Position numbers and translations under genes: made by a program. Below the pieces are notes generated by a model that was not told the DNA's origin, did no database searches, and saw only the letters and a list, made by a program, of their open reading frames with translations. From Bacteroidales bacterium (lineage in GTDB: Bacteria > Bacteroidota > Bacteroidia > Bacteroidales > UBA932): 64,000 nt of DNA. The DNA lies in NCBI GenBank assembly GCA_017437755.1, contig JAFRXI010000068.1, positions 32,266 to 96,265 on the forward strand. The letters run 5' to 3'. This document shows, piece by piece, positions 1 to 64,000 of the stretch (positions within the stretch are counted from its first letter, which is position 1; each line of letters begins with the position of its first letter).

Positions 1-1772
1 ACGGAGAATTCCCATCCCTTGAGGCCGTCGTAATAGGTCCCGGCGGAGAACTGGTCCGAGGTCACCGGACGGATGTTTCTGGTTATAGGCACCCAAAGGT
101 CCACGGGAAGGGAAATCTGAGCCGAGCTGAGCAGGTGGACGTACTGTGCCATCCTGGCATACCCCGCCTTGAACGAGACCCCGCAGTCCAGGGAGAATTT
201 GGAAGAAACCCTGGGCTGGACGCTGATGTAGGGTTTTCCGTCAGCCACGAAGAGCGCGATATGGACGCCCGGGTTGACGGTGACATGCCGCCCCAGGGAC
301 CAGTCGTCCTCCGCGTAGACGGAGAGTTCATGCCCGCGATAACGCTTGTTGTCTATGAAGTTAAGCGTGGTATCCGTCGCTTCCATGCCGTTGCCGTAGC
401 TCTGTTCCAATGCCGTGAGGGTCTCCGGAATGAAGGTATGGTAAATGTATTCCCCGCCGAATTTCACAAGGTAGGACGGATTGGGGGTGAAGTCCAGGTC
501 CATCCTGGCGCTGAGGTCCCTGATTCCGGAATTGAACGTCAGATTATAGTTTTCCTTGTATTTCACCCCGTTGCGCTTTCCTTTCTCGAACGATTCGCTG
601 CCCATCGACATCTTGTAACGGTTATAGGCTACCGTGGCGTTGGAAAACAGGCGGTTGGAGAAAATGTGGTTCCAGCGTAACGAGCCCACGGTATTGCCCC
701 AGTGAAGGTCCATCCCCTCGCGCGAGGAACAGGAGTAGTCGGTCCTGGATCCGTCGTCGTAGATCTCGTACCCCTCCCAGTCGTAATATTCCTTGTAGAG
801 GAACTTGTCCCTGCCGTGGTAGGCCCCTAAAAAGAAGCGGTCCCTGTCGCTCAGGCGCCAGGTGACCTTGCCGGTGAGGTCGTAGAAATAATAATTTGCG
901 TAAGTGTCCTTCAGAATGGCCCTGATGACAGGGGCAAAGACAGCGGTGTGCATGCCGCGGGCGCTGAGGCTGTAACTGAGCCTGTCCTTGAGGATTGGGC
1001 CCTCCAGATGCAGTTTGTCGCTGATCAGTCCTATTCCCAGCGAGCCGTGCGTTTCCTTCATGTTGCCGTCGTTGGTGCGGATGTCCAGTATGCTGGATGT
1101 ACGGCCGCCGTAACGGGCCGGGAAGGAGCCCTTGTAGAGGGTGACCTTCTTCACCGCCTCGCTCTGGAAGACCGAGAACAGGCCCATCATGTGGTCCACG
1201 TTGTAGATGGGTACTCCGTCCATCAGTATCAGGTTCTCGTCGGGCCCGCCTCCGCGGACATAAAGTCCTGTGAATCCTTCATTTCCGCCCTGGACGCCAG
1301 GCATCATCTGGATTGCCTTGAGCACGTCGGACTCCCCGAAGAGTACCGGAGTGTTCCGGATCTGGGCGAGCGGGACCTCCATCGCACCGAGGTAGGTGGA
1401 CTGGATTCCGGCGTCGCGGCTGGCCACCACAACGGATTCCCTGATTGCCGCCGAGGGGTCCAGAGCCACGTTTATGACGGTGTCACGAACCAGCCTTACT
1501 GTCTCCACAACCATTCCGTATCCAACGTAACTGTATTGTATTGAAGTATTTCCGGAAGGGATGGTAAGGGAATAATAGCCATAGGAGTTGGTTACCGCCC
1601 CTATCCGGGAGCCGCTTCCGTCAACGGAAACCGCACCGGCGCCGATCAGCGTCTCGCCTGTTGCGGAATCGGTAATGTATCCGCTAACGGTAACCCGTCT
1701 TCCCTGGGCATTAAGGGCAAGGGAAGGGAGAATCAACAGTGAAACAGCCAGGGCCCAAAAACGACTGATCAT
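1..1772 (-). CDS. TonB-dependent receptor with carboxypeptidase-like N-terminal domain (3' end outside window)
   Basis: An open frame runs from the ATG at 1772 to the window edge without a stop (590 codons seen). A signal peptide ending near LNAQG is followed by a CarboxypepD_reg-like beta-sandwich (about residues 28-110, ending around YSYVGYGM). Next comes a plug domain with typical motifs (MMPGVQGG, LYVRGGGPDENLILMDGVP, YKGSFPARYGGR) and then beta-barrel strands. By family it is an outer-membrane, TonB/ExbBD-energised importer. I see no adjacent SusD-like partner and no SusC signature, so substrate is unknown. Its ATG overlaps the TGA of the upstream methyltransferase gene (ATGA), so it is probably translated as the last seen member of the ABC exporter operon. 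The barrel C-terminus is missing from view. Confidence 0.9.
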   Translation of the reverse strand, partial: MISRFWALAVSLLILPSLALNAQGRRVTVSGYITDSATGETLIGAGAVSVDGSGSRIGAVTNSYGYYSLTIPSGNTSIQYSYVGYGMVVETVRLVRDTVINVALDPSAAIRESVVVASRDAGIQSTYLGAMEVPLAQIRNTPVLFGESDVLKAIQMMPGVQGGNEGFTGLYVRGGGPDENLILMDGVPIYNVDHMMGLFSVFQSEAVKKVTLYKGSFPARYGGRTSSILDIRTNDGNMKETHGSLGIGLISDKLHLEGPILKDRLSYSLSARGMHTAVFAPVIRAILKDTYANYYFYDLTGKVTWRLSDRDRFFLGAYHGRDKFLYKEYYDWEGYEIYDDGSRTDYSCSSREGMDLHWGNTVGSLRWNHIFSNRLFSNATVAYNRYKMSMGSESFEKGKRNGVKYKENYNLTFNSGIRDLSARMDLDFTPNPSYLVKFGGEYIYHTFIPETLTALEQSYGNGMEATDTTLNFIDNKRYRGHELSVYAEDDWSLGRHVTVNPGVHIALFVADGKPYISVQPRVSSKFSLDCGVSFKAGYARMAQYVHLLSSAQISLPVDLWVPITRNIRPVTSDQFSAGTYYDGLKGWEFS

Positions 1773-2443
1773 ATTATCCTGGTTATTATCAATTTGTTCC
1801 CGCTTACAGTGAAATGCACGTCGTGACCGGCGAATACCAAGGCAAACGGTTTATCCGGATGATAGGCCGGACGCGGGTCCAGCGACAGCAGTTCCACCAG
1901 AGTGGCGGTTTCCTGCGGCGAAAACGGATTGTCGACCTCCGGGGCTAATGCAACTTTCAGCACCGGCTCCGGCCTTGACGGGGCAAAGCCTGAAACTGCA
2001 TCAGGCCAGGAATCGGCATAGGCCACATAGGGCTTGATATCAAAGACCGGCGTGCCGTCCACAAGGTCGGCGCCCCTGACCTTGATTACCGGCCCTTCAG
2101 GGGTTTCCAGGTCTATTCCGGCAATCTCCAGACAACTCAGTCCCAATGGATTGGGCCGGAAGGGCGACCGAGTTGCAAAGACTCCCATCCATGTATTTCC
2201 GCCCAGCCTCGGGGGCCTTACAAGCGGCTGCCAATCCCCCGGTTTCCTGGCGGGATTCTTTGAGAATCCCCATATAAGCCATATCCTGGAAAAGCCCTCC
2301 AGTCCCCTGAGTGAGCCGGAATTCCTGTAGGCGGGTTCAAAGACGATACGCCCCTCGAGCGAACCGGCTATCCCGCCCTGCCTGGGGACTCCGAACTTGG
2401 TCCCGATCTGTCCGTGATAATATGCGATTGGGGTTATTTCCAT
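1769..2443 (-). CDS. trmO: TrmO/TsaA-like tRNA (adenine-N6)-methyltransferase
   Basis: The 224-residue product matches the TsaA/TrmO fold, which in E. coli uses S-adenosylmethionine to methylate N6 of t6A37 in threonine tRNAs. Visible family motifs are FATRSPFRPNPLGLS in the middle and VRGADLVDGTPVFDIKPY about 25 residues later. A longer frame exists upstream, but the ATG at 2443 lies one base after the stop of the ABC gene and starts directly with the conserved MEITPIAYYHG, so I chose it. It is co-transcribed with the ABC exporter upstream and overlaps the TonB receptor start downstream. Why a tRNA-modification gene sits here is unclear; simple operon packing is likely. The length suits the family with its C-terminal extension. 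Confidence 0.82.
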   Translation of the reverse strand: MEITPIAYYHGQIGTKFGVPRQGGIAGSLEGRIVFEPAYRNSGSLRGLEGFSRIWLIWGFSKNPARKPGDWQPLVRPPRLGGNTWMGVFATRSPFRPNPLGLSCLEIAGIDLETPEGPVIKVRGADLVDGTPVFDIKPYVAYADSWPDAVSGFAPSRPEPVLKVALAPEVDNPFSPQETATLVELLSLDPRPAYHPDKPFALVFAGHDVHFTVSGNKLIITRII

Positions 2444-2444
2444 G

Positions 2445-4409
2445 TCAGACCGACTTGTTCCCGGTGTAGAGTTCGTAATACTTGCCCTTCTGCTCAAGCA
2501 GTTCCTGGTGCTTTCCACGCTCGATTATCCTGCCGTGGTCCATGACCATGATATAGTCGGAGTTCTGTACGGTAGAGAGGCGATGGGCGATCACAAACGT
2601 GGTCCGCCCTTTCATGATGGAGTCCATGCTCTTCTGTATCAGCTTCTCTGTGCGGGTATCGATGGATGATGTGGCCTCGTCCAGGATAAGCACCGGAGGG
2701 TCGGCCACGGCTGCCCGGGCGATGGAAAGCAGCTGCCGCTCTCCCTGGCTGAGGTTTCCTCCGTCTGCGGAAAGAACGGTGTCGTAACCGGAGGGAAGCC
2801 TGCGGATAAATGCGTCGGCATACACTTTCCGGGCTGCTTCCCGGCACTCCTCGTCGGTGGCGTCAAGCCTGCCGTAGCGGATGTTCTCCAGCACCGTCCC
2901 GGAAAAGAGTTCGGTCTGCTGGAGGACTATCCCGAGACTCCTTCTGAGCGACGGCTTGGAGATGTCCCTCACGTCGAATCCGTCGTAGGTGATCTTCCCG
3001 TCCCTGATCTCATAGAACCGGTTGATGAGGTTCGTGATGGTTGTCTTTCCGGCTCCGGTACCGCCCACAAAAGCTATCTTCTGTCCTGGATAGGCAGTAA
3101 GGGTAATGTCAAAAAGCACCTGTTTTTCAGGCACATAGCCAAAATCGACCATGTCCAGGGAGACAAGCCCTTCTAGTAGCCGGTAAGATGGTTCTTCGCC
3201 GGGAATTTTCCAGGCCCAGGCTCCGGTCCGGGTCGACGACTCGGAAACCGTACCGTCAGGGGCCACATTCGCATTCACCAGGGTAATCCCGCCCTCGTCC
3301 GTTTCCGGGGCCTCGTCGAGCATGGCGTAAACCCTGTCGGTTCCGGCCGAAGCCATCACTATGCTGTTTATCTCGTTGGAAATCTGGGATACGGGCCTGG
3401 TGAAATTCTTCTGCAGGGTCAGGAACGATACAATCGTACCGATGGTGGGGACGGCTCCGTCCAGGCCGCAGAAATACCATCCCGTGAAGCCCCCGATTGC
3501 TATTATTGCACCGGTAATAGCCAGCAGGACGTATCCGAATTCAGCGATGTTGCTGTTGACCGGCATGATTATGTTGCTCACCTTGTTGGCGTTATAGACG
3601 CTCCTGCGCAGTTTTTCGTTGAGCGCGGAGAATTCCTGGACGGCCTTTTCCTCATGACAGAAGACCTTCACCAACCTCTGTCCGGAGACCATCTCCTCTA
3701 TGAAGCCGTTCATCTCGCCCAGGTTGCGCTGGCGCTCGGTGAAATACTTCTTGGAAATCTTTCCGAGCGAGGTGGTCACCTTGAACATCGCCGCGGCCAT
3801 CACCACAGCTATCACCGTCAGCGGGATGCTCAACACCAGCATGCTTATGAATGTGGCGGTTATGGTTACCAGCGATTTGAACAGGTTTGGAAGGGAATTC
3901 CCTATGACCTGCCTCAGCGTGTCGACGTCATTGGTATACACCGACATTATATCACCGTGGGAACGGCTGTCGAACCATCCCAGGGGCAGTTTTTCCATGT
4001 TGGAGAAGAGTTTTCCCCTGAGCTTGAGTATCGTACCCTGCCCAACGTATATCATGATAATGTTCTGCAGGTACCCGGCGATTATGCCGGCGAGCAGGAC
4101 GGCTCCAAGCTTTACCAGCGCAACGGCAAGGGGATGATAGTCCGCCCCTGCCCCGACACCGGCGAACAGTCCCATGGGCGCATTCTGCATAGGGGCTATG
4201 TAGTCGTCGATAAGCGTCCTGGTGAATAGGGACGATACGATGGAGGTAAGAGACGAAACCACTATGCACACCGCGACGGCTCCCAGATGGAACCGGTAGT
4301 TCCTGAAGATATACTTGAACAGGCGCCAGACGGTGGCGGAGTTCCTGAGGTCCTTGAGGGTGGCACCTGCCTGCGGAGCCCTCCCCCTCATTCCGAATCC
4401 CTGAGCCAT
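2445..4409 (-). CDS. ABC exporter half, catalytic NBD with non-canonical signature motif
   Basis: This 654-residue protein joins a six-helix type IV exporter membrane domain (about residues 30-350) to a C-terminal ATP-binding domain. Walker A is GGTGAGKTT (around 449), Walker B LILDEATSSID (around 574) keeps the catalytic Glu, and the switch loop IAHRLST keeps its His. The ABC signature reads LSQGERQ instead of LSGGQ. The membrane and nucleotide domains are separated by an insertion of roughly 60 residues (about 365-425). The start overlaps the stop of the partner gene by one base (TAATG), so the two are surely made together. By analogy with MdlAB/TM287-288-type pairs it exports a drug, lipid or peptide; the substrate cannot be read from sequence. 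Confidence 0.9.
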   Translation of the reverse strand: MAQGFGMRGRAPQAGATLKDLRNSATVWRLFKYIFRNYRFHLGAVAVCIVVSSLTSIVSSLFTRTLIDDYIAPMQNAPMGLFAGVGAGADYHPLAVALVKLGAVLLAGIIAGYLQNIIMIYVGQGTILKLRGKLFSNMEKLPLGWFDSRSHGDIMSVYTNDVDTLRQVIGNSLPNLFKSLVTITATFISMLVLSIPLTVIAVVMAAAMFKVTTSLGKISKKYFTERQRNLGEMNGFIEEMVSGQRLVKVFCHEEKAVQEFSALNEKLRRSVYNANKVSNIIMPVNSNIAEFGYVLLAITGAIIAIGGFTGWYFCGLDGAVPTIGTIVSFLTLQKNFTRPVSQISNEINSIVMASAGTDRVYAMLDEAPETDEGGITLVNANVAPDGTVSESSTRTGAWAWKIPGEEPSYRLLEGLVSLDMVDFGYVPEKQVLFDITLTAYPGQKIAFVGGTGAGKTTITNLINRFYEIRDGKITYDGFDVRDISKPSLRRSLGIVLQQTELFSGTVLENIRYGRLDATDEECREAARKVYADAFIRRLPSGYDTVLSADGGNLSQGERQLLSIARAAVADPPVLILDEATSSIDTRTEKLIQKSMDSIMKGRTTFVIAHRLSTVQNSDYIMVMDHGRIIERGKHQELLEQKGKYYELYTGNKSV

Positions 4410-6166
4410 TACGCCACCTCCTTCTTGCCCGGCTGGTCAAAGTCGCCCTGCCCTCCGGATGTCTGCATTTCATATATCTCCCGGTATATCCTGTTGGTTT
4501 CCAGGAGTTTCTCATGGGTGTCGAAACCGTCCACGCGCCCGTTTTCCATTACAAGAATGCGGTCGGCATGGCTGATTCCGGATATCCTCTGGGAGATTAT
4601 CACCTTGGTCACCCCGGGAATCCTTATAGCCATGGCCTTCCTTATCAGGGCGTCGGTGGCGGTATCCACAGCGCTGGTGGAATCGTCCAGCACAAGGACC
4701 TTGGGATGCTTGAGGAGCGCCCTCGCAATGCAGAGCCGCTGCCTCTGTCCGCCGGAAAGGTTTGCTCCCCCCTGGCTTACCATGCTCATGTAGCCCTCGG
4801 GCATGGCCGAGATGAATTCGTCGGCCGCGGACATCCTGCAGGCCTCCTTGCATTCCTCCTCGGTGGCGTCCTCCTTTCCCCAGCGCAGATTGTCCAGGAT
4901 GGTTCCGGAAAACAGGGTGCTCTTCTGGAGGACGTTCGCCACGTTGCCGCGAAGCACCGTCATGTCGTATTCCCTGACATCCACCCCGCCTATCCTCACG
5001 GAGCCGGATGAGACGTCGTAAAGGCGTGACAGAAGGCTCGCCACAGTGGATTTCCCGCTGCCGGTTCCGCCTATTATACCGATTGTCTCTCCCGCCTTCA
5101 CATGGAAGTCGATATCCGTGAGCGCCAGGTCGCCTCCTTTTGAGTATGAGAAGCTTACGTTGTCAAAATCAATGCTCCCGGACTCTACTTCCATAACCGG
5201 ATCGGAAGGGTTGGACATATCGGGCTCCTCGTTTATCACCTCCGCGATCCTGGCCCCGCTCGCTGCGCTCTGGGTGAGCTGGACGAATATCATTGAGAGC
5301 ATCATCAGCGACGACATTATGGTCATTATGTAGCTGAAAAGGGAGGTCAGTTCGCCGGTTGTCAGCGAACCGTCCACTATGAAATGGGCTCCCCACCAAC
5401 TCACCGCAATGATGCACGAGTTCACCACCAGGTTCATCACGGGATGGTTCAGTGCCATCAGGCTTTCGGCCTTGACATTCAGGGTATACAGGCCCAGGGC
5501 GGCCTTGTCGAACTTGGACATCTCATGATGCTCCCTGACGTAAGCCTTCACCACGCGGATCGCCGATACATTCTCCTGCACCACCGCGTTCAGGGCATCG
5601 TATTTTGCAAAAATCTCCTTGAAGAGCTTTGCCGCTCGGCTGATCAGCAGGGTCAGGAACACCGTCAGGACCACCATCGCCACCAGGAATATCACGCTGA
5701 GCCTCGAATTGATGAAAAAGCACATGAACAGGGCCGAAACCATGTTCAGCGGTGCCCTGAACGAAATCCTCAGGAGCATCTGCACGGCACTTTGGATGTT
5801 GCTCACGTCGGTGGTCATCCTCGTCACCAGTCCGGCAGTGGAAAACTTGTCGATATCCGAGAAGGAGAAACGCTGGATGTTACGGTACATGGCATCCCTC
5901 AGGTTGGCCGCGATACCGGTGCTGGAATATGCGGCAAAACGTCCGGCAAGTATTCCCATCAGGAGGCTTATACAGGCAAGGCCCACCATTATTCCGCCGT
6001 ATCGGTATACCTCGGTGATGTTTCCCGGTTCAACTCCCTTGTCGATTATGGAGGCCGTGACATATGGGATCAGCACCCCCATAATCACCTCCAGCGTGGT
6101 CCATAAAGGCGTCAGCAGGGCGGCCGTCCTGTACTGCCGCACCTGTTTTAACAGTGTCTTGAGCAT
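4409..6166 (-). CDS. ABC exporter half with degenerate ATPase site
   Basis: The 585-residue first gene of the operon has a type IV exporter membrane domain (residues 1-310) and an ATPase domain. Walker A GGTGSGKST (about 367) and signature LSGGQRQR (about 468) are canonical. Walker B is LVLDDST, with Asp where the catalytic Glu should be, and the switch loop reads ISQRISG, with Gln in place of His. These changes are complementary to those in the partner encoded directly downstream, as in known heterodimeric exporters with one degenerate and one active ATP site. A TAnnTTTG box lies 18 bases upstream of the ATG, making this the likely first gene of the transcript. Confidence 0.9.
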   Translation of the reverse strand: MLKTLLKQVRQYRTAALLTPLWTTLEVIMGVLIPYVTASIIDKGVEPGNITEVYRYGGIMVGLACISLLMGILAGRFAAYSSTGIAANLRDAMYRNIQRFSFSDIDKFSTAGLVTRMTTDVSNIQSAVQMLLRISFRAPLNMVSALFMCFFINSRLSVIFLVAMVVLTVFLTLLISRAAKLFKEIFAKYDALNAVVQENVSAIRVVKAYVREHHEMSKFDKAALGLYTLNVKAESLMALNHPVMNLVVNSCIIAVSWWGAHFIVDGSLTTGELTSLFSYIMTIMSSLMMLSMIFVQLTQSAASGARIAEVINEEPDMSNPSDPVMEVESGSIDFDNVSFSYSKGGDLALTDIDFHVKAGETIGIIGGTGSGKSTVASLLSRLYDVSSGSVRIGGVDVREYDMTVLRGNVANVLQKSTLFSGTILDNLRWGKEDATEEECKEACRMSAADEFISAMPEGYMSMVSQGGANLSGGQRQRLCIARALLKHPKVLVLDDSTSAVDTATDALIRKAMAIRIPGVTKVIISQRISGISHADRILVMENGRVDGFDTHEKLLETNRIYREIYEMQTSGGQGDFDQPGKKEVA

Positions 6167-6184
6167 CTTTGTCTATGATTCGGA

Positions 6185-6192
6185 CAAATTTA
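6185..6192 (-). promoter_or_regulatory. -7 box for the ABC exporter operon
   Basis: On the minus strand this reads TAAATTTG, an exact fit to the Bacteroidota -7 consensus TAnnTTTG, 18 bases before the ATG at 6166. A convincing TTTG -33 element at the right spacing was not seen. Confidence 0.45.
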
Positions 6193-6206
6193 CAAATAAT
6201 AATTAC

Positions 6207-6214
6207 TATTTTTG
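6207..6214 (+). promoter_or_regulatory. -7 box reading toward the structured repeat and gpmA
   Basis: The plus strand reads TATTTTTG, an exact TAnnTTTG match. If used, the transcript would carry the whole structured repeat at 6225-6352 in a 5' leader of about 150 bases ahead of gpmA. It is divergent from and close to the opposite-strand box at 6185. Confidence 0.4.
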
Positions 6215-6224
6215 TAAGAATATA

Positions 6225-6352
6225 AAAAATACCCCGCCTCGGTCAGAAGACCGTCAGCACCCTCGCTGCGTCAGAGGGAGGGGCCCATGGCCCAGCCATG
6301 GGAGGGATAGGACCGAAGGTCCGTAGTCTGATGACCGAGGCGTGGTATTTTT
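6225..6352. repeat. Structured palindromic repeat, copy A
   Basis: A 128 bp element folds as an outer stem (6225-6245 with 6332-6352, 20 of 21 pairs) around three hairpins: CCCTC/GAGGG (6260-6264, 6274-6278), an 8 bp stem with 3-base loop (6284-6291, 6295-6302), and GGACC/GGTCC (6310-6314, 6318-6322). The core between the stems (for example CCTCGCTGC, AGAGGGAGGGG, GGATAGG, CCGTAG, CTGA) is shared with the copy at 39967-40078. The stems there are different in sequence but still paired. It contains no open frame of note. Confidence 0.8.
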
Positions 6353-6372
6353 ACAAAGTAAACCATATTGTT

Positions 6373-7119
6373 ATGAAAAGAATCGTACTAGTCAGGCACG
6401 GAGAAAGTGCATGGAACCTCGAGAACCGTTTCACCGGATGGACGGATGTTGACCTTACTCCCAAGGGAGAGCAGGAAGCCAAAGATGCAGGAAAGCTGAT
6501 GAAAGCCGAGGGCTTCACCTTCACAAAGGCTTACACCTCCTACCTCAAGAGGGCGGTCAAGACCCTCAACAACATCCTCGACAACATGGATCTCGACTGG
6601 ATTCCCGTGGAGAAGAGCTGGAAACTGAACGAGAAGCACTACGGCAACCTCCAGGGTCTGAACAAGGCCGAGACAGCCCAGAAATACGGTGACGCCCAGG
6701 TTAAGATATGGCGCCGCAGCTATGACGTTGCTCCCCTTCCCCTCGGCGAGGACGATCCGCGCAACCCCAAGTTCGACCCCAGGTACGCCGGTGTCGCCGA
6801 CAGCGACATTCCCCGCACCGAGTCGCTCAAGGATGCAATCGCCCGTGCAGTCCCCTACTGGAAGGAAGTGATTTTCCCCAGCCTGCAGACTGAAGACAGC
6901 ATAATAGTGGTTGCCCACGGAAATTCCCTCAGGGGCATAATCAAGTATCTCAAAGGCATTTCCGACCAGGACATCGTGTCCTTGAACCTCCCCACTGCCG
7001 TTCCTTACGTATTTGAATTCAATGCCGACGGCTCCGTGGCCAAGGACTACTTCCTCGGTGACCAGGAAGCGATTGCCGCCAAGATGAACGCCGTCGCCAA
7101 CCAGGGCAAGGCAAAGTAG
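6373..7119 (+). CDS. gpmA: 2,3-bisphosphoglycerate-dependent phosphoglycerate mutase
   Basis: The 248-residue enzyme interconverts 3- and 2-phosphoglycerate in glycolysis and gluconeogenesis in the cytoplasm. The phospho-histidine motif LVRHGES sits at residues 7-13 with His9. The second active-site stretch [10 protein letters not shown] is near residue 180, and the substrate-binding NLENRFTGW and ERHYG-like [12 protein letters not shown] follow the family. Length is normal (about 250). The frame extends further upstream into the structured repeat, but homology begins exactly at the ATG at 6373. It is followed after 6 bases by an alpha/beta hydrolase and then a sugar kinase, likely one transcript. 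Confidence 0.95.
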
Positions 7120-7125
7120 GAAGGC

Positions 7126-8019
7126 ATGGGCGCCCGGGCCAAAAGGTTTGGCGGCCTGATCGCCGCCTTCGCCGTCGCCTTCGTGGGCGGAGGCATCTGG
7201 TATTTTCTCAACGGCGGCTTCGGTCCCAGGCAGACGGTCCATGCCGGCAAGGGCGTGGCCATCGAGATTGAGGAACTCAGCTTTTACAACAGCCGCAGCG
7301 AGAAGATCACAGGCAAGGTATACCGTCCTGCCAGCGATACAACAAGGCATTTCCCGGTCCTGGTCTTCTGCCCCGGGCTGGGTACCAGCGCAAAGGTGTA
7401 TGAGTCTTATTACAAAGACTTTGCATCCAGCGGGATGGTACTCTACGCCTTTGATTTCAGGGGCGGTGCCCCGGACGGGAAAAGCACTTCGCTCACTCTG
7501 AAGGAAATGACGCTCGGCACCGAGATGGACGACCTCGAGACCGTTCTCAAGGCCATCCGCGACGTGCGGTACGTCGACCGTCACAGGGTCTTCGTGCTGG
7601 GTGCCAGCCAGGGCGCGCTGGTGGCCGCGCTGGTGGCCGCCAGGCACAAGGAACTCATGAGGGCCCTGATCCTCCTGTACCCTGCTTTCAACATTCCGGA
7701 CCGGGTAAGGGAACTGTACCCGCGCGCCAGGGACATCCCGGATTCGGCCGAATTCGCCGGCAACATGCTGGGAAAGGCCTATTTCAAGGAAGCCCACTCG
7801 CTGAATCCCTACAAGAAGATCCGGAAATTCGACAAGGAAGTCCTGATCCTCCATGGGTCTGCCGACAACCTGGTGCTTCCTTCAGTAAGCAGCAAGGCCG
7901 ACTCCATCTACCGTAACTCAGAATTGGTGATGATAGAGGGATCCGGTCATGGATTCTCCGGAAAAGACCGCAAACTGGCCACGGAAACGATAATATCATT
8001 CATCTCAGACAACCTGTAG
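7126..8019 (+). CDS. Membrane-anchored alpha/beta hydrolase (serine hydrolase)
   Basis: The 297-residue product begins with a single hydrophobic helix (about residues 8-27), so it is probably anchored in the inner membrane with the hydrolase domain outside or at the membrane face. The alpha/beta-hydrolase core shows the oxyanion-region strand LVFCPGLGTS, the nucleophile elbow LGASQGALVA (Ser in GxSxG), the acid region LHGSADNLVLP and a catalytic His in GSGHGF. This is the Hydrolase_4/serine aminopeptidase-like group; the substrate is unknown. It lies 6 bases after gpmA and 2 bases before the kinase gene, pointing to cotranscription without revealing a shared pathway. Confidence 0.82.
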   Translation: MGARAKRFGGLIAAFAVAFVGGGIWYFLNGGFGPRQTVHAGKGVAIEIEELSFYNSRSEKITGKVYRPASDTTRHFPVLVFCPGLGTSAKVYESYYKDFASSGMVLYAFDFRGGAPDGKSTSLTLKEMTLGTEMDDLETVLKAIRDVRYVDRHRVFVLGASQGALVAALVAARHKELMRALILLYPAFNIPDRVRELYPRARDIPDSAEFAGNMLGKAYFKEAHSLNPYKKIRKFDKEVLILHGSADNLVLPSVSSKADSIYRNSELVMIEGSGHGFSGKDRKLATETIISFISDNL

Positions 8020-8021
8020 CG

Positions 8022-9110
8022 ATGGACAGCAAAAACCTGATGGAAATTGCCGGGCGCTTTGACGTCAAAGGCAACATAACCGGTGCCGCACCACTTGGAA
8101 ACGGCCTGATCAACGACACTTACCGAATCAGCGCCGACGGCGGGGTGGACTATGTGCTTCAAAGGATAAACAACGCCATCTTCACCGACGTGGAGCTCCT
8201 GCAGCGGAACATAGGCGCGGTAACAGCCCATCTCCGCAAGAAACTCATTGCCTCCGGCGATACGGATATAGACCGTAAAGTCTTGAGGTTCATTCCATTA
8301 AAGGGCAGCGATAAGACCTGGTGGACCGACGGACAGACCTACTGGAGGCTATCGGTTTTCATTCCGGGGGCAAGGACATTTGAGACCGTCAATCCCGAAT
8401 ATTCCTATTATGCCGGAAAGGCTTTCGGCAAATTCGAGGCCGACCTCGCCGACATTCCGGACTCCCTTGGCGAAACCATCCCGGACTTCCACAACATGGA
8501 GCTCCGGGCAAGGCAACTCTCAGATGCCGTAAAGGCCGATGCGGCCGGAAGGCTCTCTATCCCGGAGGTAAAGGCCCTGGTGGATGAAGTCGTCTCGTTC
8601 TCACACGAGATGTGCAAGGCGGAAAGGATGTACCGTGAAGGTATCCTCCCCAAGAGGGTATGCCACTGTGACACCAAGGTCAACAACATGATGTTCGACG
8701 AGGATGGCAATGTTCTCTGTGTCATTGACTTGGATACTGTCATGCCCAGCTTTGTCTTCTCCGATTTCGGCGACTTCCTCAGGACTGCCGCCAACTTCAC
8801 GGCCGAGGACGACCCGGACGTTTCCAAGGTTGGATTCAACATGGAGATATTCAAGGCATTCGCCAAGGGATACATGGAATCTGCAAGGGTTTTCCTCACA
8901 CCGGTGGAGAAGGAGAACCTGCCATACGCAGCATGCCTGTTCCCGTACATGCAGTGCGTGAGGTTCCTCGCCGACTACCTTAACGGCGACACCTACTATA
9001 AAATCCGATATCCAGAACATAACTGGGACCGCTCCCGGAACCAGTGGAAACTCTTCCAGGAAGCCCGCGCACACTCAGGCGAGATGGAAGGATACATCAA
9101 CAGCCTCTGA
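8022..9110 (+). CDS. NahK-like aminoglycoside phosphotransferase-fold sugar kinase
   Basis: The 362-residue protein has the APH/choline-kinase fold. An N-terminal lobe with GNGLINDTYRI and YVLQRINNAIF is followed by the catalytic loop HCDTKVNNMMFD (about residues 209-220) and the metal-binding VIDLDTVMPSFVFSDFGD. This pattern is typical of N-acetylhexosamine 1-kinases and their Bacteroidota relatives, often labelled mucin-desulfatase kinase, which phosphorylate N-acetylglucosamine or N-acetylgalactosamine at O1 for salvage. The exact sugar is inference. It starts 2 bases after the hydrolase stop and abuts the convergent gene at 9111 with no gap, so no separate terminator is visible. Confidence 0.8.
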   Translation: MDSKNLMEIAGRFDVKGNITGAAPLGNGLINDTYRISADGGVDYVLQRINNAIFTDVELLQRNIGAVTAHLRKKLIASGDTDIDRKVLRFIPLKGSDKTWWTDGQTYWRLSVFIPGARTFETVNPEYSYYAGKAFGKFEADLADIPDSLGETIPDFHNMELRARQLSDAVKADAAGRLSIPEVKALVDEVVSFSHEMCKAERMYREGILPKRVCHCDTKVNNMMFDEDGNVLCVIDLDTVMPSFVFSDFGDFLRTAANFTAEDDPDVSKVGFNMEIFKAFAKGYMESARVFLTPVEKENLPYAACLFPYMQCVRFLADYLNGDTYYKIRYPEHNWDRSRNQWKLFQEARAHSGEMEGYINSL

Positions 9111-10352
9111 TTACCTGACCGTAAACCTCAATCCGAACTGAAGGCTGAAATCGGCCGGACGTACCGAATAGACCGTCCTGAGCGGCGAGGAGTTATGGAA
9201 ATGGTATGTGAATCCCGGCTCGGCGTAAATGCCGAGCCATTTTGTTGCATTGAACTGAACGCCGCACCCGGCGTCGGCCGACCACGATATGTTGCCGTCA
9301 CCAACGCTTTCAGGCCCCTCGGAAGATACATTGTCGAACCTGTGGAAAACAGTCTCCTGCCTGGCCCCGACGCATTTCCGCACAGCGGCACCCACAGAGG
9401 CATATATATCCACCATCCGGAATCTGAGAAAGTCGTAACGGACCATCAAAGGGATACCCAGATAATTGACCGTCTGGGACATATCGTAATAATTGCTGTC
9501 GGTCCCCGAATGGAACGATGATATCAGCCGGGAATATATCAGTCCGGTACCCACCGACAGGCGGTCAGTAATTGGAAAGCTCAGGGTAATACCCGCATTT
9601 ACAGGAAGTTCATGCCGCTCGGTCGTGGTTGTGGGCTTGTTTGCGCTGAACAGCATCACGTCCGACATCGTCATTGCAGAAGCATCGCCCGATGCCTTGG
9701 TAAACGGGGACGCCACTCCGTATCCGGCCTTGGAGGAGGAGGCGACGGACGGATTGGACCCTGATATCCCTATGGAGATGCCGCTCCGGTTTTTCCTTAC
9801 GGGAACAGGCTCAGGCTCCCCTGCTTCCGGCAAGCCGGCAGTCTTGGCTGTTTCTGGTTTCCCGGGGGGGCCGGCAGGGTCGGACGGAGCATTCATTTCC
9901 TGCGTAACAGGTTCGGTCACAGATTCTTCCGGTATTGCGACCGGAACGCACGAGTCAAATGATTCGACCGTTTCCAATTGGTTTGGGACCACATCATGGA
10001 ACTGCCTGCCGCCGGACTTGGGAAGAGTCGCAGCGGCCATGCCCCGGTTTGTGAAACTGGAGCCTGTTGAAGCGTCAAGTGCATCGAATACGGGTGCTTC
10101 CACCACGCTGATCCGGTAATCCGGATTGTGGGCGGCTTCCTTTACAGGCGATTCCGTCCTGAGTGGCAGCACCACCGCCACGGCAACTGCAGCGGCGGCC
10201 GCCAGGCCGGAAGCGATCTTCCAGAAAGGAAGGGCAACCAGACGCCTGCGGGAGGTCCCGGAGGATATCCCTTCCCAAAGGCCCTCCGGCACAGGAGCGG
10301 AATAATCCTCGAACCGCTCCCGTAAATCCTTGATCCACTTGTCGTTATCCAT
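9111..10352 (-). CDS. Outer-membrane-type beta-barrel protein with cytoplasmic anti-sigma-like N-terminus
   Basis: This 413-residue protein starts with an acidic soluble segment (DLRERFEDYSAPVPEGLWEGI, the type seen in proteins paired with ECF sigma factors in Bacteroidota). A transmembrane helix follows (about residues 43-66, Ala/Val-rich), then a long Pro/Glu-rich linker (about 67-200), and finally a C-terminal porin-family barrel of about 170 residues ending in FSLQFGLRFTV. The start codon lies inside the 3' end of the sigma-factor gene (8-base overlap), so the two are coupled. I infer it anchors and controls the sigma factor. The unusual point is one chain apparently spanning from cytoplasm to outer membrane; the barrel could instead be a periplasmic or inner-membrane-associated fold. 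Confidence 0.75.
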   Translation of the reverse strand: MDNDKWIKDLRERFEDYSAPVPEGLWEGISSGTSRRRLVALPFWKIASGLAAAAAVAVAVVLPLRTESPVKEAAHNPDYRISVVEAPVFDALDASTGSSFTNRGMAAATLPKSGGRQFHDVVPNQLETVESFDSCVPVAIPEESVTEPVTQEMNAPSDPAGPPGKPETAKTAGLPEAGEPEPVPVRKNRSGISIGISGSNPSVASSSKAGYGVASPFTKASGDASAMTMSDVMLFSANKPTTTTERHELPVNAGITLSFPITDRLSVGTGLIYSRLISSFHSGTDSNYYDMSQTVNYLGIPLMVRYDFLRFRMVDIYASVGAAVRKCVGARQETVFHRFDNVSSEGPESVGDGNISWSADAGCGVQFNATKWLGIYAEPGFTYHFHNSSPLRTVYSVRPADFSLQFGLRFTVR

Positions 10353-10923
10353 TATCGTGACTCTTTTTATACTCCATTATCCATTTTGAGAGAATCGCCC
10401 TTGCCCTGAAAAACTGCGAGGCGCTGCTGTTCTCCTTTATTCCCAGCATGGACGCTATCTCCTTGTGGGAGCGGTCCTCAAACACAAACAGGTTGAAGAC
10501 GGTCCTGTATCCCTGCGGCAGCTTCCTTATCATCTCCATTATCACCGGCATGGGAATATCCTTGAAACCGGGATCCTCCTCCTCATCTCCGGATGTTTCC
10601 GGAATGTTGTCGGGCACGGGATCACCCTTTCGCTTCCGCAGCGACTTCAGGCAGGCATTCACCACTATCCTGGTCATCCAGGCCTTAAGGGAGCCCTCGC
10701 CGCGATACTCGAACCGGTCGAGGGAAGTATAGATCTTTATGAACGAATCCTGAAGGATGTCCTTCATGTCACCGTCGTCGGGGATGTACCGGGAGCACAC
10801 TGCCGCAAGATACCCGGCATAGCGGTCGTAAATCTCCCGCATCGCCCCGGCATCTTTTCCTGCCGCCATGGCTACGAGCCTTTTCTCGGCCGTATTATCT
10901 TGCCGTACAGTATGCAAACTCAA
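10345..10923 (-). CDS. ECF-type RNA polymerase sigma factor
   Basis: The 192-residue protein has the sigma-70 region 2 (about residues 25-95, with REIYDRYAGYL, DMKDILQDSFIKIYTSLDRFEYRGEGSLKAWMTRIVVNAC split by a short loop) and region 4 (about 125-180, with LPQGYRTVFNLFVFEDRSHKEIASMLGI). This is the group 4 layout that directs RNA polymerase to specific promoters. It overlaps the upstream lipoprotein gene by 29 bases and the downstream barrel/anti-sigma-like gene by 8, which suggests a tightly coupled regulatory cassette. An internal Met at residue 19 would remove the first overlap but would trim part of region 2, so I keep the longer start. Confidence 0.9.
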   Translation of the reverse strand: MSLHTVRQDNTAEKRLVAMAAGKDAGAMREIYDRYAGYLAAVCSRYIPDDGDMKDILQDSFIKIYTSLDRFEYRGEGSLKAWMTRIVVNACLKSLRKRKGDPVPDNIPETSGDEEEDPGFKDIPMPVIMEMIRKLPQGYRTVFNLFVFEDRSHKEIASMLGIKENSSASQFFRARAILSKWIMEYKKSHDNG

Positions 10924-11599
10924 CAGTCTTAACCGTTCCCTCCAAAGATTTATACAATACCTTAAGTGTCACTGTTTTACCTTCCGTATCCGGAAGGGAT
11001 GAGAGGTCGAATGCCACAAGCGCGTCGGAAATGCCCTCCATGGGGTCGTTGTGCGCGTCGTGAATGAGGAGCAGCTGATAAGGATCCTTTGACGTCCCTC
11101 CTACCAGGGAGAGGTCGTGCCTCACCTTCCCTCCCCACCAGGCGGTATAACGGATGGTAAGGTATCCGCCTTCGCATGAGGTCATCCAGTTGTCTACGAT
11201 GTCAAGGGGATCTCCGGCGGGAGCAGCTCCGGACTTGTATTCACCCGTGGTAATGGGATGAGTGTCAATCGGTTCCATCCAATTGACATATACTTCAGGA
11301 GTTTCGCCGTCAGGAGTGTCCAGAAGGATATAGGAAACCACCGCCCTGGTCCCGGGACCGGAACAGACATCCTGGTTGGAAATCAGGGCAAAGGTATCGG
11401 CATCAATCCAGAGGTAATACTTTCCATCCTTTATCACAACTGTGACCGTAGCCTCTTTGGCGGCTTTTTTGCCGTCCGAATAATACTCTCCAGAATTGGA
11501 TGAGGGGAAAGCCATTTCCCTGCTGTCATACGCCTTTGAGCATGCCAGAACTATGGCGGCAGCAGCTGAGAGCGTGATTATTGTCCTGAAAAAACTCAT
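10895..11599 (-). CDS. Putative lipoprotein in sigma-factor operon
   Basis: The 234-residue product begins with a lipoprotein signal, MSFFRTIITLSAAAAIVLAC, with Cys20 as the likely lipidated residue. The frame opens 7 codons earlier with GTG; I chose the ATG at 11599 because it begins the n-region of the signal cleanly. The mature part looks beta-rich and contains no motif I recognise. Its 3' end overlaps the start of the ECF sigma-factor gene by 29 bases, so it is probably a cell-surface or periplasmic member of the same response system, either a sensor or an accessory factor. Function is unknown. Confidence 0.7.
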   Translation of the reverse strand: MSFFRTIITLSAAAAIVLACSKAYDSREMAFPSSNSGEYYSDGKKAAKEATVTVVIKDGKYYLWIDADTFALISNQDVCSGPGTRAVVSYILLDTPDGETPEVYVNWMEPIDTHPITTGEYKSGAAPAGDPLDIVDNWMTSCEGGYLTIRYTAWWGGKVRHDLSLVGGTSKDPYQLLLIHDAHNDPMEGISDALVAFDLSSLPDTEGKTVTLKVLYKSLEGTVKTVEFAYCTAR

Positions 11600-11663
11600 C
11601 TTCAACCGATTATCTGCCACTTAAATCCGCATTGCGGAGAATCTTGCACGGGAAAAGGGAAAA

Positions 11664-12290
11664 TCAATCAAGATGTTCGATCGTAACCCCCTCAAGGAGC
11701 GTGAGGATATGCTCGATGGCATTTGTATAATTCCGCTGTTTAAGCCTGATGGACACTTGAAGGCGTCCGTCGGAAAGGCTGTAACGTTCCACTTTGACCC
11801 CCTCCTTTCCAAGGACCGACAGTACTTTCATCAAAGTATCCCTGTCAGTGGCGGAGACTCCCAGGGATACCATCCTGTCGCCGTACCGGAGAGTGATAAA
11901 GTGCATGGCTTCCAGGCAGAAGACGGTCATCAGCGTGGCCGCTACGGATACGGCGAACATTCCGGCCCCGCATGCAAGGCCGATTGCCGCCGCCACCCAC
12001 AGGCCGGCGGCGGTAGTGATTCCCCTTACGGCATTCTTCTGGAAGATAATGACGCCGGCACCGATGAATCCGATTCCGGATACCACCTGGGCCGCGACCC
12101 GGGATGCATCATGGGCCTGCCCGTCAAAGGCAAACTGCGATATTATCATGAACAGCGCACTTCCGAGCGCGACGATGAAATGGGTACGGAGTCCGGCTTC
12201 CTTGGCACGGAGTTCCCTCTCCAGCCCGATCAGGCCGCCCAGCAGTCCGGCGACCAGCAGTCTCATTATGAAATTCCATTCAATGACCAT
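11664..12290 (-). CDS. MgtC/SapB family membrane protein
   Basis: The 208-residue protein has the MgtC-type membrane domain (about residues 8-140) with the family hallmarks RLLVAGLLGGLIGLERE, GLRTHFIVALGSALFM, VSGIGFIGAGVI and GITTAAGLWVAAAIGL. A small cytoplasmic C-terminal ACT-like tail (about 145-208) follows. Family members are linked to growth in low magnesium and, in pathogens, to inhibition of the F-type ATP synthase; the role here is not shown by the sequence. Four to five membrane helices are visible. It is separated from the lipoprotein gene downstream by 64 bases and may be a single transcription unit. Confidence 0.88.
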   Translation of the reverse strand: MVIEWNFIMRLLVAGLLGGLIGLERELRAKEAGLRTHFIVALGSALFMIISQFAFDGQAHDASRVAAQVVSGIGFIGAGVIIFQKNAVRGITTAAGLWVAAAIGLACGAGMFAVSVAATLMTVFCLEAMHFITLRYGDRMVSLGVSATDRDTLMKVLSVLGKEGVKVERYSLSDGRLQVSIRLKQRNYTNAIEHILTLLEGVTIEHLD

Positions 12291-12342
12291 GGAACAGTGA
12301 TTTTAAAGATATGAAGCCTTTTTCGGTATCTGTCGCCAAATC

Positions 12343-12819
12343 TTACTTCCAGTTCTTGTAAGGGTTCTTCATCAACATTGAATTGAAGTACCTGGGGTCG
12401 CCGGTGACCTCTTCGCCGAGCCAGGAAGGCTTGTCAAAAGGTTCGTTCTCGTCGGCGAGTTCAACTTCGGCCACTGTCAGGCCCTCGTTGTCGCCGTAGA
12501 ACTCGTCCACTTCCCAGGTATGCCTGCCGTCGGTGTTCTTCACAAGATAGCGGGTCTTGTCGATGACTCCGGGCTCGGCCAGTTCAAGCAGCGAGCGGAC
12601 CTCGTCCACGGGGATTTCCTTCTCCCACTCGAAACGAGCCGCACCGGATGCGTTGCCTATTCCCTTGACGGTGATGAAGCCCTTCTCCCCTTTCACCCTT
12701 ACCCTGACCGTCCTTTCCGGGACGCTGCAGAGATAGCCCTGGGTGATGCGGGTAACCTTGAAAGCCTCGGGTTTGAAATCCCCCTTCACCAAAAATTTCT
12801 TTTCAATTTCCAATGCCAT
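12343..12819 (-). CDS. CYTH-domain protein (triphosphate tunnel metalloenzyme)
   Basis: The 158-residue product consists of one CYTH domain. The N-terminal signature LEIEKKFLV contains the ExExK motif, and alternating basic and acidic strand residues (RITQGYL, VRVRVKGEKGFITVKG, FEWEKEIP, WEVDEFYGDNEGLTVAEVELADE) line the expected tunnel. Such single-domain bacterial enzymes, related to NE1496 and CYTH inorganic triphosphatases, hydrolyse tripolyphosphate or nucleoside triphosphates; substrate here is inferred only. The frame starts upstream with TTG, but the ATG at 12819 begins MALEIEKKF, right at the domain. It stands alone between MgtC and a divergent SEC-C gene. Confidence 0.85.
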   Translation of the reverse strand: MALEIEKKFLVKGDFKPEAFKVTRITQGYLCSVPERTVRVRVKGEKGFITVKGIGNASGAARFEWEKEIPVDEVRSLLELAEPGVIDKTRYLVKNTDGRHTWEVDEFYGDNEGLTVAEVELADENEPFDKPSWLGEEVTGDPRYFNSMLMKNPYKNWK

Positions 12820-12863
12820 GGTCCTATTCGTTTGCAAGCGGTTTGTCTATCATGCCTATGGTT

Positions 12864-12962
12864 CTACCTGGCTTTCTGCGCCTGCGCCGCCTGGAACACC
12901 AGCAGCAGCGAGGCGATGAAGATCAGTTTACGTCTGGCTAAGTCAGAATTATTTCTTACCAA
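12864..12962 (-). pseudogene. Isolated signal-peptide remnant (or very short secreted peptide)
   Basis: A 32-codon frame starting at TTG 12962 encodes a near-perfect Bacteroidota signal peptide, RRKLIFIASLLLVFQAAQAQ, and then stops 3 codons later. There is no ATG. It is most simply the 5' end of a lost secreted-protein gene, lying between the CYTH gene and the promoter of the SEC-C gene. A functional mini-protein is possible but not supported. Confidence 0.35.
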
Positions 12963-12973
12963 GATAGTGTTTT

Positions 12974-13007
12974 TTTGAATAATCGTGGTAAAAATATGTT
13001 ATTTTTG
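12974..13007 (+). promoter_or_regulatory. Promoter of the SEC-C gene
   Basis: TTTG at 12974-12977 and TATTTTTG (TAnnTTTG) at 13000-13007 are 22 bases apart, close to the Bacteroidota promoter layout. Only 7 bases separate the -7 box from the ATG at 13015, so the transcript could be leaderless. Confidence 0.5.
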
Positions 13008-13014
13008 CACAGTT

Positions 13015-14286
13015 ATGAACAGGCGTAATCCGGAAATAGAATCGGTATTCAACTCCTTCCAGAAGGTGGAGCTGGAGGATTTCGGCAGCATTTTCGGGAA
13101 GGAACTCTCCTCCAGGCTTAAGAAATCCGAGATGGTGGGCGCCTTGTCGTATTATATTGAAAGTCATCCCCGGAAATGGCTCTCATGCATGCTGGAAAGG
13201 GATCTGAGGCTTCTCAAGACCCTCGTGGACGCCGGTCCCGGGAAAACTGTCTACATGGATTATCCCACCTATCCGTCAATACTGGAGGCGGCGGGCCTGA
13301 TCGAGGGCAATGACGACGGCGACAATTTCCACGCCTGCCGGATCTCAAGGGATTTCCATTCCATAGTCGCGCCCTATGTGGACGATGTGTTGCGCGAGGG
13401 CGAACAGAGCGGCCGGTTCCGTATAGAAAGGGTGGCGCTGGGAATCCTGAACCTCTACGGAGTCCTTCCCTACGAAGATTTCCTGGACCTGATCACGGAT
13501 TGGTATGAAGACACCTACGGATCTGATTTCAAATTCCTTACGCAGTCACTTAAGGCGAGTCCCCTGCTGAAGGTGGCCCGCTGTACCGACAGCGACGGGA
13601 ACGGCGAGTTCGTCTGCTCCCCCTGCGTGGAAGCGCCGGAGCGTGTTATCGACGCATGGGCCGGCTTTGAAGACATAGTGGAATTCATGTCGTTCGGGTA
13701 CGATGAAGTGGAGGATGCCGGAAACGGTGCACCGTTTTTCACCGTGGGGCTCAAGACTCCCCAAGGCAAGGCCCTCGTAAGCATGCTTACTGAAATCGGC
13801 TATTCCGGTTCGCAGCTGGTCAGGGCAGAACACGACCTGTGGCTGTACGCACAATCCGACCTGGACAGCGCCGCCATGCTCGACAGCGTGGACTACATGC
13901 TGGACATGGTTGGGTCTCCGTCTTCTTACAGGGCCTGCCTCAAAGTGATGTCGGATTATATCAACAGCGTTCCCAAATGGGTTCTGGGCGGACATTCCGC
14001 CAGCGATACCGGATACCTCCTGGTGAACCTCGTACCACGGGAAGACACTGTTGAAGAACCGTCCCCGGCCGACGGCGAAGTCCCTTCCTGGAACATGCCA
14101 AAGCCTACCATATCTGAGGGTTACACCGACCTTATCGAGAAAAACGGAGCCCTGGAAGCATTGTCAGCCATACTGCCCGAAGGATTCCCCTTCGGGATGG
14201 CAATCCCCCATGTCTCCCCTGAAGATCCCTGCCCCTGCGGCAGCGGGCTGAAATACAAGAACTGTCACGGAAAACTCCTGTCATGA
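13015..14286 (+). CDS. SEC-C metal-binding domain protein
   Basis: The 423-residue protein is mostly of unrecognised, probably helical sequence and ends with a SEC-C zinc-binding module, PCPCGSGLKYKNCHGK, the Cys-x-Cys-x8-Cys-His motif found at the C-terminus of SecA and many plant and bacterial proteins. I see no SecA motor domain. The region from about residue 20 to 330 resembles the long N-terminal parts of Bacteroidota YecA/SEC-C proteins and gives no catalytic hints. A GTG further upstream is in frame, but the ATG at 13015 follows the -7 box properly. The stop overlaps the next start (ATGA), coupling it to the phosphodiester glycosidase gene. Confidence 0.75.
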   Translation: MNRRNPEIESVFNSFQKVELEDFGSIFGKELSSRLKKSEMVGALSYYIESHPRKWLSCMLERDLRLLKTLVDAGPGKTVYMDYPTYPSILEAAGLIEGNDDGDNFHACRISRDFHSIVAPYVDDVLREGEQSGRFRIERVALGILNLYGVLPYEDFLDLITDWYEDTYGSDFKFLTQSLKASPLLKVARCTDSDGNGEFVCSPCVEAPERVIDAWAGFEDIVEFMSFGYDEVEDAGNGAPFFTVGLKTPQGKALVSMLTEIGYSGSQLVRAEHDLWLYAQSDLDSAAMLDSVDYMLDMVGSPSSYRACLKVMSDYINSVPKWVLGGHSASDTGYLLVNLVPREDTVEEPSPADGEVPSWNMPKPTISEGYTDLIEKNGALEALSAILPEGFPFGMAIPHVSPEDPCPCGSGLKYKNCHGKLLS

Positions 14287-15179
14287 AAAGATTCCTCCTA
14301 CTCTTTGCGGCCGTGCTGTCCGCCTCCGCCGCAATGGCCCAGACCACCATTACCTCCGCCGACTCCCTCGCATTCATCAATGCCGACTGGAACATCTCCT
14401 ACGGCGACAACGGCGCCGAGGTGAAAAGCGCAGTGATCCCGATGTTCGGCGGCCACCAGAGCGTATTTGTAATCAGCTATCCCATAGCTACTTACGAAAC
14501 AGCGATAATTGTCGGAGAAGGATTTGGGAAGGATATTCCCCTGACCGTCGACAAGAGGGGGCTCGCCAATCATTCCGATATCACCAGCGCCCTTGGAAAG
14601 GCATCTGGTGCAGAGTATGCCATCAACGGCAACTACTTCAACATGAAAACCCGGTATCTGACCTGCTACACCAGGCTTCGCGGCGGTTACCAAAGCACCC
14701 CCACCAGTCCCAGTGAACTGAACAGGGTCAACGGAGCAATCGGCATTCGCCGCGGCGGAAAGAAGCTCGTCATTACCGAGGGTTGCAATCCCAAAAAACA
14801 TTATCCGGTGATGATGGCAGGGCCGGTGCTAATCCTGGACGGCGAGGATTTCCAGTACGACGTTGACAAGATGAATCCCAAATACGTCAGCAACTTCTAT
14901 TCAAAGAGGCACCCGCGTACGATTGTGGGGTATACCGGAAAAGGCGGTCGCAAGGACCGCGTGTGCATGATAGTGATCGACGGCAGGGTTCCCGGCAAGG
15001 CCGACGGCGCCAGCATCCCCGAATGCACCGCCATCTCCCGCTACCTGGGCCTTTCCAACTCCCTCAACCTCGACGGCGGCGGCTCCACCACAATCTGGTC
15101 CGAAGACCACGGCGTCCTCAACCACCCCAGCGACTACGGCGAGGAGAGGATCGTTCCTACGGTATTGATTGCGAGATAA
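14283..15179 (+). CDS. Secreted phosphodiester glycosidase (NAGPA/DUF2233 family)
   Basis: The 298-residue protein has a signal peptide (cleavage near AMAQT) and a NAGPA-type catalytic domain. Visible hallmarks are EYAINGNYFNM (about residues 114-124), ARG-type HPRTIVGYTGK near 206, the metal/phosphate region VIDGR near 235, and NLDGGGSTTIW near 262. The human relative removes N-acetylglucosamine from mannose-6-phosphate diesters; bacterial members act on cell-wall or exopolysaccharide phosphodiesters. The substrate here is unknown. It is translationally coupled to the SEC-C gene by ATGA and is the last core gene before the accessory island. A decayed relative occurs at 20440-21324. Confidence 0.87.
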   Translation: MKRFLLLFAAVLSASAAMAQTTITSADSLAFINADWNISYGDNGAEVKSAVIPMFGGHQSVFVISYPIATYETAIIVGEGFGKDIPLTVDKRGLANHSDITSALGKASGAEYAINGNYFNMKTRYLTCYTRLRGGYQSTPTSPSELNRVNGAIGIRRGGKKLVITEGCNPKKHYPVMMAGPVLILDGEDFQYDVDKMNPKYVSNFYSKRHPRTIVGYTGKGGRKDRVCMIVIDGRVPGKADGASIPECTAISRYLGLSNSLNLDGGGSTTIWSEDHGVLNHPSDYGEERIVPTVLIAR

Positions 15180-15220
15180 GGGGGATTCTCTGCCCTCCCC
15201 CGTTCCTTCCGGATTTCTTG

Positions 15221-15330
15221 GTTGGAACGCACTTGTAGCGTGCTTCCCGTCCCTGTTTTTTGGACGGGGAGCACGAATTACCCGCTAAAACGCGTTTCCC
15301 GTCCCTGTTTTTGGGACGGGAATCACGGTA
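15221..15330 (+). repeat. Paired-hairpin dispersed repeat, left copy
   Basis: About 110 bp containing two successive hairpins, CCCGTCC/GGACGGG (around 15246-15269) and CCCGTCC/GGGACGGG (around 15298-15320), joined by an AATTACCCG..AAAACG linker and closed by CGTG/CACG pairs. It is about 75-80% identical in the same orientation to 38302-38410. It sits right after the last core gene on the left side of the AT-rich island. Confidence 0.85.
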
Positions 15331-15447
15331 TCGAAACCCGGTGCAATTCAGGAATAACAGTGTCCCGACGAAGGGTGCGGCGGGGAAGCAATATGGGCGT
15401 TGACTCAGTCCGGAGGTAGCGTTTGCCAGGATTACCTTCAAGTCTGA

Positions 15448-15558
15448 TTATTTCGGTTGCAACCGTAGATTTTCCAAAATTCTTATGGTTTGAAATATAA
15501 AATCGCTATCAATGCTCAGTCTCACAAAGGAAGAATGAATAGGAGTTTCTATTTTCAT
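15448..15558 (-). CDS. Possible 36-residue ORF
   Basis: Starting with ATG 3 bases after the stop of the hypothetical gene at 15562, this frame encodes 36 residues beginning MKIETPIHSSF with no recognisable domain. The close spacing suggests a small operon partner or the remnant of a gene. Support is only frame and position. Confidence 0.25.
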   Translation of the reverse strand: MKIETPIHSSFVRLSIDSDFIFQTIRILENLRLQPK

Positions 15559-15561
15559 CGT

Positions 15562-15816
15562 TTAATACTCCTGCTCCAGTTCCAACTCTAGTTCTTCCAA
15601 CCTCTCTTTGAGTAATGCTATACTATCTCTAAGAATTTGAACTTGGATGTCAAACACCTCCGGGGTTGGACCAAATCTCCTATATAGTTCCATGCTATAC
15701 TTATTTACAATCTCCCAGTGAAGCGTCAACACTTTTAATCGCCATGGAATATTGTTAATTATACTGTAGGATTCTAGATGGTCCTTTAGGTTATATGAAC
15801 TATTATACTCAATCAA
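15562..15816 (-). CDS. Hypothetical protein with C-terminal coiled coil
   Basis: I do not recognise this 84-residue product. It lacks a good ATG: the best start is TTG at 15816, and the frame stays open another 19 codons upstream (encoding a Lys/Asp-rich stretch), so it may be the truncated 3' end of a longer gene. The C-terminal third (about residues 55-84) is strongly charged and Leu-rich, with a run of Glu and Leu that should form a coiled coil. It is AT-rich like the rest of the island and lies downstream of the secreted protein gene at 15874. Start and integrity are uncertain. Confidence 0.4.
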   Translation of the reverse strand: MIEYNSSYNLKDHLESYSIINNIPWRLKVLTLHWEIVNKYSMELYRRFGPTPEVFDIQVQILRDSIALLKERLEELELELEQEY

Positions 15817-15873
15817 ACTTTTATTTAGGTCATTTAAGACCCATTTCTTTTTGTCGCGAAGATGTCGTTAAAG

Positions 15874-16488
15874 CTATTTAAACAATTTGTCAAGTTGAGT
15901 TTCGCGAATATCACGATTTCTTTGATCAGAAATAATTACATCAAATTCATCTATGAGTTCTAGAATCTCATCAGGTTGTAATACTATATATGTACCATAC
16001 GCATGTTGAATGCCCCCATTGTTTACTTGTCTTGCTATGAAATGAAAAGTGACACTGGGGCCATCTGAATCATAATAATTAAAAGTACAATCAATTTCGG
16101 TATCGTTAGGATGGCTGAGATCGAAACAACTTATTTCACTATAAGAGATTTCTATCGGCAAATCCTTACTATAATAAGATAAACTATTCTCTTTTGCTAC
16201 GTTCCCCCACTCTTGACATTTCATGCTAGCTGTTCTCAAATTACTCTTGAACCTTGGAATAATATCATTATGAATATAAACATATAAATCAACATCACCT
16301 TCAACGCGCCTACTCCAATACTTTGTCCAAATTGATAAATTATAATAACCCGATGAATTTTTATAAGCAGAAACCCAAAATTTATTACCATTATTTGTTC
16401 TATACGATCCAGGACCATATATCCTTTCAAGAGAGTATAAATCTAAACTCGAAAAAACAATCATTATAAATAATAATACTTTTTTCAT
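15874..16488 (-). CDS. Hypothetical secreted protein
   Basis: The 204-residue product starts with a clear signal peptide (MKKVLLFIMIVFSSLDLYS, cleavage near residue 19). The mature part is rich in Tyr, Asn, Ser and Asp, and contains two Cys (about 91 and 121) that could pair in the periplasm. No family is recognised. Codon use is AT-rich and unlike the GC-rich core genes, fitting recent acquisition with the island. A transposase scrap and a stray lipoprotein C-terminus lie just upstream, suggesting that this edge of the island has been rearranged several times. Confidence 0.6.
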   Translation of the reverse strand: MKKVLLFIMIVFSSLDLYSLERIYGPGSYRTNNGNKFWVSAYKNSSGYYNLSIWTKYWSRRVEGDVDLYVYIHNDIIPRFKSNLRTASMKCQEWGNVAKENSLSYYSKDLPIEISYSEISCFDLSHPNDTEIDCTFNYYDSDGPSVTFHFIARQVNNGGIQHAYGTYIVLQPDEILELIDEFDVIISDQRNRDIRETQLDKLFK

Positions 16489-16537
16489 ATGACTTTGAAT
16501 AATGTTTAGTGAATTCTAATTAGAAGTGCAACACACT

Positions 16538-16630
16538 TCAAAAGTCAAAATTAAATAATTGTTTACAATATTCCAAAGGCGTCCTGTAACCGAGAGACTT
16601 ACTGGGCCAGTGGTTAAATATCCATTCAAT
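16538..16630 (-). pseudogene. Transposase C-terminal remnant (IS30-like integrase end)
   Basis: The minus strand encodes IFNHWPSKSLGYRTPLEYC, which matches the strongly conserved tail of DDE transposases (typically NxRPRKxLGYKTPxE). An in-frame TAG lies immediately upstream, and after the local TGA the same frame gives SVLHF, resembling the VALHF-type terminus. No catalytic core, inverted repeats or full element remain, so this is a decayed scrap left by an insertion sequence. Confidence 0.55.
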
Positions 16631-16671
16631 CTAAGCAAGCTTCTAATTGCCAACTTATATCAGGTTAATGG

Positions 16672-16749
16672 TTAGTCTTTGTTATACAAATCCTTCCAGA
16701 CTTCATTATCACAATCGTGTAGCTTTAGCGTCTGTAGGGAGAGAGACAT
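16672..16749 (-). pseudogene. Stray C-terminus of a paralogue of the lipoprotein at 33925-34983
   Basis: The minus strand reads LSLQTLKLHDCDNEVWKDLYN then stops; the C-terminus of the intact lipoprotein at 33925-34983 reads LSLQTLKLHDLDNEVWKDLYN. The DNA is also closely similar over about 65 bases. The upstream frame is closed by a TAG 3 codons before the fragment's Met, so only the last ~25 codons survive, in the opposite orientation and 17 kb away. Confidence 0.75.
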
Positions 16750-16777
16750 CTCACGGCACTATTAGCTTAGTATCGCA

Positions 16778-16799
16778 GCCGGAATATACAAACTCCGGC
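16778..16799. repeat. Small dispersed hairpin, left copy
   Basis: GCCGGA-ATATACAAAC-TCCGGC forms a 6 bp stem with a 10-base loop. The same loop start (ATATAC) and stem extension occur at 37725-37752, followed in both places by a GCGCTGCG-type segment. Confidence 0.5.
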
Positions 16800-16800
16800 A

Positions 16801-16861
16801 GCAACTGATCAAGCGCTGCGCGTGGCTAGATGTAGATGCTCGCTGGCGCTTGATCAGTTGC
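16801..16861. repeat. Perfect 16 bp inverted repeat
   Basis: GCAACTGATCAAGCGC at 16801-16816 is perfectly complementary to 16846-16861, with a 29-base spacer. It lies 9 bases beyond the stop of the minus-strand membrane-protein gene. There is no T-run, so it is not a standard terminator; it may be a remnant of a mobile-element end or a stem that stabilises the 3' end. Confidence 0.75.
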
Positions 16862-16870
16862 CATGAGTTA

Positions 16871-17797
16871 TCACTCAAAATGTCTATTAGAGACTTTTCC
16901 CCGTATTAGATCTGAAATGTATCTATTTGGTAGATCAACATCCCCATACGAAAGCACGACAATACCTTTTTCTTGATTGAAAAGAAGACGCCCCTTTATC
17001 TTGTTTTTTCTCCCTTGTTTGTATGAGAAATACACCGTTGAGTCCTCAATTGAGACATCTTGGTAATAGTCTTGCTTCCACTTGATCTTATCAAGAATCT
17101 TCTCATATTGTTGTGTAGAACCACTACTACTCCAATATTCTAATTTACAAAATTTATTATCGTAGAAGCATACTTGAAAACCATCAAACGTGTATTCCAA
17201 ACTACTATTTACCGTTCGTAATGACAAATACGTATCAACTTTCGAGTTCAACGGATATTCTACATAATCAAGTACATAATATGAACCTTCAAGTCTATCA
17301 AGGACCTTTTTCTTTGACGTTTTGTATAACTTGAAATTGAAAAATAAATGCTCATGCACACGATTCGTGAGCAATATTACAACCCCTATTATTACAAATA
17401 AGCCAAGTTCTAGGAAACTTATAAACGAAAAATCACCTCCTACTGCTACAGTTATCCCTAGAAAAATAAAAAAGCATAATCCTAAAATGATTAATAAAAA
17501 GAAAATAGGGAAAAGTAACCAGCATTCAATATAAATAATCATTAGTTCTTTCCAACGCCATTTCGCCTTTTTTAAGAAAGATATGTTCCATGGATTCCTC
17601 GTTTCTGATGATACGCAATAACAGCCCAAGGGAACTATAGGTAGAAATAATAACGAAATAAAAAGATACATGACATCTTTCCTATAATATTTTCCGCCTA
17701 TCATCTCTGATTGAAGCAAAGTTGTACCTGTTCCTAACCATCTCCTAATCTTCAATGGGGTCTTGCCTTCAAAACCAATATAGTTATAATCTGCCAT
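16871..17797 (-). CDS. Hypothetical multi-pass membrane protein
   Basis: This 308-residue protein has an N-terminal soluble stretch, then hydrophobic segments at about residues 44-62, 88-112 and 124-145 (three to four helices), and a C-terminal soluble domain of about 150 residues rich in Tyr and Lys that probably faces the cytoplasm. No family motif is recognised. The gene is AT-rich and stands alone on the minus strand, with the perfect inverted repeat just past its stop. It starts at a good ATG (17797). The domain after the helices contains many aromatic residues, as in membrane-associated PH-like domains, but that is a guess. Confidence 0.55.
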   Translation of the reverse strand: MADYNYIGFEGKTPLKIRRWLGTGTTLLQSEMIGGKYYRKDVMYLFISLLFLPIVPLGCYCVSSETRNPWNISFLKKAKWRWKELMIIYIECWLLFPIFFLLIILGLCFFIFLGITVAVGGDFSFISFLELGLFVIIGVVILLTNRVHEHLFFNFKLYKTSKKKVLDRLEGSYYVLDYVEYPLNSKVDTYLSLRTVNSSLEYTFDGFQVCFYDNKFCKLEYWSSSGSTQQYEKILDKIKWKQDYYQDVSIEDSTVYFSYKQGRKNKIKGRLLFNQEKGIVVLSYGDVDLPNRYISDLIRGKVSNRHFE

Positions 17798-17880
17798 TCT
17801 AAATAAATGTTGAACCTGTCCTATGCGTTACAATTAGTTTCAATTCCATAAACAACATCGGAAATTATCTCGAACGACAG

Positions 17881-18171
17881 TTATAATCTTCCTTCCTGTT
17901 TCATGTCGTAATGCTGCTTGCAGTAGCCGGAATATTTGGCAGGACGAGAACACCTTGAACCAGCTTTTGTTATTGCCTTACATTGAGGCACGCCCGGAGT
18001 TTTAGCCTGATGCACATTACAATACCTACTGTTCTTAAGCGCCGTATTCTTGCATCGTGTTCCTTTCTTGGTTATCGCTTCGCACCTATGGGTGTTTTCA
18101 GTCTGAGTCGGTTGACTCTGAGCAGGAAATCCGACAAGAAGGATGGCGGAAATGAGTAGAATATACAACAT
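17881..18171 (-). CDS. Small secreted protein with two Cys/His metal-binding-like repeats
   Basis: The 96-residue product has a signal peptide (about residues 1-20, cleavage near AQSQP). It is followed by two copies of the pattern C-x-A-I-T-x2-G-x-R-C-...-Y-C-x2-H (residues about 30-54 and 63-86), joined by a short linker. The spacing of Cys and His suggests zinc-binding knuckles of the DUF5763-like kind found in many Bacteroidota secreted proteins. Function is unknown. The two repeats are about 60% identical, indicating internal duplication. It is transcribed in the same direction as the neighbouring membrane and transglycosylase genes but with spacing of nearly 100 bases either side. Confidence 0.65.
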   Translation of the reverse strand: MLYILLISAILLVGFPAQSQPTQTENTHRCEAITKKGTRCKNTALKNSRYCNVHQAKTPGVPQCKAITKAGSRCSRPAKYSGYCKQHYDMKQEGRL

Positions 18172-18268
18172 TTTACAATTGAAATGCTTAAGGTCGTTAA
18201 TGTAAAACAGTATTTGGAGGCTTTTGCAAATATAACTTATTTAGTGACAATAATGATATAGTCCTGAA

Positions 18269-18940
18269 TTATTTGAGATTATCACCTTTATATGCAATCA
18301 ATGCCACCATGCTTCGCCGGGAGGACATGTGGGTGTTTACCCAGTCAGGGGTGCGATGCAACGGACTGGGGAGGCAGCATGCAAGGGATGAGGCGTCGGC
18401 CATGGTAAGTTCCGATGCCGGGATACTGAAATAGTGCCTTGCGGCTGCCTCAAAGCCGTAAATCCCAGGGCCGGTCTCCGCTACGTTCAGATACACTTCA
18501 AGGATACGCTCCTTCCCCCAAAGTTTCTCTATCAGCACTGTGAAGTAAGTTTCAATACCTTTTCTTATCCATGTATCGGTGCACCATGTGAAGCAATTCT
18601 TGGCCGTTTGCTGGGAGATCGTACTGCATCCCCTGATCGGGGTGCCTTCACTCAAGTGATGCCTACTCATTCTGGCGATTTCTTCGAAGTCAAAACCGTT
18701 GTGGGAGTAGAAGTTATTATCCTCAGCAGCTATCACAGCGGCAATCATTTCCGGCGAGATATCTTCAATAGGCATCCAGATACGTTTCGGTTTAAGACCA
18801 TAAAGCACGGCCCTTTTTATCATCAGCGGTGTGGTCCTCACAGGGATGTACCTGTAAACCGCAACCATCAGAAGACTTCCAGCAATAAATCCGACCGGAA
18901 GACATACAAGTATGATTGTCAGGACCTTACGCAGCATCAT
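18269..18940 (-). CDS. mtgA: Monofunctional peptidoglycan glycosyltransferase
   Basis: The 223-residue protein is a GT51 transglycosylase without a transpeptidase domain. It has one N-terminal membrane anchor (about residues 7-30) and the family motifs AAEDNNFYSHNGFD (catalytic Glu near residue 72), GCSTISQQTAKN, KERILEVYLNVAETGPGIYG and AARHYF. It polymerises lipid II into glycan strands on the outer face of the inner membrane. Length is normal for MtgA. The start overlaps the stop of the WG-repeat lipoprotein gene (ATGA), so the two are coupled. Base composition is closer to the core genome than most island genes, and it may be a core gene embedded in the variable region. Confidence 0.9.
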   Translation of the reverse strand: MMLRKVLTIILVCLPVGFIAGSLLMVAVYRYIPVRTTPLMIKRAVLYGLKPKRIWMPIEDISPEMIAAVIAAEDNNFYSHNGFDFEEIARMSRHHLSEGTPIRGCSTISQQTAKNCFTWCTDTWIRKGIETYFTVLIEKLWGKERILEVYLNVAETGPGIYGFEAAARHYFSIPASELTMADASSLACCLPSPLHRTPDWVNTHMSSRRSMVALIAYKGDNLK

Positions 18941-19869
18941 TTCATTACCTCTCCCTTTTCGTTCAGGATGACCTCGGAGTAGCTGTCCAGAAGAAGGGCC
19001 CTGAACATCTTCCGGTCGACAGCCTTGATATTGGCATATAACGGTTCCGTCAGTCTTTTGCAGTTATGGTCCATAAGTCCGCATCGGCCTCCAACCCTGT
19101 ACTTGAACAATCCTGTATTGACAGGAATGTTCACGAACTGGATTTCACCGTCCCGGTTCTCGTATCGCTGGGTCTCGTCATATGTGAGAGATGTGATACT
19201 GTCCAGGACAAAGGAATTCAGAACCTTCCCGTCATATCCCACCTGTAAGCGCACCCCTGCCTTTGAAACTATTGCATATTCCTTGAACGCGGAGACATCG
19301 TCGTATACGGGTTGGATAAGCCATTCCCCTTCATTGTCAATCACACCGCATTTACCGGTACTATCTGCCACTACGCAATGGCCTTGATCAAACACGAAAC
19401 TACTTAGTGGATTGCCGTGATACGGATAATTGAATTCTATGACAGTCTCGCCTTTATGGTTGATAAATCCTATCATGCCGTTGCTCTGCACGGCGGCAAG
19501 TCCCTCGGAGAATACCCATGCCCTGCGGTACTTTGCCGGGATGGCAATCTCTCCCGTGTACATGTTATAGTAACCACGCTTGTCCTCGGAACAGAACACA
19601 GCCAGCGAATCCCTGGTGGATGCCTGCGTCCAATCGAGTTTGATGTCCTTGATCGTTTTCCTACCTGTGGTCTCGTTCTTTATTGTGACCTTCCCGTCCG
19701 AGGTTTTTATGGCAACAAGGTCGTCATTCCTAAGAAGGCCGTCCTCTATGACGCGGTGTTCGATCTTCTTCTCATCATGGCCGCAGCCGATTATCAGCGA
19801 GGAGACCGTTACAAGGCCTATGAATCCCCAGGCAGAGATGCCGATTACAAGTTTGCAGAGTGTTTTCAT
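18937..19869 (-). CDS. WG-repeat lipoprotein
   Basis: The 310-residue protein starts with a lipoprotein signal (MKTLCKLVIGISAWGF..., lipobox SLIIGC near residue 29). Several WG/KWG-type beta repeats follow, for example FSEGLAAVQSNGMIGFINHKG and GKCGVIDNEGEWLIQPVYDD. Such repeats build beta-propeller-like surfaces that bind other proteins or cell-wall parts. The frame extends upstream with TTG, but the ATG at 19869 begins the signal sequence. Translational overlap with mtgA suggests it could work with the transglycosylase at the cell envelope; this is inference. The last repeats are divergent. Confidence 0.75.
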   Translation of the reverse strand: MKTLCKLVIGISAWGFIGLVTVSSLIIGCGHDEKKIEHRVIEDGLLRNDDLVAIKTSDGKVTIKNETTGRKTIKDIKLDWTQASTRDSLAVFCSEDKRGYYNMYTGEIAIPAKYRRAWVFSEGLAAVQSNGMIGFINHKGETVIEFNYPYHGNPLSSFVFDQGHCVVADSTGKCGVIDNEGEWLIQPVYDDVSAFKEYAIVSKAGVRLQVGYDGKVLNSFVLDSITSLTYDETQRYENRDGEIQFVNIPVNTGLFKYRVGGRCGLMDHNCKRLTEPLYANIKAVDRKMFRALLLDSYSEVILNEKGEVMK

Positions 19870-20057
19870 GGTGTTTATCAATTTGGTTTCCGTATGCAAA
19901 AATCCGCATTTCAAGTGGTTCCAGCAAGGATTTTAACCGCCTTTGTACCAAGTGGAAAAGGACTGTATGAAACGTCTGCTGCCATGGGATTTCGTACAGT
20001 ATTCAGCGATTTCATACAAACTATCATTCCTCCTGTCCGTATAAGGAATTATTCAAT

Positions 20058-20065
20058 TATCTTTG
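20058..20065 (+). promoter_or_regulatory. -7 box of the LytTR operon
   Basis: TATCTTTG matches TAnnTTTG exactly and ends 10 bases before the ATG at 20076, leaving almost no 5' leader. A -33 element is not evident. Confidence 0.4.
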
Positions 20066-20075
20066 TCATTGGACT

Positions 20076-20447
20076 ATGCCTGCCTTCATCGTAATATCAA
20101 AAGGGACCGAACTTCTCCGCATCCCGGTGGAGAGATTGGTCTATATCTCGGCTGAGGGCAACTATTCCCATGTGGTGACACAGGATAACCGGAAGACGAT
20201 GGTATCCTTCCAGCTCGGGCAGCTTGAGGACCTGATTGGCGACCAGCTCGGGGATTCAGGCGGAAACCTGGTGAGACTTGGGCGAGGGCTGATTATCAAT
20301 ACCGATTTTGTATTTTCAATAGACATAACCCTTCAGCGGCTGGTACTGTCCGACTGCGCCGGCTGCTACCATGAACTGACCGCCTCGCGGGAGGTCCTGG
20401 TGAAACTGAAGGCTTATGTAGAAGCAACACACAGAGACAATGGCTAA
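20076..20447 (+). CDS. Stand-alone LytTR DNA-binding protein
   Basis: The 123-residue product is little more than a LytTR domain: LLRIPVERLVYISAEGNYSHVV (about residues 12-33), then FQLGQLEDLI, then LVRLGRGLIINTDFVFSIDI (about 64-83) and a final strand pair. It lacks a receiver domain, so it is a single-domain regulator of the kind that controls a neighbouring membrane partner in LytTR regulatory systems. The downstream gene overlaps it by 8 bases and encodes a single-pass membrane protein, supporting a regulator/partner pair, although the usual LytTR inhibitor is a multi-helix protein. Confidence 0.85.
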   Translation: MPAFIVISKGTELLRIPVERLVYISAEGNYSHVVTQDNRKTMVSFQLGQLEDLIGDQLGDSGGNLVRLGRGLIINTDFVFSIDITLQRLVLSDCAGCYHELTASREVLVKLKAYVEATHRDNG

Positions 20448-21324
20448 AAAGAATTCCATAGAACTTCAAGACGACGAGTTCCGGGTGATCGGGAAGCCTT
20501 CAGCGCCAGAAGTGGACAGTAAGGCCAAGAGCCGGAATCTCTGGATTTCCATCCTGTCGCTAATCCTTGTTGCAGGGATTGGTGCCATAATCATTTTAAA
20601 GTGGCCTAAAGAAGTACCAGAGAATCCTAATGACGGAATTTTCGAGAACAATCCAGAGGTGGTTATTCAAGGTAGTAAGCCAACCCCGTTGGGCAGTCAG
20701 ACCGATAAGTCATACACGGAGAAGATAGACACCATCATCAATGATGTCATACTTTCTCTTTACATCCCTCATAATGCAACCCCGGAGCTTACTCTGGGTG
20801 TTCCGGATAGAGCCGACAAAAGTATCATATTTGCCGCTCAGGCGGCTGATATACGTAAGGATAACAGGAAGATTCTTGGAGCATTCGTGCTTAAGGGTGA
20901 GCCCTTGGCCTGGGGGCTTTCCAAAAAGGGCTTTTGCGCCATAATCGACAGCGTTGTCACTGTAGGTGTCAGCGAGAATTCTCCCCTGTTCGAGGAAGCT
21001 ACAGAGAAGGATGGGTATTTTTTTCGCCAATTCCCGTTGGTGGATAACGGTACTCTTGTCGAGAATGAGCCCAAGAACAAGACAATGAGGAAGGCACTTT
21101 GCTCACGTGCCGGACAAATCTTTGTCGCGGTAAGTGAATCTGACGAGTCATTTCACGATTTCTCGCAAGCGTTAATAGACCTCGGCGTAGAAAATGCTAT
21201 CTACCTGGTGGGTAGCCATTCTTCCTTTGGGTGGTTCATTGATGCAAATGGTACAAAGACTCTCTTTGCACCAGATGTGCATAGAGGGACCTATAAGAAC
21301 GAGAATTACATTATTTGGAGATAG
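20440..21324 (+). CDS. Membrane-anchored protein with decayed NAGPA-like domain
   Basis: The 294-residue protein has a cytoplasmic N-terminus (about 34 residues), one membrane helix (about 34-53) and an extracytoplasmic domain. The latter resembles phosphodiester glycosidases in order of elements: GAFVLKGEPLAWG, FFRQFPLVDNG, MRKALCSRAGQIFVAV, FSQALIDLGVENAIYLVGS, SSFGWFID. Where active members have DGGGS (as at 14283-15179) this one has YLVGSHSS, so catalysis is probably lost. It overlaps the LytTR gene by 8 bases. I infer a sensor or partner role for the regulator rather than enzymatic work. The fold assignment is a judgement by pattern only. Confidence 0.6.
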   Translation: MAKKNSIELQDDEFRVIGKPSAPEVDSKAKSRNLWISILSLILVAGIGAIIILKWPKEVPENPNDGIFENNPEVVIQGSKPTPLGSQTDKSYTEKIDTIINDVILSLYIPHNATPELTLGVPDRADKSIIFAAQAADIRKDNRKILGAFVLKGEPLAWGLSKKGFCAIIDSVVTVGVSENSPLFEEATEKDGYFFRQFPLVDNGTLVENEPKNKTMRKALCSRAGQIFVAVSESDESFHDFSQALIDLGVENAIYLVGSHSSFGWFIDANGTKTLFAPDVHRGTYKNENYIIWR

Positions 21325-21388
21325 CATCTTCCCATAATATATAAGTTTGGTTCAATGACACAAGCATCCTTAATCATTATACAATACG

Positions 21389-21619
21389 ATGAAGAAATGG
21401 ACTAAAATTGCAATTACAATAGCCATCGTTCTGATACTAGTCACCATTAATACTATTAGAAAGATGTTCTTTGATTATTCTGATGATGGATATCAAGTGA
21501 TTACAATTGTATATGTACTAGGGTGTGCTCTACTACCGTGGATTTGGTTGAAAAGAGGTGGAAAAGAGGCGGTTCCGAACGAGACAACAAACGATTCAAT
21601 GAAAAATCGAATCAATTAA
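21389..21619 (+). CDS. Small two-helix membrane protein
   Basis: This 76-residue product has two hydrophobic helices (about residues 7-23 and 37-55) with a short acidic loop between them, and a charged, Asn-rich C-terminal tail. No family is recognised. It starts 64 bases after the LytTR partner gene and ends 4 bases before the next gene, so it is likely cotranscribed with the larger membrane protein at 21624. The AT-rich codon use fits the island. It could be an immunity-type or accessory membrane protein, but nothing in the sequence decides this. Confidence 0.5.
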   Translation: MKKWTKIAITIAIVLILVTINTIRKMFFDYSDDGYQVITIVYVLGCALLPWIWLKRGGKEAVPNETTNDSMKNRIN

Positions 21620-21623
21620 AGAT

Positions 21624-23048
21624 ATGCCAAGAATTGAACCCGTTAAAGAGAATAAAAGTTCTCTAATGAACAAGAATGGCTATGATGAGTTTATTCTCGC
21701 AGAACTGAGAGAGAAATGCCATCCTAAGAATTTCATGCAGCCATATGACTTTGAAAAGGTGAATATTGCCAATGAGTTGTATTCGATGTTATTAAAGGAG
21801 AGTATTCCTTCGGAAGATCTTTATAGTATCAGACGTCGAGCAATTAATGAATTGGGGATATCAATAGATACTACTGTTATCTTCGATGAGTTGTCATCTA
21901 TTTGCAATCCTGAAAACTTTATGCAACCATATGATGCTGTGAAAGTTAGTATTGCTAACAAACTATATTCAAGGATTTTGGAGAATAAATCTAATGTATT
22001 CGAATTAGAAAAAATCAGAAAAGAAGCGATAAAGGATGGAATCATTGAGGAGAAGGATCTGAATGATGGAGAACAGATAAGAATAATTGGTGTATGGAAT
22101 TATCAAAATGGCAAGCTTATCAGATTAGTACAAAGGGATAATAACACCGTTTTTTATTTAGAGACAGGGAATGATAATGATTGGAATCAGCTATCACTTT
22201 TAAAGTTCATAAAAGAAGATATTCAGTTTTTAGCGCAGTTTATTGAGGATAATGCAATTGACCACAAGGTAGATTATCAGATATCTCGAGTGGATTCCTC
22301 GCTGCAAGTATTATTGGATGGCAATATAATTTGTAGATATTCTTCTATCATTCTAAATTGGGAACTCGCAAAGTATACAATAGAAGATACGACTGATAAA
22401 TCTATCCCTAATAATGTGACAGAAGTAGAATCTTTGTTCTATAAAAATAATGAACAAAACCAACATGGAAAAGATGAGATAGAGCATTCTCAGGATGGTA
22501 ATAAGGAGCTTCAAAGAGTAGCATTGGTATTCGTATTAGTTTTAGTAGTCTGTATGGTGTTAGGGAGAGCGGTTAATAATGAGTCTTCCAATTCGTATAA
22601 TGATACTATGATTCAGAATACAAATAGTATTCTATCAACAAGAACAACAACACAGTACTCGATTTTATATCCTTTTAATTGGAGAGTGAAAGAAAAGCCA
22701 GACTCAATATCCGATGTTTATATTGGAGCTGAAGGTGGGGATATCGGCTTTACAATCCTCTATTTTGACAGTGGCTATAGTATCGATCGTGTTAACAGTG
22801 ATGGTCTTAAGAGCATGAGAAAAGCTGGCATGAGCGTCGTTTCAAATGACAAGGTATCAATCAATGGATACTCTGGCTATAAAACTGTTTATGATTTCTC
22901 CTTTAATGAAACTGACTGTAGACAGATTTCATACACAATCAAAAATGGTAAGACTGTGTATAACATAAAATTTGGAAACAATAGATATATTATTGACCAG
23001 AATTTGGAATTGATCGAGAAGATAATCAACTCATTCAATATTAATTAG
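21624..23048 (+). CDS. Membrane protein with duplicated NFMQPYD region and C-terminal PsbP/DUF1795-like domain
   Basis: The 474-residue protein has an internal duplication near its N-terminus: two ~40-residue units containing NFMQPYDxxKVxIANxLYS (about residues 35-55 and 95-115). After a middle region of unknown type comes one membrane helix (about 298-316). The C-terminal part (about 345-474), with YSILYPFNWRVKEKP, IGFTILYF, GYSGYKTVYDFSF and a closing helix KIINSFNI, looks like the PsbP/DUF1795 beta fold that often binds ligands outside the cell. Function is unknown. It begins 4 bases after the small membrane protein. A coupled mini-ORF and a MORN protein follow. Confidence 0.6.
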   Translation: MPRIEPVKENKSSLMNKNGYDEFILAELREKCHPKNFMQPYDFEKVNIANELYSMLLKESIPSEDLYSIRRRAINELGISIDTTVIFDELSSICNPENFMQPYDAVKVSIANKLYSRILENKSNVFELEKIRKEAIKDGIIEEKDLNDGEQIRIIGVWNYQNGKLIRLVQRDNNTVFYLETGNDNDWNQLSLLKFIKEDIQFLAQFIEDNAIDHKVDYQISRVDSSLQVLLDGNIICRYSSIILNWELAKYTIEDTTDKSIPNNVTEVESLFYKNNEQNQHGKDEIEHSQDGNKELQRVALVFVLVLVVCMVLGRAVNNESSNSYNDTMIQNTNSILSTRTTTQYSILYPFNWRVKEKPDSISDVYIGAEGGDIGFTILYFDSGYSIDRVNSDGLKSMRKAGMSVVSNDKVSINGYSGYKTVYDFSFNETDCRQISYTIKNGKTVYNIKFGNNRYIIDQNLELIEKIINSFNIN

Positions 23049-23077
23049 ATCGGCAATCAATTCCGGAATCATAAAGC

Positions 23078-23212
23078 ATGTTGTCCACAGAAACCTCATA
23101 TATATATGAAGTTGGCGCATTATTCTTTATTCTTTGGGGAAAAGTCATCAAGCCACTACGCATCGTAAGCACTGAAGAAACCTACTTTGAAAATCTAAGG
23201 CCATTAAAATGA
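23078..23212 (+). CDS. 44-residue ORF coupled to the MORN-repeat gene
   Basis: An ATG at 23078 opens a frame of 44 residues with a short hydrophobic segment (VGALFFILWG) and a charged tail ending ENLRPLK. Its TGA overlaps the ATG of the MORN-repeat gene as ATGA, the typical arrangement of translationally coupled genes in this window. The product is too short for family assignment; it could be a small membrane peptide or a leader that sets translation of the next gene. Confidence 0.5.
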   Translation: MLSTETSYIYEVGALFFILWGKVIKPLRIVSTEETYFENLRPLK

Positions 23213-24225
23213 GTAGAATTGAAAACATATTAAAGTTGATATTAATACTGCTGATCATTGGCGGCATATGCTATTTTGTCACACGCCCAGATCCATTTTA
23301 TTCTCCTTTCCCCGAGAATGGTCGTGGTATTAAATATTTTCAAGCTAATGGTATCCCTATCGAGTATTCTGATAAGGGCTCATATTATAGATCAGCCTTC
23401 TATAGAGATGGAGTACCCGATCCTGATAGCTTGGCTATAGATTATTATCTTACTGGTCAGAAAAAGGCTGAAGGTTATATTATTTCCGAAAACCCTGATG
23501 TCTTTAATGGTGACAGGATTACCTACTACAAGAGCGGTCAGATTGAAAGTAAACAGACCTTCAAAGCGGGAGTCCCTTCTAGTAATAAGTATTCTTATGA
23601 AGAGGATGGGAGGATATCTAGCATTATTGAATTCAAAAAAGGGAGAAAGAACGGTAATCACACCATATATAACAATGGTAAAAAAAGCCATGTGTTATAC
23701 TACAAAGATGATATCTTATGGCATGAGACTTACTATTATCCTAATGGACGGATAATGGTTCGGCATACATATAAAGATTCTAATCAAGAAAAAATGGCTG
23801 TAGTGGAGTATTATGAATCAGGTCGTATTAAGATGAAAGCAACTGTAGTCAAGGATCCGAGTTCGAATACTTATAAAGCTGTTGGAGATGTGTATAATTA
23901 TGACGAGAAGGGGCGCTTAATGATAACGAACTATGATCCAAAACCAACGACGGAACAATCTTCCTCATATACATCATCTGACTCAAGGATGACCACTAGA
24001 AAGTCAACCTGGGATAGAGGGTATGATTATGGCTATGATGCGGGTTATGAGGATGCATGGAACGCTAATGGCGCCTGGGCCAGTTATAACAGTTCAGGAA
24101 AGGGTGGAGAATTCCTTGACGGATACACTAGTGGATATGAGGATGGATATAACGACGGGAAGGACGATAGAAAAAGAAGTCGAAACAAGGATGACGAGGA
24201 TGATGACGAGATTGAAGAATTATAA
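23209..24225 (+). CDS. Membrane-anchored MORN-repeat (YwqK-like) protein
   Basis: The 338-residue protein has an N-terminal helix (about residues 7-27) followed by a series of MORN_2/YwqK-type units (about 38-240), each with a YY.(S/N)G.I pattern such as YYKSGQIESKQTF, YYPNGRIMVRHTY and YYESGRIKMKATV. It ends with a Gly/Tyr/Asp-rich repeat region (GYDYGYDAGYEDA..., GYTSGYEDGYNDG) and a strongly acidic and basic tail. YwqK proteins are antitoxin-like in some systems, but in Bacteroidota such proteins are mostly of unknown function. It is coupled to a 44-residue ORF upstream and followed after 29 bases by the next membrane gene. Confidence 0.7.
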   Translation: MSRIENILKLILILLIIGGICYFVTRPDPFYSPFPENGRGIKYFQANGIPIEYSDKGSYYRSAFYRDGVPDPDSLAIDYYLTGQKKAEGYIISENPDVFNGDRITYYKSGQIESKQTFKAGVPSSNKYSYEEDGRISSIIEFKKGRKNGNHTIYNNGKKSHVLYYKDDILWHETYYYPNGRIMVRHTYKDSNQEKMAVVEYYESGRIKMKATVVKDPSSNTYKAVGDVYNYDEKGRLMITNYDPKPTTEQSSSYTSSDSRMTTRKSTWDRGYDYGYDAGYEDAWNANGAWASYNSSGKGGEFLDGYTSGYEDGYNDGKDDRKRSRNKDDEDDDEIEEL

Positions 24226-24254
24226 ATGTTTCTTAGATTGCGAAAAAGTTATAG

Positions 24255-25700
24255 ATGACAGCCTCATTTATCATACTGATCTTTCTTATAACAATAGGGG
24301 TATTAACACTATTTCTAACTCTCTTTATCCCCGGACCAAGACAGTATTACTTAAATTTGTTTAGGTCTTCGATTAGGGATCTGTGGGAGATATTGGATGA
24401 TACTGCCCCGAAAAAGGGACAGAAGCGTTCAATTTGGTTATTCCTGTTTGCTCTTATGCTGGTAATCCCTCTAGTAGTATTTTTTATCGGCTTCTTACTT
24501 GTGGTCGGGCCAGCATACAGCATATTCATGGGACTTAAGTATCCGGATGTGGTTGATGATAGAGTCCAATTTGACCGAGATCTTCATAATCCCAAAGATA
24601 TGCCCAAAAAGACACCGGAAGAGATTGAAGCAGAAATAGAAGCGTTTCGTGAGAAGATAATAGCGAATCGCTTTGACGTGCCTCGTGACGCTCTTCCATT
24701 TGAACCTGACACAAAGGAGATTATCTTCTATACGCCGTACGATGCACCTGAGATAGAAAATGCAATCTCAAGCAACTATGAGGAGATTAAGGCTCTATTT
24801 GAGAAGAAAGGCTATAGATTGTTTTTCCCTCCTTGCCTTTATCAACAGTATGGAGATGGTAATTTGTCCTCGGTGCTGGATTATTACAATCCTCGAACAG
24901 ATAAAGAAATAGGTAATCCTCAAGAATTCTTATCTTATCCGGACATAAAAGCGGCATTATCAATCCCTGATAAGGTCGATGCACCAAGCTTCATTCGTTG
25001 CAAACGAAATAATAGCGATCCCCTATTGTTCACTTTCTGGAAGATTGAGATAAAGGAAGGGGAAAACATAGTTGATGCCGTTAAGGATTATCTCAATATG
25101 GTTGGAGATAACATTTTATATAGTGTAGTCTCTGACCAACAGATTCTTGATAGTCTACAAGGCCTACCGGCGGATGAGCGTTTCGACAAGGATGTTTATC
25201 TTATCGGCAAGGAAATCCGCGATCGTATTGAACAACTACGTGCAAAGGGGTTATCTTCCCTCGCCATCAAAAAGCTAATCGGCGATGATTCCGAAAAACC
25301 AGGCAAACTACTTATCGACAAACACCACAAGCTCTACCTGACGGATTTTGGGAATAAGGAAATCCGTATGGAACCACTTCAAAAGGCTGTCTTCTTCCTG
25401 TTCCTGCGACACCCGGAAGGCATTTATTTCAAGGATCTGGCAGATTACAGAGATGAATTAGGTGCTATTTACAAGGAAATCACGGGGCGTGATGATACGG
25501 CCGGCATTGAACGCAGTATCCAGCGGCTTACAGATCCTTTTGACAATTCAATCAATGAGAAATGTGCCCGTATCAAGAATGCCTTTGTTTCAGAATTCCG
25601 GGAAGAGGTTGCTCAGTGGTACTTCATTGATGGAAACCGTGGTGAGAAGAAAACCATCAAACTTCCTCGAGAACTGGTAACCTGGGAAATCAAGGACTGA
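24255..25700 (+). CDS. Two-helix membrane protein with C-terminal winged-helix-like conserved module
   Basis: The 481-residue protein has two membrane helices (about residues 4-25 and 55-82), a middle cytoplasmic region with a charged helix (about 115-150), and a C-terminal module of about 110 residues. This includes MEPLQKAVFFLFLRHPEGI, FKDLADYRDELGAIYKEI, SIQRLTDPFDNSINEKCARIKNAFV and a closing KTIKLPRELVTWEI. I recall this module from many Bacteroidota proteins and read it as a winged-helix-like domain, but I cannot name a family. A duplicate of the last few codons and 3' flank lies 3.6 kb downstream (29294-29325), so the 3' end of this gene marks a recombination point. Confidence 0.6.
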   Translation: MTASFIILIFLITIGVLTLFLTLFIPGPRQYYLNLFRSSIRDLWEILDDTAPKKGQKRSIWLFLFALMLVIPLVVFFIGFLLVVGPAYSIFMGLKYPDVVDDRVQFDRDLHNPKDMPKKTPEEIEAEIEAFREKIIANRFDVPRDALPFEPDTKEIIFYTPYDAPEIENAISSNYEEIKALFEKKGYRLFFPPCLYQQYGDGNLSSVLDYYNPRTDKEIGNPQEFLSYPDIKAALSIPDKVDAPSFIRCKRNNSDPLLFTFWKIEIKEGENIVDAVKDYLNMVGDNILYSVVSDQQILDSLQGLPADERFDKDVYLIGKEIRDRIEQLRAKGLSSLAIKKLIGDDSEKPGKLLIDKHHKLYLTDFGNKEIRMEPLQKAVFFLFLRHPEGIYFKDLADYRDELGAIYKEITGRDDTAGIERSIQRLTDPFDNSINEKCARIKNAFVSEFREEVAQWYFIDGNRGEKKTIKLPRELVTWEIKD

Positions 25701-25713
25701 TTTCCGCAAACCT
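25682..25713 (+). repeat. 32 bp direct repeat, left copy
   Basis: The last codons and stop of the gene at 24255-25700 plus 13 bases of flank recur at 29294-29325 with 2 mismatches, same orientation, enclosing a 3.6 kb segment whose genes are all on the minus strand. Confidence 0.85.
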
Positions 25714-25900
25714 GATAATGTCCCAAATAGTGTGTTCGTATAGGTAAAAGAACAAGTCTGTATCTTTAAAAAGCCAAAAAAGAATCTGGTAAGTTCAACA
25801 TTAAAGAAACAGACTTATGATTGCTTTTACAAAGGAACTATGTATAATCCAGATATGACAGCTTAGCCTCTGAACCGGCAACATACCACACAAAATCTTA
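25714..25900 (+). other. Gene-free stretch, possible insertion-sequence end
   Basis: No complete gene is seen. The stretch begins with TGATAATGTCCCAAATAGTG just after the 32 bp repeat and contains a short frame starting MIAFTKEL at 25817, which has the look of the left end and first codons of a transposase gene. This is a weak impression; inverted repeats were not identified. Confidence 0.2.
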
Positions 25901-26155
25901 TTATCCAGGAAGTATTGGACTAGACGCAACGTTGACGGTGTTCAACCCTTCTTTTGCTCTCTCGACATCATCGGCTTCCGGGATATAATCTGTGCTCTTG
26001 AGTCCTCGGTTCCCCCCATGGATGTGTGCAAGCAAGCGTAGTTTTACACGTTGCCGGTTACGTATTCTTGAAATCAGGGCAAATATCAGGAGCCCAACGG
26101 CTATGATGCCGAAGGAAGCAAGTATGTAAAGAAGTATTCGGATTATTTGTGGCAT
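25901..26155 (-). CDS. Small single-helix membrane protein
   Basis: This 84-residue product has one strong hydrophobic helix (about residues 5-29, IRILLYILASFGIIAVGLLIFALI), then a basic stretch (RIRNRQRVKLR) that should stay in the cytoplasm, and a soluble tail. No family is recognised. It is the last gene of the minus-strand cassette between the 32 bp direct repeats, 55 bases after the hypothetical gene at 26211. Whether it belongs functionally with that gene is unknown. Confidence 0.45.
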   Translation of the reverse strand: MPQIIRILLYILASFGIIAVGLLIFALISRIRNRQRVKLRLLAHIHGGNRGLKSTDYIPEADDVERAKEGLNTVNVASSPILPG

Positions 26156-26210
26156 TAAAATCTTATAAATATCGATTCGACTCTATTGATGTTTGTATTG
26201 AGGCAAGTGG

Positions 26211-26795
26211 CTAGTAAATTGTATCATTTAGCCTGTATGCTCCAGAATCGAACCAGACATCTAACATTTTCTTTGCAGCTTCTACACTTCCTTCATGGGA
26301 GGATGTTGCTTTTTCAAAATCCGAATCTGGTATGTTCCAACGGCGACTTCTCCGGTGTGTCCATTTGGACGCCTTGTTTTCAAGATAATCCCAGTCGATT
26401 CTATCGCCGTTAGGAGTAAAACAAGTGTCTTTGTTCCAACATGTAATCCATGTCGGAGTATAATAACCTTGCCCATCAAGTCTTATGCTGAACCGTATCT
26501 GAATATCATCACATTCTGATGGACAGGAAGCAATCATTTCTTTAGGGATTTGATATTTAGGTAGCACCTTGAGATAGGAAAGCAAGCCGTCTGATAGACG
26601 ACAAAGAGTGATTGTCGCCTCTATCGTTTCAATAGGGGGGAAACCAGATTCCTCTCCGTACTCCTTTGTAAAACGCTGCATTTTTATCGAAATAAGTTTG
26701 TAACCGGAATGAGCAGCAAAGATTGATAAAGAGAAGTCAGAGTGATGCTTATTGACAGGTATATTACTGAATAGTTCTGTGATTTCACTCTCCAT
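26211..26795 (-). CDS. Hypothetical cytoplasmic protein
   Basis: I do not recognise this 194-residue product. It lacks a signal peptide or membrane helix, so it is likely cytoplasmic. It contains many aromatic residues and several Trp in the C-terminal half (TWITCW, IDWDYLENKASKWTHRRSRRW), and two Cys pairs without clear metal-site spacing. It sits 24 bases downstream of the LRR protein gene on the same strand, inside the direct-repeat-bounded cassette, suggesting cotranscription. An immunity-protein role would suit the setting but is not shown. Confidence 0.5.
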   Translation of the reverse strand: MESEITELFSNIPVNKHHSDFSLSIFAAHSGYKLISIKMQRFTKEYGEESGFPPIETIEATITLCRLSDGLLSYLKVLPKYQIPKEMIASCPSECDDIQIRFSIRLDGQGYYTPTWITCWNKDTCFTPNGDRIDWDYLENKASKWTHRRSRRWNIPDSDFEKATSSHEGSVEAAKKMLDVWFDSGAYRLNDTIY

Positions 26796-26819
26796 GATAC
26801 AATACTATTAATAACAGAT

Positions 26820-28367
26820 TTAGTATTCGATAAATTGAACTCTTGGATTGGCTAAAGAAAACCAAGCCAAAGCAATCTGAGCCTTATTCAGATCTCCTTC
26901 TCCTGACATGTAACCTTTGGGTATAAATATCTTTTTGAGACTCATGCATCCGTGTAGCGCATTACTGCCAATATACTTAAGTGAGGCCGGGATTCTTAAT
27001 TCCTCTAAGAGTTGACTCTCATATAGAGCACTATCACCCAATCTTTCTAAAGAATCAGGAAGATCTAATCTCTTAAGTGTTGCGTTGGATGACAAGCCCC
27101 ATTCATCAATGTCTATCAAAGAACTGGGTAGATTAATGGTTTCTAATTGCCAGCAATGAGAGATGCCATTTTTCTTAATATTCTTAACACCTTCACAGAG
27201 AGTAATGCTCTTTAATTCGTGACAAAATAAAAAGGTGTCTTCTTCAAGAACTTCAACACTCCCAGGTATTGTTATCTCTCTTATGTGACTTGGCGCAAAC
27301 GCTTTCTTCCCAATCCTAGTCAAGGCGGGTGTCAATGGAAAGGATTTAATACCGGTTACGGAAAAGGCCTTATCCCCAATATAGGTTAACGCTCCCTCTA
27401 TGATTACATTTTCAAGGTGCCTGCAATCTTCAAACGTGGAGTCTTCAATTTGTGTAACACCCGCCGGAATATTTATGCTATTAAGGGAATCACAATGCAT
27501 AAAGGCATTTTTCCCGATGACGCGTATCGTATTAGGTAGAATAACTTCATGAAGATTGGAATCATTCGTGTACATCTTCACTACTGTGTTACTCGTACCA
27601 AAGAATGCTTTCTTGTAGGGACTAAAGGCATCTTCACAAATACAAACCGTTCCTGCGAGCACATAATACTTTGAATGTAGTATTTGGTTATCTAAAGGGA
27701 AGGAAAGGAGTCTTAATCGATCTGAACTATAGACGGCACCATATTGATCAACCCATGTTTTATCGGCGTCTTCTTCTGTAATCTTTTCTGGATGTTTTGT
27801 GAGTATGTCTTGTACAGTAATGGGATAGTCATCTGTCATTGGAATATTATGAGCATGACGTTCCCCCCCGTTTAACGAATACCTGGTCTTTCCTTTTATC
27901 CCAAATATCCATTCAGCAACTCCTCCTGGCTTCTCGCCTCTGTTATCCTTGAATGATTCTGAATACGATGATATTCGGACAATAAGATCATCAAAGCATT
28001 GGGGGAAAGAGGCAACATCTTCCTTAGTGGCAACAAAATAAGGCCAAAAATCATGATCATACTGCCATTCGCCATCATCGGATATGCCGGCGACATTGAC
28101 AGCAAGACATTCTTGTCCATCAATACCGGTTATTCTTTTGAGTGTATAAGATAACTTACTTACTCCTATTCTTTTGAAAAAGACGGATAGCAAGTAATCC
28201 ATATATAATGTTTGAGGTTTAGGCTCTTCGTGGATATAAATAGTCCCTTGTGATTTACTGGGACCTCTTTCATAGTATTCATCCTCTTCTTGCTCTTTTT
28301 CTAAAGCATCCATATATTCTTCGAGATCGTCGCATCCAGCTTCATACATTCCATCGTAGAAATCCAT
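26820..28367 (-). CDS. BspA-type leucine-rich repeat protein
   Basis: The 515-residue protein has an acidic N-terminal region of about 230 residues, without signal peptide, and then about ten LRR_5/BspA units (residues about 235-500). These follow the pattern IGKNAFxxCxSLxxIxIPxGVxxI, e.g. VIGKNAFMHCDSLNSINIPAG and IGDKAFSVTGIKSFPLTPALT. BspA repeats are surface or intracellular protein-interaction scaffolds. Lack of a signal peptide makes a cytoplasmic location likely here. It is the largest gene in the minus-strand cassette between the 32 bp repeats. A shorter protein with the same repeat type lies in the core region at 50033-50725. Confidence 0.75.
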   Translation of the reverse strand: MDFYDGMYEAGCDDLEEYMDALEKEQEEDEYYERGPSKSQGTIYIHEEPKPQTLYMDYLLSVFFKRIGVSKLSYTLKRITGIDGQECLAVNVAGISDDGEWQYDHDFWPYFVATKEDVASFPQCFDDLIVRISSYSESFKDNRGEKPGGVAEWIFGIKGKTRYSLNGGERHAHNIPMTDDYPITVQDILTKHPEKITEEDADKTWVDQYGAVYSSDRLRLLSFPLDNQILHSKYYVLAGTVCICEDAFSPYKKAFFGTSNTVVKMYTNDSNLHEVILPNTIRVIGKNAFMHCDSLNSINIPAGVTQIEDSTFEDCRHLENVIIEGALTYIGDKAFSVTGIKSFPLTPALTRIGKKAFAPSHIREITIPGSVEVLEEDTFLFCHELKSITLCEGVKNIKKNGISHCWQLETINLPSSLIDIDEWGLSSNATLKRLDLPDSLERLGDSALYESQLLEELRIPASLKYIGSNALHGCMSLKKIFIPKGYMSGEGDLNKAQIALAWFSLANPRVQFIEY

Positions 28368-28413
28368 ATCAATGATTACTATTTATTAAGTGTAAAATAA
28401 CAATAACGAATGG

Positions 28414-29096
28414 TTATGGGTAAAGCAATTCAGAGTGACGGACGGGGAAGACGCCACCTTTGACAGACACAACGGTCCGAATCATCTCCAAAATATCATC
28501 ACCTGCATTGGGGCCCAAACGCAACTCTTTGATAAGTGTATTAATGTTAACTGGAATTTGAAAAAACTCATACTCATTTTCCTTTAATGATTCGTAGATA
28601 AGTCGGATTTCATTCTCGGGTTTATAGAATATCCTATTTGCGGCAAAAAACCTCAATGCGTTAATAGGTTCATTAGAAGTTTGTACGACTTGTTCCCGAT
28701 GATCTATATAGTCAACGTTAAGTATACTGACACGCTCATCTCCGGTATATGATTGAATAAGTTTGCCCACGGTAGTCATTATCGCTACGCCTGACCCTTG
28801 ATGAGCATACGCAGACCACATTGTCGATATCTCAGTGTCTGACATTATCCAGCAATTGATAAATATCTTTTCCGCTCATGCTCAATCCACGGGTCAAGAT
28901 TGTTTTTGAGAGCTTCTCTCCAATATTGCTTTTCAATATCTGATACAAGTACCTCTGCCTTGTCTTCCAAATGGTCTACTCGACTAAAGTAGAGTTGTCC
29001 ATGGTTCAACAAGTACATGAAATTTCTTAATGACATATAATGCCAGATAATTGTATCATCTGGAGCAGCTTTCAGATATTCGTGACGTTCAATCAT
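28414..29096 (-). pseudogene. DUF2971-family gene broken by a one-base frameshift
   Basis: Two overlapping frames together make one DUF2971 protein. The N-terminal part (29096 to about 28857) carries IIWHYMSLRNFMYLLNHGQLYFSR. The C-terminal part (from about 28858 down to 28414) carries INCWIMSDTEISTMWSAYAHQGSGVAI and the family's later strands. The N-terminal frame runs out at GERKRY-type RKRYLSIAG; reading with one extra T in the TTT run near 28858 gives RKRYFINCWIMSDTE, exactly the family pattern. So one T has been lost from a TTTT tract (or the base was missed in sequencing). The family is of unknown function and recurs in accessory and defence-type regions. Confidence 0.75.
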
Positions 29097-29244
29097 AAAA
29101 GCAATATAGTTCCGTTTCTACACCATCCCCACTAATATCTGCCCATACATCTTCACATACCTCCTCAACCTTTCTCCCTCCAGCATCTTCACATCCTACG
29201 CAAGCTCATATAACGAAATGGCCATGCTCTAAATATTTTGCCAT
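29089..29244 (-). pseudogene. Possible small gene with internal stop, overlapping the DUF2971 start
   Basis: A frame starting at ATG 29244 reads MAKYLEHGHFVI, then TGA (29206-29208), then ACVGCEDAGGRKVEEVCEDVW and onward to a TGA that overlaps the DUF2971 ATG by 8 bases. The overlap suggests an operon partner that has lost integrity. Only frame and position support it. Confidence 0.3.
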
Positions 29245-29293
29245 TAGTGTAATTGTACAAAATTAGTTATTATTTCTATTGCATGTATTATGA

Positions 29294-29325
29294 CTGGGAA
29301 ATCAAGGACTGATTTTCGCAAGCCT
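29294..29325 (+). repeat. 32 bp direct repeat, right copy
   Basis: Repeats 25682-25713 (30 of 32 identical), including the codons for WEIKD and the TGA of the gene at 24255. No other part of that gene is present here. Confidence 0.85.
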
Positions 29326-29406
29326 TGCGGATATTTGGCCTCCAATACATAGCCCCATACCTTTGTATCGCAATCGAATAACCAGTTGCGATATTTCGGT
29401 ATAACT

Positions 29407-29748
29407 ATGTCAACTGATATTCACAACAATCTTATTGAGATCCTTCGGCTGTCGTGGGATAATCTTGATGCTGACCTTATTGAACCTTTCCTTGCCGAGG
29501 ATGTCCATTACTCATCCTGGTGGGCCTTGGCGGAGATAAACAACAAGGAGGACTATCTCATTTATCTCCGGGAACGCTTCCAGACATTCAAGGACAAAGG
29601 AACTAAACCTCTGGTCAAATTGGGAGTAAATAAGAATGACGGAGAATATGCAGTTGCACTTCAAATGGGTGATGAAGCACCAACACTTATCCGCATCAAA
29701 GAAGAGTACGGCAAAATCAAAGAAATGTGGATGCAACCGGCACAGTAG
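29407..29748 (+). CDS. NTF2/SnoaL-like protein
   Basis: The 113-residue product has the compact alpha+beta cone layout of SnoaL/NTF2-like proteins: an N-terminal helix (LIEILRLSWDNLDADLIEPFLAED), a strand-helix region (VHYSSWWALAEINNKEDYLIYLRERF) and a final beta sheet ending IRIKEEYGKIKEMWM. It has a clear paralogue at 31937-32260. Members bind small molecules or act as immunity-like or accessory proteins; function here is unknown. An upstream TTG is in frame, but the ATG at 29407 starts the conserved part. It immediately follows the right copy of the 32 bp repeat. Confidence 0.6.
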   Translation: MSTDIHNNLIEILRLSWDNLDADLIEPFLAEDVHYSSWWALAEINNKEDYLIYLRERFQTFKDKGTKPLVKLGVNKNDGEYAVALQMGDEAPTLIRIKEEYGKIKEMWMQPAQ

Positions 29749-29871
29749 GAAACGCATACAAAAAGAAATGACATTTCAAATCCCCCTCCCAGCCCCCTAC
29801 AAGCCCGTTTGAAACTTTTTTCCACAATAGCCGTATTATATTTCGCTGTTATCTAATCATCATTTTCATCA

Positions 29872-30270
29872 ATGAAAGTATTCCACCTCAAATTCAACAA
29901 GGAAGCCGATGGCGACTGGTACATCGATTTCCCACATTATCCGTTTGACCACCACAACCTCATGATGGTCGCCGGAGCCAACATGCTATGCGAATACGCG
30001 GCAGAGAAGGAAGGACATCGGGACTACGCTCTTGTGGATGTGACAACCGGCGACAACCTTATCGACGGTAAGGCTCCGGATATCATTATGACCAGATTCA
30101 AGAAAGGCTACGGCGCATCATACCATAATCAAACGCCCGATGGAGAGCCACCCAAAGTGCAAGTAAACGGCAAACCTTTGGAAATCACGGAAGCTTGGAT
30201 CTGCCCCGTGACGCTTCTTGTGCTGGGGCGGTATCCCAAACAGATAATCATCTACCTCAGGAATGATTAA
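29872..30270 (+). CDS. Hypothetical protein, likely cytoplasmic
   Basis: This 132-residue protein has no signal peptide or membrane helix. It begins MKVFHLKFNKEADGDWYIDFPHYPF and is rich in aromatic and Pro residues. The middle (AGANMLCEYAAEKEGHRDYALVDVT) looks like a mixed alpha/beta fold. I have seen similar stand-alone proteins in Bacteroidota accessory regions and infer one compact domain; I cannot assign a function. Its composition is less AT-rich than its neighbours. It is preceded by 123 bases without evident promoter boxes. Confidence 0.55.
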   Translation: MKVFHLKFNKEADGDWYIDFPHYPFDHHNLMMVAGANMLCEYAAEKEGHRDYALVDVTTGDNLIDGKAPDIIMTRFKKGYGASYHNQTPDGEPPKVQVNGKPLEITEAWICPVTLLVLGRYPKQIIIYLRND

Positions 30271-30367
30271 CCGGCTATTGTAAAGTGCGATAACTAAAAT
30301 GCAAAGGATTCCAGATTACCCGAAAGAGGCACAATCAACAATAACCACTTAATAATCAAATAATTCT

Positions 30368-31009
30368 ATGCTTGTTCTTATACTCTGTCTTTCAGTATCC
30401 TGCTTTGTTCTTTTGATAATACTAGGGCGCAAGGATGATAAATACTCTGAACTGGTTGAAGAGTACGGCTGGATTAAAGGCCGTATGGACAATCTAATGA
30501 TGAGTGGTTCAACTGACAGTGGACAGGTTTCTGACGCATACGAACCACTAACTCTAGAAGGAGTTGAGGCGACGGTCCGTCATGCTGGATACGTTCCTGA
30601 AACAACCAACGGATGTGTGCATTTCGTGACATCGGGTAAATATTACATCATCGATACAACAGGGCTTCCTCTATTATTCTTTTCGTGCTATTACAACATC
30701 CAAACCAATGAATGGGATATGGACCTGTTTAAAAAGGCGGCTCATCTCATGTCGGACGACCTGATAATGGTAAAGGCCATCATCGAAGACAGCCCCGACA
30801 GTACTGTCCTGAGGTTCGTCGTTGCTGCCATGGATCGCAACTATCCCAGTTTCACAGATAATATTATGTCATACCTGAGGATTATCAATGACGGGGACCG
30901 TTATTTGATTGAAACCTATAACCGCCTGGTAGAAGAAAAGAAGAACCAGGACCTTTCCATAAACCCATTTGCATCATCTGCAAGGCAAGACACGAAACTA
31001 TTATCCTGA
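30368..31009 (+). CDS. Membrane-anchored YbjN/chaperone-like fold protein
   Basis: The 213-residue product begins with one hydrophobic helix (about residues 1-19), then a charged coiled stretch. A domain of about 140 residues follows (LTLEGVEATVRHAGYVPE..., YYIIDTTGLPLLFFSCYYNI, VLRFVVAAMDRNYPSFTDNIMSYLRIIND), resembling the YbjN or type III secretion chaperone-like fold: long helix, curved sheet, long helix. The resemblance is by pattern only. The gene ends 11 bases before the 49 bp repeat at 31021. Function is unknown. Confidence 0.5.
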   Translation: MLVLILCLSVSCFVLLIILGRKDDKYSELVEEYGWIKGRMDNLMMSGSTDSGQVSDAYEPLTLEGVEATVRHAGYVPETTNGCVHFVTSGKYYIIDTTGLPLLFFSCYYNIQTNEWDMDLFKKAAHLMSDDLIMVKAIIEDSPDSTVLRFVVAAMDRNYPSFTDNIMSYLRIINDGDRYLIETYNRLVEEKKNQDLSINPFASSARQDTKLLS

Positions 31010-31020
31010 CGGCGCACAAG

Positions 31021-31069
31021 GCCCGCCTACTGTGAGGCGTGAAAGGCAGAATGGCGGGCCGGCCGTTTT
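31021..31069 (+). repeat. 49 bp direct repeat, left copy
   Basis: GCCCGCC...GGCGGGCCGGCC recurs at 36626-36675 with one base inserted and two changed, same orientation. In both places it lies directly after a gene's stop codon. GCCCGCC (31021-31027) can pair with GGCGGGC (31053-31059). Confidence 0.8.
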
Positions 31070-31100
31070 AAAGAGAATGCCTTTAATAATAATATCCAAG

Positions 31101-31355
31101 ATGAAGTACGAGGTTAAAGAAGCGCTGAACGAGATAATGGACATTCCTCCCATTTACCGGAGAGACTACATTGTCCGCTATCTGCGGGAAAATCTAAGCG
31201 AGAGGGATGCACGCAGGTATCTGTTTGAGAAAACAAAGGTCCATTTTATCAGAAAGATGATGGATGAAGGTTTCATATCACCTCTGGATATTCTTGAAAA
31301 GATTGGAAAGGATCGTGTTTGTCAGTTTTTCCATATTAAAAGTACTCAGTCATGA
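31101..31355 (+). CDS. Hypothetical small helical protein
   Basis: The 84-residue product is rich in charged residues and predicted helical (MKYEVKEALNEIMDIPPIYRRDYIVRYLRENLSERDARRYLF...). No family is recognised. A start 8 codons earlier (ATG 31077) is also possible; I prefer 31101 because the shorter form starts a regular helix. The stop overlaps the next start as ATGA, so it is a coupled pair with the acidic protein encoded at 31352. A small two-gene unit of a basic and an acidic protein can resemble toxin-antitoxin pairs, but nothing more supports this. Confidence 0.5.
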   Translation: MKYEVKEALNEIMDIPPIYRRDYIVRYLRENLSERDARRYLFEKTKVHFIRKMMDEGFISPLDILEKIGKDRVCQFFHIKSTQS

Positions 31356-31744
31356 TAGCCGAAACACTGCTCAACTGGGATAAGACGGAATTGGCTGAGG
31401 TTCTGGCATCGGAATATGCTGAGCCTGATGATCTGATAGAGGCATTCCCAGCCATTGCCAAGGCGGGTACAATGGAAGAAGATCTTCTTGAAGAGTTTAT
31501 CGAACGGAATTGGAAAATAATACTCAGTATATTCAATGTGGATGCACTACTAAAGTGGGTTGAGGATAAAGAGTTGAAAGAGAGATGGGAGCAAATGCAT
31601 AGTCTTAACATAGAGATTGAGCACGAATATGATGAGTATGTTAATGAGGAATTCTGCAAGTCGGTTCTTTATTCTGCGATGCTGTTTAAAGATACGGAAC
31701 CCGAGAATATAGGGGTTCTCATTACAAGATCCAGAAAATCGTGA
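31352..31744 (+). CDS. Hypothetical acidic helical protein
   Basis: This 130-residue protein is acidic and almost certainly all-helical (ETLLNWDKTELAEVLASEYAEPDDLIEAFPAIAKAG..., EDLLEEFIERNWKIILSIFNVDALLKWVEDKELKERWEQMH). No catalytic motif or known family is recognised. It overlaps the basic 84-residue gene upstream by ATGA, so the two products are probably made in a fixed ratio and may interact. AT-rich codon use places it with the island. It is followed by about 190 bases without a convincing gene, though a 23-codon GTG frame overlaps its stop. Confidence 0.5.
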   Translation: MIAETLLNWDKTELAEVLASEYAEPDDLIEAFPAIAKAGTMEEDLLEEFIERNWKIILSIFNVDALLKWVEDKELKERWEQMHSLNIEIEHEYDEYVNEEFCKSVLYSAMLFKDTEPENIGVLITRSRKS

Positions 31745-31936
31745 TAGTGTTTGTCATTGAGAATGCCCTGAAACGGATAGTAAATAATAGATTATACGAT
31801 ACTTCTAATTGAAATTATAGCGGCTCTTGTGGCCATACCTGGCCGGTTGACACTATTTGCGGAGACTAACGTATATATGCACCTATCCGGACAACATTGT
31901 CAAAGAAGGATTATTAATAACCAAGACAATTTAATT

Positions 31937-32260
31937 ATGAGTATTTTTGAACTAGTTGAAGTCTATGCAGATGCATGGAGAAAAATGGATGTAGCTATCG
32001 TTGAGCCTTTTCTTGCAGATAGCTTTACTTACTCATCAATGTGGGTCTTTGAGACTTTAGACAAGAAGGGGTATTTGGAGTATCTACAGGGAAAATTTGA
32101 TGCGATTAAAAAATCTGGAAGCATCATTGAAGTCACCACAGGAATGAATGAAATGGGAATACCATCTGTGATATTACGTCAGGATGGATCATTTACTGCA
32201 TTTATTACAGTTAAAGAATCTGAGGGGAAAATATCCGAAGCGTATATGCTGGCATTCTAA
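31937..32260 (+). CDS. NTF2/SnoaL-like protein, paralogue of 29407-29748
   Basis: The 107-residue product aligns along its length with the protein at 29407: DADLIEPFLAEDVHYSSWW there corresponds to DVAIVEPFLADSFTYSSMW here, and DYLIYLRERF to GYLEYLQGKF. The fold is the NTF2/SnoaL cone. The open frame extends about 70 codons upstream without a good ATG start; the chosen ATG at 31937 is where similarity with the paralogue begins. The role is unknown. The two paralogues lie on opposite sides of the left copy of the 49 bp repeat, suggesting duplication followed by divergence within the island. Confidence 0.6.
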   Translation: MSIFELVEVYADAWRKMDVAIVEPFLADSFTYSSMWVFETLDKKGYLEYLQGKFDAIKKSGSIIEVTTGMNEMGIPSVILRQDGSFTAFITVKESEGKISEAYMLAF

Positions 32261-32351
32261 AGTATAACAGCGAATGGGGAGCCGTTGGAACTGATCTAAA
32301 ACATGATATGTACAGAACTCATATGAGACTTATTGTCAATTTAACACAGTT

Positions 32352-32720
32352 ATGAAAGTCTTTTCCAGAAGTGGAATCATCATATCCATTATTTTCATTA
32401 TCGTCATCTTATTTTCATGGCGGTGTCTTCAACTATGCGGAGTTATTCGATGCATACCAAAAGAAGCATTGGAACTGTATGAAGAATGCGTTCACGGAGA
32501 CAGACCTATTGGTCTGGCAGACCTCCATCTGAAGTGCCTTTTCTGTAGAAAACCTGTTAAGGGAATCTACTATGGCATAGCAGACAGACGCCTCGTGGAG
32601 TATGACAAAGATGGAAACCTGCTATGGGAATGGCGTGGTTGCACTAGTGACGGAACATGCTGGCAATGCATAAAATGCGGAAAAAGATTTGACAAGCATG
32701 GTAAATCAATTTGGCGCTAA
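32352..32720 (+). CDS. Membrane-anchored protein with Cys4 zinc-ribbon-like motif
   Basis: The 122-residue protein begins with a hydrophobic helix (about residues 7-25) and continues with a small soluble domain. The domain carries two Cys-x2-Cys pairs (CLFC near residue 62 and CIKC near 109), a layout suited to a single zinc ribbon, plus WEW and TCW motifs between them. No family is recognised. The domain side cannot be fixed with certainty; the basic residues before the helix suggest an inside N-terminus and therefore a periplasmic domain, where a zinc site is less usual. Function is unknown. Confidence 0.5.
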   Translation: MKVFSRSGIIISIIFIIVILFSWRCLQLCGVIRCIPKEALELYEECVHGDRPIGLADLHLKCLFCRKPVKGIYYGIADRRLVEYDKDGNLLWEWRGCTSDGTCWQCIKCGKRFDKHGKSIWR

Positions 32721-32767
32721 ACAATTAAGAATACTCAATAGAAAACATCCTGAACCAACCCCCTTAC

Positions 32768-33922
32768 ATGAAACACCATATCGCTTTCGCCATCCTGATC
32801 ACCTGCCTTGCTGCCGGCTCCTGTCACAACAGGAGGGGGGCCACAAGAGTTGCCCAGGATCAGTTAAAGAAGGAGGAACTCCAGAGCGTTGACACAATCC
32901 CCGACTGGATATACGTCACCCGTCATTGGAGGGATCTCAAAGACTCGGCATACCTGTTTGAAGTGCCTGAACAGCAGGTCATTGCCAGATGGAAAAGGGA
33001 GTTTGAAGAGTTGAACTCCCCTGATTCCGTGTGGCGTACGGAACTGGAGTATTACTCAAATGAAGACCGCTGGATGACAGTCAATGATTTTATTGAGCTG
33101 TTTTATCAATCGGCCAGGCGGGAGGATAACATGATATTATGGCGTCTTCTGCAATACGCTCCGGGAATCGATTCCCTTGCAGCCGGATCCGGTTTTGACA
33201 GAGTGCTTTTCATCAGACATACCTATGAATCCCTGCTGGACTACGAAAAAGCCTGTCAATGGGACATGACCTATTGGGCGTGGCTTCTTATAGACTTTGA
33301 TTCTTTTTACATCCGGACTCTCTACAACGATATCCGCCGACACTGCGACAAGCGCCTTGCTTCAGCCATAAAGAAAGAGGAAACAATGGCAAGGATCCAT
33401 CATGACCGGACCTGGGATGCATTCCAGAAGATCATCGGGACCCAAGGATTCAACGGCTCCTCCTTTCCATATCGATGCGGAGTATTTGGTGATGTGGAAT
33501 ACCGCATGGAGATTGAGGCACAAGAGTCTTTCCTTCACGCTCTTTATGACGATTCCTTCAATTATGGCAGTACCGGCAAATCCCTGTCGGAGAATGACAT
33601 CATTGAAGAATACTCTTATTTCTCACAGAATCTTGACGAGGACGAGTTGTCATATCCCATAGCCGAAAGGAGAGCCCTGCTGGACAAAGACAAGAAATCC
33701 TTCATCGACTGGATGGATGCCCGTAAGACAGTTTCCTCACTCTTGACCGGAAGGATGAAAGAACTATACGGGAATGCGACCAATAGGATCCTCAGGCAAA
33801 AGCTTATCTTGCTGAAGAACCGCTACAACTGTAATGATGGATTCTGCCCGGATTATACTATTCTGCTGGACATGGACTGCTCCGATGAAGAACTGTTCTC
33901 CTTCACTTTTGAAAACTCTTGA
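32768..33922 (+). CDS. Hypothetical lipoprotein
   Basis: This 384-residue protein has a lipoprotein signal (MKHHIAFAILITCLAAGSC, lipidated Cys19) and a large mature part that looks helical, with repeated aromatic and acidic residues and no recognised motif. It is the first of three overlapping genes; its stop is 2 bases before the ATG of the next lipoprotein gene. The GC content is nearer to that of the core genes than the AT-rich hypotheticals upstream. I infer that the three products act together at the periplasmic side of the envelope. Confidence 0.65.
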   Translation: MKHHIAFAILITCLAAGSCHNRRGATRVAQDQLKKEELQSVDTIPDWIYVTRHWRDLKDSAYLFEVPEQQVIARWKREFEELNSPDSVWRTELEYYSNEDRWMTVNDFIELFYQSARREDNMILWRLLQYAPGIDSLAAGSGFDRVLFIRHTYESLLDYEKACQWDMTYWAWLLIDFDSFYIRTLYNDIRRHCDKRLASAIKKEETMARIHHDRTWDAFQKIIGTQGFNGSSFPYRCGVFGDVEYRMEIEAQESFLHALYDDSFNYGSTGKSLSENDIIEEYSYFSQNLDEDELSYPIAERRALLDKDKKSFIDWMDARKTVSSLLTGRMKELYGNATNRILRQKLILLKNRYNCNDGFCPDYTILLDMDCSDEELFSFTFENS

Positions 33923-33924
33923 AC

Positions 33925-34983
33925 ATGAATAAGATCTTTCCGGCCGCCATACTAGTTGGAGCCGCCATTCTCCTACCCTTGTCATCGTGCAACAGGAAGA
34001 AACACAAGGGCATCGAGCCTCCGCGCCAAACGCCTTCATTCACGGTTCGGATCGGGAATGACTCCATCCATGTCGACGGAGCCACTTTCTATTCGGCTCC
34101 CTTTGTCCTTCCACTTGTGTTAAAACCATACAATGGTCCAGAATCTGATTTCGAGAGGGGTGCATCCGGGCAAAATGAAGTGTTGGCGAATCCCCGGTGG
34201 GTGTGTTTGAAATTTGCGTATAAGGTCAACTCGTTTGATATTCACGTTGTACTCCATTTCTCCGACAATATTGACAGCCAGGGCATAGCGGAGTGGACGT
34301 TTACAAAAGGACAGAATTCAATTTGCATTGATACCGACTATTCCTGGAACTGGAGGGAGGAAGTCGATGATCAGGGAGAGATATTCTCTATTTCCCCAAG
34401 TCCGGAAATGGTTCAGGGACAGGACAGCATTATTCATGATACGCCGTTCTGCTTCAAGGATATTGATTTCGACGGAAAGGCCGAGTTATGTTTCAGGACT
34501 CCGGGCTGGAACAGATACTATTTCAATGCTTTCAAGATTGTTTCTTCCACAAGTGCGAAACTTATGACGGGACACCCGTATAATAATCTTGTCTATTCAG
34601 ATGAAGAAGCGTGTTCAGCCGTGTTCGACTATGCCCGAAAGACTATACATTTAGTTGAAGTTTACGGATCCAGCGTCTATGACCATTGGTATAAGAAACG
34701 GGCCGTGGTCCATGACGTCTTGAATCCAATGCAGCATACTACCGGTGTTGAAAGCAATTACTCCGGCGGATGCAGGGATGATGACTATTTTGAAAACGGG
34801 AAATGGGTCAAAGCCCACAAAGAATACATCCCTGACATTATGGATGGCTATGCTTATACTGTAATAGTGGCAGATTATGTGGCATTAAAAGGAGCGAACC
34901 TCTCCCTGCAGACGCTAAAACTGCACGACTTGGACAACGAAGTCTGGAAAGATTTATATAACAATAGCTTACAAGATCCATGA
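33925..34983 (+). CDS. Hypothetical lipoprotein (family with a second, decayed copy in the island)
   Basis: The 352-residue product has a lipoprotein signal (lipobox LPLSSC, Cys near residue 22) and a beta-rich mature domain with the FxFxDIDFDGKAEL-type segment CFKDIDFDGKAELCF near residue 185, typical of VCBS/XAC2610-like Bacteroidota lipoproteins. A TTG two codons earlier is possible but the ATG at 33925 is better. Its C-terminal 21 residues recur as a stray fragment at 16672-16749. The stop overlaps the next ATG (ATGA). The function is unknown. Confidence 0.68.
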   Translation: MNKIFPAAILVGAAILLPLSSCNRKKHKGIEPPRQTPSFTVRIGNDSIHVDGATFYSAPFVLPLVLKPYNGPESDFERGASGQNEVLANPRWVCLKFAYKVNSFDIHVVLHFSDNIDSQGIAEWTFTKGQNSICIDTDYSWNWREEVDDQGEIFSISPSPEMVQGQDSIIHDTPFCFKDIDFDGKAELCFRTPGWNRYYFNAFKIVSSTSAKLMTGHPYNNLVYSDEEACSAVFDYARKTIHLVEVYGSSVYDHWYKKRAVVHDVLNPMQHTTGVESNYSGGCRDDDYFENGKWVKAHKEYIPDIMDGYAYTVIVADYVALKGANLSLQTLKLHDLDNEVWKDLYNNSLQDP

Positions 34984-36137
34984 AACGAATGAAAATACTA
35001 TTATTCTTACTTGCAAGTATTATCCTCATTATCCTGGTAAAGATAATCTGGGTGGCAGTCATGACAAAGGATATCGGCTCCTTCGAATCAGAACGGGCAG
35101 ACATCCTCCAGAGGCGCAACTACCTTCTGGAAAAAGTCATCACGACCCCCCAAGGGCTGATTGACTCCATGCCAACCATAGTAGGAGACCAGTTTCAGGG
35201 TGAATGGGCCATATATACGACATCGATGCTCTCAGCCGCCCTGGTAAACACGGCCATCATTTTCCCTGAAACCCGTGAAGAAGCCGTGGTAAAGATTGAC
35301 AGCCTCATCAAAATAGTGATGTCGCCGGAACTCAAAAGATATGATAGTAATCGCTGGGGAGAGGACCCGCTTGACTCACTTGATGGATACGAGAGTCATG
35401 TTTCCTATCTCAGTCATCTTGCCTGGATGATTGCCGGATACAAGCAGATTGGCGGGGATGAAAGATATGATGAACTATACGATTCCCTATGTGAAACTAT
35501 GAACCGCCGGCTGCTGGCCAGCAAAGGACTGAACCTCCAAACCTATCCAGGCGAATATGTCTACATTCCTGACATGTTGGTCGCACTCGTCGCTTTGAAA
35601 CTTTATTCGCAACAACACTGCGGCGAATACGATGCCACGGTTCAGAAATGGCTGGACAACATTAAGGAGAATCATCTTTCTTACGTCACCGGACTTATAG
35701 CATCCATTGTGATGTACGATTATGACGGCCCGAGCTGCGAGGCTCTCAAAGGCTCATACTCTGCCTTAAGCTGTTACTATCTGACATTCGTGGATGAAGA
35801 ATTCGCCAGAGACCAATACGATAATTTCAAGTCCTTTTTCCTCAAAAAACGGCCTATTATCGGATTCAAAGAGTATCCACACAAATCCCCAATCTTTGCG
35901 TTTGACATTGATGCCGGCCCCATCATCTTCGGCCTTTCTCCTTCCGGTACAGCATTCGGAATTGGTCCGGCTACTTACTTTGGAGATAATGCCTTACGCA
36001 AGAAGTTCCTTCGCACAGCAGAACTAGCTGGAACAACCGTTTCATCTTACGGCAAGAGCCACTACCTCCTTGCCGACCTGGCACTTGTCGGCGAAGCCAT
36101 CACCCTTGCCATGCGCACGGCCGTTCCATGGAATTAG
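34980..36137 (+). CDS. Membrane-anchored helical protein, possible alpha/alpha-toroid
   Basis: The 385-residue protein has one N-terminal membrane helix (about residues 5-27) and a long helical domain. Stretches such as YESHVSYLSHLAWMIAGYKQIGGDERYDELYDSL, YVYIPDMLVALVALKLYSQQ and FDIDAGPIIFGLSPSGTAFGIGPATYFGD recall the repeating helix pairs of (alpha/alpha)6 toroid proteins, e.g. linalool-dehydratase-like or glycoside hydrolase-like folds. That is a pattern-based guess; no catalytic residues can be assigned. It overlaps the lipoprotein gene upstream as ATGA, closing the three-gene set. Confidence 0.6.
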   Translation: MKRMKILLFLLASIILIILVKIIWVAVMTKDIGSFESERADILQRRNYLLEKVITTPQGLIDSMPTIVGDQFQGEWAIYTTSMLSAALVNTAIIFPETREEAVVKIDSLIKIVMSPELKRYDSNRWGEDPLDSLDGYESHVSYLSHLAWMIAGYKQIGGDERYDELYDSLCETMNRRLLASKGLNLQTYPGEYVYIPDMLVALVALKLYSQQHCGEYDATVQKWLDNIKENHLSYVTGLIASIVMYDYDGPSCEALKGSYSALSCYYLTFVDEEFARDQYDNFKSFFLKKRPIIGFKEYPHKSPIFAFDIDAGPIIFGLSPSGTAFGIGPATYFGDNALRKKFLRTAELAGTTVSSYGKSHYLLADLALVGEAITLAMRTAVPWN

Positions 36138-36173
36138 TTCAATATGCATATTTTACCCTAAACACATTCAAAT

Positions 36174-36624
36174 ATGAGATGGATTATTAATGACGTACTG
36201 ATCTATATTGTTATACCCGCAGCACTGACGGCTGTATTAGTCTATCTTCCCTGGGGATTCGGCAGAGTTCTCCCCCTACCATTTTGATAAGCCTGCTCAA
36301 GTCAGGAAATACCTGGATAAAACAGATATTGACATTATTTTTCCTGAATTTACTGTAGAGAAACAACTTAAGGAAACTGACAGAAAAAAGGTGAAGCTAT
36401 TGTTCAATGAACCTCTATCAAATGATTTCATTTTATCTTTGGATGCCCTATGTTGTTTCAATGTTGATGGCTGGGAACACAGAAAAGAGTATCCACAAGA
36501 CTGGGATGGTATCAGTCCGCCACTTGATATTTACGAATACTCTTATGCTGATCCGTATTTTCACCGTTTAGCGGAAAGAATCAGAATCATTCCTACGCTT
36601 AATACAGCTGAGATATACCTATAA
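36174..36624 (+). pseudogene. Small membrane-protein gene broken by a frameshift
   Basis: ATG 36174 opens MRWIINDVLIYIVIPAALTAVLVYLPWG, a membrane anchor, but the frame stops at 36287. In the next frame a continuous reading runs from about 36250 to the stop at 36624, beginning DSAEFSPYHFDKPAQ. Removing one G from the GGGG at 36253-36256 joins the two into one protein of about 149 residues. I do not recognise the family. The break could be genuine decay or a homopolymer error in the sequence. Confidence 0.6.
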
Positions 36625-36625
36625 A

Positions 36626-36675
36626 GCCCGCCTACTGTGAGGCGGTGAAAGGCAGAATGGCGGACCGGCCGTCTT
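36626..36675 (+). repeat. 50 bp direct repeat, right copy
   Basis: Matches 31021-31069 except for one inserted G and two substitutions, same orientation, starting one base after the stop of the broken gene at 36174-36624. The two copies enclose 5.6 kb. Confidence 0.8.
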
Positions 36676-36766
36676 CAACAACAAACAGGATCATTGAGAA
36701 CACAGGTAATTCATTCCCCATCAAAACCGTAAATGTTCACTAATGAAGTAATTGTAGGAAACAACC

Positions 36767-37477
36767 ATGCATATCGATTACATTTCCATAGACTGGAGCA
36801 AAATTCAAGATGATTCCTATCTGACACGTATTCCGTCTATCTGCCTGTTGCAGAAACTACGGTTCCGTAAACCTGTAACCTTCTTTGTGGGAGAGAATGG
36901 CTCTGGTAAGTCAACGCTGCTGGAAGCCATTGCTATCGCATACGGTTTCAATCCTGAAGGCGGCACGCTGAACTACCGGTTCTCAACCCACGACGACTAT
37001 TCTGAACTCTGCAATGCCATCACCATAGGCAGGGGTATTCATGCCTCAAACTATGGATTCTTCCTTCGGGCCGAGAGTTTTTATAATGTCTCGACAAAGG
37101 CTATCGAGTACGAGGAGGGCTGGGGACCGATGTATGGCGACAAGACCCTTCACGAACAATCCCACGGCGAAAGCTTCTTGAACTTCATAAAGACATTCGA
37201 TTTTGAGGGCATCTTCCTGATGGACGAACCCGAGGCTGCCCTATCTCCTAACCGTCAGTTAGAGCTTTTCTCCCGGATCGCAAAGATGGCAAAGGATGGG
37301 GCGCAGTACATAATCGTCACTCATTCCCCTATTTTGTTGGCAATCCCCGATGCCGACATAATCGGATTTGATGACTCCGGTATGCATTATCTTGAATATG
37401 AACAAACTGATAGTTACAAGATTACGGAAGCATTCATTAACCGCCGGGACGTCATGGTGAATTCTTTGGTCGAATAA
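36767..37477 (+). CDS. Predicted ABC/Rad50-type cytoplasmic ATPase
   Basis: The 236-residue protein is a stand-alone ATPase of the AAA_21/AAA_23 kind. Walker A GENGSGKST is near residue 43, a signature-like SHGESFLNF near 130, Walker B GIFLMDEPEAALS near 150, and an H-loop ITVTHSP-like IIVTHSPILL near 181. There is no membrane domain, coiled coil or nuclease partner beside it. Such small ATPases are common single-gene accessory functions (DUF4435/OLD-like without nuclease) and sometimes parts of defence systems; here no partner gene follows, only the GC-rich repeat mosaic. Length (about 240) is typical of the compact group. Confidence 0.8.
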   Translation: MHIDYISIDWSKIQDDSYLTRIPSICLLQKLRFRKPVTFFVGENGSGKSTLLEAIAIAYGFNPEGGTLNYRFSTHDDYSELCNAITIGRGIHASNYGFFLRAESFYNVSTKAIEYEEGWGPMYGDKTLHEQSHGESFLNFIKTFDFEGIFLMDEPEAALSPNRQLELFSRIAKMAKDGAQYIIVTHSPILLAIPDADIIGFDDSGMHYLEYEQTDSYKITEAFINRRDVMVNSLVE

Positions 37478-38301
37478 TGACATGGTGCAGGAGAAAGAGG
37501 AAGCGTTTGCCTGCAGCGATCTCAACGGATATTGCTGTCACGAAAGGGACAGAAACGATGTCCCATGCTTTTCTCGGCAAGCATACTAGGATTCGTGAAG
37601 CGGCGAAGGCGAAGGGTGGCTAAGGAGTCCGGGAGAGGAATGACAGGGATTGCCGGACCAAGCCGGAAATGACGATTGGGATGGTTATTCTGAACTGAGG
37701 TCGGAACAATCGGAGTTGGGCACCGCCGCCGGAATATACCCCCTCCGGCGGCTGGGCGCTGCGGGGAGCTCGAGCCGGACGGCTCTCCTCGCGCCCTGCC
37801 TACTGTCTCGTACACCAGACGCCATTCTCGTGTACAAACGCCCTGACAAACACCCTCTCGTACATCGGAAGGGCGTTTCCTGTACAAACCCTCTCTATTC
37901 TTCGGGCAGAGGAACATAGATACACGATGGTACGGAGAGACTTGTGCACGGACGGGCTCGTTTAGCCCGCATTTCGGTTCCGACCGTGACACCGCTGACA
38001 CGAACGGGCTCGATTTGCCGCGTTTCCAGGCCCGCCCGTGCGGATCAACGCCTCCAGACAGCCAAAGCGGCGGAGGCAAACGCAAAGGCGGAGGCAAAGG
38101 CGAAGGCGGAGCCGACAACGAAGGCAGACGCTGAGGCGGAGGCAAAGGCGGAGGGAGCCTCCGCAGGCCGAGGCGTGATTCCCGGCCCGACCGGGAATCA
38201 CGCCAAGAGTCGAGGACCAGCGACTGGAGCCTTTGACCTCCGCCGTGGCCGCAAAAGCCCTCTGAACGGGATGCAAAAGCCCTCTGACCGGGACGCATGA
38301 C
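37478..38301. other. GC-rich repeat mosaic without credible genes
   Basis: About 0.8 kb of GC-rich DNA assembled from short repeats. It contains a hairpin at 37725-37752 (9 bp stem, twin of 16778-16799) and two imperfect tandem units starting GACGGGCTCG near 37955 and 38005. It also has a purine-rich GGCAAAGGCGGA-type run (about 38070-38158), a perfect 14 bp hairpin (38172-38185 with 38191-38204), and two GCAAAAGCCCTCTGA units near 38252 and 38272. Long frames exist on both strands but encode low-complexity Ala/Glu/Lys or Pro/Arg/Leu sequence and are artefacts of the repeats. A 36-codon frame starts at 37482, with no support. Confidence 0.65.
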
Positions 38302-38410
38302 GTTGGAGCACACTACCACCGTGCCTTCCGTCCCTGCCAGATGGACGGGGCGCACAAAATACCCGTCAAAACGTGTTCCCCTTCCATGTTTTGGGACGGG
38401 GAACACGGTA
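38302..38410 (+). repeat. Paired-hairpin dispersed repeat, right copy
   Basis: Second copy of the ~110 bp element at 15221-15330 in the same orientation: GTTGGA..CACT lead, TCCGTCC/GGACGGG hairpin, AAATACCCG..AAAACG linker, second CCC..GGGACGGG hairpin, closing CACGGTA. It marks the right end of the island, next to the core glycine-cleavage operon. Confidence 0.85.
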
Positions 38411-38517
38411 GTGGGAATAATAGCCCCCCGGACGCGGAAATAACAACCCCCGGTAGTGGAAATAACAACCCCCGGTAGTGGAAATAACAGCCCCCCGGTA
38501 GCGGAAATAACTGCCCC
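38407..38517. repeat. Tandem repeat, about five units of 22-23 bp
   Basis: Five imperfect copies of a unit like GGTAGTGGAAATAACAACCCCC directly follow the paired-hairpin repeat. A single degenerate trace (GGAATAACAG) also follows the left hairpin copy near 15351. No spacers of independent sequence exist, so this is not a CRISPR array. Confidence 0.85.
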
Positions 38518-38561
38518 GGACCAAGCCGGAATGTCAGTGCCATGAAACTGTAGTGACAGGG

Positions 38562-39947
38562 CTATCCCCTGGCGGCGGAGAGCACCACCTCCGAAAGGGT
38601 CGGGTGTGAGTGGATCACCGCCCCCAGGTCGCCGATGGTCCCGTGCGAATTCATAAGGGCACAGACCTCATGGACCAGGTCGGCGGCATGGGCACCCATT
38701 ATATGGCAGCCAAGTATCTCCCCGGCCGGGAACTCCTCTGAACCGCTGGAAACCAGTATCTTGCACAGTCCTTCCGGCTCGCCCATGGCGAGTGCCTTCC
38801 CGTTGGCCCTGAAGAAGGATTTGTGCGCCTTGAAAGCGATTCCCCTTTCCTTGCACTCCTCCTCTGAGAACCCCACCACAGCCACTTCCGGGACCGTGAA
38901 GACGGCCGCGGGCACAAGGTCCAGCCGGATCCTGTCAACCGGACCGTCGGACGGCTGTCCGGCGAGTATATGGTTAAGCGCCCTGAGGCCCTGGAACGTG
39001 GCCGCATGCGCAAGCATCCACCCACCGGTAATGTCGCCGATTGCATATATGGAAGGAACACTGGTCTGCATGTAGCTGTTCACCTTCACGGCACGGTCGG
39101 TCTCAATTCCCACGGAGGCAAAATCCAACGAGCCGAGTGCCGGGCGCCGGCCTACCGCCATAAGCACCTTGTCGGCGCACAACGTCAGCGTTTCGTCCTT
39201 CCGGACATACGACACGGAAAGCCCATCCGCAGTGGATGAAACACCCTCGACTTTAGCTGAAGTGATTATTTCAATGCCCCTCTTTGACAGGCTCTGCTTC
39301 AATCTCTTGGCAATGTCTTTATCAAAGCGCGGAATAATCTCTGGGAAGTACTCCAGAACGGTTACCTGGCTTCCGAAAGACTTGAACACCGATGCGAATT
39401 CCAGGCCGATAACCCCGCCACCTATGACACACAGGCGCCTGGGTACCTCAGTCATGGAAAGGATGCCCGATGAATCCACAACGCCCTCCAGGTCCGCCCC
39501 GGGAACCGGCAACCAGGCGGGGACCGAACCGGTGGCGACAATGATGAAGTCGGCTTCCAGACTGGTCTCGCCACCGTCCCGGAGAGACACCTTCACCTCA
39601 TGCGGCCCCGCAAGCGAAGCCTTTCCGTAGACTAGGTTGACCTTACGGCTTTTAAGGAGGAACTCCACACCTGAGCGGAGGGTGGTTACGGTCTGGTCCT
39701 TCCTTTCAATCACCTTGCGGTAATTGAATCCGAACGCCAGTGCCTCAATGCCATAAGAGGATGCAGATGCCAGTGTTTCCAGCACCTCGGCATTGCGGCA
39801 CAGCGCCTTTGTGGGGATGCAGCCCTCATTCAGGCACGTCCCCCCAACGGGACCGTCGGAAACCAGAGTGACCTCCACTCCCCTTCCGGCAGCTTCCAGC
39901 GCAGTTTCATATCCGCCCGGCCCGGCACCAATAATCGTAATTCTCAT
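38562..39947 (-). CDS. lpdA: Dihydrolipoyl dehydrogenase (glycine cleavage L-protein)
   Basis: The 461-residue flavoprotein reoxidises the dihydrolipoyl arm of GcvH with NAD+. The FAD-binding GAGPGG is at residues 7-12, the redox-active disulfide GTCLNEGC at Cys38 and Cys43, the NAD-binding GGGVIGLEFAS near 175, and the C-terminal catalytic His-Glu dyad in HSHPTLSE near 448. The usual family text around the disulfide is CLNVGCIPSK; here it is CLNEGCIPTK, a tolerable variant. It is the last gene of the glycine cleavage operon, separated from gcvPB by the structured repeat at 39967-40078. It could also serve 2-oxoacid dehydrogenases. Confidence 0.93.
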   Translation of the reverse strand: MRITIIGAGPGGYETALEAAGRGVEVTLVSDGPVGGTCLNEGCIPTKALCRNAEVLETLASASSYGIEALAFGFNYRKVIERKDQTVTTLRSGVEFLLKSRKVNLVYGKASLAGPHEVKVSLRDGGETSLEADFIIVATGSVPAWLPVPGADLEGVVDSSGILSMTEVPRRLCVIGGGVIGLEFASVFKSFGSQVTVLEYFPEIIPRFDKDIAKRLKQSLSKRGIEIITSAKVEGVSSTADGLSVSYVRKDETLTLCADKVLMAVGRRPALGSLDFASVGIETDRAVKVNSYMQTSVPSIYAIGDITGGWMLAHAATFQGLRALNHILAGQPSDGPVDRIRLDLVPAAVFTVPEVAVVGFSEEECKERGIAFKAHKSFFRANGKALAMGEPEGLCKILVSSGSEEFPAGEILGCHIMGAHAADLVHEVCALMNSHGTIGDLGAVIHSHPTLSEVVLSAARG

Positions 39948-39966
39948 ATACGTAAATATTTAATAA

Positions 39967-40078
39967 CATGAATCTGTTTGGAAACAGTCATCGCCCTCGC
40001 TGCTTTAGAGGGAGGGGGCCGAAACCGCAGGTTTTGGGAAGGATAGGCCGAAAGCCGTAGACTGAAAACAGATACATG
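39967..40078. repeat. Structured palindromic repeat, copy B
   Basis: An outer stem (39967-39979 with 40066-40078, 12 of 13 pairs) encloses CCCTC/GAGGG (39994-39998, 40008-40012), an 8 bp stem with 3-base loop including one G-U pair (40019-40026, 40030-40037), and GGC/GCC (40046-40048, 40054-40056). Loop and linker sequences match copy A at 6225-6352 while the stem arms differ yet remain paired. It lies between gcvPB and lpdA, which are on the minus strand, while the shared core reads on the plus strand. Confidence 0.8.
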
Positions 40079-40080
40079 TA

Positions 40081-41484
40081 TTACGACATGACATATCTCA
40101 AAATAGGGTTTCGGGCTGCGGCGGTTTCGTCAGGACGGGAAACCGGAGTGGAGTGAGGGGCATCATGGAGCATGGCGGGATCGGAGGCAGCCTCGGCGGC
40201 AATCTTCCGCATCACTTCAATGAACCTGTCCAGGGTCTCCTTGGATTCGGTCTCGGTCGGCTCAATCATCAGCGCCTGGTGGAACAGCAGCGGGAAATAG
40301 ATGGTAGGGGCATGGAAACCGTAGTCCAGCAGGCGCTTGGCCACGTCCAGGGTGGTGGCGCCGGGTACACCCTCGCGGGCGCCGTCGTCCAGAAGGCCGT
40401 CAAACACGAATTCGTGCTTGCATGGACCGTCAATCGGAAGCTTGTACACATCCTTCAGGCATTCCTTGACGTAATTGGCCGCAAGGACCGAATATTCGCC
40501 CACTTTGGCAAGGTTCTGCCTGCCAAGCATCAGGATATATGCATAGGCCCTGAGGATCACCCCGAAGTTGCCATGGAAGCCCGATACCCTGATTTCACCA
40601 AGGCAGTCCTCGAGTTTCTTTGCGACGCCTACCGGACCGCTGCCAGGGCCGCCGCCGCCGTGGGGCGTGGAGAATGTCTTGTGAAGGTTCAGGTGCATTA
40701 TGTCGAATCCCATGTCGCCGGGACGGACAACGCCCATCAGCGGGTTCATGTTGGCTCCGTCGTAATACATGAGGCCGCCGCACTTGTGCACAAGCGAGGC
40801 TATCTCACCGATCCTGTTTTCAAACAGGCCGAGTGTATTTGGATTGGTCATCATCATGCCGGCCACGGTGTCGTCCAGGAGTTCCTTAAGGGCATCCACG
40901 TCCACCCGTCCGTCCGGAAGTGACTTGACCTCAACCACTTCCAGTCCGCATACTGCGGCGGATGCGGGATTGGTGCCATGGGCGCTGTCGGGTACGATAA
41001 CCTTCCTGCGTCCATAGTCGCCCCGCTGCATGTGATACTGGCGCATTATCATCAGGCCGGTGAGTTCTCCATGTGCTCCGGCGCAGGGATCGAACGTAAA
41101 GGTGTACATTCCCGTAATCTCCGCCAGGGCCCGGTTGAGCCCCTTGTACACCTCAAGGGCACCCTTGGTGAGTCCTGCATGCATCAGCGGATGAAGGCCC
41201 GCGAAAGACGGCATGGCGGCGATTTCCTCATTTATCTTGGGATTGTACTTCATGGTACATGAACCCAGCGGATAGAAGCCGGTATCCACGCCGAAGTTCA
41301 TCTGCGACAGGTTGGTATAATGACGTACCACATCAGGTTCGCTGACCTCGGGAAGCTCGGGCGCCGATTGCCGGCAAAGCCCCTCAGGAAGACCTTCAGC
41401 AGCAGGGAAACGATTGACTGGCAATGAGTAACCCGTACGACCTTTCCTTGAAAGTTCAAAAATGAGTTCGTTGTAGTATTTCAT
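40081..41484 (-). CDS. gcvPB: Glycine dehydrogenase (decarboxylating) subunit 2
   Basis: The 467-residue protein is the C-terminal half of the P-protein. With subunit 1 it binds pyridoxal phosphate, decarboxylates glycine and passes aminomethyl to the lipoyl arm of GcvH. The PLP lysine is in NLHKTFSTPHGGGGPG (about residue 264). Other hallmarks are GSCTMKYNPKIN, PDSAHGTNPASA and YYDGANMNPLMG. Its length fits the split-type subunit 2 (about 470-490). The start lies 3 bases beyond the stop of gcvPA. In this operon the P-protein is encoded by two genes, as in Gram-positive and thermophilic bacteria. Confidence 0.95.
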   Translation of the reverse strand: MKYYNELIFELSRKGRTGYSLPVNRFPAAEGLPEGLCRQSAPELPEVSEPDVVRHYTNLSQMNFGVDTGFYPLGSCTMKYNPKINEEIAAMPSFAGLHPLMHAGLTKGALEVYKGLNRALAEITGMYTFTFDPCAGAHGELTGLMIMRQYHMQRGDYGRRKVIVPDSAHGTNPASAAVCGLEVVEVKSLPDGRVDVDALKELLDDTVAGMMMTNPNTLGLFENRIGEIASLVHKCGGLMYYDGANMNPLMGVVRPGDMGFDIMHLNLHKTFSTPHGGGGPGSGPVGVAKKLEDCLGEIRVSGFHGNFGVILRAYAYILMLGRQNLAKVGEYSVLAANYVKECLKDVYKLPIDGPCKHEFVFDGLLDDGAREGVPGATTLDVAKRLLDYGFHAPTIYFPLLFHQALMIEPTETESKETLDRFIEVMRKIAAEAASDPAMLHDAPHSTPVSRPDETAAARNPILRYVMS

Positions 41485-41487
41485 CGC

Positions 41488-42816
41488 CTAGGCCTCCCTG
41501 ACTATCTTTACCAGTGCATCCACTTCTTCGCGGGTGCGCTTTTCAGTGACACAGAAATTCACGTAGCCTTCCGGAGTCTCAAGCGCGGCAAAGTATCCGG
41601 CCTGCTCCAGGTTGCGCTGCATAAGACCGGGGAACTCCCTGGGCTTGAGGACGAATTCCTTGAGGAAGGGCTTTCCCGGGAAGGGATCCTCGAACTTGCC
41701 GGTGGAGAGAAGTTGCTCCTTCAGGTAATGGGCTCCGTCATAGCTGAGCTTGTTGACCTCCCTGAGCCCCCCGGGCCCCATCAGGGACATATACACGGTC
41801 ACCCAAAGGGCCATCAGCGACTCGTTGGAGCAGATGTTGGAAGTGGCCTTTTCACGCCTGATATGCTGCTCGCGGGCCTGCAGGGTAAGGACAAAGGCCC
41901 GGCGGCCTTCCTTATCAACCGTCTGCCCCACGATGCGGCCGGGCATCTTGCGCATATAATCCTTCCTGACGGCCATAAAGCCAAGGTAAGGTCCTCCGTA
42001 GCAGAGCGGAATACCCAGCGGCTGTCCGTCACCCACCGCGATGTCGGCCCCCCATTCGCCCGGGGTCTTCAGCACGGCAAGTGCCGATGGATCACAGTAT
42101 TCAACCATCAGCGCACCCGAGGCGTGGATGGTTTCCGCATAGCCGGAATGGTCCTCGATGAGGCCGAAGCGGTTTATCTGGGGCATGATGACGCCGGCCA
42201 CGTCTCCCTTGGAGAGCTCGGCCCTCAGGCAGTTCGGACAGGTCCTTCCGCCCATTACCGGAACATGGCCGATCTCCACCCCGTGGAACCGGGCATAGGT
42301 TTCCACCACTGCGATCACGTGCGGTAGAAGACCTTCCGACAGAAGCACGCGTGTCTTTTTCCGGGTGCAGGCGATGCACATCATCATGGCCTCGGCTGCA
42401 GCAGTGGGACCGTCGTAGAGCGATGCGTTGGACACGTCCATCCCCGTTAGGGAACAGACCATGCTCTGGTACTCGAAGATGTACCGCAGGGTTCCCTGCG
42501 AAATCTCGCACTGGTAAGGTGTGTAAGCTGTGAGGAACTCTGAACGGGATGTGATGTAAGGTATAACCGACGGGGTGTAATGGTCATAGGCGCCATATCC
42601 CACGAATACTTTCATCTTGGGATCCATGGAACCCAGCGACGTGAAAAAGTCCCTTACCTCCTGTTCGGAGAGGGCATCGGGAAGCTTGCAGGCATGTTTC
42701 CGGAAATACCTTGCCGGAACGTCGGCATAGAGCTGGTCGATGTCCTTGACTCCGATCCGCTCCAGCATCGCCTGCACATCTTCCTCCGTATGGGGGAAAT
42801 ATGCTGACTGGGCCAT
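41488..42816 (-). CDS. gcvPA: Glycine dehydrogenase (decarboxylating) subunit 1
   Basis: The 442-residue protein is the N-terminal half of the split P-protein; it has the same fold as subunit 2 but no PLP lysine and completes the active dimer. Typical motifs include YFPHTEEDVQAMLERIG, the YDHYTPSVIPYITSRSEFLTAYTPYQ run (interrupted here for brevity), SNASLYDGPTAAAEA and GLREVNKLSYDGAHYL. Length agrees with the family (about 440-450). It starts 4 bases after the gcvH stop. Gene order gcvT-gcvH-gcvPA-gcvPB-lpdA gives the complete glycine cleavage system on one transcript. Confidence 0.95.
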   Translation of the reverse strand: MAQSAYFPHTEEDVQAMLERIGVKDIDQLYADVPARYFRKHACKLPDALSEQEVRDFFTSLGSMDPKMKVFVGYGAYDHYTPSVIPYITSRSEFLTAYTPYQCEISQGTLRYIFEYQSMVCSLTGMDVSNASLYDGPTAAAEAMMMCIACTRKKTRVLLSEGLLPHVIAVVETYARFHGVEIGHVPVMGGRTCPNCLRAELSKGDVAGVIMPQINRFGLIEDHSGYAETIHASGALMVEYCDPSALAVLKTPGEWGADIAVGDGQPLGIPLCYGGPYLGFMAVRKDYMRKMPGRIVGQTVDKEGRRAFVLTLQAREQHIRREKATSNICSNESLMALWVTVYMSLMGPGGLREVNKLSYDGAHYLKEQLLSTGKFEDPFPGKPFLKEFVLKPREFPGLMQRNLEQAGYFAALETPEGYVNFCVTEKRTREEVDALVKIVREA

Positions 42817-42820
42817 GTCC

Positions 42821-43198
42821 TTATTCGGTAGCTGCCTTATATGCCTCAGCGTCCATCAGGTCGTCCAGTTCCGAAGGGTCTGACATCTCCACCTTGATGA
42901 TCCATGCTGCAAAAGCGTCGGCGTTGACCGCCTCCGGGGCATCCTCGAGTCCGGTATTCACTTCCACCACTTTTCCAGAAACCGGAGAATAGAGGTCGCT
43001 GGAGGCCTTCACGCTCTCCAGGGCGCCGAATTCCTCTCCCTTCACTACCTCGTCACCCTCTTCAGGCATGTCCACGTAAGTGATGTCTCCCATTTCCTTC
43101 TGGGCAAAATCGGTTACGCCTATTACTGCGATTCCATCTTCCACCCTCACCCATTCATGCGACTCGGAATACCTGAGTCCTGCTTCTACTTTAGCCAT
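42821..43198 (-). CDS. gcvH: Glycine cleavage system H protein
   Basis: The 125-residue lipoyl carrier shuttles the aminomethyl group between the P, T and L proteins. The lipoylation site is in ALESVKASSDLYSP (Lys near residue 64), set in the usual barrel-sandwich hybrid with YSESHEWVRVEDG at the start and YSPVSGKVVEVN after the site. Length is normal. It lies 21 bases downstream of gcvT and 4 bases upstream of gcvPA. The lipoyl group is probably attached by the ligase encoded two genes upstream in the same operon. Confidence 0.96.
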   Translation of the reverse strand: MAKVEAGLRYSESHEWVRVEDGIAVIGVTDFAQKEMGDITYVDMPEEGDEVVKGEEFGALESVKASSDLYSPVSGKVVEVNTGLEDAPEAVNADAFAAWIIKVEMSDPSELDDLMDAEAYKAATE

Positions 43199-43219
43199 AA
43201 CTAATTGATTATTTGTTTG

Positions 43220-44353
43220 TTATTTCTTATAATTTGGTACATAGAATCTCTTCTTTACAACCCTGCCCGGGAAAACCTTCTTCCGGATCCGTATTGAAAG
43301 CGGCGTGCCCAGGGCTGAGTACGCACTGTCCACCAGGGCAAAGCATACGCTCCTGTCGAGAGTGATTGAATGGTAGCCCGTGGTGACCACACCGACCTCG
43401 GTGCCGTCTTCCAGTTCCACAGGATATCCGGCCCTGGGGACGGCCCTGTCGTCTATTTCTATTCCAACAAGCTTCCTGGCCGTGCCTTCCGCCTTCTGCC
43501 TCACAAGTGCATCCTTTCCGATGAATTCCTCCTTGTCCAGCTTGCAGAACATGCCGAGTCCGGCCATGACCGGAGAAATCTCCGGCGAGAGTTCATCGCC
43601 GTAAAGGGGAAGGCCCGCCTCGAAGCGGAGGGTGTCGCGGCAGCCAAGGCCGCAGGGTACCACACCGGCATCCATCAGACGGTCCCAGTACTCCACGGTA
43701 TCCTCAAGCGAGGCGTAAATCTCAAAACCGTCCTCCCCGGTATAACCGGTACGGCTTACGATCACCCTCCTGCCTTCATGGCAGATGTCGGTGAAAGTAT
43801 AGAACGACAGGAGCGCGGCCTCGGTGATTCCAAGGACTTCCACCATGGATTTCTCCGATTCCGGACCCTGTACGGCGATCTGTCCCCATCGGGGGGATTC
43901 GTTGCGGATCACGCAGTCAAAAGGCTTGCCGGTCCTGGGATTCAGCTTTGCAGCCGAAAGTATCCATTCATGGTCCTTGGCGATATTCGCGGCGTTCACC
44001 ACCAGCAGGAAATGTCCTGGCTCGGATTCGCGGTAGACCAGCAAGTCGTCGACCGTCCCGCCGTCGGGATAGCACATCATGCCATAAAGGACCTTACCGG
44101 GAGCGAAGCCCCTGATTTCGTTTGTGAAGATATGGTTCACGAATTCCTCGGCCTCGTCCCCTTCCACAAAGATCTCGCCCATGTGTGAGACGTCGAACAT
44201 TCCCACCTTGCCACGTACCGCATTATGCTCATCGATGATGGATGTGTAACGGATGGGCATGTCAAAACCGGCGAAAGGGCTCATCAGCGCCCCGAGTGAG
44301 ACGTGCCTTGAATGAAGGCAGGTCTTCTGGATATTGTTATTGGTTTCTGTCAT
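43220..44353 (-). CDS. gcvT: Aminomethyltransferase (glycine cleavage T protein)
   Basis: The 377-residue enzyme transfers the methylene group from aminomethyl-lipoyl GcvH to tetrahydrofolate and releases ammonia. Clear motifs are LMSPFAGFDMPIRYTS, GMFDVSHMGEIFVEG (catalytic Asp), GYTGEDGFEIY near residue 200 and LRFEAGLPLYGDEL near 245. Length is normal. The start overlaps the stop of the lipoate ligase gene (ATGA), so ligase and T protein are coupled. No glycine riboswitch-like structure was recognised ahead of it or of the whole operon. Confidence 0.95.
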   Translation of the reverse strand: MTETNNNIQKTCLHSRHVSLGALMSPFAGFDMPIRYTSIIDEHNAVRGKVGMFDVSHMGEIFVEGDEAEEFVNHIFTNEIRGFAPGKVLYGMMCYPDGGTVDDLLVYRESEPGHFLLVVNAANIAKDHEWILSAAKLNPRTGKPFDCVIRNESPRWGQIAVQGPESEKSMVEVLGITEAALLSFYTFTDICHEGRRVIVSRTGYTGEDGFEIYASLEDTVEYWDRLMDAGVVPCGLGCRDTLRFEAGLPLYGDELSPEISPVMAGLGMFCKLDKEEFIGKDALVRQKAEGTARKLVGIEIDDRAVPRAGYPVELEDGTEVGVVTTGYHSITLDRSVCFALVDSAYSALGTPLSIRIRKKVFPGRVVKKRFYVPNYKK

Positions 44354-45063
44354 ATATAGTGTTGAATATCAAATGTTTCACAGCCAAGATAAGAGGAGAG
44401 GGCCTCCTTGAAGGCCTCCAGTTCCATGGGATTTCCCGCCTCCTCCAGAAGGGGCTTCAGGTTGGCTACCCTCTGCCTTACGGACGCTACCCCGTGGGAG
44501 GAAAGTTTCTCCCCGGATGGGGTAAGGACCCTCCCGAGGATCTCCATGTCGGAATCAAACAGCATGGTACCATGTACGATGCTGGCGCCGGGGGCCTGGA
44601 AAAATGCGTTTCCCGACACCTTCCTTCCTCCTACCAGGATGTCGTTACGGCCGGAGACCTCCGCATCAAGCGAGAGTCCCCGGAGGAAGCGGGCCATCCT
44701 TCCCAGGACGGACATGAATATATCAGCGACCTCCCCCCTCTTCAGGATAAATGAAACCATCACGTTTCCCGAATCGGAATAAACCGCTCCGCCTCCGCTT
44801 TTGCGGCGGACGACTTCTATTCCCTTCTCCCTGCAGAGGTCCAGGTTCACTTCGCTTCCAATGACCTGATTCCTCCCGCAGATGACCGTCGGCGGCGATT
44901 GCCAGACAAAGAACAAGCCACCTTCCTTCACTTCTTCCGGAAGTTCCGGATAATGCGATGCGATGCGTTCCTCAACCTCAAGGAAAAATGAAAGTGAAGG
45001 CCTGTTTCCGGCCAATATACAGCAAGATATGTCCAAACCACCGTATATCGCCCTGTACATCAT
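44350..45063 (-). CDS. lplA: Lipoate-protein ligase A family enzyme
   Basis: The 237-residue protein is the catalytic BPL/LplA domain without the accessory C-terminal domain. Motifs RRKSGGGAVYSD (about residues 86-97), GRNDILVGGRKVSGNAF with the active-site Lys (about 140-156) and HGTMLFDSD are typical. It activates lipoate (or uses lipoyl-AMP or octanoyl donors) and attaches it to GcvH. Single-domain members may need a partner protein or act as transferases, so substrate is inferred. It overlaps gcvT downstream and the nuclease gene upstream (each ATGA-type), placing lipoylation in the same translational unit as its target. Confidence 0.85.
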   Translation of the reverse strand: MMYRAIYGGLDISCCILAGNRPSLSFFLEVEERIASHYPELPEEVKEGGLFFVWQSPPTVICGRNQVIGSEVNLDLCREKGIEVVRRKSGGGAVYSDSGNVMVSFILKRGEVADIFMSVLGRMARFLRGLSLDAEVSGRNDILVGGRKVSGNAFFQAPGASIVHGTMLFDSDMEILGRVLTPSGEKLSSHGVASVRQRVANLKPLLEEAGNPMELEAFKEALSSYLGCETFDIQHYI

Positions 45064-45932
45064 CTGATCCTCCAGTCGCCATAAGGGTCGATCTTCCCCA
45101 CAGCGTCGTTCCGGTATTTTTCAGGCAGGTTGACAAAGAAAGCCATCCCTGCTATCTTTTCCAGTTCCTCAACCGTCATGGCATAGGACGACAGGCTTTT
45201 CCGCCCGGATGCATTGGGAAAATAAAAGCCGATGGCCGCATATCCCGATCCCTTCTTACGCTTGGCCAGAAGGGCCTTGAAGAAGCCGTCGGGAACCTGC
45301 ACCTTGTTTTCTCCCACAGTACCGTACCTTCCACGTCCCACCACCGGACCGCAAACCACCCAGACCCTTCCGTAATAACGCGCCTCGTAACGCACCTGCT
45401 TCTCCAAGTCATTCCAGGAGCCGGCGTTGAGGTTGTGGTTCTGGGGGCAGACATTGCTCAGGTAAAAGCACTCGTCCATAGCCTGGGAACTCCATTTCAT
45501 GTCGCCCGAAGGGGCCATGTGCCCCCTGTCCCAGCCTGAGCCCCGGTAATCCTCGTCGTATGCCTGACGGCCCCTTATCGCGGGATCGGCAGTGAATTTC
45601 TCATTTCTCTCCAAATCTCCATACAGCTCTGAATCAAGCAGTTCGTAAGCCACCCAGTTGGGAATCCTGAGCTTGGAGTTATACGAAAGGGTATATCCCA
45701 TATGCTCGATAAGGGTGCTGTTGCTGTCGTCATAGAGATATGGGATCTCATATTTGAGAAGGGTTTCCGGCGACGGTGAATAGTCCTGTTCGCGGGGGTT
45801 GCCCTTGTCCAAGAGACTGCCGGACAAGGCTCCAAGGGCATTTCCCGACGTATCTTCTCCCTTTGGCGAGCGGACAAAACCGCAGCTGCATGGGAGCGCA
45901 ACTGCAAGGACGAATGCAAGGATCCTTCTCAT
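45060..45932 (-). CDS. Secreted DNA/RNA non-specific endonuclease (lipoprotein)
   Basis: The 290-residue protein carries a lipoprotein-like signal (MRRILAFVLAVALPCSC, Cys near residue 15-17) and a NucA/Serratia-type nuclease domain. The catalytic DRGHMAPSGDM (His of the DRGH motif, about residue 145) is followed by the metal-binding NLNAGSWNDLEKQVR (about 170). Such enzymes cut DNA and RNA outside the cytoplasm, usually for nutrient release or self-processing. It overlaps both neighbours by 4 bases. Its presence in a glycine cleavage operon is unexpected; simple packing of housekeeping genes is one explanation. Confidence 0.88.
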   Translation of the reverse strand: MRRILAFVLAVALPCSCGFVRSPKGEDTSGNALGALSGSLLDKGNPREQDYSPSPETLLKYEIPYLYDDSNSTLIEHMGYTLSYNSKLRIPNWVAYELLDSELYGDLERNEKFTADPAIRGRQAYDEDYRGSGWDRGHMAPSGDMKWSSQAMDECFYLSNVCPQNHNLNAGSWNDLEKQVRYEARYYGRVWVVCGPVVGRGRYGTVGENKVQVPDGFFKALLAKRKKGSGYAAIGFYFPNASGRKSLSSYAMTVEELEKIAGMAFFVNLPEKYRNDAVGKIDPYGDWRIR

Positions 45933-47446
45933 AGCGCGAGGCGGAATCCGAACGTTGACTTAAGGTTGACGGGATACATGTCCGAACGGTTGGAGACCCT
46001 GCAGGCGTCGTACCTTGCCGGAGCGCTGCCGCCACGGAGTATCTTCAACTCGCCTGAAGCGGGGCCCACCGGATCGGTTACGCTTTCCGCGGAATATGCC
46101 GAATACCAGTCCTGGCACCATTCCCAAGCATTTCCGCTCATGTCATACAGTCCGAGTGAATTGGGGCTCTTGGTGCCTACAGCCAGGACCTTTCCGTCGG
46201 AATTGCTGGAGTACACGGCAACGTTCATGCAATACTCCGACCCGGCGTAGACATTGTTGCCTCCATTCCTGGCACCCCTGGCAGCATATTCCCATTCGGC
46301 CTCTGTTGGAAGACGGAACTTCCTTCCGGTCAATGCGTTAAGTTTACGTATAAAGGCCTGTGCATCATACCAGGAGATATTCACGGCCGGGGTGGAGTCA
46401 TCCTCGCACTTTGCGGGCAGCCATCCCATGACCGCATTCCAAAGGGAGCAGGTAACTTCATACTGGCCCATCTTGAAAGCACTCAGAGTCACTTCATGAA
46501 CGGGTTTTTCATCTTCCTCGGCCCACTTGGCCTGTTCGGCGGTGGCGCCCATCTTCATGGTGCCGGCCGGTACCGGAAGCATCTTGAAACGGACGTTCCC
46601 CACGGCGATGGTTTCAGCCTTGCCGTCGGAAGGCTCCCTTTCCACTTCATTGGAGGACAGGACGGCTTCCAGAGACTTGTCGTGCCCGGCACCGGTCGAC
46701 ATGGCCAACCTAAGGCCTACGGCCGGGGATTTTGAAGTCTGGGCCATCTCCTGCCTGGATGAAACGTATTTTTCTCCTACCTTTGAAGCAGCCGATCCGC
46801 CCCTTATGACCTTGTTTGCGGAGACCTCGGGGCCGGTGGGATTCACGGAAAGCGCCGTCACGGTAAAATCGGCATAGGAATCCTCGACCCACTCCCACAG
46901 GTTGCCGCTCATGTCAAATATGCCAAGCTCGTTTTCCCTGGTCTTTCCGTCGTTGCTGCCGCTGCAGCGGTAGCGCAGGCTCTTGTTGCCTCCCCTGGCC
47001 GCGAATTCCCATTCCGCCTCGGTGGGAAGCCTGAACCGGACCCCGGTTTTGCGGGAAAGCCCGTCCACGAATTTCCTGCAGTCCTTCCAGGTAACCCTCG
47101 ACACGGATGCCTTGGGATTGGGCTCCGGCGATGGATTGGAGCCCATCACCTCCTGCCACAGCGCCTGTGAAACCTCGAACTTGCCGATTGCAAACCCGTC
47201 CACTATGACCGGATGCATGGCGGGATCGTTACCGCCTCCCTGCTCCGGGGTCTTGCCCATCGTGAAGAATCCGCCCTCGACGGGCACCATGCTGAAGCGG
47301 ACGTCGCCCACAGTGAAGGAATACTCGCCCGAAGCGGTCAGGAACTGCGACAGGGACTCCTGGGTATTCTCCTGGACGGAACCGCCGCAGGAAAGGGCAA
47401 GGCCGCATGCAACGGCAATGGAAAGGTACTTGAAAACAGTCTTCAT
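45929..47446 (-). CDS. Lipoprotein with two formylglycine-generating-enzyme-like (SUMF1) domains
   Basis: The 505-residue protein has a lipobox (LALSC, Cys near residue 20) and two tandem SUMF1/FGE-sulfatase domains (about residues 45-255 and 280-505). Both show FRLPTEAEWE(F/Y)AARG and a (S/Y)DMSGN(L/A)WEW motif. In true FGE two cysteines near the RGGS stretch catalyse Cys-to-formylglycine conversion. Here the second domain has only one (ILRGGSAPARYDACRVSNR) and the first has none, so sulfatase maturation is unlikely. It is better read as a GldJ/GldK-like structural or binding protein at the envelope. It overlaps both adjacent genes by 4 bases. Confidence 0.85.
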   Translation of the reverse strand: MKTVFKYLSIAVACGLALSCGGSVQENTQESLSQFLTASGEYSFTVGDVRFSMVPVEGGFFTMGKTPEQGGGNDPAMHPVIVDGFAIGKFEVSQALWQEVMGSNPSPEPNPKASVSRVTWKDCRKFVDGLSRKTGVRFRLPTEAEWEFAARGGNKSLRYRCSGSNDGKTRENELGIFDMSGNLWEWVEDSYADFTVTALSVNPTGPEVSANKVIRGGSAASKVGEKYVSSRQEMAQTSKSPAVGLRLAMSTGAGHDKSLEAVLSSNEVEREPSDGKAETIAVGNVRFKMLPVPAGTMKMGATAEQAKWAEEDEKPVHEVTLSAFKMGQYEVTCSLWNAVMGWLPAKCEDDSTPAVNISWYDAQAFIRKLNALTGRKFRLPTEAEWEYAARGARNGGNNVYAGSEYCMNVAVYSSNSDGKVLAVGTKSPNSLGLYDMSGNAWEWCQDWYSAYSAESVTDPVGPASGELKILRGGSAPARYDACRVSNRSDMYPVNLKSTFGFRLAL

Positions 47447-48258
47447 ATAATATTCAACTTATTGTCTATGAACTCTATAAGCTTACCGTCAAGGGCGGCG
47501 TTCATCGTCACGTCACAGCTAAGGCACGCCCCCGGAGGAAGCCCTCCGCAGACGTCGATCCCTATCACTCCGGCATCGGCGGACAGGGAGGAAACGATGA
47601 TTGCCTCAACGTCGGAAAGGGAATAAGCGCCCTGAGACCACCCGGTCCGGTAATACTCTTCCGACATGATGTCCTTGTCAACAGAAATGTACACAGGGCC
47701 TTGCAGCGGGGGGAACACCTCCTCCGGGATACTTCCGGGAGGGAGCGGACGGGAGTCCGCGAGTTCCATGTTTCCGCCGGAGTCACGCCGGTAAAGCCTG
47801 GCCATGGAATCCGGTCCCATGAGCCGGACTTCCGTCAGGAAGTGGTTCGTCTCCATCTCATGGGCCAGCCAGTTACCGCAGCTGATCAATTCTTCCCCGA
47901 AGGCACCGTCCTGCATGTCGGTATGGTTATCCAGCATCAGCAGTGAAAACGGGGACCGGACAGTATCCATGAAAAGGGCCGACATATAGTGGTATTCTCC
48001 GGTATCGATATAGTGGATGCGATAGGGCGAACCCTTGGTGACGGTAACGGGAAAAGGCGAGATTGAATCACGGATAGCCTCCATGGACGAGGGGTCCAGG
48101 TAGCATCGGGTACCTTCCATCTCCCGGAAATCGAGCACGCAAACCGGGCGTCCGCCGCACGGAAGGCACCCCTGGGATAAAATGCCCTTGGAGGCTTCCG
48201 TAAATCCGGTTATGAGGATACCGCTTTTCACAATCTCAAATATAGCAATTTTATCCAT
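47443..48258 (-). CDS. Arginase/ureohydrolase-fold protein
   Basis: The 271-residue protein is the first gene of the long glycine-cleavage operon. Metal-ligand motifs of the ureohydrolase fold are present: a His in GEYHYMSAL (about residue 89), LMLDNHTDMQ (D-x-H-x-D, about 108-114) and YISVDKDIM (D-x-D, about 194-200). The third family box (usually SxDxxExxxP) reads VIGIDVCGGLPPG and lacks the Glu, so the substrate differs from arginine or agmatine. Bacteroidota have many such divergent members of unknown role. It overlaps the SUMF1 gene downstream by 4 bases. A hydrolysis reaction on a guanidine or formimino compound is possible but unproved. Confidence 0.8.
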   Translation of the reverse strand: MDKIAIFEIVKSGILITGFTEASKGILSQGCLPCGGRPVCVLDFREMEGTRCYLDPSSMEAIRDSISPFPVTVTKGSPYRIHYIDTGEYHYMSALFMDTVRSPFSLLMLDNHTDMQDGAFGEELISCGNWLAHEMETNHFLTEVRLMGPDSMARLYRRDSGGNMELADSRPLPPGSIPEEVFPPLQGPVYISVDKDIMSEEYYRTGWSQGAYSLSDVEAIIVSSLSADAGVIGIDVCGGLPPGACLSCDVTMNAALDGKLIEFIDNKLNII

Positions 48259-48281
48259 ATACCACCTATACTTTTACCAAC

Positions 48282-48303
48282 AAAAAACGGCGCCGAAGCG
48301 CCG
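48282..48303 (-). terminator. Rho-independent terminator after pnuC-like gene
   Basis: On the minus strand CGGCGC-TTCG-GCGCCG (48288-48303) is followed by six T's (48282-48287): a perfect 6 bp stem with a UUCG tetraloop and U-run. It ends the pnuC-like transcript just 24 bases before the arginase-fold gene starts, so the glycine-cleavage operon must have a promoter within or overlapping this stretch, or read through. Confidence 0.85.
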
Positions 48304-48366
48304 AAATTAGACTTAACAAAAATGTTATAGTATATAACTTATTTGTTTTATAAGCTGTATATCAGA

Positions 48367-48954
48367 CTATTCAATATATCTACCGTTTTTAAGCCAATGA
48401 TAGAGGCCATACACGGCCGAAAGGGTATAAGCAACATACAGGACGGTCATCCACACCATTCCAGAGCGGGCGCAAAGCAGCGTCGACAGGATATCGGCTA
48501 TGATCCAAAGTATCCACTGGCCGGGATAGGACTTGACCAGCCACACCGTCGCAATCGCGCTGAGTACGGTAACCGATGCGTCGTTCAGCGACAGGGGGTC
48601 ACCAAGTTTTTCAAGGAGCAGGACCAGAGCGGCAGTGAGGATGACGAAGGCCATGATGCTCCAGAGGAGACCTTTCCAGCCAAGCCGGGAAAGATGTATG
48701 GCCTTCTCCCCGTCCGCGGAGATCTTCCCGGAGTCCTTCCTCCACTGCCACAGCCCCCAGACCGACATGAATACATAATAGATATTGAGTCCCATCGAAG
48801 CCCAGAGCTGCTGGATTCCGAAAGAGACGCTGCAGGCCACTCCAGTCACGATGCCCACTACCCACATCCAGTTCTTCTGGAGGATCTCGGCCACCACGTA
48901 AGCCACTCCGGTAATAAGGGCGAAAATCTCAACCGCCTTTATGAAAGCTTCCAT
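48367..48954 (-). CDS. pnuC: PnuC-type vitamin/nucleoside transporter
   Basis: The 195-residue protein has about seven hydrophobic helices and the PnuC pattern of Trp-rich motifs: VAEILQKNWMWVVGIVTG near residue 25, IYYVFMSVWGLWQW near 65 and GQWILWIIADILSTLL near 150. PnuC proteins let nicotinamide riboside or, in PnuT/PnuX relatives, thiamine or riboflavin cross the inner membrane by facilitated diffusion. The exact substrate cannot be read; there is no thiamine riboswitch or thiamine kinase beside it. A strong terminator follows. It starts 61 bases after the stop of the DUF4332 gene and may be cotranscribed with it. Confidence 0.85.
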   Translation of the reverse strand: MEAFIKAVEIFALITGVAYVVAEILQKNWMWVVGIVTGVACSVSFGIQQLWASMGLNIYYVFMSVWGLWQWRKDSGKISADGEKAIHLSRLGWKGLLWSIMAFVILTAALVLLLEKLGDPLSLNDASVTVLSAIATVWLVKSYPGQWILWIIADILSTLLCARSGMVWMTVLYVAYTLSAVYGLYHWLKNGRYIE

Positions 48955-49015
48955 ACCTTAACGAAAACAGCCTCCTGGAAGGAAGCTGTCAGATGGTCTG
49001 ATTTCCGGATGGGAA

Positions 49016-49423
49016 TCAATAGGTAACCTTGGGCTCAAGGGTCTTGGCCTCATCGATGAACTTCTGAAGTTCGGCAGCCACGGGGACCCTCCTGACAAGG
49101 TGCTTTTCCTCGTTGACCTCAAGCATCTTGGCGGCGAGGTTCTCGGCATTGCGGTGCTGGAGTTCCTTTACGGTGTCGACACCGGCTGCCTCGAGCAGTT
49201 CGGAGAACTGGGGGCCTACGCCCTTGATACGGAAGAGGTCGGCATGGTTTACCCATGTAAGGACGCGACCATGGTCGATTCCTGTGGCTTCCTCAATCGC
49301 CTTGCGGCCTGCAGCGCAGGCACCTTTCTCAAGAAGCTGGTCTACGGTTTCAATGCCGGCGGCAATGAGTTTCTCGGCATAAACAGGGCCAATACCCTGA
49401 ATGTCAATGATTTTGTAAGTCAT
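49016..49423 (-). CDS. DUF4332 helix-hairpin-helix protein
   Basis: The 135-residue protein contains two helix-hairpin-helix-like repeats: IDIQGIGPVYAEKLIAAGIETVDQLLEKG (split here: residues about 6-34) and FRIKGVGPQFSELLEAAGVDTVKELQHR (about 63-90). This is the DUF4332 arrangement. Gly-x-Gly hairpins of this kind bind nucleic-acid backbone, but the cellular role is unknown; such proteins are common and conserved in Bacteroidota. It has its own promoter (TTTG-N20-TAACTTTG at 49467-49498, minus strand) in a divergent arrangement with the next gene. Downstream pnuC may share the transcript. Confidence 0.85.
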   Translation of the reverse strand: MTYKIIDIQGIGPVYAEKLIAAGIETVDQLLEKGACAAGRKAIEEATGIDHGRVLTWVNHADLFRIKGVGPQFSELLEAAGVDTVKELQHRNAENLAAKMLEVNEEKHLVRRVPVAAELQKFIDEAKTLEPKVTY

Positions 49424-49466
49424 ATTGCTTTGTGTTTAAGAAATGGTTGCTTAAAAACTACATCAT

Positions 49467-49498
49467 CAAAGTTAAACATTTATAAATGTTTTAACAAA
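49467..49498 (-). promoter_or_regulatory. Promoter of the DUF4332 gene
   Basis: On the minus strand TTTG (49495-49498) and TAACTTTG (49467-49474) are 20 bases apart, an excellent fit to the Bacteroidota consensus TTTG-N19-21-TAnnTTTG, 43 bases before the ATG at 49423. Confidence 0.75.
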
Positions 49499-49507
49499 TT
49501 TTTTTCA

Positions 49508-49515
49508 TACATTTG
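49508..49515 (+). promoter_or_regulatory. -7 box for the gene at 49556
   Basis: TACATTTG fits TAnnTTTG and lies 40 bases upstream of the ATG at 49556. A clear -33 TTTG is not seen at the right distance. It is divergent from the promoter at 49467-49498. Confidence 0.45.
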
Positions 49516-49555
49516 CAAATAATAGAGCCTGGAAGTACTTATAACGGCATTTTTA

Positions 49556-50017
49556 ATGGAAAATTACCCTCTGGATCCCAACAAAGTCTACTACTCGGAA
49601 GATTATCTCTCGCTTGATACCGGGGAGGGTATCAGCACCATGAGGATCGGCGAGTGGCTGAATGCGGATCCCGTGCGGATCCACAGGATGATCGTCCGGG
49701 AGAAAAACCTGCATGTGGACCAGGTGGAAGTATTCAATCCTCTCGTCAGCAAACTCAGGAGGGCCGACCCGCTCTATTACAAGAAGATAATGGGACTCAA
49801 GGTCATGATAGACTTCCCCGGTTACGGGTCTGACGTGGAGGCCAAGATCCCGTTCGATACCGACCCCATCGGATTCTATAAATGGTGGCGGAAGAACAAG
49901 CATGAAAACCTGGTATGGCTCTCGGCCGGCAACCAGTTCCGCCTTTTCCAGAAGGTCTCACTCATGGAGCCCAAGATAATGCTCAAGAAAGACCTTGACT
50001 TTGTAAAGAACTTTTAA
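49556..50017 (+). CDS. Hypothetical conserved-looking protein
   Basis: The 153-residue protein is of unknown family. It lacks a signal peptide or membrane segment and has a mixed charge with many Asp, Lys and aromatic residues (MENYPLDPNKVYYSEDYLSLD..., FYKWWRKNKHENLVWLSAGNQFRLFQ). GC-rich codon use matches the core genome. It is the first gene of a plus-strand run with an LRR protein, a pseudouridine synthase and a hydrolase, 15 bases ahead of the LRR gene. The WW and LVWL features suggest a small beta-rich domain; no function is inferred. Confidence 0.6.
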   Translation: MENYPLDPNKVYYSEDYLSLDTGEGISTMRIGEWLNADPVRIHRMIVREKNLHVDQVEVFNPLVSKLRRADPLYYKKIMGLKVMIDFPGYGSDVEAKIPFDTDPIGFYKWWRKNKHENLVWLSAGNQFRLFQKVSLMEPKIMLKKDLDFVKNF

Positions 50018-50032
50018 CCAATATATTCCGCC

Positions 50033-50725
50033 ATGGCACTTGAAGAAATACTTCGAGTCCCTACAGCGCCTTCAGATGCCGAGCGCGCCAACGATGTCTG
50101 GGACGGGGACTTCTGCTGCAATTATTCGGCCGACGGAACAAAGCTTCTTGACACGGAGAACTTTCCCGAAGTGGTCACTGTCCGTCCCGGCACAAAGGTT
50201 ATATGCGACGGGGCTTTTGCATTCGATCCATACATGGCCGAGGACTGCCGCCTCGGAGAAGATGTCCCATACGACGACCGGATTTCATTCCTCGAGAAAA
50301 TCCGCCTGCCGCATGGCCTCACCCATATCGGGGACAGGGCTTTCATGGAGTGCGGGGGGATTGATTCCATCAGGCTTCCCAAGGGTCTCCAATATATTGG
50401 CAAACAAGCATTCAAGGACTGCTGCCGACTTCAGTACGTCAGGTGCCCTGCAAGCCTAAGGGTTATTTCCGAGAGTGCCTTTGAAGGCTGTATCTCCATG
50501 TATGGTGCCCACCTTGACATCGGCCTGAAAGTGCTTGGGAACAGGGCTTTTGCCGATTGTGAAGATTTGGTTGAAATAAACCTGCCCCACGGCCTGGAAA
50601 TCATTGGCAAAGACATATTCAAGGGTTGCCTCAACCTGGAGGTTATAAGGATCAGGGGCGTGGCATGGCCGCGGTTCCGCAGAATGCTTCCCAAGCACCT
50701 CCACGACATTATCGACGTATCATGA
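50033..50725 (+). CDS. Short BspA-type leucine-rich repeat protein
   Basis: The 230-residue protein has a short acidic N-terminal part (about 65 residues) and then five LRR_5/BspA units (about 70-215) with motifs such as HIGDRAFMECGGIDSIRLPKG, YIGKQAFKDCCRLQYVRCPAS and VLGNRAFADCEDLVEINLPHG. No signal peptide is present, so it is probably cytoplasmic. Its stop overlaps the ATG of the pseudouridine synthase gene as ATGA, so it is part of that operon. It is related in repeat type, not in N-terminus, to the island LRR protein at 26820-28367. Confidence 0.8.
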   Translation: MALEEILRVPTAPSDAERANDVWDGDFCCNYSADGTKLLDTENFPEVVTVRPGTKVICDGAFAFDPYMAEDCRLGEDVPYDDRISFLEKIRLPHGLTHIGDRAFMECGGIDSIRLPKGLQYIGKQAFKDCCRLQYVRCPASLRVISESAFEGCISMYGAHLDIGLKVLGNRAFADCEDLVEINLPHGLEIIGKDIFKGCLNLEVIRIRGVAWPRFRRMLPKHLHDIIDVS

Positions 50726-51753
50726 TACCTGTTATAGGACAGAAATTTACAGTTACCGAAAGGAGCAGCCTGCTGCCTTTCCTGCTTTCGGTTTTCCCAA
50801 ACCAGAGCCGGACATCCGTAAAGGCGATGCTTTCCAGGGGAAGGATCAACGTAGACGGGGAAACGGTAACGGCTTTTGACCATCCCCTGATGGAAGGAAG
50901 TGTGGTTACAATCCTTCCCAAGGCCATCCCGATGGCGATCGGGATGAAGGAGGAAGCCGACGACGCCCTGAAAAAGGCCGGAGTGGAAGTCATATTTGAG
51001 GATGAGCATATCATAATCGTGGACAAGCCATCCGGCATGCTTACGGTTTCCGCCCCGGGAAAGAAGGCAAAGGGTGACACCCTGTATTCCCTCCTGAATT
51101 CATACGTCAAGACTTCGGCAAGGGCCCAGCGTAAGATCGACAGGCTCAAAGGCCAAAGGCCGGACCACTCCCTGGTCAAGATCTGGATCATACACCGGCT
51201 CGACCGTGAAACCTCCGGACTCCTGGTCTTCGCCAAGGACGAAAGGACCAAGGATATAATGCAGAGCCGGTGGAAGGACCTGGTGGAGGAAAGGATGTAC
51301 ACAGCCTTCCTGGAGGGGGAACTGCCCAAGGAGAAAGGCTCCATCCAGAGTTATCTTTCGGAAAATCCCAAAAGCCTGAAAATGAGGTCATCGGAGATTG
51401 AAACCCCTGACAGCAAGCTGGCAATCAGCCATTTCCGGGTGGTGGGCATTGTCACCGCAAGGGGAAAGGTACAGTGGTCCAAGGTGGAATTCCGGCTCCA
51501 GACCGGGAGGAAGAACCAGATCAGGGTACATGCCGAGGACCTCGGGCATCCCATAGCTGGCGACGAAAGGTACGGGGCCGTGACCGACCCGGCCGGCAGG
51601 CTGGCCCTCCATGCATCCACTCTGATATTCACGCATCCCTATACCGGCAAGATAATGAGTTTCCGCTCGGAACTGCCGCCCGAATTCAACAGACTCGAAC
51701 AAAAGACCCATGGCTATGGAACAGATCAGGACCAGCATACCGGCATCCGGTGA
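50722..51753 (+). CDS. RluA-family pseudouridine synthase with S4 domain
   Basis: The 343-residue enzyme has an N-terminal S4 RNA-binding domain (about residues 18-70, SVFPNQSRTSVKAMLSRGRINVDG) and a catalytic domain with IIHRLDRETSGLLVFAKDERT (catalytic Asp in RLD, about 158) and GRKNQIRVH (about 260). It isomerises specific uridines in 23S rRNA or tRNA; which position cannot be decided. The open frame extends upstream, but the ATG at 50722 coincides with the LRR gene stop (ATGA) and starts the S4 domain. The 3' end overlaps the hydrolase gene by 44 bases. Confidence 0.92.
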   Translation: MIPVIGQKFTVTERSSLLPFLLSVFPNQSRTSVKAMLSRGRINVDGETVTAFDHPLMEGSVVTILPKAIPMAIGMKEEADDALKKAGVEVIFEDEHIIIVDKPSGMLTVSAPGKKAKGDTLYSLLNSYVKTSARAQRKIDRLKGQRPDHSLVKIWIIHRLDRETSGLLVFAKDERTKDIMQSRWKDLVEERMYTAFLEGELPKEKGSIQSYLSENPKSLKMRSSEIETPDSKLAISHFRVVGIVTARGKVQWSKVEFRLQTGRKNQIRVHAEDLGHPIAGDERYGAVTDPAGRLALHASTLIFTHPYTGKIMSFRSELPPEFNRLEQKTHGYGTDQDQHTGIR

Positions 51754-52648
51754 CGGCATTACACTCAGCCTTCTTGCAACCGTTCCGGCCGAGGCGCCCA
51801 AGGCCGTGGTACAGTTCGTCCACGGCATGGCGGAGCATAAGGAAAGGTATCTCCCAGTAATGGAATTCCTTTCCGGTAAAGGCTTCGCATGCGTGATAAA
51901 CGACCTCAGGGGACATGGCCAATCCGTTGCCTCCCCTGACGGACTGGGCTCTTTCTCAAAGGGCGGATTCAAGGCGGCAACGCTTGACGAGTTTGCGGTA
52001 ACCACCTGGTGCAAGGAGAATTACCCCGGCATCCCCGTCTTCCTCTTCGGACACAGCATGGGTTCGTTGCTGGTCAGGGAGTACTGCAAGGAGCACGATT
52101 CCGATATCTCCGGCCTCGTCGTTTGCGGAAGTCCCAGCGCCAATTCCGCCGCCGGCATTGGAAAGGTCATCGCACGCCTGATATGGATGTTCAACGGTTG
52201 GAAATACCGCTCGCCGATGCTCGCATCCATGGCCCTGGGAGGTTATTCCAGGAAATTCAGCAAGGAAGGGTCCAGGAATGCATGGATATGCTCCGACAAG
52301 GCCGTCGTGGACGCTTACGACGCCGACCCTCTCTGCGGCTTCAACTTCACCGTAAACGGATACTATAATCTCTTCGGGCTCCTCAAGGACACTTATTCGG
52401 AGAAAGGCTGGCAGGTCAGGAACCCTTCCCTGCCCGTCCTTTTCATTGCCGGAGCCAAGGACCCATGCATCGACGGGATAAGGAAATTCTCACGGGCCGT
52501 GGATTTCATGCGCGGAAGGGGTTATACCGACGTATCCGCCAAGGTATATCCCGACATGCGCCACGAAATCCTCAACGAAAAGGGAAAACAGGCCGTATGG
52601 GACGATGTAGCCTCGGCCCTGGGATCATGGCTTTCAAAAATACGCTGA
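51710..52648 (+). CDS. Lysophospholipase/monoacylglycerol lipase-like alpha/beta hydrolase
   Basis: The 312-residue protein is a soluble alpha/beta hydrolase of the Hydrolase_4 group. HGMAEHKERY is near residue 38, FGHSMGSLLVREY near 115 (nucleophile Ser in GHSMG), an acidic residue in AGAKDPCIDG near 250, and a catalytic His in DMRHEILNE near 283. This is the pattern of bacterial lysophospholipase L2/monoacylglycerol lipase-like enzymes; the natural substrate is unknown. It overlaps the pseudouridine synthase gene by 44 bases and ends just before a strong symmetric hairpin terminator. Confidence 0.87.
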   Translation: MAMEQIRTSIPASGDGITLSLLATVPAEAPKAVVQFVHGMAEHKERYLPVMEFLSGKGFACVINDLRGHGQSVASPDGLGSFSKGGFKAATLDEFAVTTWCKENYPGIPVFLFGHSMGSLLVREYCKEHDSDISGLVVCGSPSANSAAGIGKVIARLIWMFNGWKYRSPMLASMALGGYSRKFSKEGSRNAWICSDKAVVDAYDADPLCGFNFTVNGYYNLFGLLKDTYSEKGWQVRNPSLPVLFIAGAKDPCIDGIRKFSRAVDFMRGRGYTDVSAKVYPDMRHEILNEKGKQAVWDDVASALGSWLSKIR

Positions 52649-52665
52649 CAATACGGTAAAGCGGC

Positions 52666-52701
52666 AAAGGCGGTGATTACATTCGAGTAATCACCGCCTT
52701 T
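52666..52701. terminator. Bidirectional hairpin between hydrolase gene and tRNA-Phe
   Basis: A perfect 15 bp inverted repeat (52666-52680 with 52687-52701, loop ATTCGA) with A/T ends on both sides. It lies 17 bases after the hydrolase stop (plus) and 4 bases beyond the 3' end of tRNA-Phe (minus), so it can end both converging transcripts. Confidence 0.85.
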
Positions 52702-52705
52702 GCTG

Positions 52706-52778
52706 TGGTGTCGGCAGGAGTCGAACCGGCGACACATGGATTTTCAGTCCATTGCTCTACCACCTGAGCTACGACACC
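52706..52778 (-). tRNA. tRNA-Phe (GAA)
   Basis: The 73-nt minus-strand sequence folds as a standard tRNA: acceptor GGTGTCG/CGACACC with discriminator A, D-arm GCTCAGGTGGTAGAGC, anticodon loop CTGAAAA with anticodon GAA, and T-arm with GGTTCGACTCC. The 3' CCA is not encoded (the next bases are CAG). It has a consensus promoter 21 bases upstream and a terminator directly after. Confidence 0.96.
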
Positions 52779-52798
52779 GTTTTTCCCAAACGGGAATG

Positions 52799-52829
52799 CA
52801 AAGTTATTAAACTTTTGGTAGATTACAAA
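52799..52829 (-). promoter_or_regulatory. Promoter of tRNA-Phe
   Basis: On the minus strand TTTG (52826-52829) and TAACTTTG (52799-52806) are separated by 19 bases, a perfect Bacteroidota promoter, and the -7 box ends 20 bases before the tRNA 5' end. Confidence 0.8.
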
Positions 52830-52847
52830 TTTTTGTGATAATTTTTG

Positions 52848-52855
52848 TAAATTTG
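52848..52855 (+). promoter_or_regulatory. -7 box of the PriA-like gene
   Basis: TAAATTTG fits TAnnTTTG and ends only 6 bases before the ATG at 52862, so the mRNA would be leaderless or nearly so. It overlaps the divergent tRNA promoter region. Confidence 0.45.
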
Positions 52856-52861
52856 TTCTTT

Positions 52862-54739
52862 ATGACCGCCCTGACATTCATATCGGTTATCGTCCCCCTC
52901 CGGCTCGCCTGGGAACCCTGCTACCACACCTCGGACCAAAGCATTTCCGTTGGTGACAGGGTAAGGGTATCCTTCTCCGGGCGGGAATACGTAGGTGTCG
53001 TCAGCGGCGTCGGAGTCACTCCGGACACCCCGGCTTCCAGAATCAAGGGCATACTGGGAAAGGCTGAGGACCTGGATCCGGTCGTCCCCGTTGAAATTGG
53101 GTTCTGGCGCAGCATCGCCTCATATTACCTTTGCACGGTGGGTGAAGTTTACAAGGCCGCCTACCCCTCGGCGATGGTTTCCAGGGAGGAACTTGAATCC
53201 AGGAAGGAATCGCGCCTGGAAGAAAGGATCCGGAAACGGGAGGATGCCCTGAATAGGGCCAGGAAAGAGTCGGTCAAGGAAAGGCTAACCGCAGAGATCC
53301 GGGACCTCAAGGCCATCCGGACAGGACCGGGCCTCCATTCCGGAATACCACGGCTGGATATCTCAAAGCCGCTTCAGAGGGCTTATGTTCAGGTCCAGTC
53401 GGCATTTACCGAAGCCAGGACTGCCCTCCTCCTGGGGCCTGACAGGCTTATGATATATCTGAAAGCCGCCTCGGACGTGCTCTCAAGCGGGCGCAGCGTA
53501 CTGATGCTCATCCCCGAGATCAACCTCGGGCGTCAATGGGAGAACAGGATAAGGGAATTTTTCCCGGAGCTTCTCATCTATCACTCCGGAGAGAGTCCTG
53601 TCAGCAGGGGTGAAGTGGCCGCAAGGGTCAGAAGCGGGGCTCCGGTGCTGGTGATGGGTACCAGGTCGTCCATCTTCCTACCCTTCAGGAACCTCGGCCT
53701 CGTGGTAGTGGAACAGGAACAGGACCCCTCGTTCAAACAGGACAATCCGTCGCCCAGGTACAATTCCAGGGACGCCTCCATGCTCCTTGCAAAAACGCAC
53801 GGTGCAAAGGTGATACTGGGGTCTGCCTCCCCGTCGCTTGAATCGGTATATAATTCAATATCAGGTAAATACCGTGAGGTCCGGACCACTTGGGAGAATC
53901 ATCCGGAACTGCCTGTGACGGTTGTGGACATAACGTCTGAACGGCGCAAGAGAGGCATGGTGGGAGCCTTGTCGGTCAAGTTGATGGAGAGCATGGCCGG
54001 CGTTCTGGAAGCAGGCCGGCAGGTCCTGCTGCTCTGTCCTCGGAGAACTATCCTCCAGGACGCCATCGGGGAGCAGATCCGGAACCTTTTCCCGGGGAGG
54101 AGCGTCGTCATCCTTGAAGGAGGAGTCACGCAGGCCAGGCAAAAGAGGATAATATCCGAATTCACCGCCGGGGAAACCGATATCCTGATAGGAACCCATA
54201 TGATGGCCAAGGGCCTGGACAGCAGGAATCTCGGCCTCATAGCACTGCTGGGGGCCGACAGCCTTTCCGCACAGGAAGATTTCAGGGCCGACGAAAGGGC
54301 TTTCCAGACAATCGGCCAGCTGAGGGAACGCGAATGGGCCCAGGGATGCTCCCTCATCGTCCAGACCGCCAGGGAAGGCCATCCCGTATTCAGCATGGAC
54401 GGGGACATAGTACAAAGGCTGCTCCAGGAAAGGAAGGCCGCCTCGCTCCCCCCATACACCCGGCAGGTGGACATAATAATGAAGGACACGTTCCCTGAAA
54501 GGCTTGCCAGACTCTCCAGGGAACTTCGCAGTTCCCTGCCCGTCCTTCCCGGGGCGGTCGTCACCGGGCCATACCGGCCCTCGGCGGCAAATGCGGCGTC
54601 GGACATGATGGTGATAGGGGTATTCCTGCCCAAAGACCGGAACCTCGCATCTTCAAAAAAGGCGCTGATGAAAGCGGCGGACACCTTCGGCATTGCCAGG
54701 AAATGGTCCTCGCACCTGTCCTTGGACGTAGATCCTTAA
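52862..54739 (+). CDS. PriA-like protein lacking helicase motifs and zinc module
   Basis: The 625-residue protein has the whole PriA scaffold: an N-terminal 3'-DNA-binding domain (SVIVPLRLAWEPCYHT..., VGDRVRVSFSGREYVGVV), two helicase lobes (LGSASPSLES, ILIGTHMMAKGLDSRNLGLIALLGAD, DFRADERAFQTIGQ) and a C-terminal domain (LPPYTRQVDIIMKD). But Walker A reads LLLGPDRLMIYL (about residue 189) instead of GxTGSGKT, the DEEH box reads EQEQ (about 283), and motif VI QVAGRAGR is replaced by QLREREWAQG (about 485). The eight-Cys zinc insertion is also missing. The frame is intact and GC-rich, so it is likely expressed. ATP hydrolysis and unwinding are not expected. It precedes parA by 45 bases. Confidence 0.85.
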   Translation: MTALTFISVIVPLRLAWEPCYHTSDQSISVGDRVRVSFSGREYVGVVSGVGVTPDTPASRIKGILGKAEDLDPVVPVEIGFWRSIASYYLCTVGEVYKAAYPSAMVSREELESRKESRLEERIRKREDALNRARKESVKERLTAEIRDLKAIRTGPGLHSGIPRLDISKPLQRAYVQVQSAFTEARTALLLGPDRLMIYLKAASDVLSSGRSVLMLIPEINLGRQWENRIREFFPELLIYHSGESPVSRGEVAARVRSGAPVLVMGTRSSIFLPFRNLGLVVVEQEQDPSFKQDNPSPRYNSRDASMLLAKTHGAKVILGSASPSLESVYNSISGKYREVRTTWENHPELPVTVVDITSERRKRGMVGALSVKLMESMAGVLEAGRQVLLLCPRRTILQDAIGEQIRNLFPGRSVVILEGGVTQARQKRIISEFTAGETDILIGTHMMAKGLDSRNLGLIALLGADSLSAQEDFRADERAFQTIGQLREREWAQGCSLIVQTAREGHPVFSMDGDIVQRLLQERKAASLPPYTRQVDIIMKDTFPERLARLSRELRSSLPVLPGAVVTGPYRPSAANAASDMMVIGVFLPKDRNLASSKKALMKAADTFGIARKWSSHLSLDVDP

Positions 54740-54749
54740 TATTTTTTAC

Positions 54750-54757
54750 TATCTTTG
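54750..54757 (+). promoter_or_regulatory. -7 box of parAB
   Basis: TATCTTTG fits TAnnTTTG, 27 bases before the parA ATG. A weak TTGG about 23 bases upstream could serve as -33. Confidence 0.5.
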
Positions 54758-54784
54758 TAAGATTATATATAACACATACTGACA

Positions 54785-55561
54785 ATGGGAAAGATAATCG
54801 CCATAGCAAACCAGAAGGGCGGGGTTGGAAAGACCACAACCGCAATCAATCTGGCAGCCTCTTTGGCGGTGTTGGAAAAAAAGGTCCTCATCATTGATGC
54901 AGACCCTCAGGCCAACACCACCTCGGGACTCAATTTTTCCCCGGAAAACGACCAGAAAAGAACTCTGTACGAGGTACTTATAGGAAGCATACACGTTACC
55001 GACGCCCTGGTTCAGACCGAGCTGCAGAACCTCCATCTCATTCCCTCGCACATCAACCTCGTGGGGGCCGAGATAGAGATGCTCGACGCTCCTGACAGGG
55101 AGTCCGTCCTGAAGAACGTCCTTCGTCCGGTCAGGGATTCCTACGATTTCATAATCATCGACTGCTCCCCTTCCCTGGGCCTTATCACGGTCAACTGCCT
55201 GACTGCGGCCGACTCTGTAATAATCCCCGTCCAGCCGGAGTTCTTTGCGCTGGAAGGGCTGGGAAAGCTACTGCAGACCATACGCCTCGTGCAGGGCGGA
55301 GTCAATCCGGATCTCAGCATAGAAGGTTTTGTGGTGACAATGTTCGACGGAAGGACAAAGGTGCATACCCAGGTCGTCCACGAGCTCAGGGAGCATTTCA
55401 AGGACATGGTATTCGATACCATCATCCAGAGGAGCATCCGCCTGAGCGAAGCCCCGTCACACGGGAAACCCATCATCCTGCACGATGTAATGTGCAATGG
55501 TACAACCAATTATCTGAATCTCGCCAGGGAGGTCCTGGAAAAGAACCGTAACAAGTCATGA
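54785..55561 (+). CDS. parA: Chromosome-partitioning ATPase ParA (Soj)
   Basis: The 258-residue protein is a Walker-type ParA. The deviant Walker A NQKGGVGKTT is at residues 9-18 (signature Lys near 12), the A' motif IIDADPQANTTSGL near 39-52, and Walker B IIIDCSPSLG near 120. It binds nucleoid DNA as an ATP dimer and, with ParB, separates replicated chromosome origins. Length (about 255-260) is the chromosomal Soj type without the N-terminal helix-turn-helix of plasmid ParA. Its stop overlaps the parB ATG, so the two are coupled. No recognisable parS palindrome was found in this window. Confidence 0.95.
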   Translation: MGKIIAIANQKGGVGKTTTAINLAASLAVLEKKVLIIDADPQANTTSGLNFSPENDQKRTLYEVLIGSIHVTDALVQTELQNLHLIPSHINLVGAEIEMLDAPDRESVLKNVLRPVRDSYDFIIIDCSPSLGLITVNCLTAADSVIIPVQPEFFALEGLGKLLQTIRLVQGGVNPDLSIEGFVVTMFDGRTKVHTQVVHELREHFKDMVFDTIIQRSIRLSEAPSHGKPIILHDVMCNGTTNYLNLAREVLEKNRNKS

Positions 55562-56478
55562 CAGCAGGAAAACCCTCAAGGGGGCTCGGAAGGGGCCTCA
55601 GCGCAATACTTGGTGAAAGCACCGACATCTCAGGTCTCCGCAAGCCGGTGGGCTACGTGAACAAGGAGATCGCCGGCAGCCGTACCGGCCAGAACTCTTC
55701 CGACATATTCCGGATCCCGCTGGACAGGATAGAGCCGAATCCCTTCCAGCCAAGGACCACCTTCGACCGTGAAGCCCTGGAGGAGCTTGCCGGTTCCATC
55801 AGCACCTTCGGTCTCATCCAGCCCGTGACCGTCAGGAGAATCGACGGCGACCGTTACCAGATCATCAGCGGAGAGCGCCGTTTCAGGGCGTGCCGCATGG
55901 CCGGACTGGAGATGATTCCCGCCTACATCAGGGAGGCCGACAACCAGGGAATGCTGGAAATGGCCATTGTGGAGAATATCCAGAGGGAGAACCTCGACCC
56001 GATAGAAGTGGCCATGAGCTACAGGCGCCTCATCGAGGAATGCGGTCTCACTCAGGAGCAGATGGCTTCCAGGGTTGGACGCAAAAGGGCGTCCGTCACC
56101 AATTACCTGCGGCTCCTGAAGCTTCCGGCCAAGGTCCAGCACGACCTGAAGGTGGGCCTGATAAGCGTGGGGCACGCCAAGGTCCTCCTGGGCGTAGAAG
56201 ACCCTTCGGTACAGGAGGCCCTGTGCGATGCGGTGGTGAGGAACTCCCTGTCGGTGAGGCAGTTGGAAGAAAAGCTGGCAAGATTGTATTCCGCTCCTGC
56301 GCCTGCAGTGCAGCAGCCGCTTCCGGATGCCTATTACAAGGTACTGGAGCACATCGGGCGCTTCTTCGGTGACAACATATCGCTCAAGCGCTCCCCCACC
56401 GGGAAAGGCACCATCACCATCAGGTTCTCTTCCGATGAGGAAGTAGAGAAGTTCCTGAAAGCCCTCGACGAAAGATGA
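55558..56478 (+). CDS. parB: Chromosome-partitioning protein ParB
   Basis: The 306-residue protein has the ParB/Srx CTPase domain (IPLDRIEPNPFQPRTTFD near residue 60, GERRFRACRMAG near 107, ENIQRENLDPIEVA near 140). A central helix-turn-helix follows (LTQEQMASRVGRKRASVTNYLRLL, split across about 165-190), and then a C-terminal dimerisation segment. It binds parS sites, spreads as a clamp and stimulates ParA. The start overlaps parA (ATGA) and the stop overlaps the DUF5683 gene (ATGA), so partition and envelope genes share one transcript. Confidence 0.95.
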   Translation: MTAGKPSRGLGRGLSAILGESTDISGLRKPVGYVNKEIAGSRTGQNSSDIFRIPLDRIEPNPFQPRTTFDREALEELAGSISTFGLIQPVTVRRIDGDRYQIISGERRFRACRMAGLEMIPAYIREADNQGMLEMAIVENIQRENLDPIEVAMSYRRLIEECGLTQEQMASRVGRKRASVTNYLRLLKLPAKVQHDLKVGLISVGHAKVLLGVEDPSVQEALCDAVVRNSLSVRQLEEKLARLYSAPAPAVQQPLPDAYYKVLEHIGRFFGDNISLKRSPTGKGTITIRFSSDEEVEKFLKALDER

Positions 56479-57395
56479 AATTCAGGATGCTGCGACATAT
56501 TGCAGCGGCCCTCGCCCTTATATCGGCTGCCGCCCAGGTCGCTTCCGCCCAGTTCAAGGAGGAAGCGTTCACCCAGAGCTATGCCGACCCCAACGACACC
56601 ACGGCGAGGGATACCACGGACAAGCTGTTCTCTTTCAAGGAGTTCTTCGGAGGGGTTTCGCACAAGCGCGACGTAAGGATAGGCACCCTCTTCGCAGGTT
56701 CCATGCTCTTCATCGGATCCGAGCAGATATACAACAGGGACTATTGGAAGCTACCGGTCGTTTACGGCGGGATAGGTGCCGGGGTAGGACTGGGGACATA
56801 CTACCGCCTCCGTTACAACAAGACCGGCGAACTGAAGGACCGGCAGATGAGTACCTGGATGTTTGCCGGGGCAGGCCTTGTATATTGGGGCACCCTTATG
56901 GACGGGATGATACGCTACAAGAGGGACGTGTATCCCAATCCGGGCAAAGCCACAATCTATTCCATCCTCCTGCCCGGACTCGGGCAGGTATACAACGGCG
57001 AGGCCTGGAAGGTCCCGCTCTACTGGGGATTCATGGCCGGAGCCACCCATTTCCTGCTGCTGAACAACACCAACTACAAGAGATACAAGAGGATACACAA
57101 CGAGGCTACCGGCGAGGACGCCGCGTCCTACAATACCCCGATTTCCGGGGAAACCGCCAAATATTACAGGGATGTATTCCGACGGTACCGCGACTATTCC
57201 ATAGTTGCCCTGATGGGCTTCTACCTGCTTCAGGTGATAGACGCCAATGTTTTTGCCTATATGCAGGACTTCGAGGTGAATGACGACCTTTCCATCCAAA
57301 TCCGGCCTACGGTTATCACACCCGATGTCCAATATGCGGCAGTACCCGCCCCCGGGACCTCTGCCTTTGGACTTTCCATAGGCCTAAAGTTTTGA
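56475..57395 (+). CDS. DUF5683 membrane protein
   Basis: The 306-residue product has a signal peptide (cleavage near ASAQF), a short Thr/Asp-rich linker and a DUF5683-type membrane region. Hydrophobic segments include GTLFAGSMLFIGSEQIY, VVYGGIGAGVGLGTYY and, after a PNPGKATIYSILLPGLGQVYNGEAWKVPLYWG motif (about residues 155-185; ILLPGLGQVYNGE is the family hallmark), further helices and an extended C-terminus. It is a conserved envelope protein of Bacteroidota of unknown function, regularly found between parB and the lytic transglycosylase gene, as here. It overlaps parB by ATGA. Confidence 0.85.
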   Translation: MKFRMLRHIAAALALISAAAQVASAQFKEEAFTQSYADPNDTTARDTTDKLFSFKEFFGGVSHKRDVRIGTLFAGSMLFIGSEQIYNRDYWKLPVVYGGIGAGVGLGTYYRLRYNKTGELKDRQMSTWMFAGAGLVYWGTLMDGMIRYKRDVYPNPGKATIYSILLPGLGQVYNGEAWKVPLYWGFMAGATHFLLLNNTNYKRYKRIHNEATGEDAASYNTPISGETAKYYRDVFRRYRDYSIVALMGFYLLQVIDANVFAYMQDFEVNDDLSIQIRPTVITPDVQYAAVPAPGTSAFGLSIGLKF

Positions 57396-57400
57396 GAATC

Positions 57401-59050
57401 ATGAGAATAATTAAGATACTGCCAACTTTAGCCCTTACCCTTGCGGTATGCTTCCTCTCCGAGGGGCAGAACTATCCCTACAAGACCCGCAAGCAGCTCC
57501 TCAAGGAAAACGAGGAGCTCAAGGACAAGATCAGCAAGCTGGAGAATGAAATCCAGTGGTACAAGAATGACATCAACGAGAAGGACAGCCTCAGGAATGA
57601 ACTCCTGGAGATCTACGAGGAAGGCGAGAACAAGCTGGCGGCCGGCCTCGCCCCCGAGGATTACAACGGGGAGGTGACCGACAGCCTGCTGAGCTTATGG
57701 TATCTCCACCGTCAGTCCGACTCCAACAAGGAGGGTTCGCAGTACAACATGGACAGCGTCCATTTCACAACAAACGTTCCGGACAAGGTGCTGATAGAGA
57801 GGCTGGAAAAGATGAATTCGTTCATCACCCTGCCCTATAACGAGACCGTGAAGAACTACATGATCCTGTATTCCGAGAAGATGCCCAGGAAGATGTCCCA
57901 GATGCTCGGCCTCGCCAAGTTCTATATGCCCGTATTCGAGGAGACCTTCGTGAAGTACGGACTCCCGGTAGAGCTTAAGTACCTGGCCATCATAGAATCG
58001 GCCCTGAATCCCAATGCCGTGTCGAGGGTGGGTGCCACGGGCATGTGGCAGTTCATGTACAACACAGCCAAGAGCTACGGCCTGGAAATAAATTCCTACG
58101 TGGACGAAAGGCGCGACCCCTATGTGTCGGTGGACGCGGCAGCCAGGTACCTCCGCGACGCCTACCGGATCTTCGGGGACTGGAGCCTGGCCATCTCTTC
58201 CTACAACTGCGGATCCGGAAACGTCAACAAGGCCATCAAGAAGTGCGGCGGCAACAAGGATTTCTGGTCGGTCTACCAGTATCTCCCCAGGGAAACCAGG
58301 GGGTATGTTCCGGCCATGGTCGGCGCCATGTACGCAATCAACTACGCCAAGGAGTACGGGATTGAACCCACGCCTGCCATGATGCCCGCCCACCTGGATA
58401 CCTTCCATATCCACAAAAACCTTCATTTCCAACAGATTACGGAGGTTATCGGCATTCCCATCGGAGACCTCCGGAACATGAATCCGCAGTACTACAAAGA
58501 CATAGTCCCGGGCAACCAGGGCGAGTACATCCTCCGTCTTCCGTTCAACTACTGCGCCGATTTCGTGGACTGCCAGGACACCCTGTACAAGCACAGGGCC
58601 AAGGAGATTTTCAGCGGAGTGGATGTCGACAAATACGGCAACGGGAACGAAGGACCTTCGGTAAGGACCGGTTCCCACTCGTCAGGGTCCTATTCCTGGG
58701 TATACTATAAGGTTAAGAGCGGTGACAGCCTCGGGAAGATCGCTTCCAGATACCACACGACGGTATCGCAGCTGAAGAGCTGGAACGGGATCAAGGGCAC
58801 AACCATCAGGGCCGGCCAGTCGCTGAAAGTCGGCAAGAAGCACTCGGGCGGTACCGTAAGTTCCTCACCAAGAACTACTTCCTCTTCTTCTTCACCCGTA
58901 TCATACACCTATTATACCGTCAAATCCGGTGACACCCTGTACAGCATTTCGCGTAAGTATCCCGGAGTCACGGCCAACGATATAATGAAATTCAACGGCA
59001 TCGGGGAGAAGATCAATGTGGGGATGAAGCTGAAGATTCCCAAGAAGTAA
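57401..59050 (+). CDS. MltD-like lytic transglycosylase with two LysM domains
   Basis: The 549-residue protein has a signal peptide, then a coiled coil (about residues 25-65, KENEELKDKISKLENEI). The SLT/GH23 domain (about 155-300) has the catalytic Glu in YLAIIESALNPNAVS and the GATGMWQFMYNTAKSYGL and DAAARYLRDAY boxes. A linker follows, with two LysM modules at about 435-480 (YKVKSGDSLGKIASRYHTT) and 505-549 (YTVKSGDTLYSISRKYPG). It cleaves peptidoglycan glycan strands at the wall, anchored by LysM. A TTG start is possible at 57392; the ATG at 57401 starts the signal peptide and lies 5 bases after the DUF5683 stop. Confidence 0.93.
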   Translation: MRIIKILPTLALTLAVCFLSEGQNYPYKTRKQLLKENEELKDKISKLENEIQWYKNDINEKDSLRNELLEIYEEGENKLAAGLAPEDYNGEVTDSLLSLWYLHRQSDSNKEGSQYNMDSVHFTTNVPDKVLIERLEKMNSFITLPYNETVKNYMILYSEKMPRKMSQMLGLAKFYMPVFEETFVKYGLPVELKYLAIIESALNPNAVSRVGATGMWQFMYNTAKSYGLEINSYVDERRDPYVSVDAAARYLRDAYRIFGDWSLAISSYNCGSGNVNKAIKKCGGNKDFWSVYQYLPRETRGYVPAMVGAMYAINYAKEYGIEPTPAMMPAHLDTFHIHKNLHFQQITEVIGIPIGDLRNMNPQYYKDIVPGNQGEYILRLPFNYCADFVDCQDTLYKHRAKEIFSGVDVDKYGNGNEGPSVRTGSHSSGSYSWVYYKVKSGDSLGKIASRYHTTVSQLKSWNGIKGTTIRAGQSLKVGKKHSGGTVSSSPRTTSSSSSPVSYTYYTVKSGDTLYSISRKYPGVTANDIMKFNGIGEKINVGMKLKIPKK

Positions 59051-59055
59051 CCTAC

Positions 59056-60771
59056 CTAAATCTCGAGCGAGAATTGCAGGCGGACTCCGGCACCGGTGCG
59101 GGAGTCCGTCTTTTCATAATACGGTCGGAACCATACTCCCAGGCTGTGTCCCTTCCATTTACGGCTATAACCTGCCAGGATGAAAAAGGCCACTCCCCTG
59201 CCATGGAAAACCATTACCGAAAAGTTTCCAGGGGCATCTCTTTCATAACAATAAATCCTTGATTGCCAAGAGCTTGTATAACATCCGCTCAATCGGGCAA
59301 ACACCTTCAGGGACGAATTGTCATATCCGGCCTCAAGATAGGTTAACCCTCCCCATCCCCCTCCGTACACGGCATGTGCACGCAGGCGGGCCTTCCAGTT
59401 GGAGACGGAGTAATCCTGGTCCAGCCTGGCCTCCGTCCTTTTGCCGTCGCTTCCGGGAGCAAGCCTGTGACGGAGCCTGAGTTCCAGGGAATATCTTTCA
59501 CCTATCGGGAAGCGGCTTGTCCAGACGATTTTAAGGTCCTTCCTGCGCGGATCCTTCCCGGGGACGGGAAGAAGTCCCAATTCCCCGGTAAGCACCGATT
59601 TCACGCCTTTCCATGTTGAATACTCTACGCATCCCGCGAGGGAATAGTTACCGTTCTTCTTCCCGGAATACGCAGTAGGGACGGCCCCGACCCTGACAGC
59701 AGCCCGCCATCCTTCCCCAAAGGGGATGATACTCCCCGCAATGAAGGAAAAGGCGCCCTTGACCGGTCTTGCAGCAGCCTCGGCAAAGAATACCGGCCTG
59801 CCGGGAGTCCATTTGAACGAGCCGGAAAGACCCATGGCCTCCTTACCGGCAGTACCTCCGACCGCAGTCAGGGAAAGATGATGCCGGCTGCCGTACCAAG
59901 ATGCATTCACCCCTCCGTCGACGCCTACCTTTCCTTTCCGGCCCTCCATCACTCCCCTAAGCCCCGGAAAGCCCCCGAAGGCCGACACGGTTACCCTCTG
60001 CCCCAGCCTGAAAGTGGCCGCCACTCCCCTGTGGACCTCAGCCGAAGACCAGGACCAGGACGGCGTCAATCCGGACGGACGCCTTGAAAATGAATCACTT
60101 CCTGACAAAGCAGTCATGAATGACCCGCTCCACGCCAGGAGGCCTTCCCCGAAGCGGGCGTTGTAATCGCCCACGATCAGGCTTTCCAGCGCCCTCCTTC
60201 CATAGAGGCAGAAATGGAACGAATATCCCGAAGGGGGAAACAGCCTGTCCCCGAATCCGCTCCTGCATGACACGGCTGCGGATAGCCTTTCCTCAAGGAG
60301 ATAGCGGCACTTCAACGAATACGACATCCCCTTACCTCTGGAAACACCCGCCCTGGCGGCGAATGAACAGCGGCTCCTGAGGGTATCCGGAAGGGCCCCC
60401 GGCGCTGACTTGGAGGCAAACGACAGGAACGGGGCCAGAGCCCTCGCCCTCTTCGCGCCAAAACCGTCCACCAGGGACAGTTCCGACACGGACAATATGT
60501 CACCGTAACGGGAACGGTAGTCCAGGACCGAGGCGGCCTCGTATGGCGAAAACAGTCCGGAAGAGATCATTGTCCCCCTTGACGCGCCGTTGATCCGGAT
60601 GGGCGAAATCCGGTATTGCGAGAACCCTTCCACAGTCTCCTCGTCCAGTTCTTCCACGTCGCTGACTCCGGCCGCCTCCATCAGGCTCCTGTCCATATCC
60701 TGCGCCCTCATGGCCATTGTCCCTGCCACGATAACTGCCGTAACGGCAATGATGCCCCTTAACTCTCCCAT
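59056..60771 (-). CDS. Helix-hairpin-helix protein with C-terminal beta-barrel
   Basis: The 571-residue protein has a signal peptide (cleavage near MAMRAQ) and a helix-hairpin-helix domain of the ComEA-like type (about residues 35-120, YDRYRSRYGDILSVSELSLVDGFGAKRARAL read in parts). A long C-terminal beta-rich portion follows, with alternating aromatic strands and an ending in FSLEI, typical of outer-membrane barrels. This layout is common in Bacteroidota, where its role is unknown (possibly DNA uptake related). The frame extends upstream from TTG, but the ATG at 60771 starts the signal peptide. It is on its own between convergent mltD-like and divergent hpt genes. Confidence 0.75.
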   Translation of the reverse strand: MGELRGIIAVTAVIVAGTMAMRAQDMDRSLMEAAGVSDVEELDEETVEGFSQYRISPIRINGASRGTMISSGLFSPYEAASVLDYRSRYGDILSVSELSLVDGFGAKRARALAPFLSFASKSAPGALPDTLRSRCSFAARAGVSRGKGMSYSLKCRYLLEERLSAAVSCRSGFGDRLFPPSGYSFHFCLYGRRALESLIVGDYNARFGEGLLAWSGSFMTALSGSDSFSRRPSGLTPSWSWSSAEVHRGVAATFRLGQRVTVSAFGGFPGLRGVMEGRKGKVGVDGGVNASWYGSRHHLSLTAVGGTAGKEAMGLSGSFKWTPGRPVFFAEAAARPVKGAFSFIAGSIIPFGEGWRAAVRVGAVPTAYSGKKNGNYSLAGCVEYSTWKGVKSVLTGELGLLPVPGKDPRRKDLKIVWTSRFPIGERYSLELRLRHRLAPGSDGKRTEARLDQDYSVSNWKARLRAHAVYGGGWGGLTYLEAGYDNSSLKVFARLSGCYTSSWQSRIYCYERDAPGNFSVMVFHGRGVAFFILAGYSRKWKGHSLGVWFRPYYEKTDSRTGAGVRLQFSLEI

Positions 60772-60859
60772 GGCCAAAATATAGCCCTGAACAGCGTAAG
60801 AGGCATGGTCATAATGCAAGTTTTTGTGGTTTCAGTATGATTATTTACGTTTTTTATGT

Positions 60860-60867
60860 ATTTTTGG
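60860..60867 (+). promoter_or_regulatory. -7 box of hpt-adk
   Basis: TATTTTTG fits TAnnTTTG and lies 21 bases before the hpt ATG at 60889. The nearest TTTG upstream is too far for a standard -33. Confidence 0.45.
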
Positions 60868-60888
60868 ATAATAAATGTCACTAAAACC

Positions 60889-61437
60889 ATGGAAAAGATT
60901 TCAGTCCACGACAAGACCTTCAAGCCTTACATCCCAAACAGCATCATTGAAGAAGCCATAAAGCAGGTCGCCGACAAGCTCAACCGTGACTTTTTTGGCT
61001 GCGAGGATGTCCCCATCCTCCTGTGCATCCTGAACGGAGCCATAATGTTCACCTCCGAACTCATGAAGCACCTCCGTTTCAACTGCCAGCTGGTGTGCAC
61101 TAAACTGTCGTCCTACCGCGGGACTGAAACCACCGGCGAGGTGAAGATGGACATGAACCTCACGGCCGACGTCAAGGGCCGCCGCGTTATCATCGTCGAG
61201 GATATCATAGATTCAGGAACCACGATCGTAGCCATACAGAAAATACTGAGGGAAAGAGGAGCCCTGAAGACCTACATCTGCACCATGCTTTTCAAGGAAG
61301 AGGCATACAAGGCCGATGAAAAGATCGACTACTGCGCCATGAAAATCAAGGACCGCTTCATTCTGGGATTCGGCCTCGACTACGACGAACTGGGGCGCAA
61401 CCTCCCCGATATCTGGATGCTGGACTCACAGGACTGA
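60889..61437 (+). CDS. hpt: Hypoxanthine phosphoribosyltransferase
   Basis: The 182-residue enzyme converts hypoxanthine (and usually guanine) plus PRPP to IMP/GMP in purine salvage. The PRPP-binding motif VIIVEDIIDSGTT sits at about residues 100-112, and the flexible loop KLSSYRGTETTGEV (about 71-84) precedes it. An in-frame ATG 11 codons upstream lies before the -7 box and would not be transcribed, so the ATG at 60889 is the start. It ends one base before adk (61437/61439), so the two nucleotide enzymes form an operon. Confidence 0.95.
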   Translation: MEKISVHDKTFKPYIPNSIIEEAIKQVADKLNRDFFGCEDVPILLCILNGAIMFTSELMKHLRFNCQLVCTKLSSYRGTETTGEVKMDMNLTADVKGRRVIIVEDIIDSGTTIVAIQKILRERGALKTYICTMLFKEEAYKADEKIDYCAMKIKDRFILGFGLDYDELGRNLPDIWMLDSQD

Positions 61438-61438
61438 C

Positions 61439-62029
61439 ATGAAATATTTTATCCTATTCGGGCCTCCGGGAGCCGGAAAAGGCACCCAGGCCGCAGCCAT
61501 CGCGGAGAGATTCAACCTCCGCCACGTTTCCACCGGCGAACTCCTGAGAAACGAGATTGCCTCGGGAAGTGAACTGGGAGTGATGGCAAAAAAACTGATC
61601 GATGCCGGATCCCTGGTTCCCGACGAAGTCGTGGAGGGAATGATCGAGGCGCTTTTCAATGCCGTCACCGGTATAGACGGTTTCCTTCTGGATGGATTCC
61701 CCCGTACCACAGCCCAGGCTGAGGTCCTGGATGACATGCTGGCAAAACGCGGAGAATCAGTTACTTCCGTAATCTCCTTAATGATTCCTGATGAATTGGT
61801 CAGGGAACGTATCCGTCACAGGGCAACCATCGAGGGCCGCACCGACGACGCCTCCGACGAGACCATATCCAACAGGATAGCCACTTACCATAAAAAAACA
61901 GAACCCCTTGTAGCGTACTACAAGGAGAGGGACAAATACATGGTAATCGACGGTGTCGGCACCATTGAAGAAGTCAGGGAGAGGGTGCTCAGCGCACTTG
62001 AACCGTTCAGCAAAGACCGGCCGGAGTAA
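61439..62029 (+). CDS. adk: Adenylate kinase
   Basis: The 196-residue enzyme catalyses ATP + AMP to 2 ADP. The P-loop GPPGAGKGT is at residues 8-16, the AMP-binding VSTGELLRNEI near 30, LLDGFPRT near 82-89 and RIRHRATIEGRTDD near 120, after which a short LID (no zinc Cys) and SNRIATYHKKTEPL follow. This is the short-LID type found in many Bacteroidota. Its 3' end overlaps the 3' end of convergent pyrF by 23 bases, an unusual tail-to-tail overlap of two housekeeping genes. Confidence 0.95.
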   Translation: MKYFILFGPPGAGKGTQAAAIAERFNLRHVSTGELLRNEIASGSELGVMAKKLIDAGSLVPDEVVEGMIEALFNAVTGIDGFLLDGFPRTTAQAEVLDDMLAKRGESVTSVISLMIPDELVRERIRHRATIEGRTDDASDETISNRIATYHKKTEPLVAYYKERDKYMVIDGVGTIEEVRERVLSALEPFSKDRPE

Positions 62030-62822
62030 ATCGGGCGGTCACTGAAGCCGCGGCTGCCGCAGCATCTGCAAAATCATCGCCTGACGAGGCGTAAATAATC
62101 GACCTTGAAGAATTTATAAGCAGGCCTCCAAGCTTGTTGGAACCGTTTTGAATCACTTCCGGGGCCGAACCGCCCTGGGCACCCACGCCCGGCACCAGGA
62201 AGAAATTGTCCGGGCAGAATCCCCTTACACCCTTGAGTTCTTGGGCACGGGTGGCACCCACCACGAACATCATGTTGTCGGGAGATGATATTTCCATCAT
62301 CCTTTCCATAACCTTCCTGTACAGGGGCTTTCCGTCTCCGCCCAGTTCAAAATCCGCGGCCGAGGGATTGGATGAAAGGGCCACCACAATCGCGTACTTT
62401 CCCGGATAGCTGAGGAAAGGGGCAACCGCATCCGTCCCCATATACGGAGAGAGCGTCACCGCATCAAAATCCATGGCCTTGAAATAGGCCTCGGCATACA
62501 TTGAAGCCGTATTTCCGATATCTCCCCTCTTGGCGTCGGCGATCAGGAACTTTCCGGGATGGCTGGTACGGATATAGTCCACGGTCGCTTCCAGAGCCCT
62601 CATCCCTTCCAGGCCACGGCTTTCGTAAAACGCCAGGTTGGGCTTGAAAGCGATGCAGAAAGGCGCGGTTGCATCGATAATCTCACGGTTGAAGGATGCC
62701 ACCGCGTCATACACCCCAAGCGATCTGAACCGCCCGGGGAGCAAGGCATAGTTGGTATCAAGCCCCACGCAAAGCATGCTGCCGGTTTCCATCATGGACC
62801 TGAACAGATCCTCCCTTGTCAT
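62007..62822 (-). CDS. pyrF: Orotidine 5'-phosphate decarboxylase (type 2)
   Basis: The 271-residue enzyme performs the last step of UMP synthesis. The active-site motif [18 protein letters not shown] is near residue 95 (Lys-Asp tetrad), with [15 protein letters not shown] near 60, the phosphate-binding loop VPGVGAQGG near 205 and [14 protein letters not shown] near 232. Length (about 270) is typical of type 2 OMP decarboxylases. The start overlaps the clpX stop by 4 bases; the 3' end overlaps adk by 23 bases. Pairing with clpX appears to be simple gene packing. Confidence 0.94.
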
Positions 62823-64000
62823 GACGCTGTCTCCAATTTTGATTTTGCGTATTCCGCCGTGAGGGTGAAAGTCTTCTTCCCCGACGACGGAGCCTCGAAC
62901 ATCGCATCGGTCATTATCTTCTCGAAGATACCGCGCAATCCCCTGGCACCCAACCGGTTCTTGATTGTTGTTTCAACAATCAAATCAAGGACCTCGGGCT
63001 TAACCTCAAGCTTTATTCCGTCAATGGCAAACATCTTGGAATACTGCTTGAGAACGGCATTGCGGGGTTCGGTAAGGATCCTCCGCAAGGCATCGGCGTC
63101 AAGGCTGTCCAGATAAGTCACCACCGGTACGCGGCCTACGATCTCAGGGATGAGCCCATAGGCCCTCAGGTCCTGCGCTTCCACATACTGGAGCAGGTTA
63201 TCCTTGTCTATCCTCTGCTTCTGCTCCATGCCGTAGCCTATCACCTTGGTATTGAGCCTCATGCCGATCTTCCGCTCGATCCCTTCAAATGCACCGCCGC
63301 AGATGAACAGGATATTCTGCGTGTTGACATGGATGAATTCCTGGTCGGGATGCTTCCTGCCGCCCTGCGGGGGGACATTCACCACGCTCCCCTCCAGGAG
63401 TTTCAGAAGAGCCTGCTGCACGCCCTCGCCGGAAACGTCCCTGGTTATGGAAGGATTGTCGCTCTTCCGGGCGATCTTGTCAATCTCGTCGATGAAGACG
63501 ATTCCACGCTCGGCCTTCTGAAGGTCATAGTCGGCCTCCTGGAGGAGACGCGAGAGTATGCTTTCAACATCCTCCCCCACATATCCGGCCTCGGTGAGCA
63601 CGGTGGCGTCAACTATGGTGAAAGGAACGTCCAGCAGTCGTGCTATAGTCCTGGCCATGAGGGTTTTGCCGGTACCGGTAGGGCCCACCATCAGGATGTT
63701 GGACTTCTCCAGTTCAACATCGTCCTCCTTCCTCTCCACGAGGTTGTGGTTGATTCTCTTGTAATGGTTGTAAACGGCCACTGAAAGGACCTTCTTTGCC
63801 CTTTCCTGGCCAATCACATACTCGTCCAGGAAAGCCTTTATCTCCTTGGGCTTGAGTATCTTGTTGAGCTTTTCCGGAGCCTTTCCGGATTTATTCGGAG
63901 AAGGTTCCACCTCCTTGAGGTAATCGCTGGCAAGATGCACACAGTCGCTGCAGATAAAACCCTCCATGCCCTGCAGCAGGAAAGGGACCTCGTCCTCCGA
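62819..64000 (-). CDS. clpX: ATP-dependent Clp protease ATP-binding subunit ClpX (5' end outside window)
   Basis: The visible 393 residues cover most of ClpX, the AAA+ unfoldase that feeds ClpP. The zinc-binding domain is partly seen ([20 protein letters not shown]; the first Cys pair lies beyond the window). Walker [12 protein letters not shown], Walker [12 protein letters not shown], the pore loop [10 protein letters not shown] and sensor 2 GARGLRGI are all present, as is the RKHPDQEF segment after the insertion loop. The reading frame continues past 64000 without a start, so only the N-terminus is cut. Stop and pyrF start overlap by 4 bases. Confidence 0.96.

Follow-up and report, generated by a model that had tools for sequence, protein, structure and literature searches.

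It is an open question why the PriA helicase is widely conserved, although E. coli can live without the helicase activity (PMC4504706). In PMC10175261, the domains of E. coli PriA are described as gripping all arms of the replication fork, with a loop of HD1 wedged in the fork junction. The cysteine-rich region pivots, which shapes a pore for the lagging strand and docks PriB; unwinding depends on the hairpin of this region, and DnaB loading was assayed with PriA carrying the Walker A substitution K230A (PMC10175261). A PriA without a working motor has been described from Deinococcus radiodurans; it has no measurable ATPase and negligible unwinding, binds ssDNA and forks, and was seen in a complex with DnaB (PMC4504706, Lopper et al. 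2015). Motifs I and II depart from the consensus across that phylum, with the Walker A lysine changed to arginine, and the substitution K230R abolishes the ATPase of E. coli PriA (PMC4504706).

Here, we analyzed a PriA-like gene in a 64,000-nucleotide stretch of DNA from an uncultured Bacteroidales bacterium (referred to below as the window). The gene begins with an ATG at 52862, its stop codon ends at 54739 on the plus strand, and a reading-frame check found 625 codons with no internal stop. The gene has a G+C content of 58.1%, compared to 50.7% for the window, and a GC3 of 0.70. The initial annotation was thus right to call this an intact, GC-rich frame. A frameshift or assembly artefact was ruled out, as many genomes carry the same form in an open frame. 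A tRNA-Phe (GAA) gene lies immediately upstream on the opposite strand (52705-52778, minus). A Bacteroidetes-type promoter pattern had no plus-strand match before the gene and one nearby match on the minus strand (52798-52829). The features of the locus are as follows.

52862..54739, plus strand: priA-like gene, catalytically degenerate, 625 amino acids (frame, profile match, and alignment)
52886..53167, plus strand: retained 3'-DNA-binding domain, PF17764, residues 9-102 (E 3.2e-14)
53174..53401, plus strand: charged linker, residues 105-180 (alignment)
53426..53452, plus strand: degenerate Walker A LLLGPDRLM, residues 189-197 (alignment)
53705..53773, plus strand: degenerate motif II VVEQEQ and retained loop DPSFKQDNPSPRYNSRD, residues 282-304 (alignment)
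54029..54049, plus strand: LLCPRRT, residues 390-396, followed in canonical PriA by the zinc block that is deleted here (alignment)
54182..54223, plus strand: motif V-like ILIGTHMMAKGLDS, residues 441-454 (alignment and pattern)
54278..54343, plus strand: retained DFRADERAFQ, residues 473-482, and degenerate motif VI QLREREWAQ, residues 486-494 (alignment)
54446..54736, plus strand: C-terminal region from LPPYTRQV, residues 529-536, to the terminal LDVDP, residues 621-625 (alignment)
54785..55561, plus strand: parA, the neighbour common to canonical PriA loci (synteny)
55558..56478, plus strand: parB (synteny)

A profile search places the window protein above the cut-off of TIGR00595, the NCBIfam model for PriA as a replication restart helicase (243.4 bits against 230.35, E 4e-72). 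The protein also matches solved PriA chains with E values of 8e-45 to 3e-44, and its likeness to PriA is therefore not due to chance. It falls below the much higher cut-offs of other PriA equivalog models of the PRK05580 type, for example with 261.8 against 813 bits. There is also weak similarity to the PRK14873 primosome models, which we take to be linked to actinobacteria. Actinobacterial PriA lacks detectable helicase motifs according to UniProt notes. The 3'-binding domain scores 53 bits against a cut-off of 22.7. The Pfam domain search did not detect PriA_C (PF18074) in the window protein, and both the domain search and the alignment show the zinc cysteine-rich region (PF18319) to be absent from it, while PF18319 is present in the canonical genus members G003 and G016.

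The alignment confirmed the motif losses that had been read from the letters. The Walker A site reads LLLGPDRLM where canonical members of the genus have GVTGSGKTE; it fails a GxxxxGKT/S test, its P-loop is three residues shorter in the alignment, and R195 occupies the position of the P-loop lysine. Motif II reads EQEQ (residues 284-287) instead of DEEH. Motif VI reads QLREREWAQ, compared to QFRGRSGRR in the canonical form, and fails the pattern QxxGRxGR. The zinc block with its eight cysteines is deleted, leaving 4 Cys in the whole protein. Motifs Ia (PEINLG), III (GSASPS), and V (GTHMMAKGLDS) are recognisable. Judged by its place behind motif II, the loop DPSFKQDNPSPRYNSRD is presumably the aromatic-rich loop. 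In comparison to PriA as modeled by TIGR00595, the window protein shares the order of parts, the 3'-binding domain, the loop after motif II, DFRxDE, PPYTR, and the terminal DVDP, but it is missing Walker A, DEEH, motif VI, and the zinc ribbon. Two order relatives that were tested carry roughly 90-115 residues more in the linker region, between the 3'-binding domain and the first helicase lobe, and by position the missing residues correspond to the winged-helix region. The linker is also short in the two canonical genus members tested (L083 and L087, against L014 and L024). The view that the PriA scaffold is kept end to end is therefore generous with regard to the zinc block, these linker residues, and the undetected PriA_C.

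The genome of the window belongs to a genus that we presume to be Candidatus Cryptobacteroides. We searched an even sample of 300 genomes of this genus with TIGR00595 and assigned classes from the best E values, with cuts at about 1e-60 and 1e-15. This gave 140 canonical genomes, 122 degenerate genomes, and 38 with neither, the last including PriA fragments at contig ends; a score is not by itself a sign of intact motifs, as proteins of family f85 and genome G577 (described below) reach 1e-124 without a Walker A. With completeness of at least 90% and contamination of at most 5% required, 118 genomes remain, of which 70 are canonical, 43 belong to the degenerate class (one of them, G148, an intermediate), and 5 are neither. 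With 38 of 300 genomes lacking a full PriA, 5 of them of this quality, PriA may be dispensable in some members of the genus.

The 143 open reading frames closed at both ends comprise 25 canonical, 117 degenerate, and 1 intermediate (G197). By pattern, all 25 canonical frames, drawn from the 140 canonical-class genomes, keep GKT/S, the zinc block, motif V, and motif VI, and all 117 degenerate frames are without GKT/S, motif VI, and the zinc block. We additionally viewed the canonical frames of G010, G014, G020, G068, and G002, the last in two pieces with Walker A on one. The motif V-like stretch is found by pattern only in the window copy among the 117 closed degenerate frames. These include two from G257, a single MAG, 7% contaminated and perhaps a mixed bin, with two different degenerate PriA genes (L100 and L216). 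In 16 aligned degenerate proteins, the P-loop is mostly three residues shorter, arginine stands at the lysine position in 12, as it does in the Deinococcus-Thermus pseudohelicases (PMC4504706), and DEEQ is kept at motif II in 7. The degenerate relatives that carry names (L133, L134, L136, and L150) are MAGs from uncultured Bacteroidales, and L150 is, by its title, a yak rumen genome.

Three frames of the degenerate class keep GKT, those of G148, G197, and G321, of which G148 and G321 run off the contig. The G197 protein (L323) keeps GKT and motif VI, has lost the zinc block, and has a broken motif V (IGTEMISGEFDF); that of G148 (L322), open at the 5' end, keeps GKT and has also lost the zinc block. 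These two intermediates suggest that the zinc block can be lost before the P-loop. Two further members of the class are fragments, one with canonical motifs V and VI (G181) and one without the Walker A part (G075). The five high-quality genomes with neither form are G022, G032, G180, G245, and G259, and G022 and G180 carry PriA fragments at contig ends. Mean genome size at 90% completeness or above is 2.26 Mb for 45 degenerate-class genomes and 2.49 Mb for 70 canonical-class genomes (Mann-Whitney p 0.0025), which is a hint only, as the sizes are rounded and uncorrected for kinship.

The window gene lies directly upstream of parAB, as had been stated: parA starts 45 bases past its stop codon, followed by parB. 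The genes parA-parB-DUF5683-mltD adjoin priA both in the window and at 11 of 14 canonical loci of the genus. At 10 of the 14, parA is downstream as in the window (G003, G013, G016, G017, G020, G024, G026, G029, G033, and G034), with a gap from priA to parA of about 1.1 kb in G024, G026, and G029. The eleventh, G005, has the same neighbours with priA inverted on the other side. The remaining loci have different neighbours (G014) or sit where the contig ends (G010 and G002b). Degenerate loci are more mixed. In a first set of 15, priA adjoins parA in inverted orientation in G019 and G028, and no parA was present in the 4-16 kb read at the other 13. In a second set, G230, G272, and nine group-A genomes adjoin parA, with priA inverted in G318 and G146, and parA does not adjoin priA at G035 (where a longer stretch was read), G250, G094, G148, and G197. 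In degenerate G638, parA is downstream of priA.

A search for a second PriA had been named beforehand as a check on the initial annotation, which offered either an ATP-independent paralogue beside a normal PriA or a lineage that restarts replication with a helicase-dead PriA. The profile search of the window's own genome, which is 85% complete, returned one PriA match, and the weaker matches were UvrB and RecG; no second PriA was found. The degenerate class was defined by the absence of a canonical-level match, and 43 of its 122 genomes reach at least 90% completeness with at most 5% contamination. Any genome carrying both forms would count as canonical class. Among the 140 canonical-class genomes, no degenerate-profile match was stronger than 1e-143, which leaves room there only for second copies with weak scores. 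The paralogue reading is therefore not supported by the window's own genome or by the degenerate class. Since canonical PriA of the genus mostly adjoins the same genes and the 85% complete genome shows no other PriA, the window gene looks like the PriA ortholog in place. The helicase-dead alternative is supported by this gene content and synteny, the part played in restart being a predicted one.

We then looked across the order at 294 genomes at least 85% complete. A PriA match with E < 1e-120 was found in 282, with motifs checked for a subset of relatives that were aligned and the remainder judged by score. The family alignment shows 18 order relatives that keep all motifs. Weaker matches, besides the window's genome, came from three members of family f85, a fragment in G528, and seven genomes with weak matches. 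One protein flagged by the pattern scan as having lost Walker A (L130) was rejected, as the alignment shows TASGKTE. In family f85, Walker A and motif VI are lost in all 30 proteins examined (L402, L406, L407, and L423-L449) from 32 genomes; the other two genomes, G615 and G619, have no locus. The first four zinc cysteines are shown for f85, and the whole block is present in three f85 proteins. In G577 (L397), from a sister genus in the same family as the window, Walker A reads NSSNFSGKN and motif VI is lost, with the whole zinc block kept (E 3.7e-123), and its congener G508 (L393) has a canonical PriA. The f85 and G577 proteins, from another family and another genus, thus resemble the window protein in losing Walker A and motif VI, but unlike it they keep zinc cysteines.

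To follow the history of the degenerate form, we built a marker tree from UvrB, ParA, and ParB of 31 genomes, one of them an outgroup (G295 is without UvrB and G024 has a piece of it). The window pairs with G230 (93/86), and both fall in a 15-row clade (100/100) whose members include the canonical genomes G306, G003, G034, and G005. The degenerate label requires at least 5 changes on this tree, 4 of them forced by well supported branches. A single degenerate clade is rejected by the marker genes (AU p 1.2e-44), and with it a single vertical origin. The PriA tree, calculated with motif columns removed, requires 2 changes and leaves a single clade of all degenerates unrejected (AU p 0.394). It puts the window, on an end branch of 1.09, in a supported 11-row degenerate clade (96/93) with long branches and marker-distant genomes. 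A FastTree of 153 rows also requires 2 changes, both forced, giving at least 2 origins by starred branches; it places the window beside group B with a support of 89, a placement made unsafe by long branches. G005 has a canonical PriA yet falls among group A by markers, which could mean either that the gene was regained or that losses were separate.

The trees can be reconciled if losses were more frequent than is visible in the PriA tree, or if degenerate alleles were passed on sideways. We consider it rather unlikely, but compatible with the mechanism proposed below, that the degenerate allele arose once or a few times and spread across the genus by horizontal transfer and recombination. The 2 changes and unrejected clade of the PriA tree, the grouping of the window with marker-distant genomes, and the 13 of 15 degenerate loci of the first set without parA in the stretch read all speak for such spread. 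However, the PriA tree may join long degenerate branches falsely, the markers reject one clade, and the larger FastTree needs at least 2 origins. Furthermore, the genes of the window, G230, G272, G638, and group A lie next to parA, as canonical PriA does, and the zinc-retaining proteins of f85 and G577 appear to stem from losses of their own. We favor recurrence on the basis of this common neighbourhood and these separate cases. Our tentative reading, which we hold with slightly less than even confidence, is that within one genus the PriA motor and the zinc-built ssDNA pore were lost together, several times and in place, leaving a minimal ATP-independent fork-recognition protein that would reload the replicative helicase without the cysteine-rich region or PriB, and that f85 and G577 lost the motor only.

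Selection on the degenerate form was measured with our own Nei-Gojobori script. Across 23 degenerate pairs dN/dS ranged from 0.060 to 0.273, and across 6 canonical pairs from 0.061 to 0.154. No relative in this comparison is more than 47% identical to the window copy, which shares 40-43% with G638 and is too diverged from all of them for a value of its own. Pooled by region over the 23 degenerate and 5 canonical pairs, motif II with its loop is lowest in both forms (0.044 degenerate, 0.023 canonical), and the DFRAD stretch is nearly equal (0.096 and 0.095). HD2 stands at 0.199 compared to 0.097, and the Walker A region at 0.164 compared to 0.118. The fork-contact stretch stays tight in the degenerates and the motor parts relax. 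Most of the residues that are invariant in 16 degenerates come from the 3'-binding domain, the motif II and loop stretch (E286, K292, P298, and R303), DFRxDE, and C-terminal positions; further ones run from E523-R524 to P530-P531, followed by R534, D622, D624, and P625. The protein has the marks of a pseudohelicase, with dead motifs in an intact gene under purifying selection, the selection being shown for the relatives and the window copy being intact.

We found no earlier report of a Bacteroidales PriA pseudohelicase in the open-access literature. The class itself is already known from Deinococcus; what is new is the combination of zinc loss and alternation with canonical PriA within one genus. 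Like the D. radiodurans protein (PMC4504706), the window protein has dead ATPase motifs. Compared to the departures in motifs I and II described for Deinococcus, it has a shortened P-loop and no longer carries motif VI or the zinc block, and other members of the same genus have a canonical PriA.

We think it probable that the window gene is the genome's own PriA turned pseudohelicase, and that it serves as an ATP-independent fork-recognition platform for reloading DnaB. We propose this because the fork-contact parts are kept, the motor and pore module are lost, and a PriA without ATPase still binds forks and DnaB (PMC4504706). PriA would have changed in place into a protein that neither hydrolyzes ATP nor unwinds DNA, a prediction based on the missing Walker A, motif II, motif VI, and zinc block. 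Abandoned forks and D-loops would be recognised through the retained 3'-binding domain, junction loop, and remains of the helicase lobes and C-terminal domain. This static platform could then recruit DnaB, either directly or through a loader, in the way that DnaB is bound by PriA of D. radiodurans. Loss of the cysteine-rich region should also have removed the strand-separating hairpin, the lagging-strand ssDNA pore, and the surface on which PriB docks in E. coli. Forks with a duplex lagging strand would thus have to be opened by another helicase or wait for exposed ssDNA.

Several observations stand against such a platform. In E. coli, DnaB is loaded via PriB docked on the cysteine-rich region; the window protein has no such region and would need another surface for DnaB, and the Deinococcus precedent may not cover a zinc-less form. 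PriA_C was not detected, and the rate of change in HD2 is higher than in the canonical form. Relatives retain part of motif II (DEEQ in 7 of 16), and the cut-offs of the other PriA equivalog models are missed. Finally, 38 of 300 genus genomes are without a full PriA, and the window's own genome is only 85% complete.

It is also conceivable, though improbable, that the protein has left replication restart and now binds forks or D-loops in recombination, chromosome partition, or transcription, with restart proceeding without PriA. The zinc platform that docks PriB in E. coli (PMC10175261) is missing, some genus members show no full PriA, and the gene sits beside parAB. However, canonical PriA also sits beside parAB, so this neighbourhood is inherited. 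The most conserved parts are the fork contacts of E. coli PriA, and the canonical and degenerate forms replace each other across the genus, both of which speak against this reading.

We regard a decaying relic heading toward a pseudogene as very unlikely. The window copy does sit on a long end branch, with low identity to the relatives compared and no measurable dN/dS, and a lone decaying copy under no selection had been named as a refuting outcome. Its 625 codons are nevertheless open despite this branch, and among the genus matches listed, the only internal stop is in G073, which is canonical-class. The values of 0.06-0.27 in relatives speak against decay, with the limit that they are not the window's own. 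Least credible is an ATPase kept alive by alternative catalytic residues, to which the arginine in 12 of 16 and DEEQ in 7 of 16 degenerates and the recognisable motifs Ia, III, and V of the window copy could point, as the P-loop is shortened in most degenerates, none of the 117 closed frames has an arginine-finger pattern at motif VI, and K230R abolishes the E. coli activity (PMC4504706).

The finding bears on PriA as a family. A genus in which 122 of 300 genomes score as degenerate and 140 of 300 as canonical, with rare intermediates, is a natural experiment on this protein. It points to the parts that selection guards without ATP, namely the loop after motif II, the 3'-binding domain, and the DFRADE stretch, and to those that it releases. 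Annotating Bacteroidales genes above the family cut-off as "replication restart helicase" can be an error. A PriA that has lost its motor and apparently stands alone in the genomes of many uncultured Bacteroidales suggests that this motor is dispensable.
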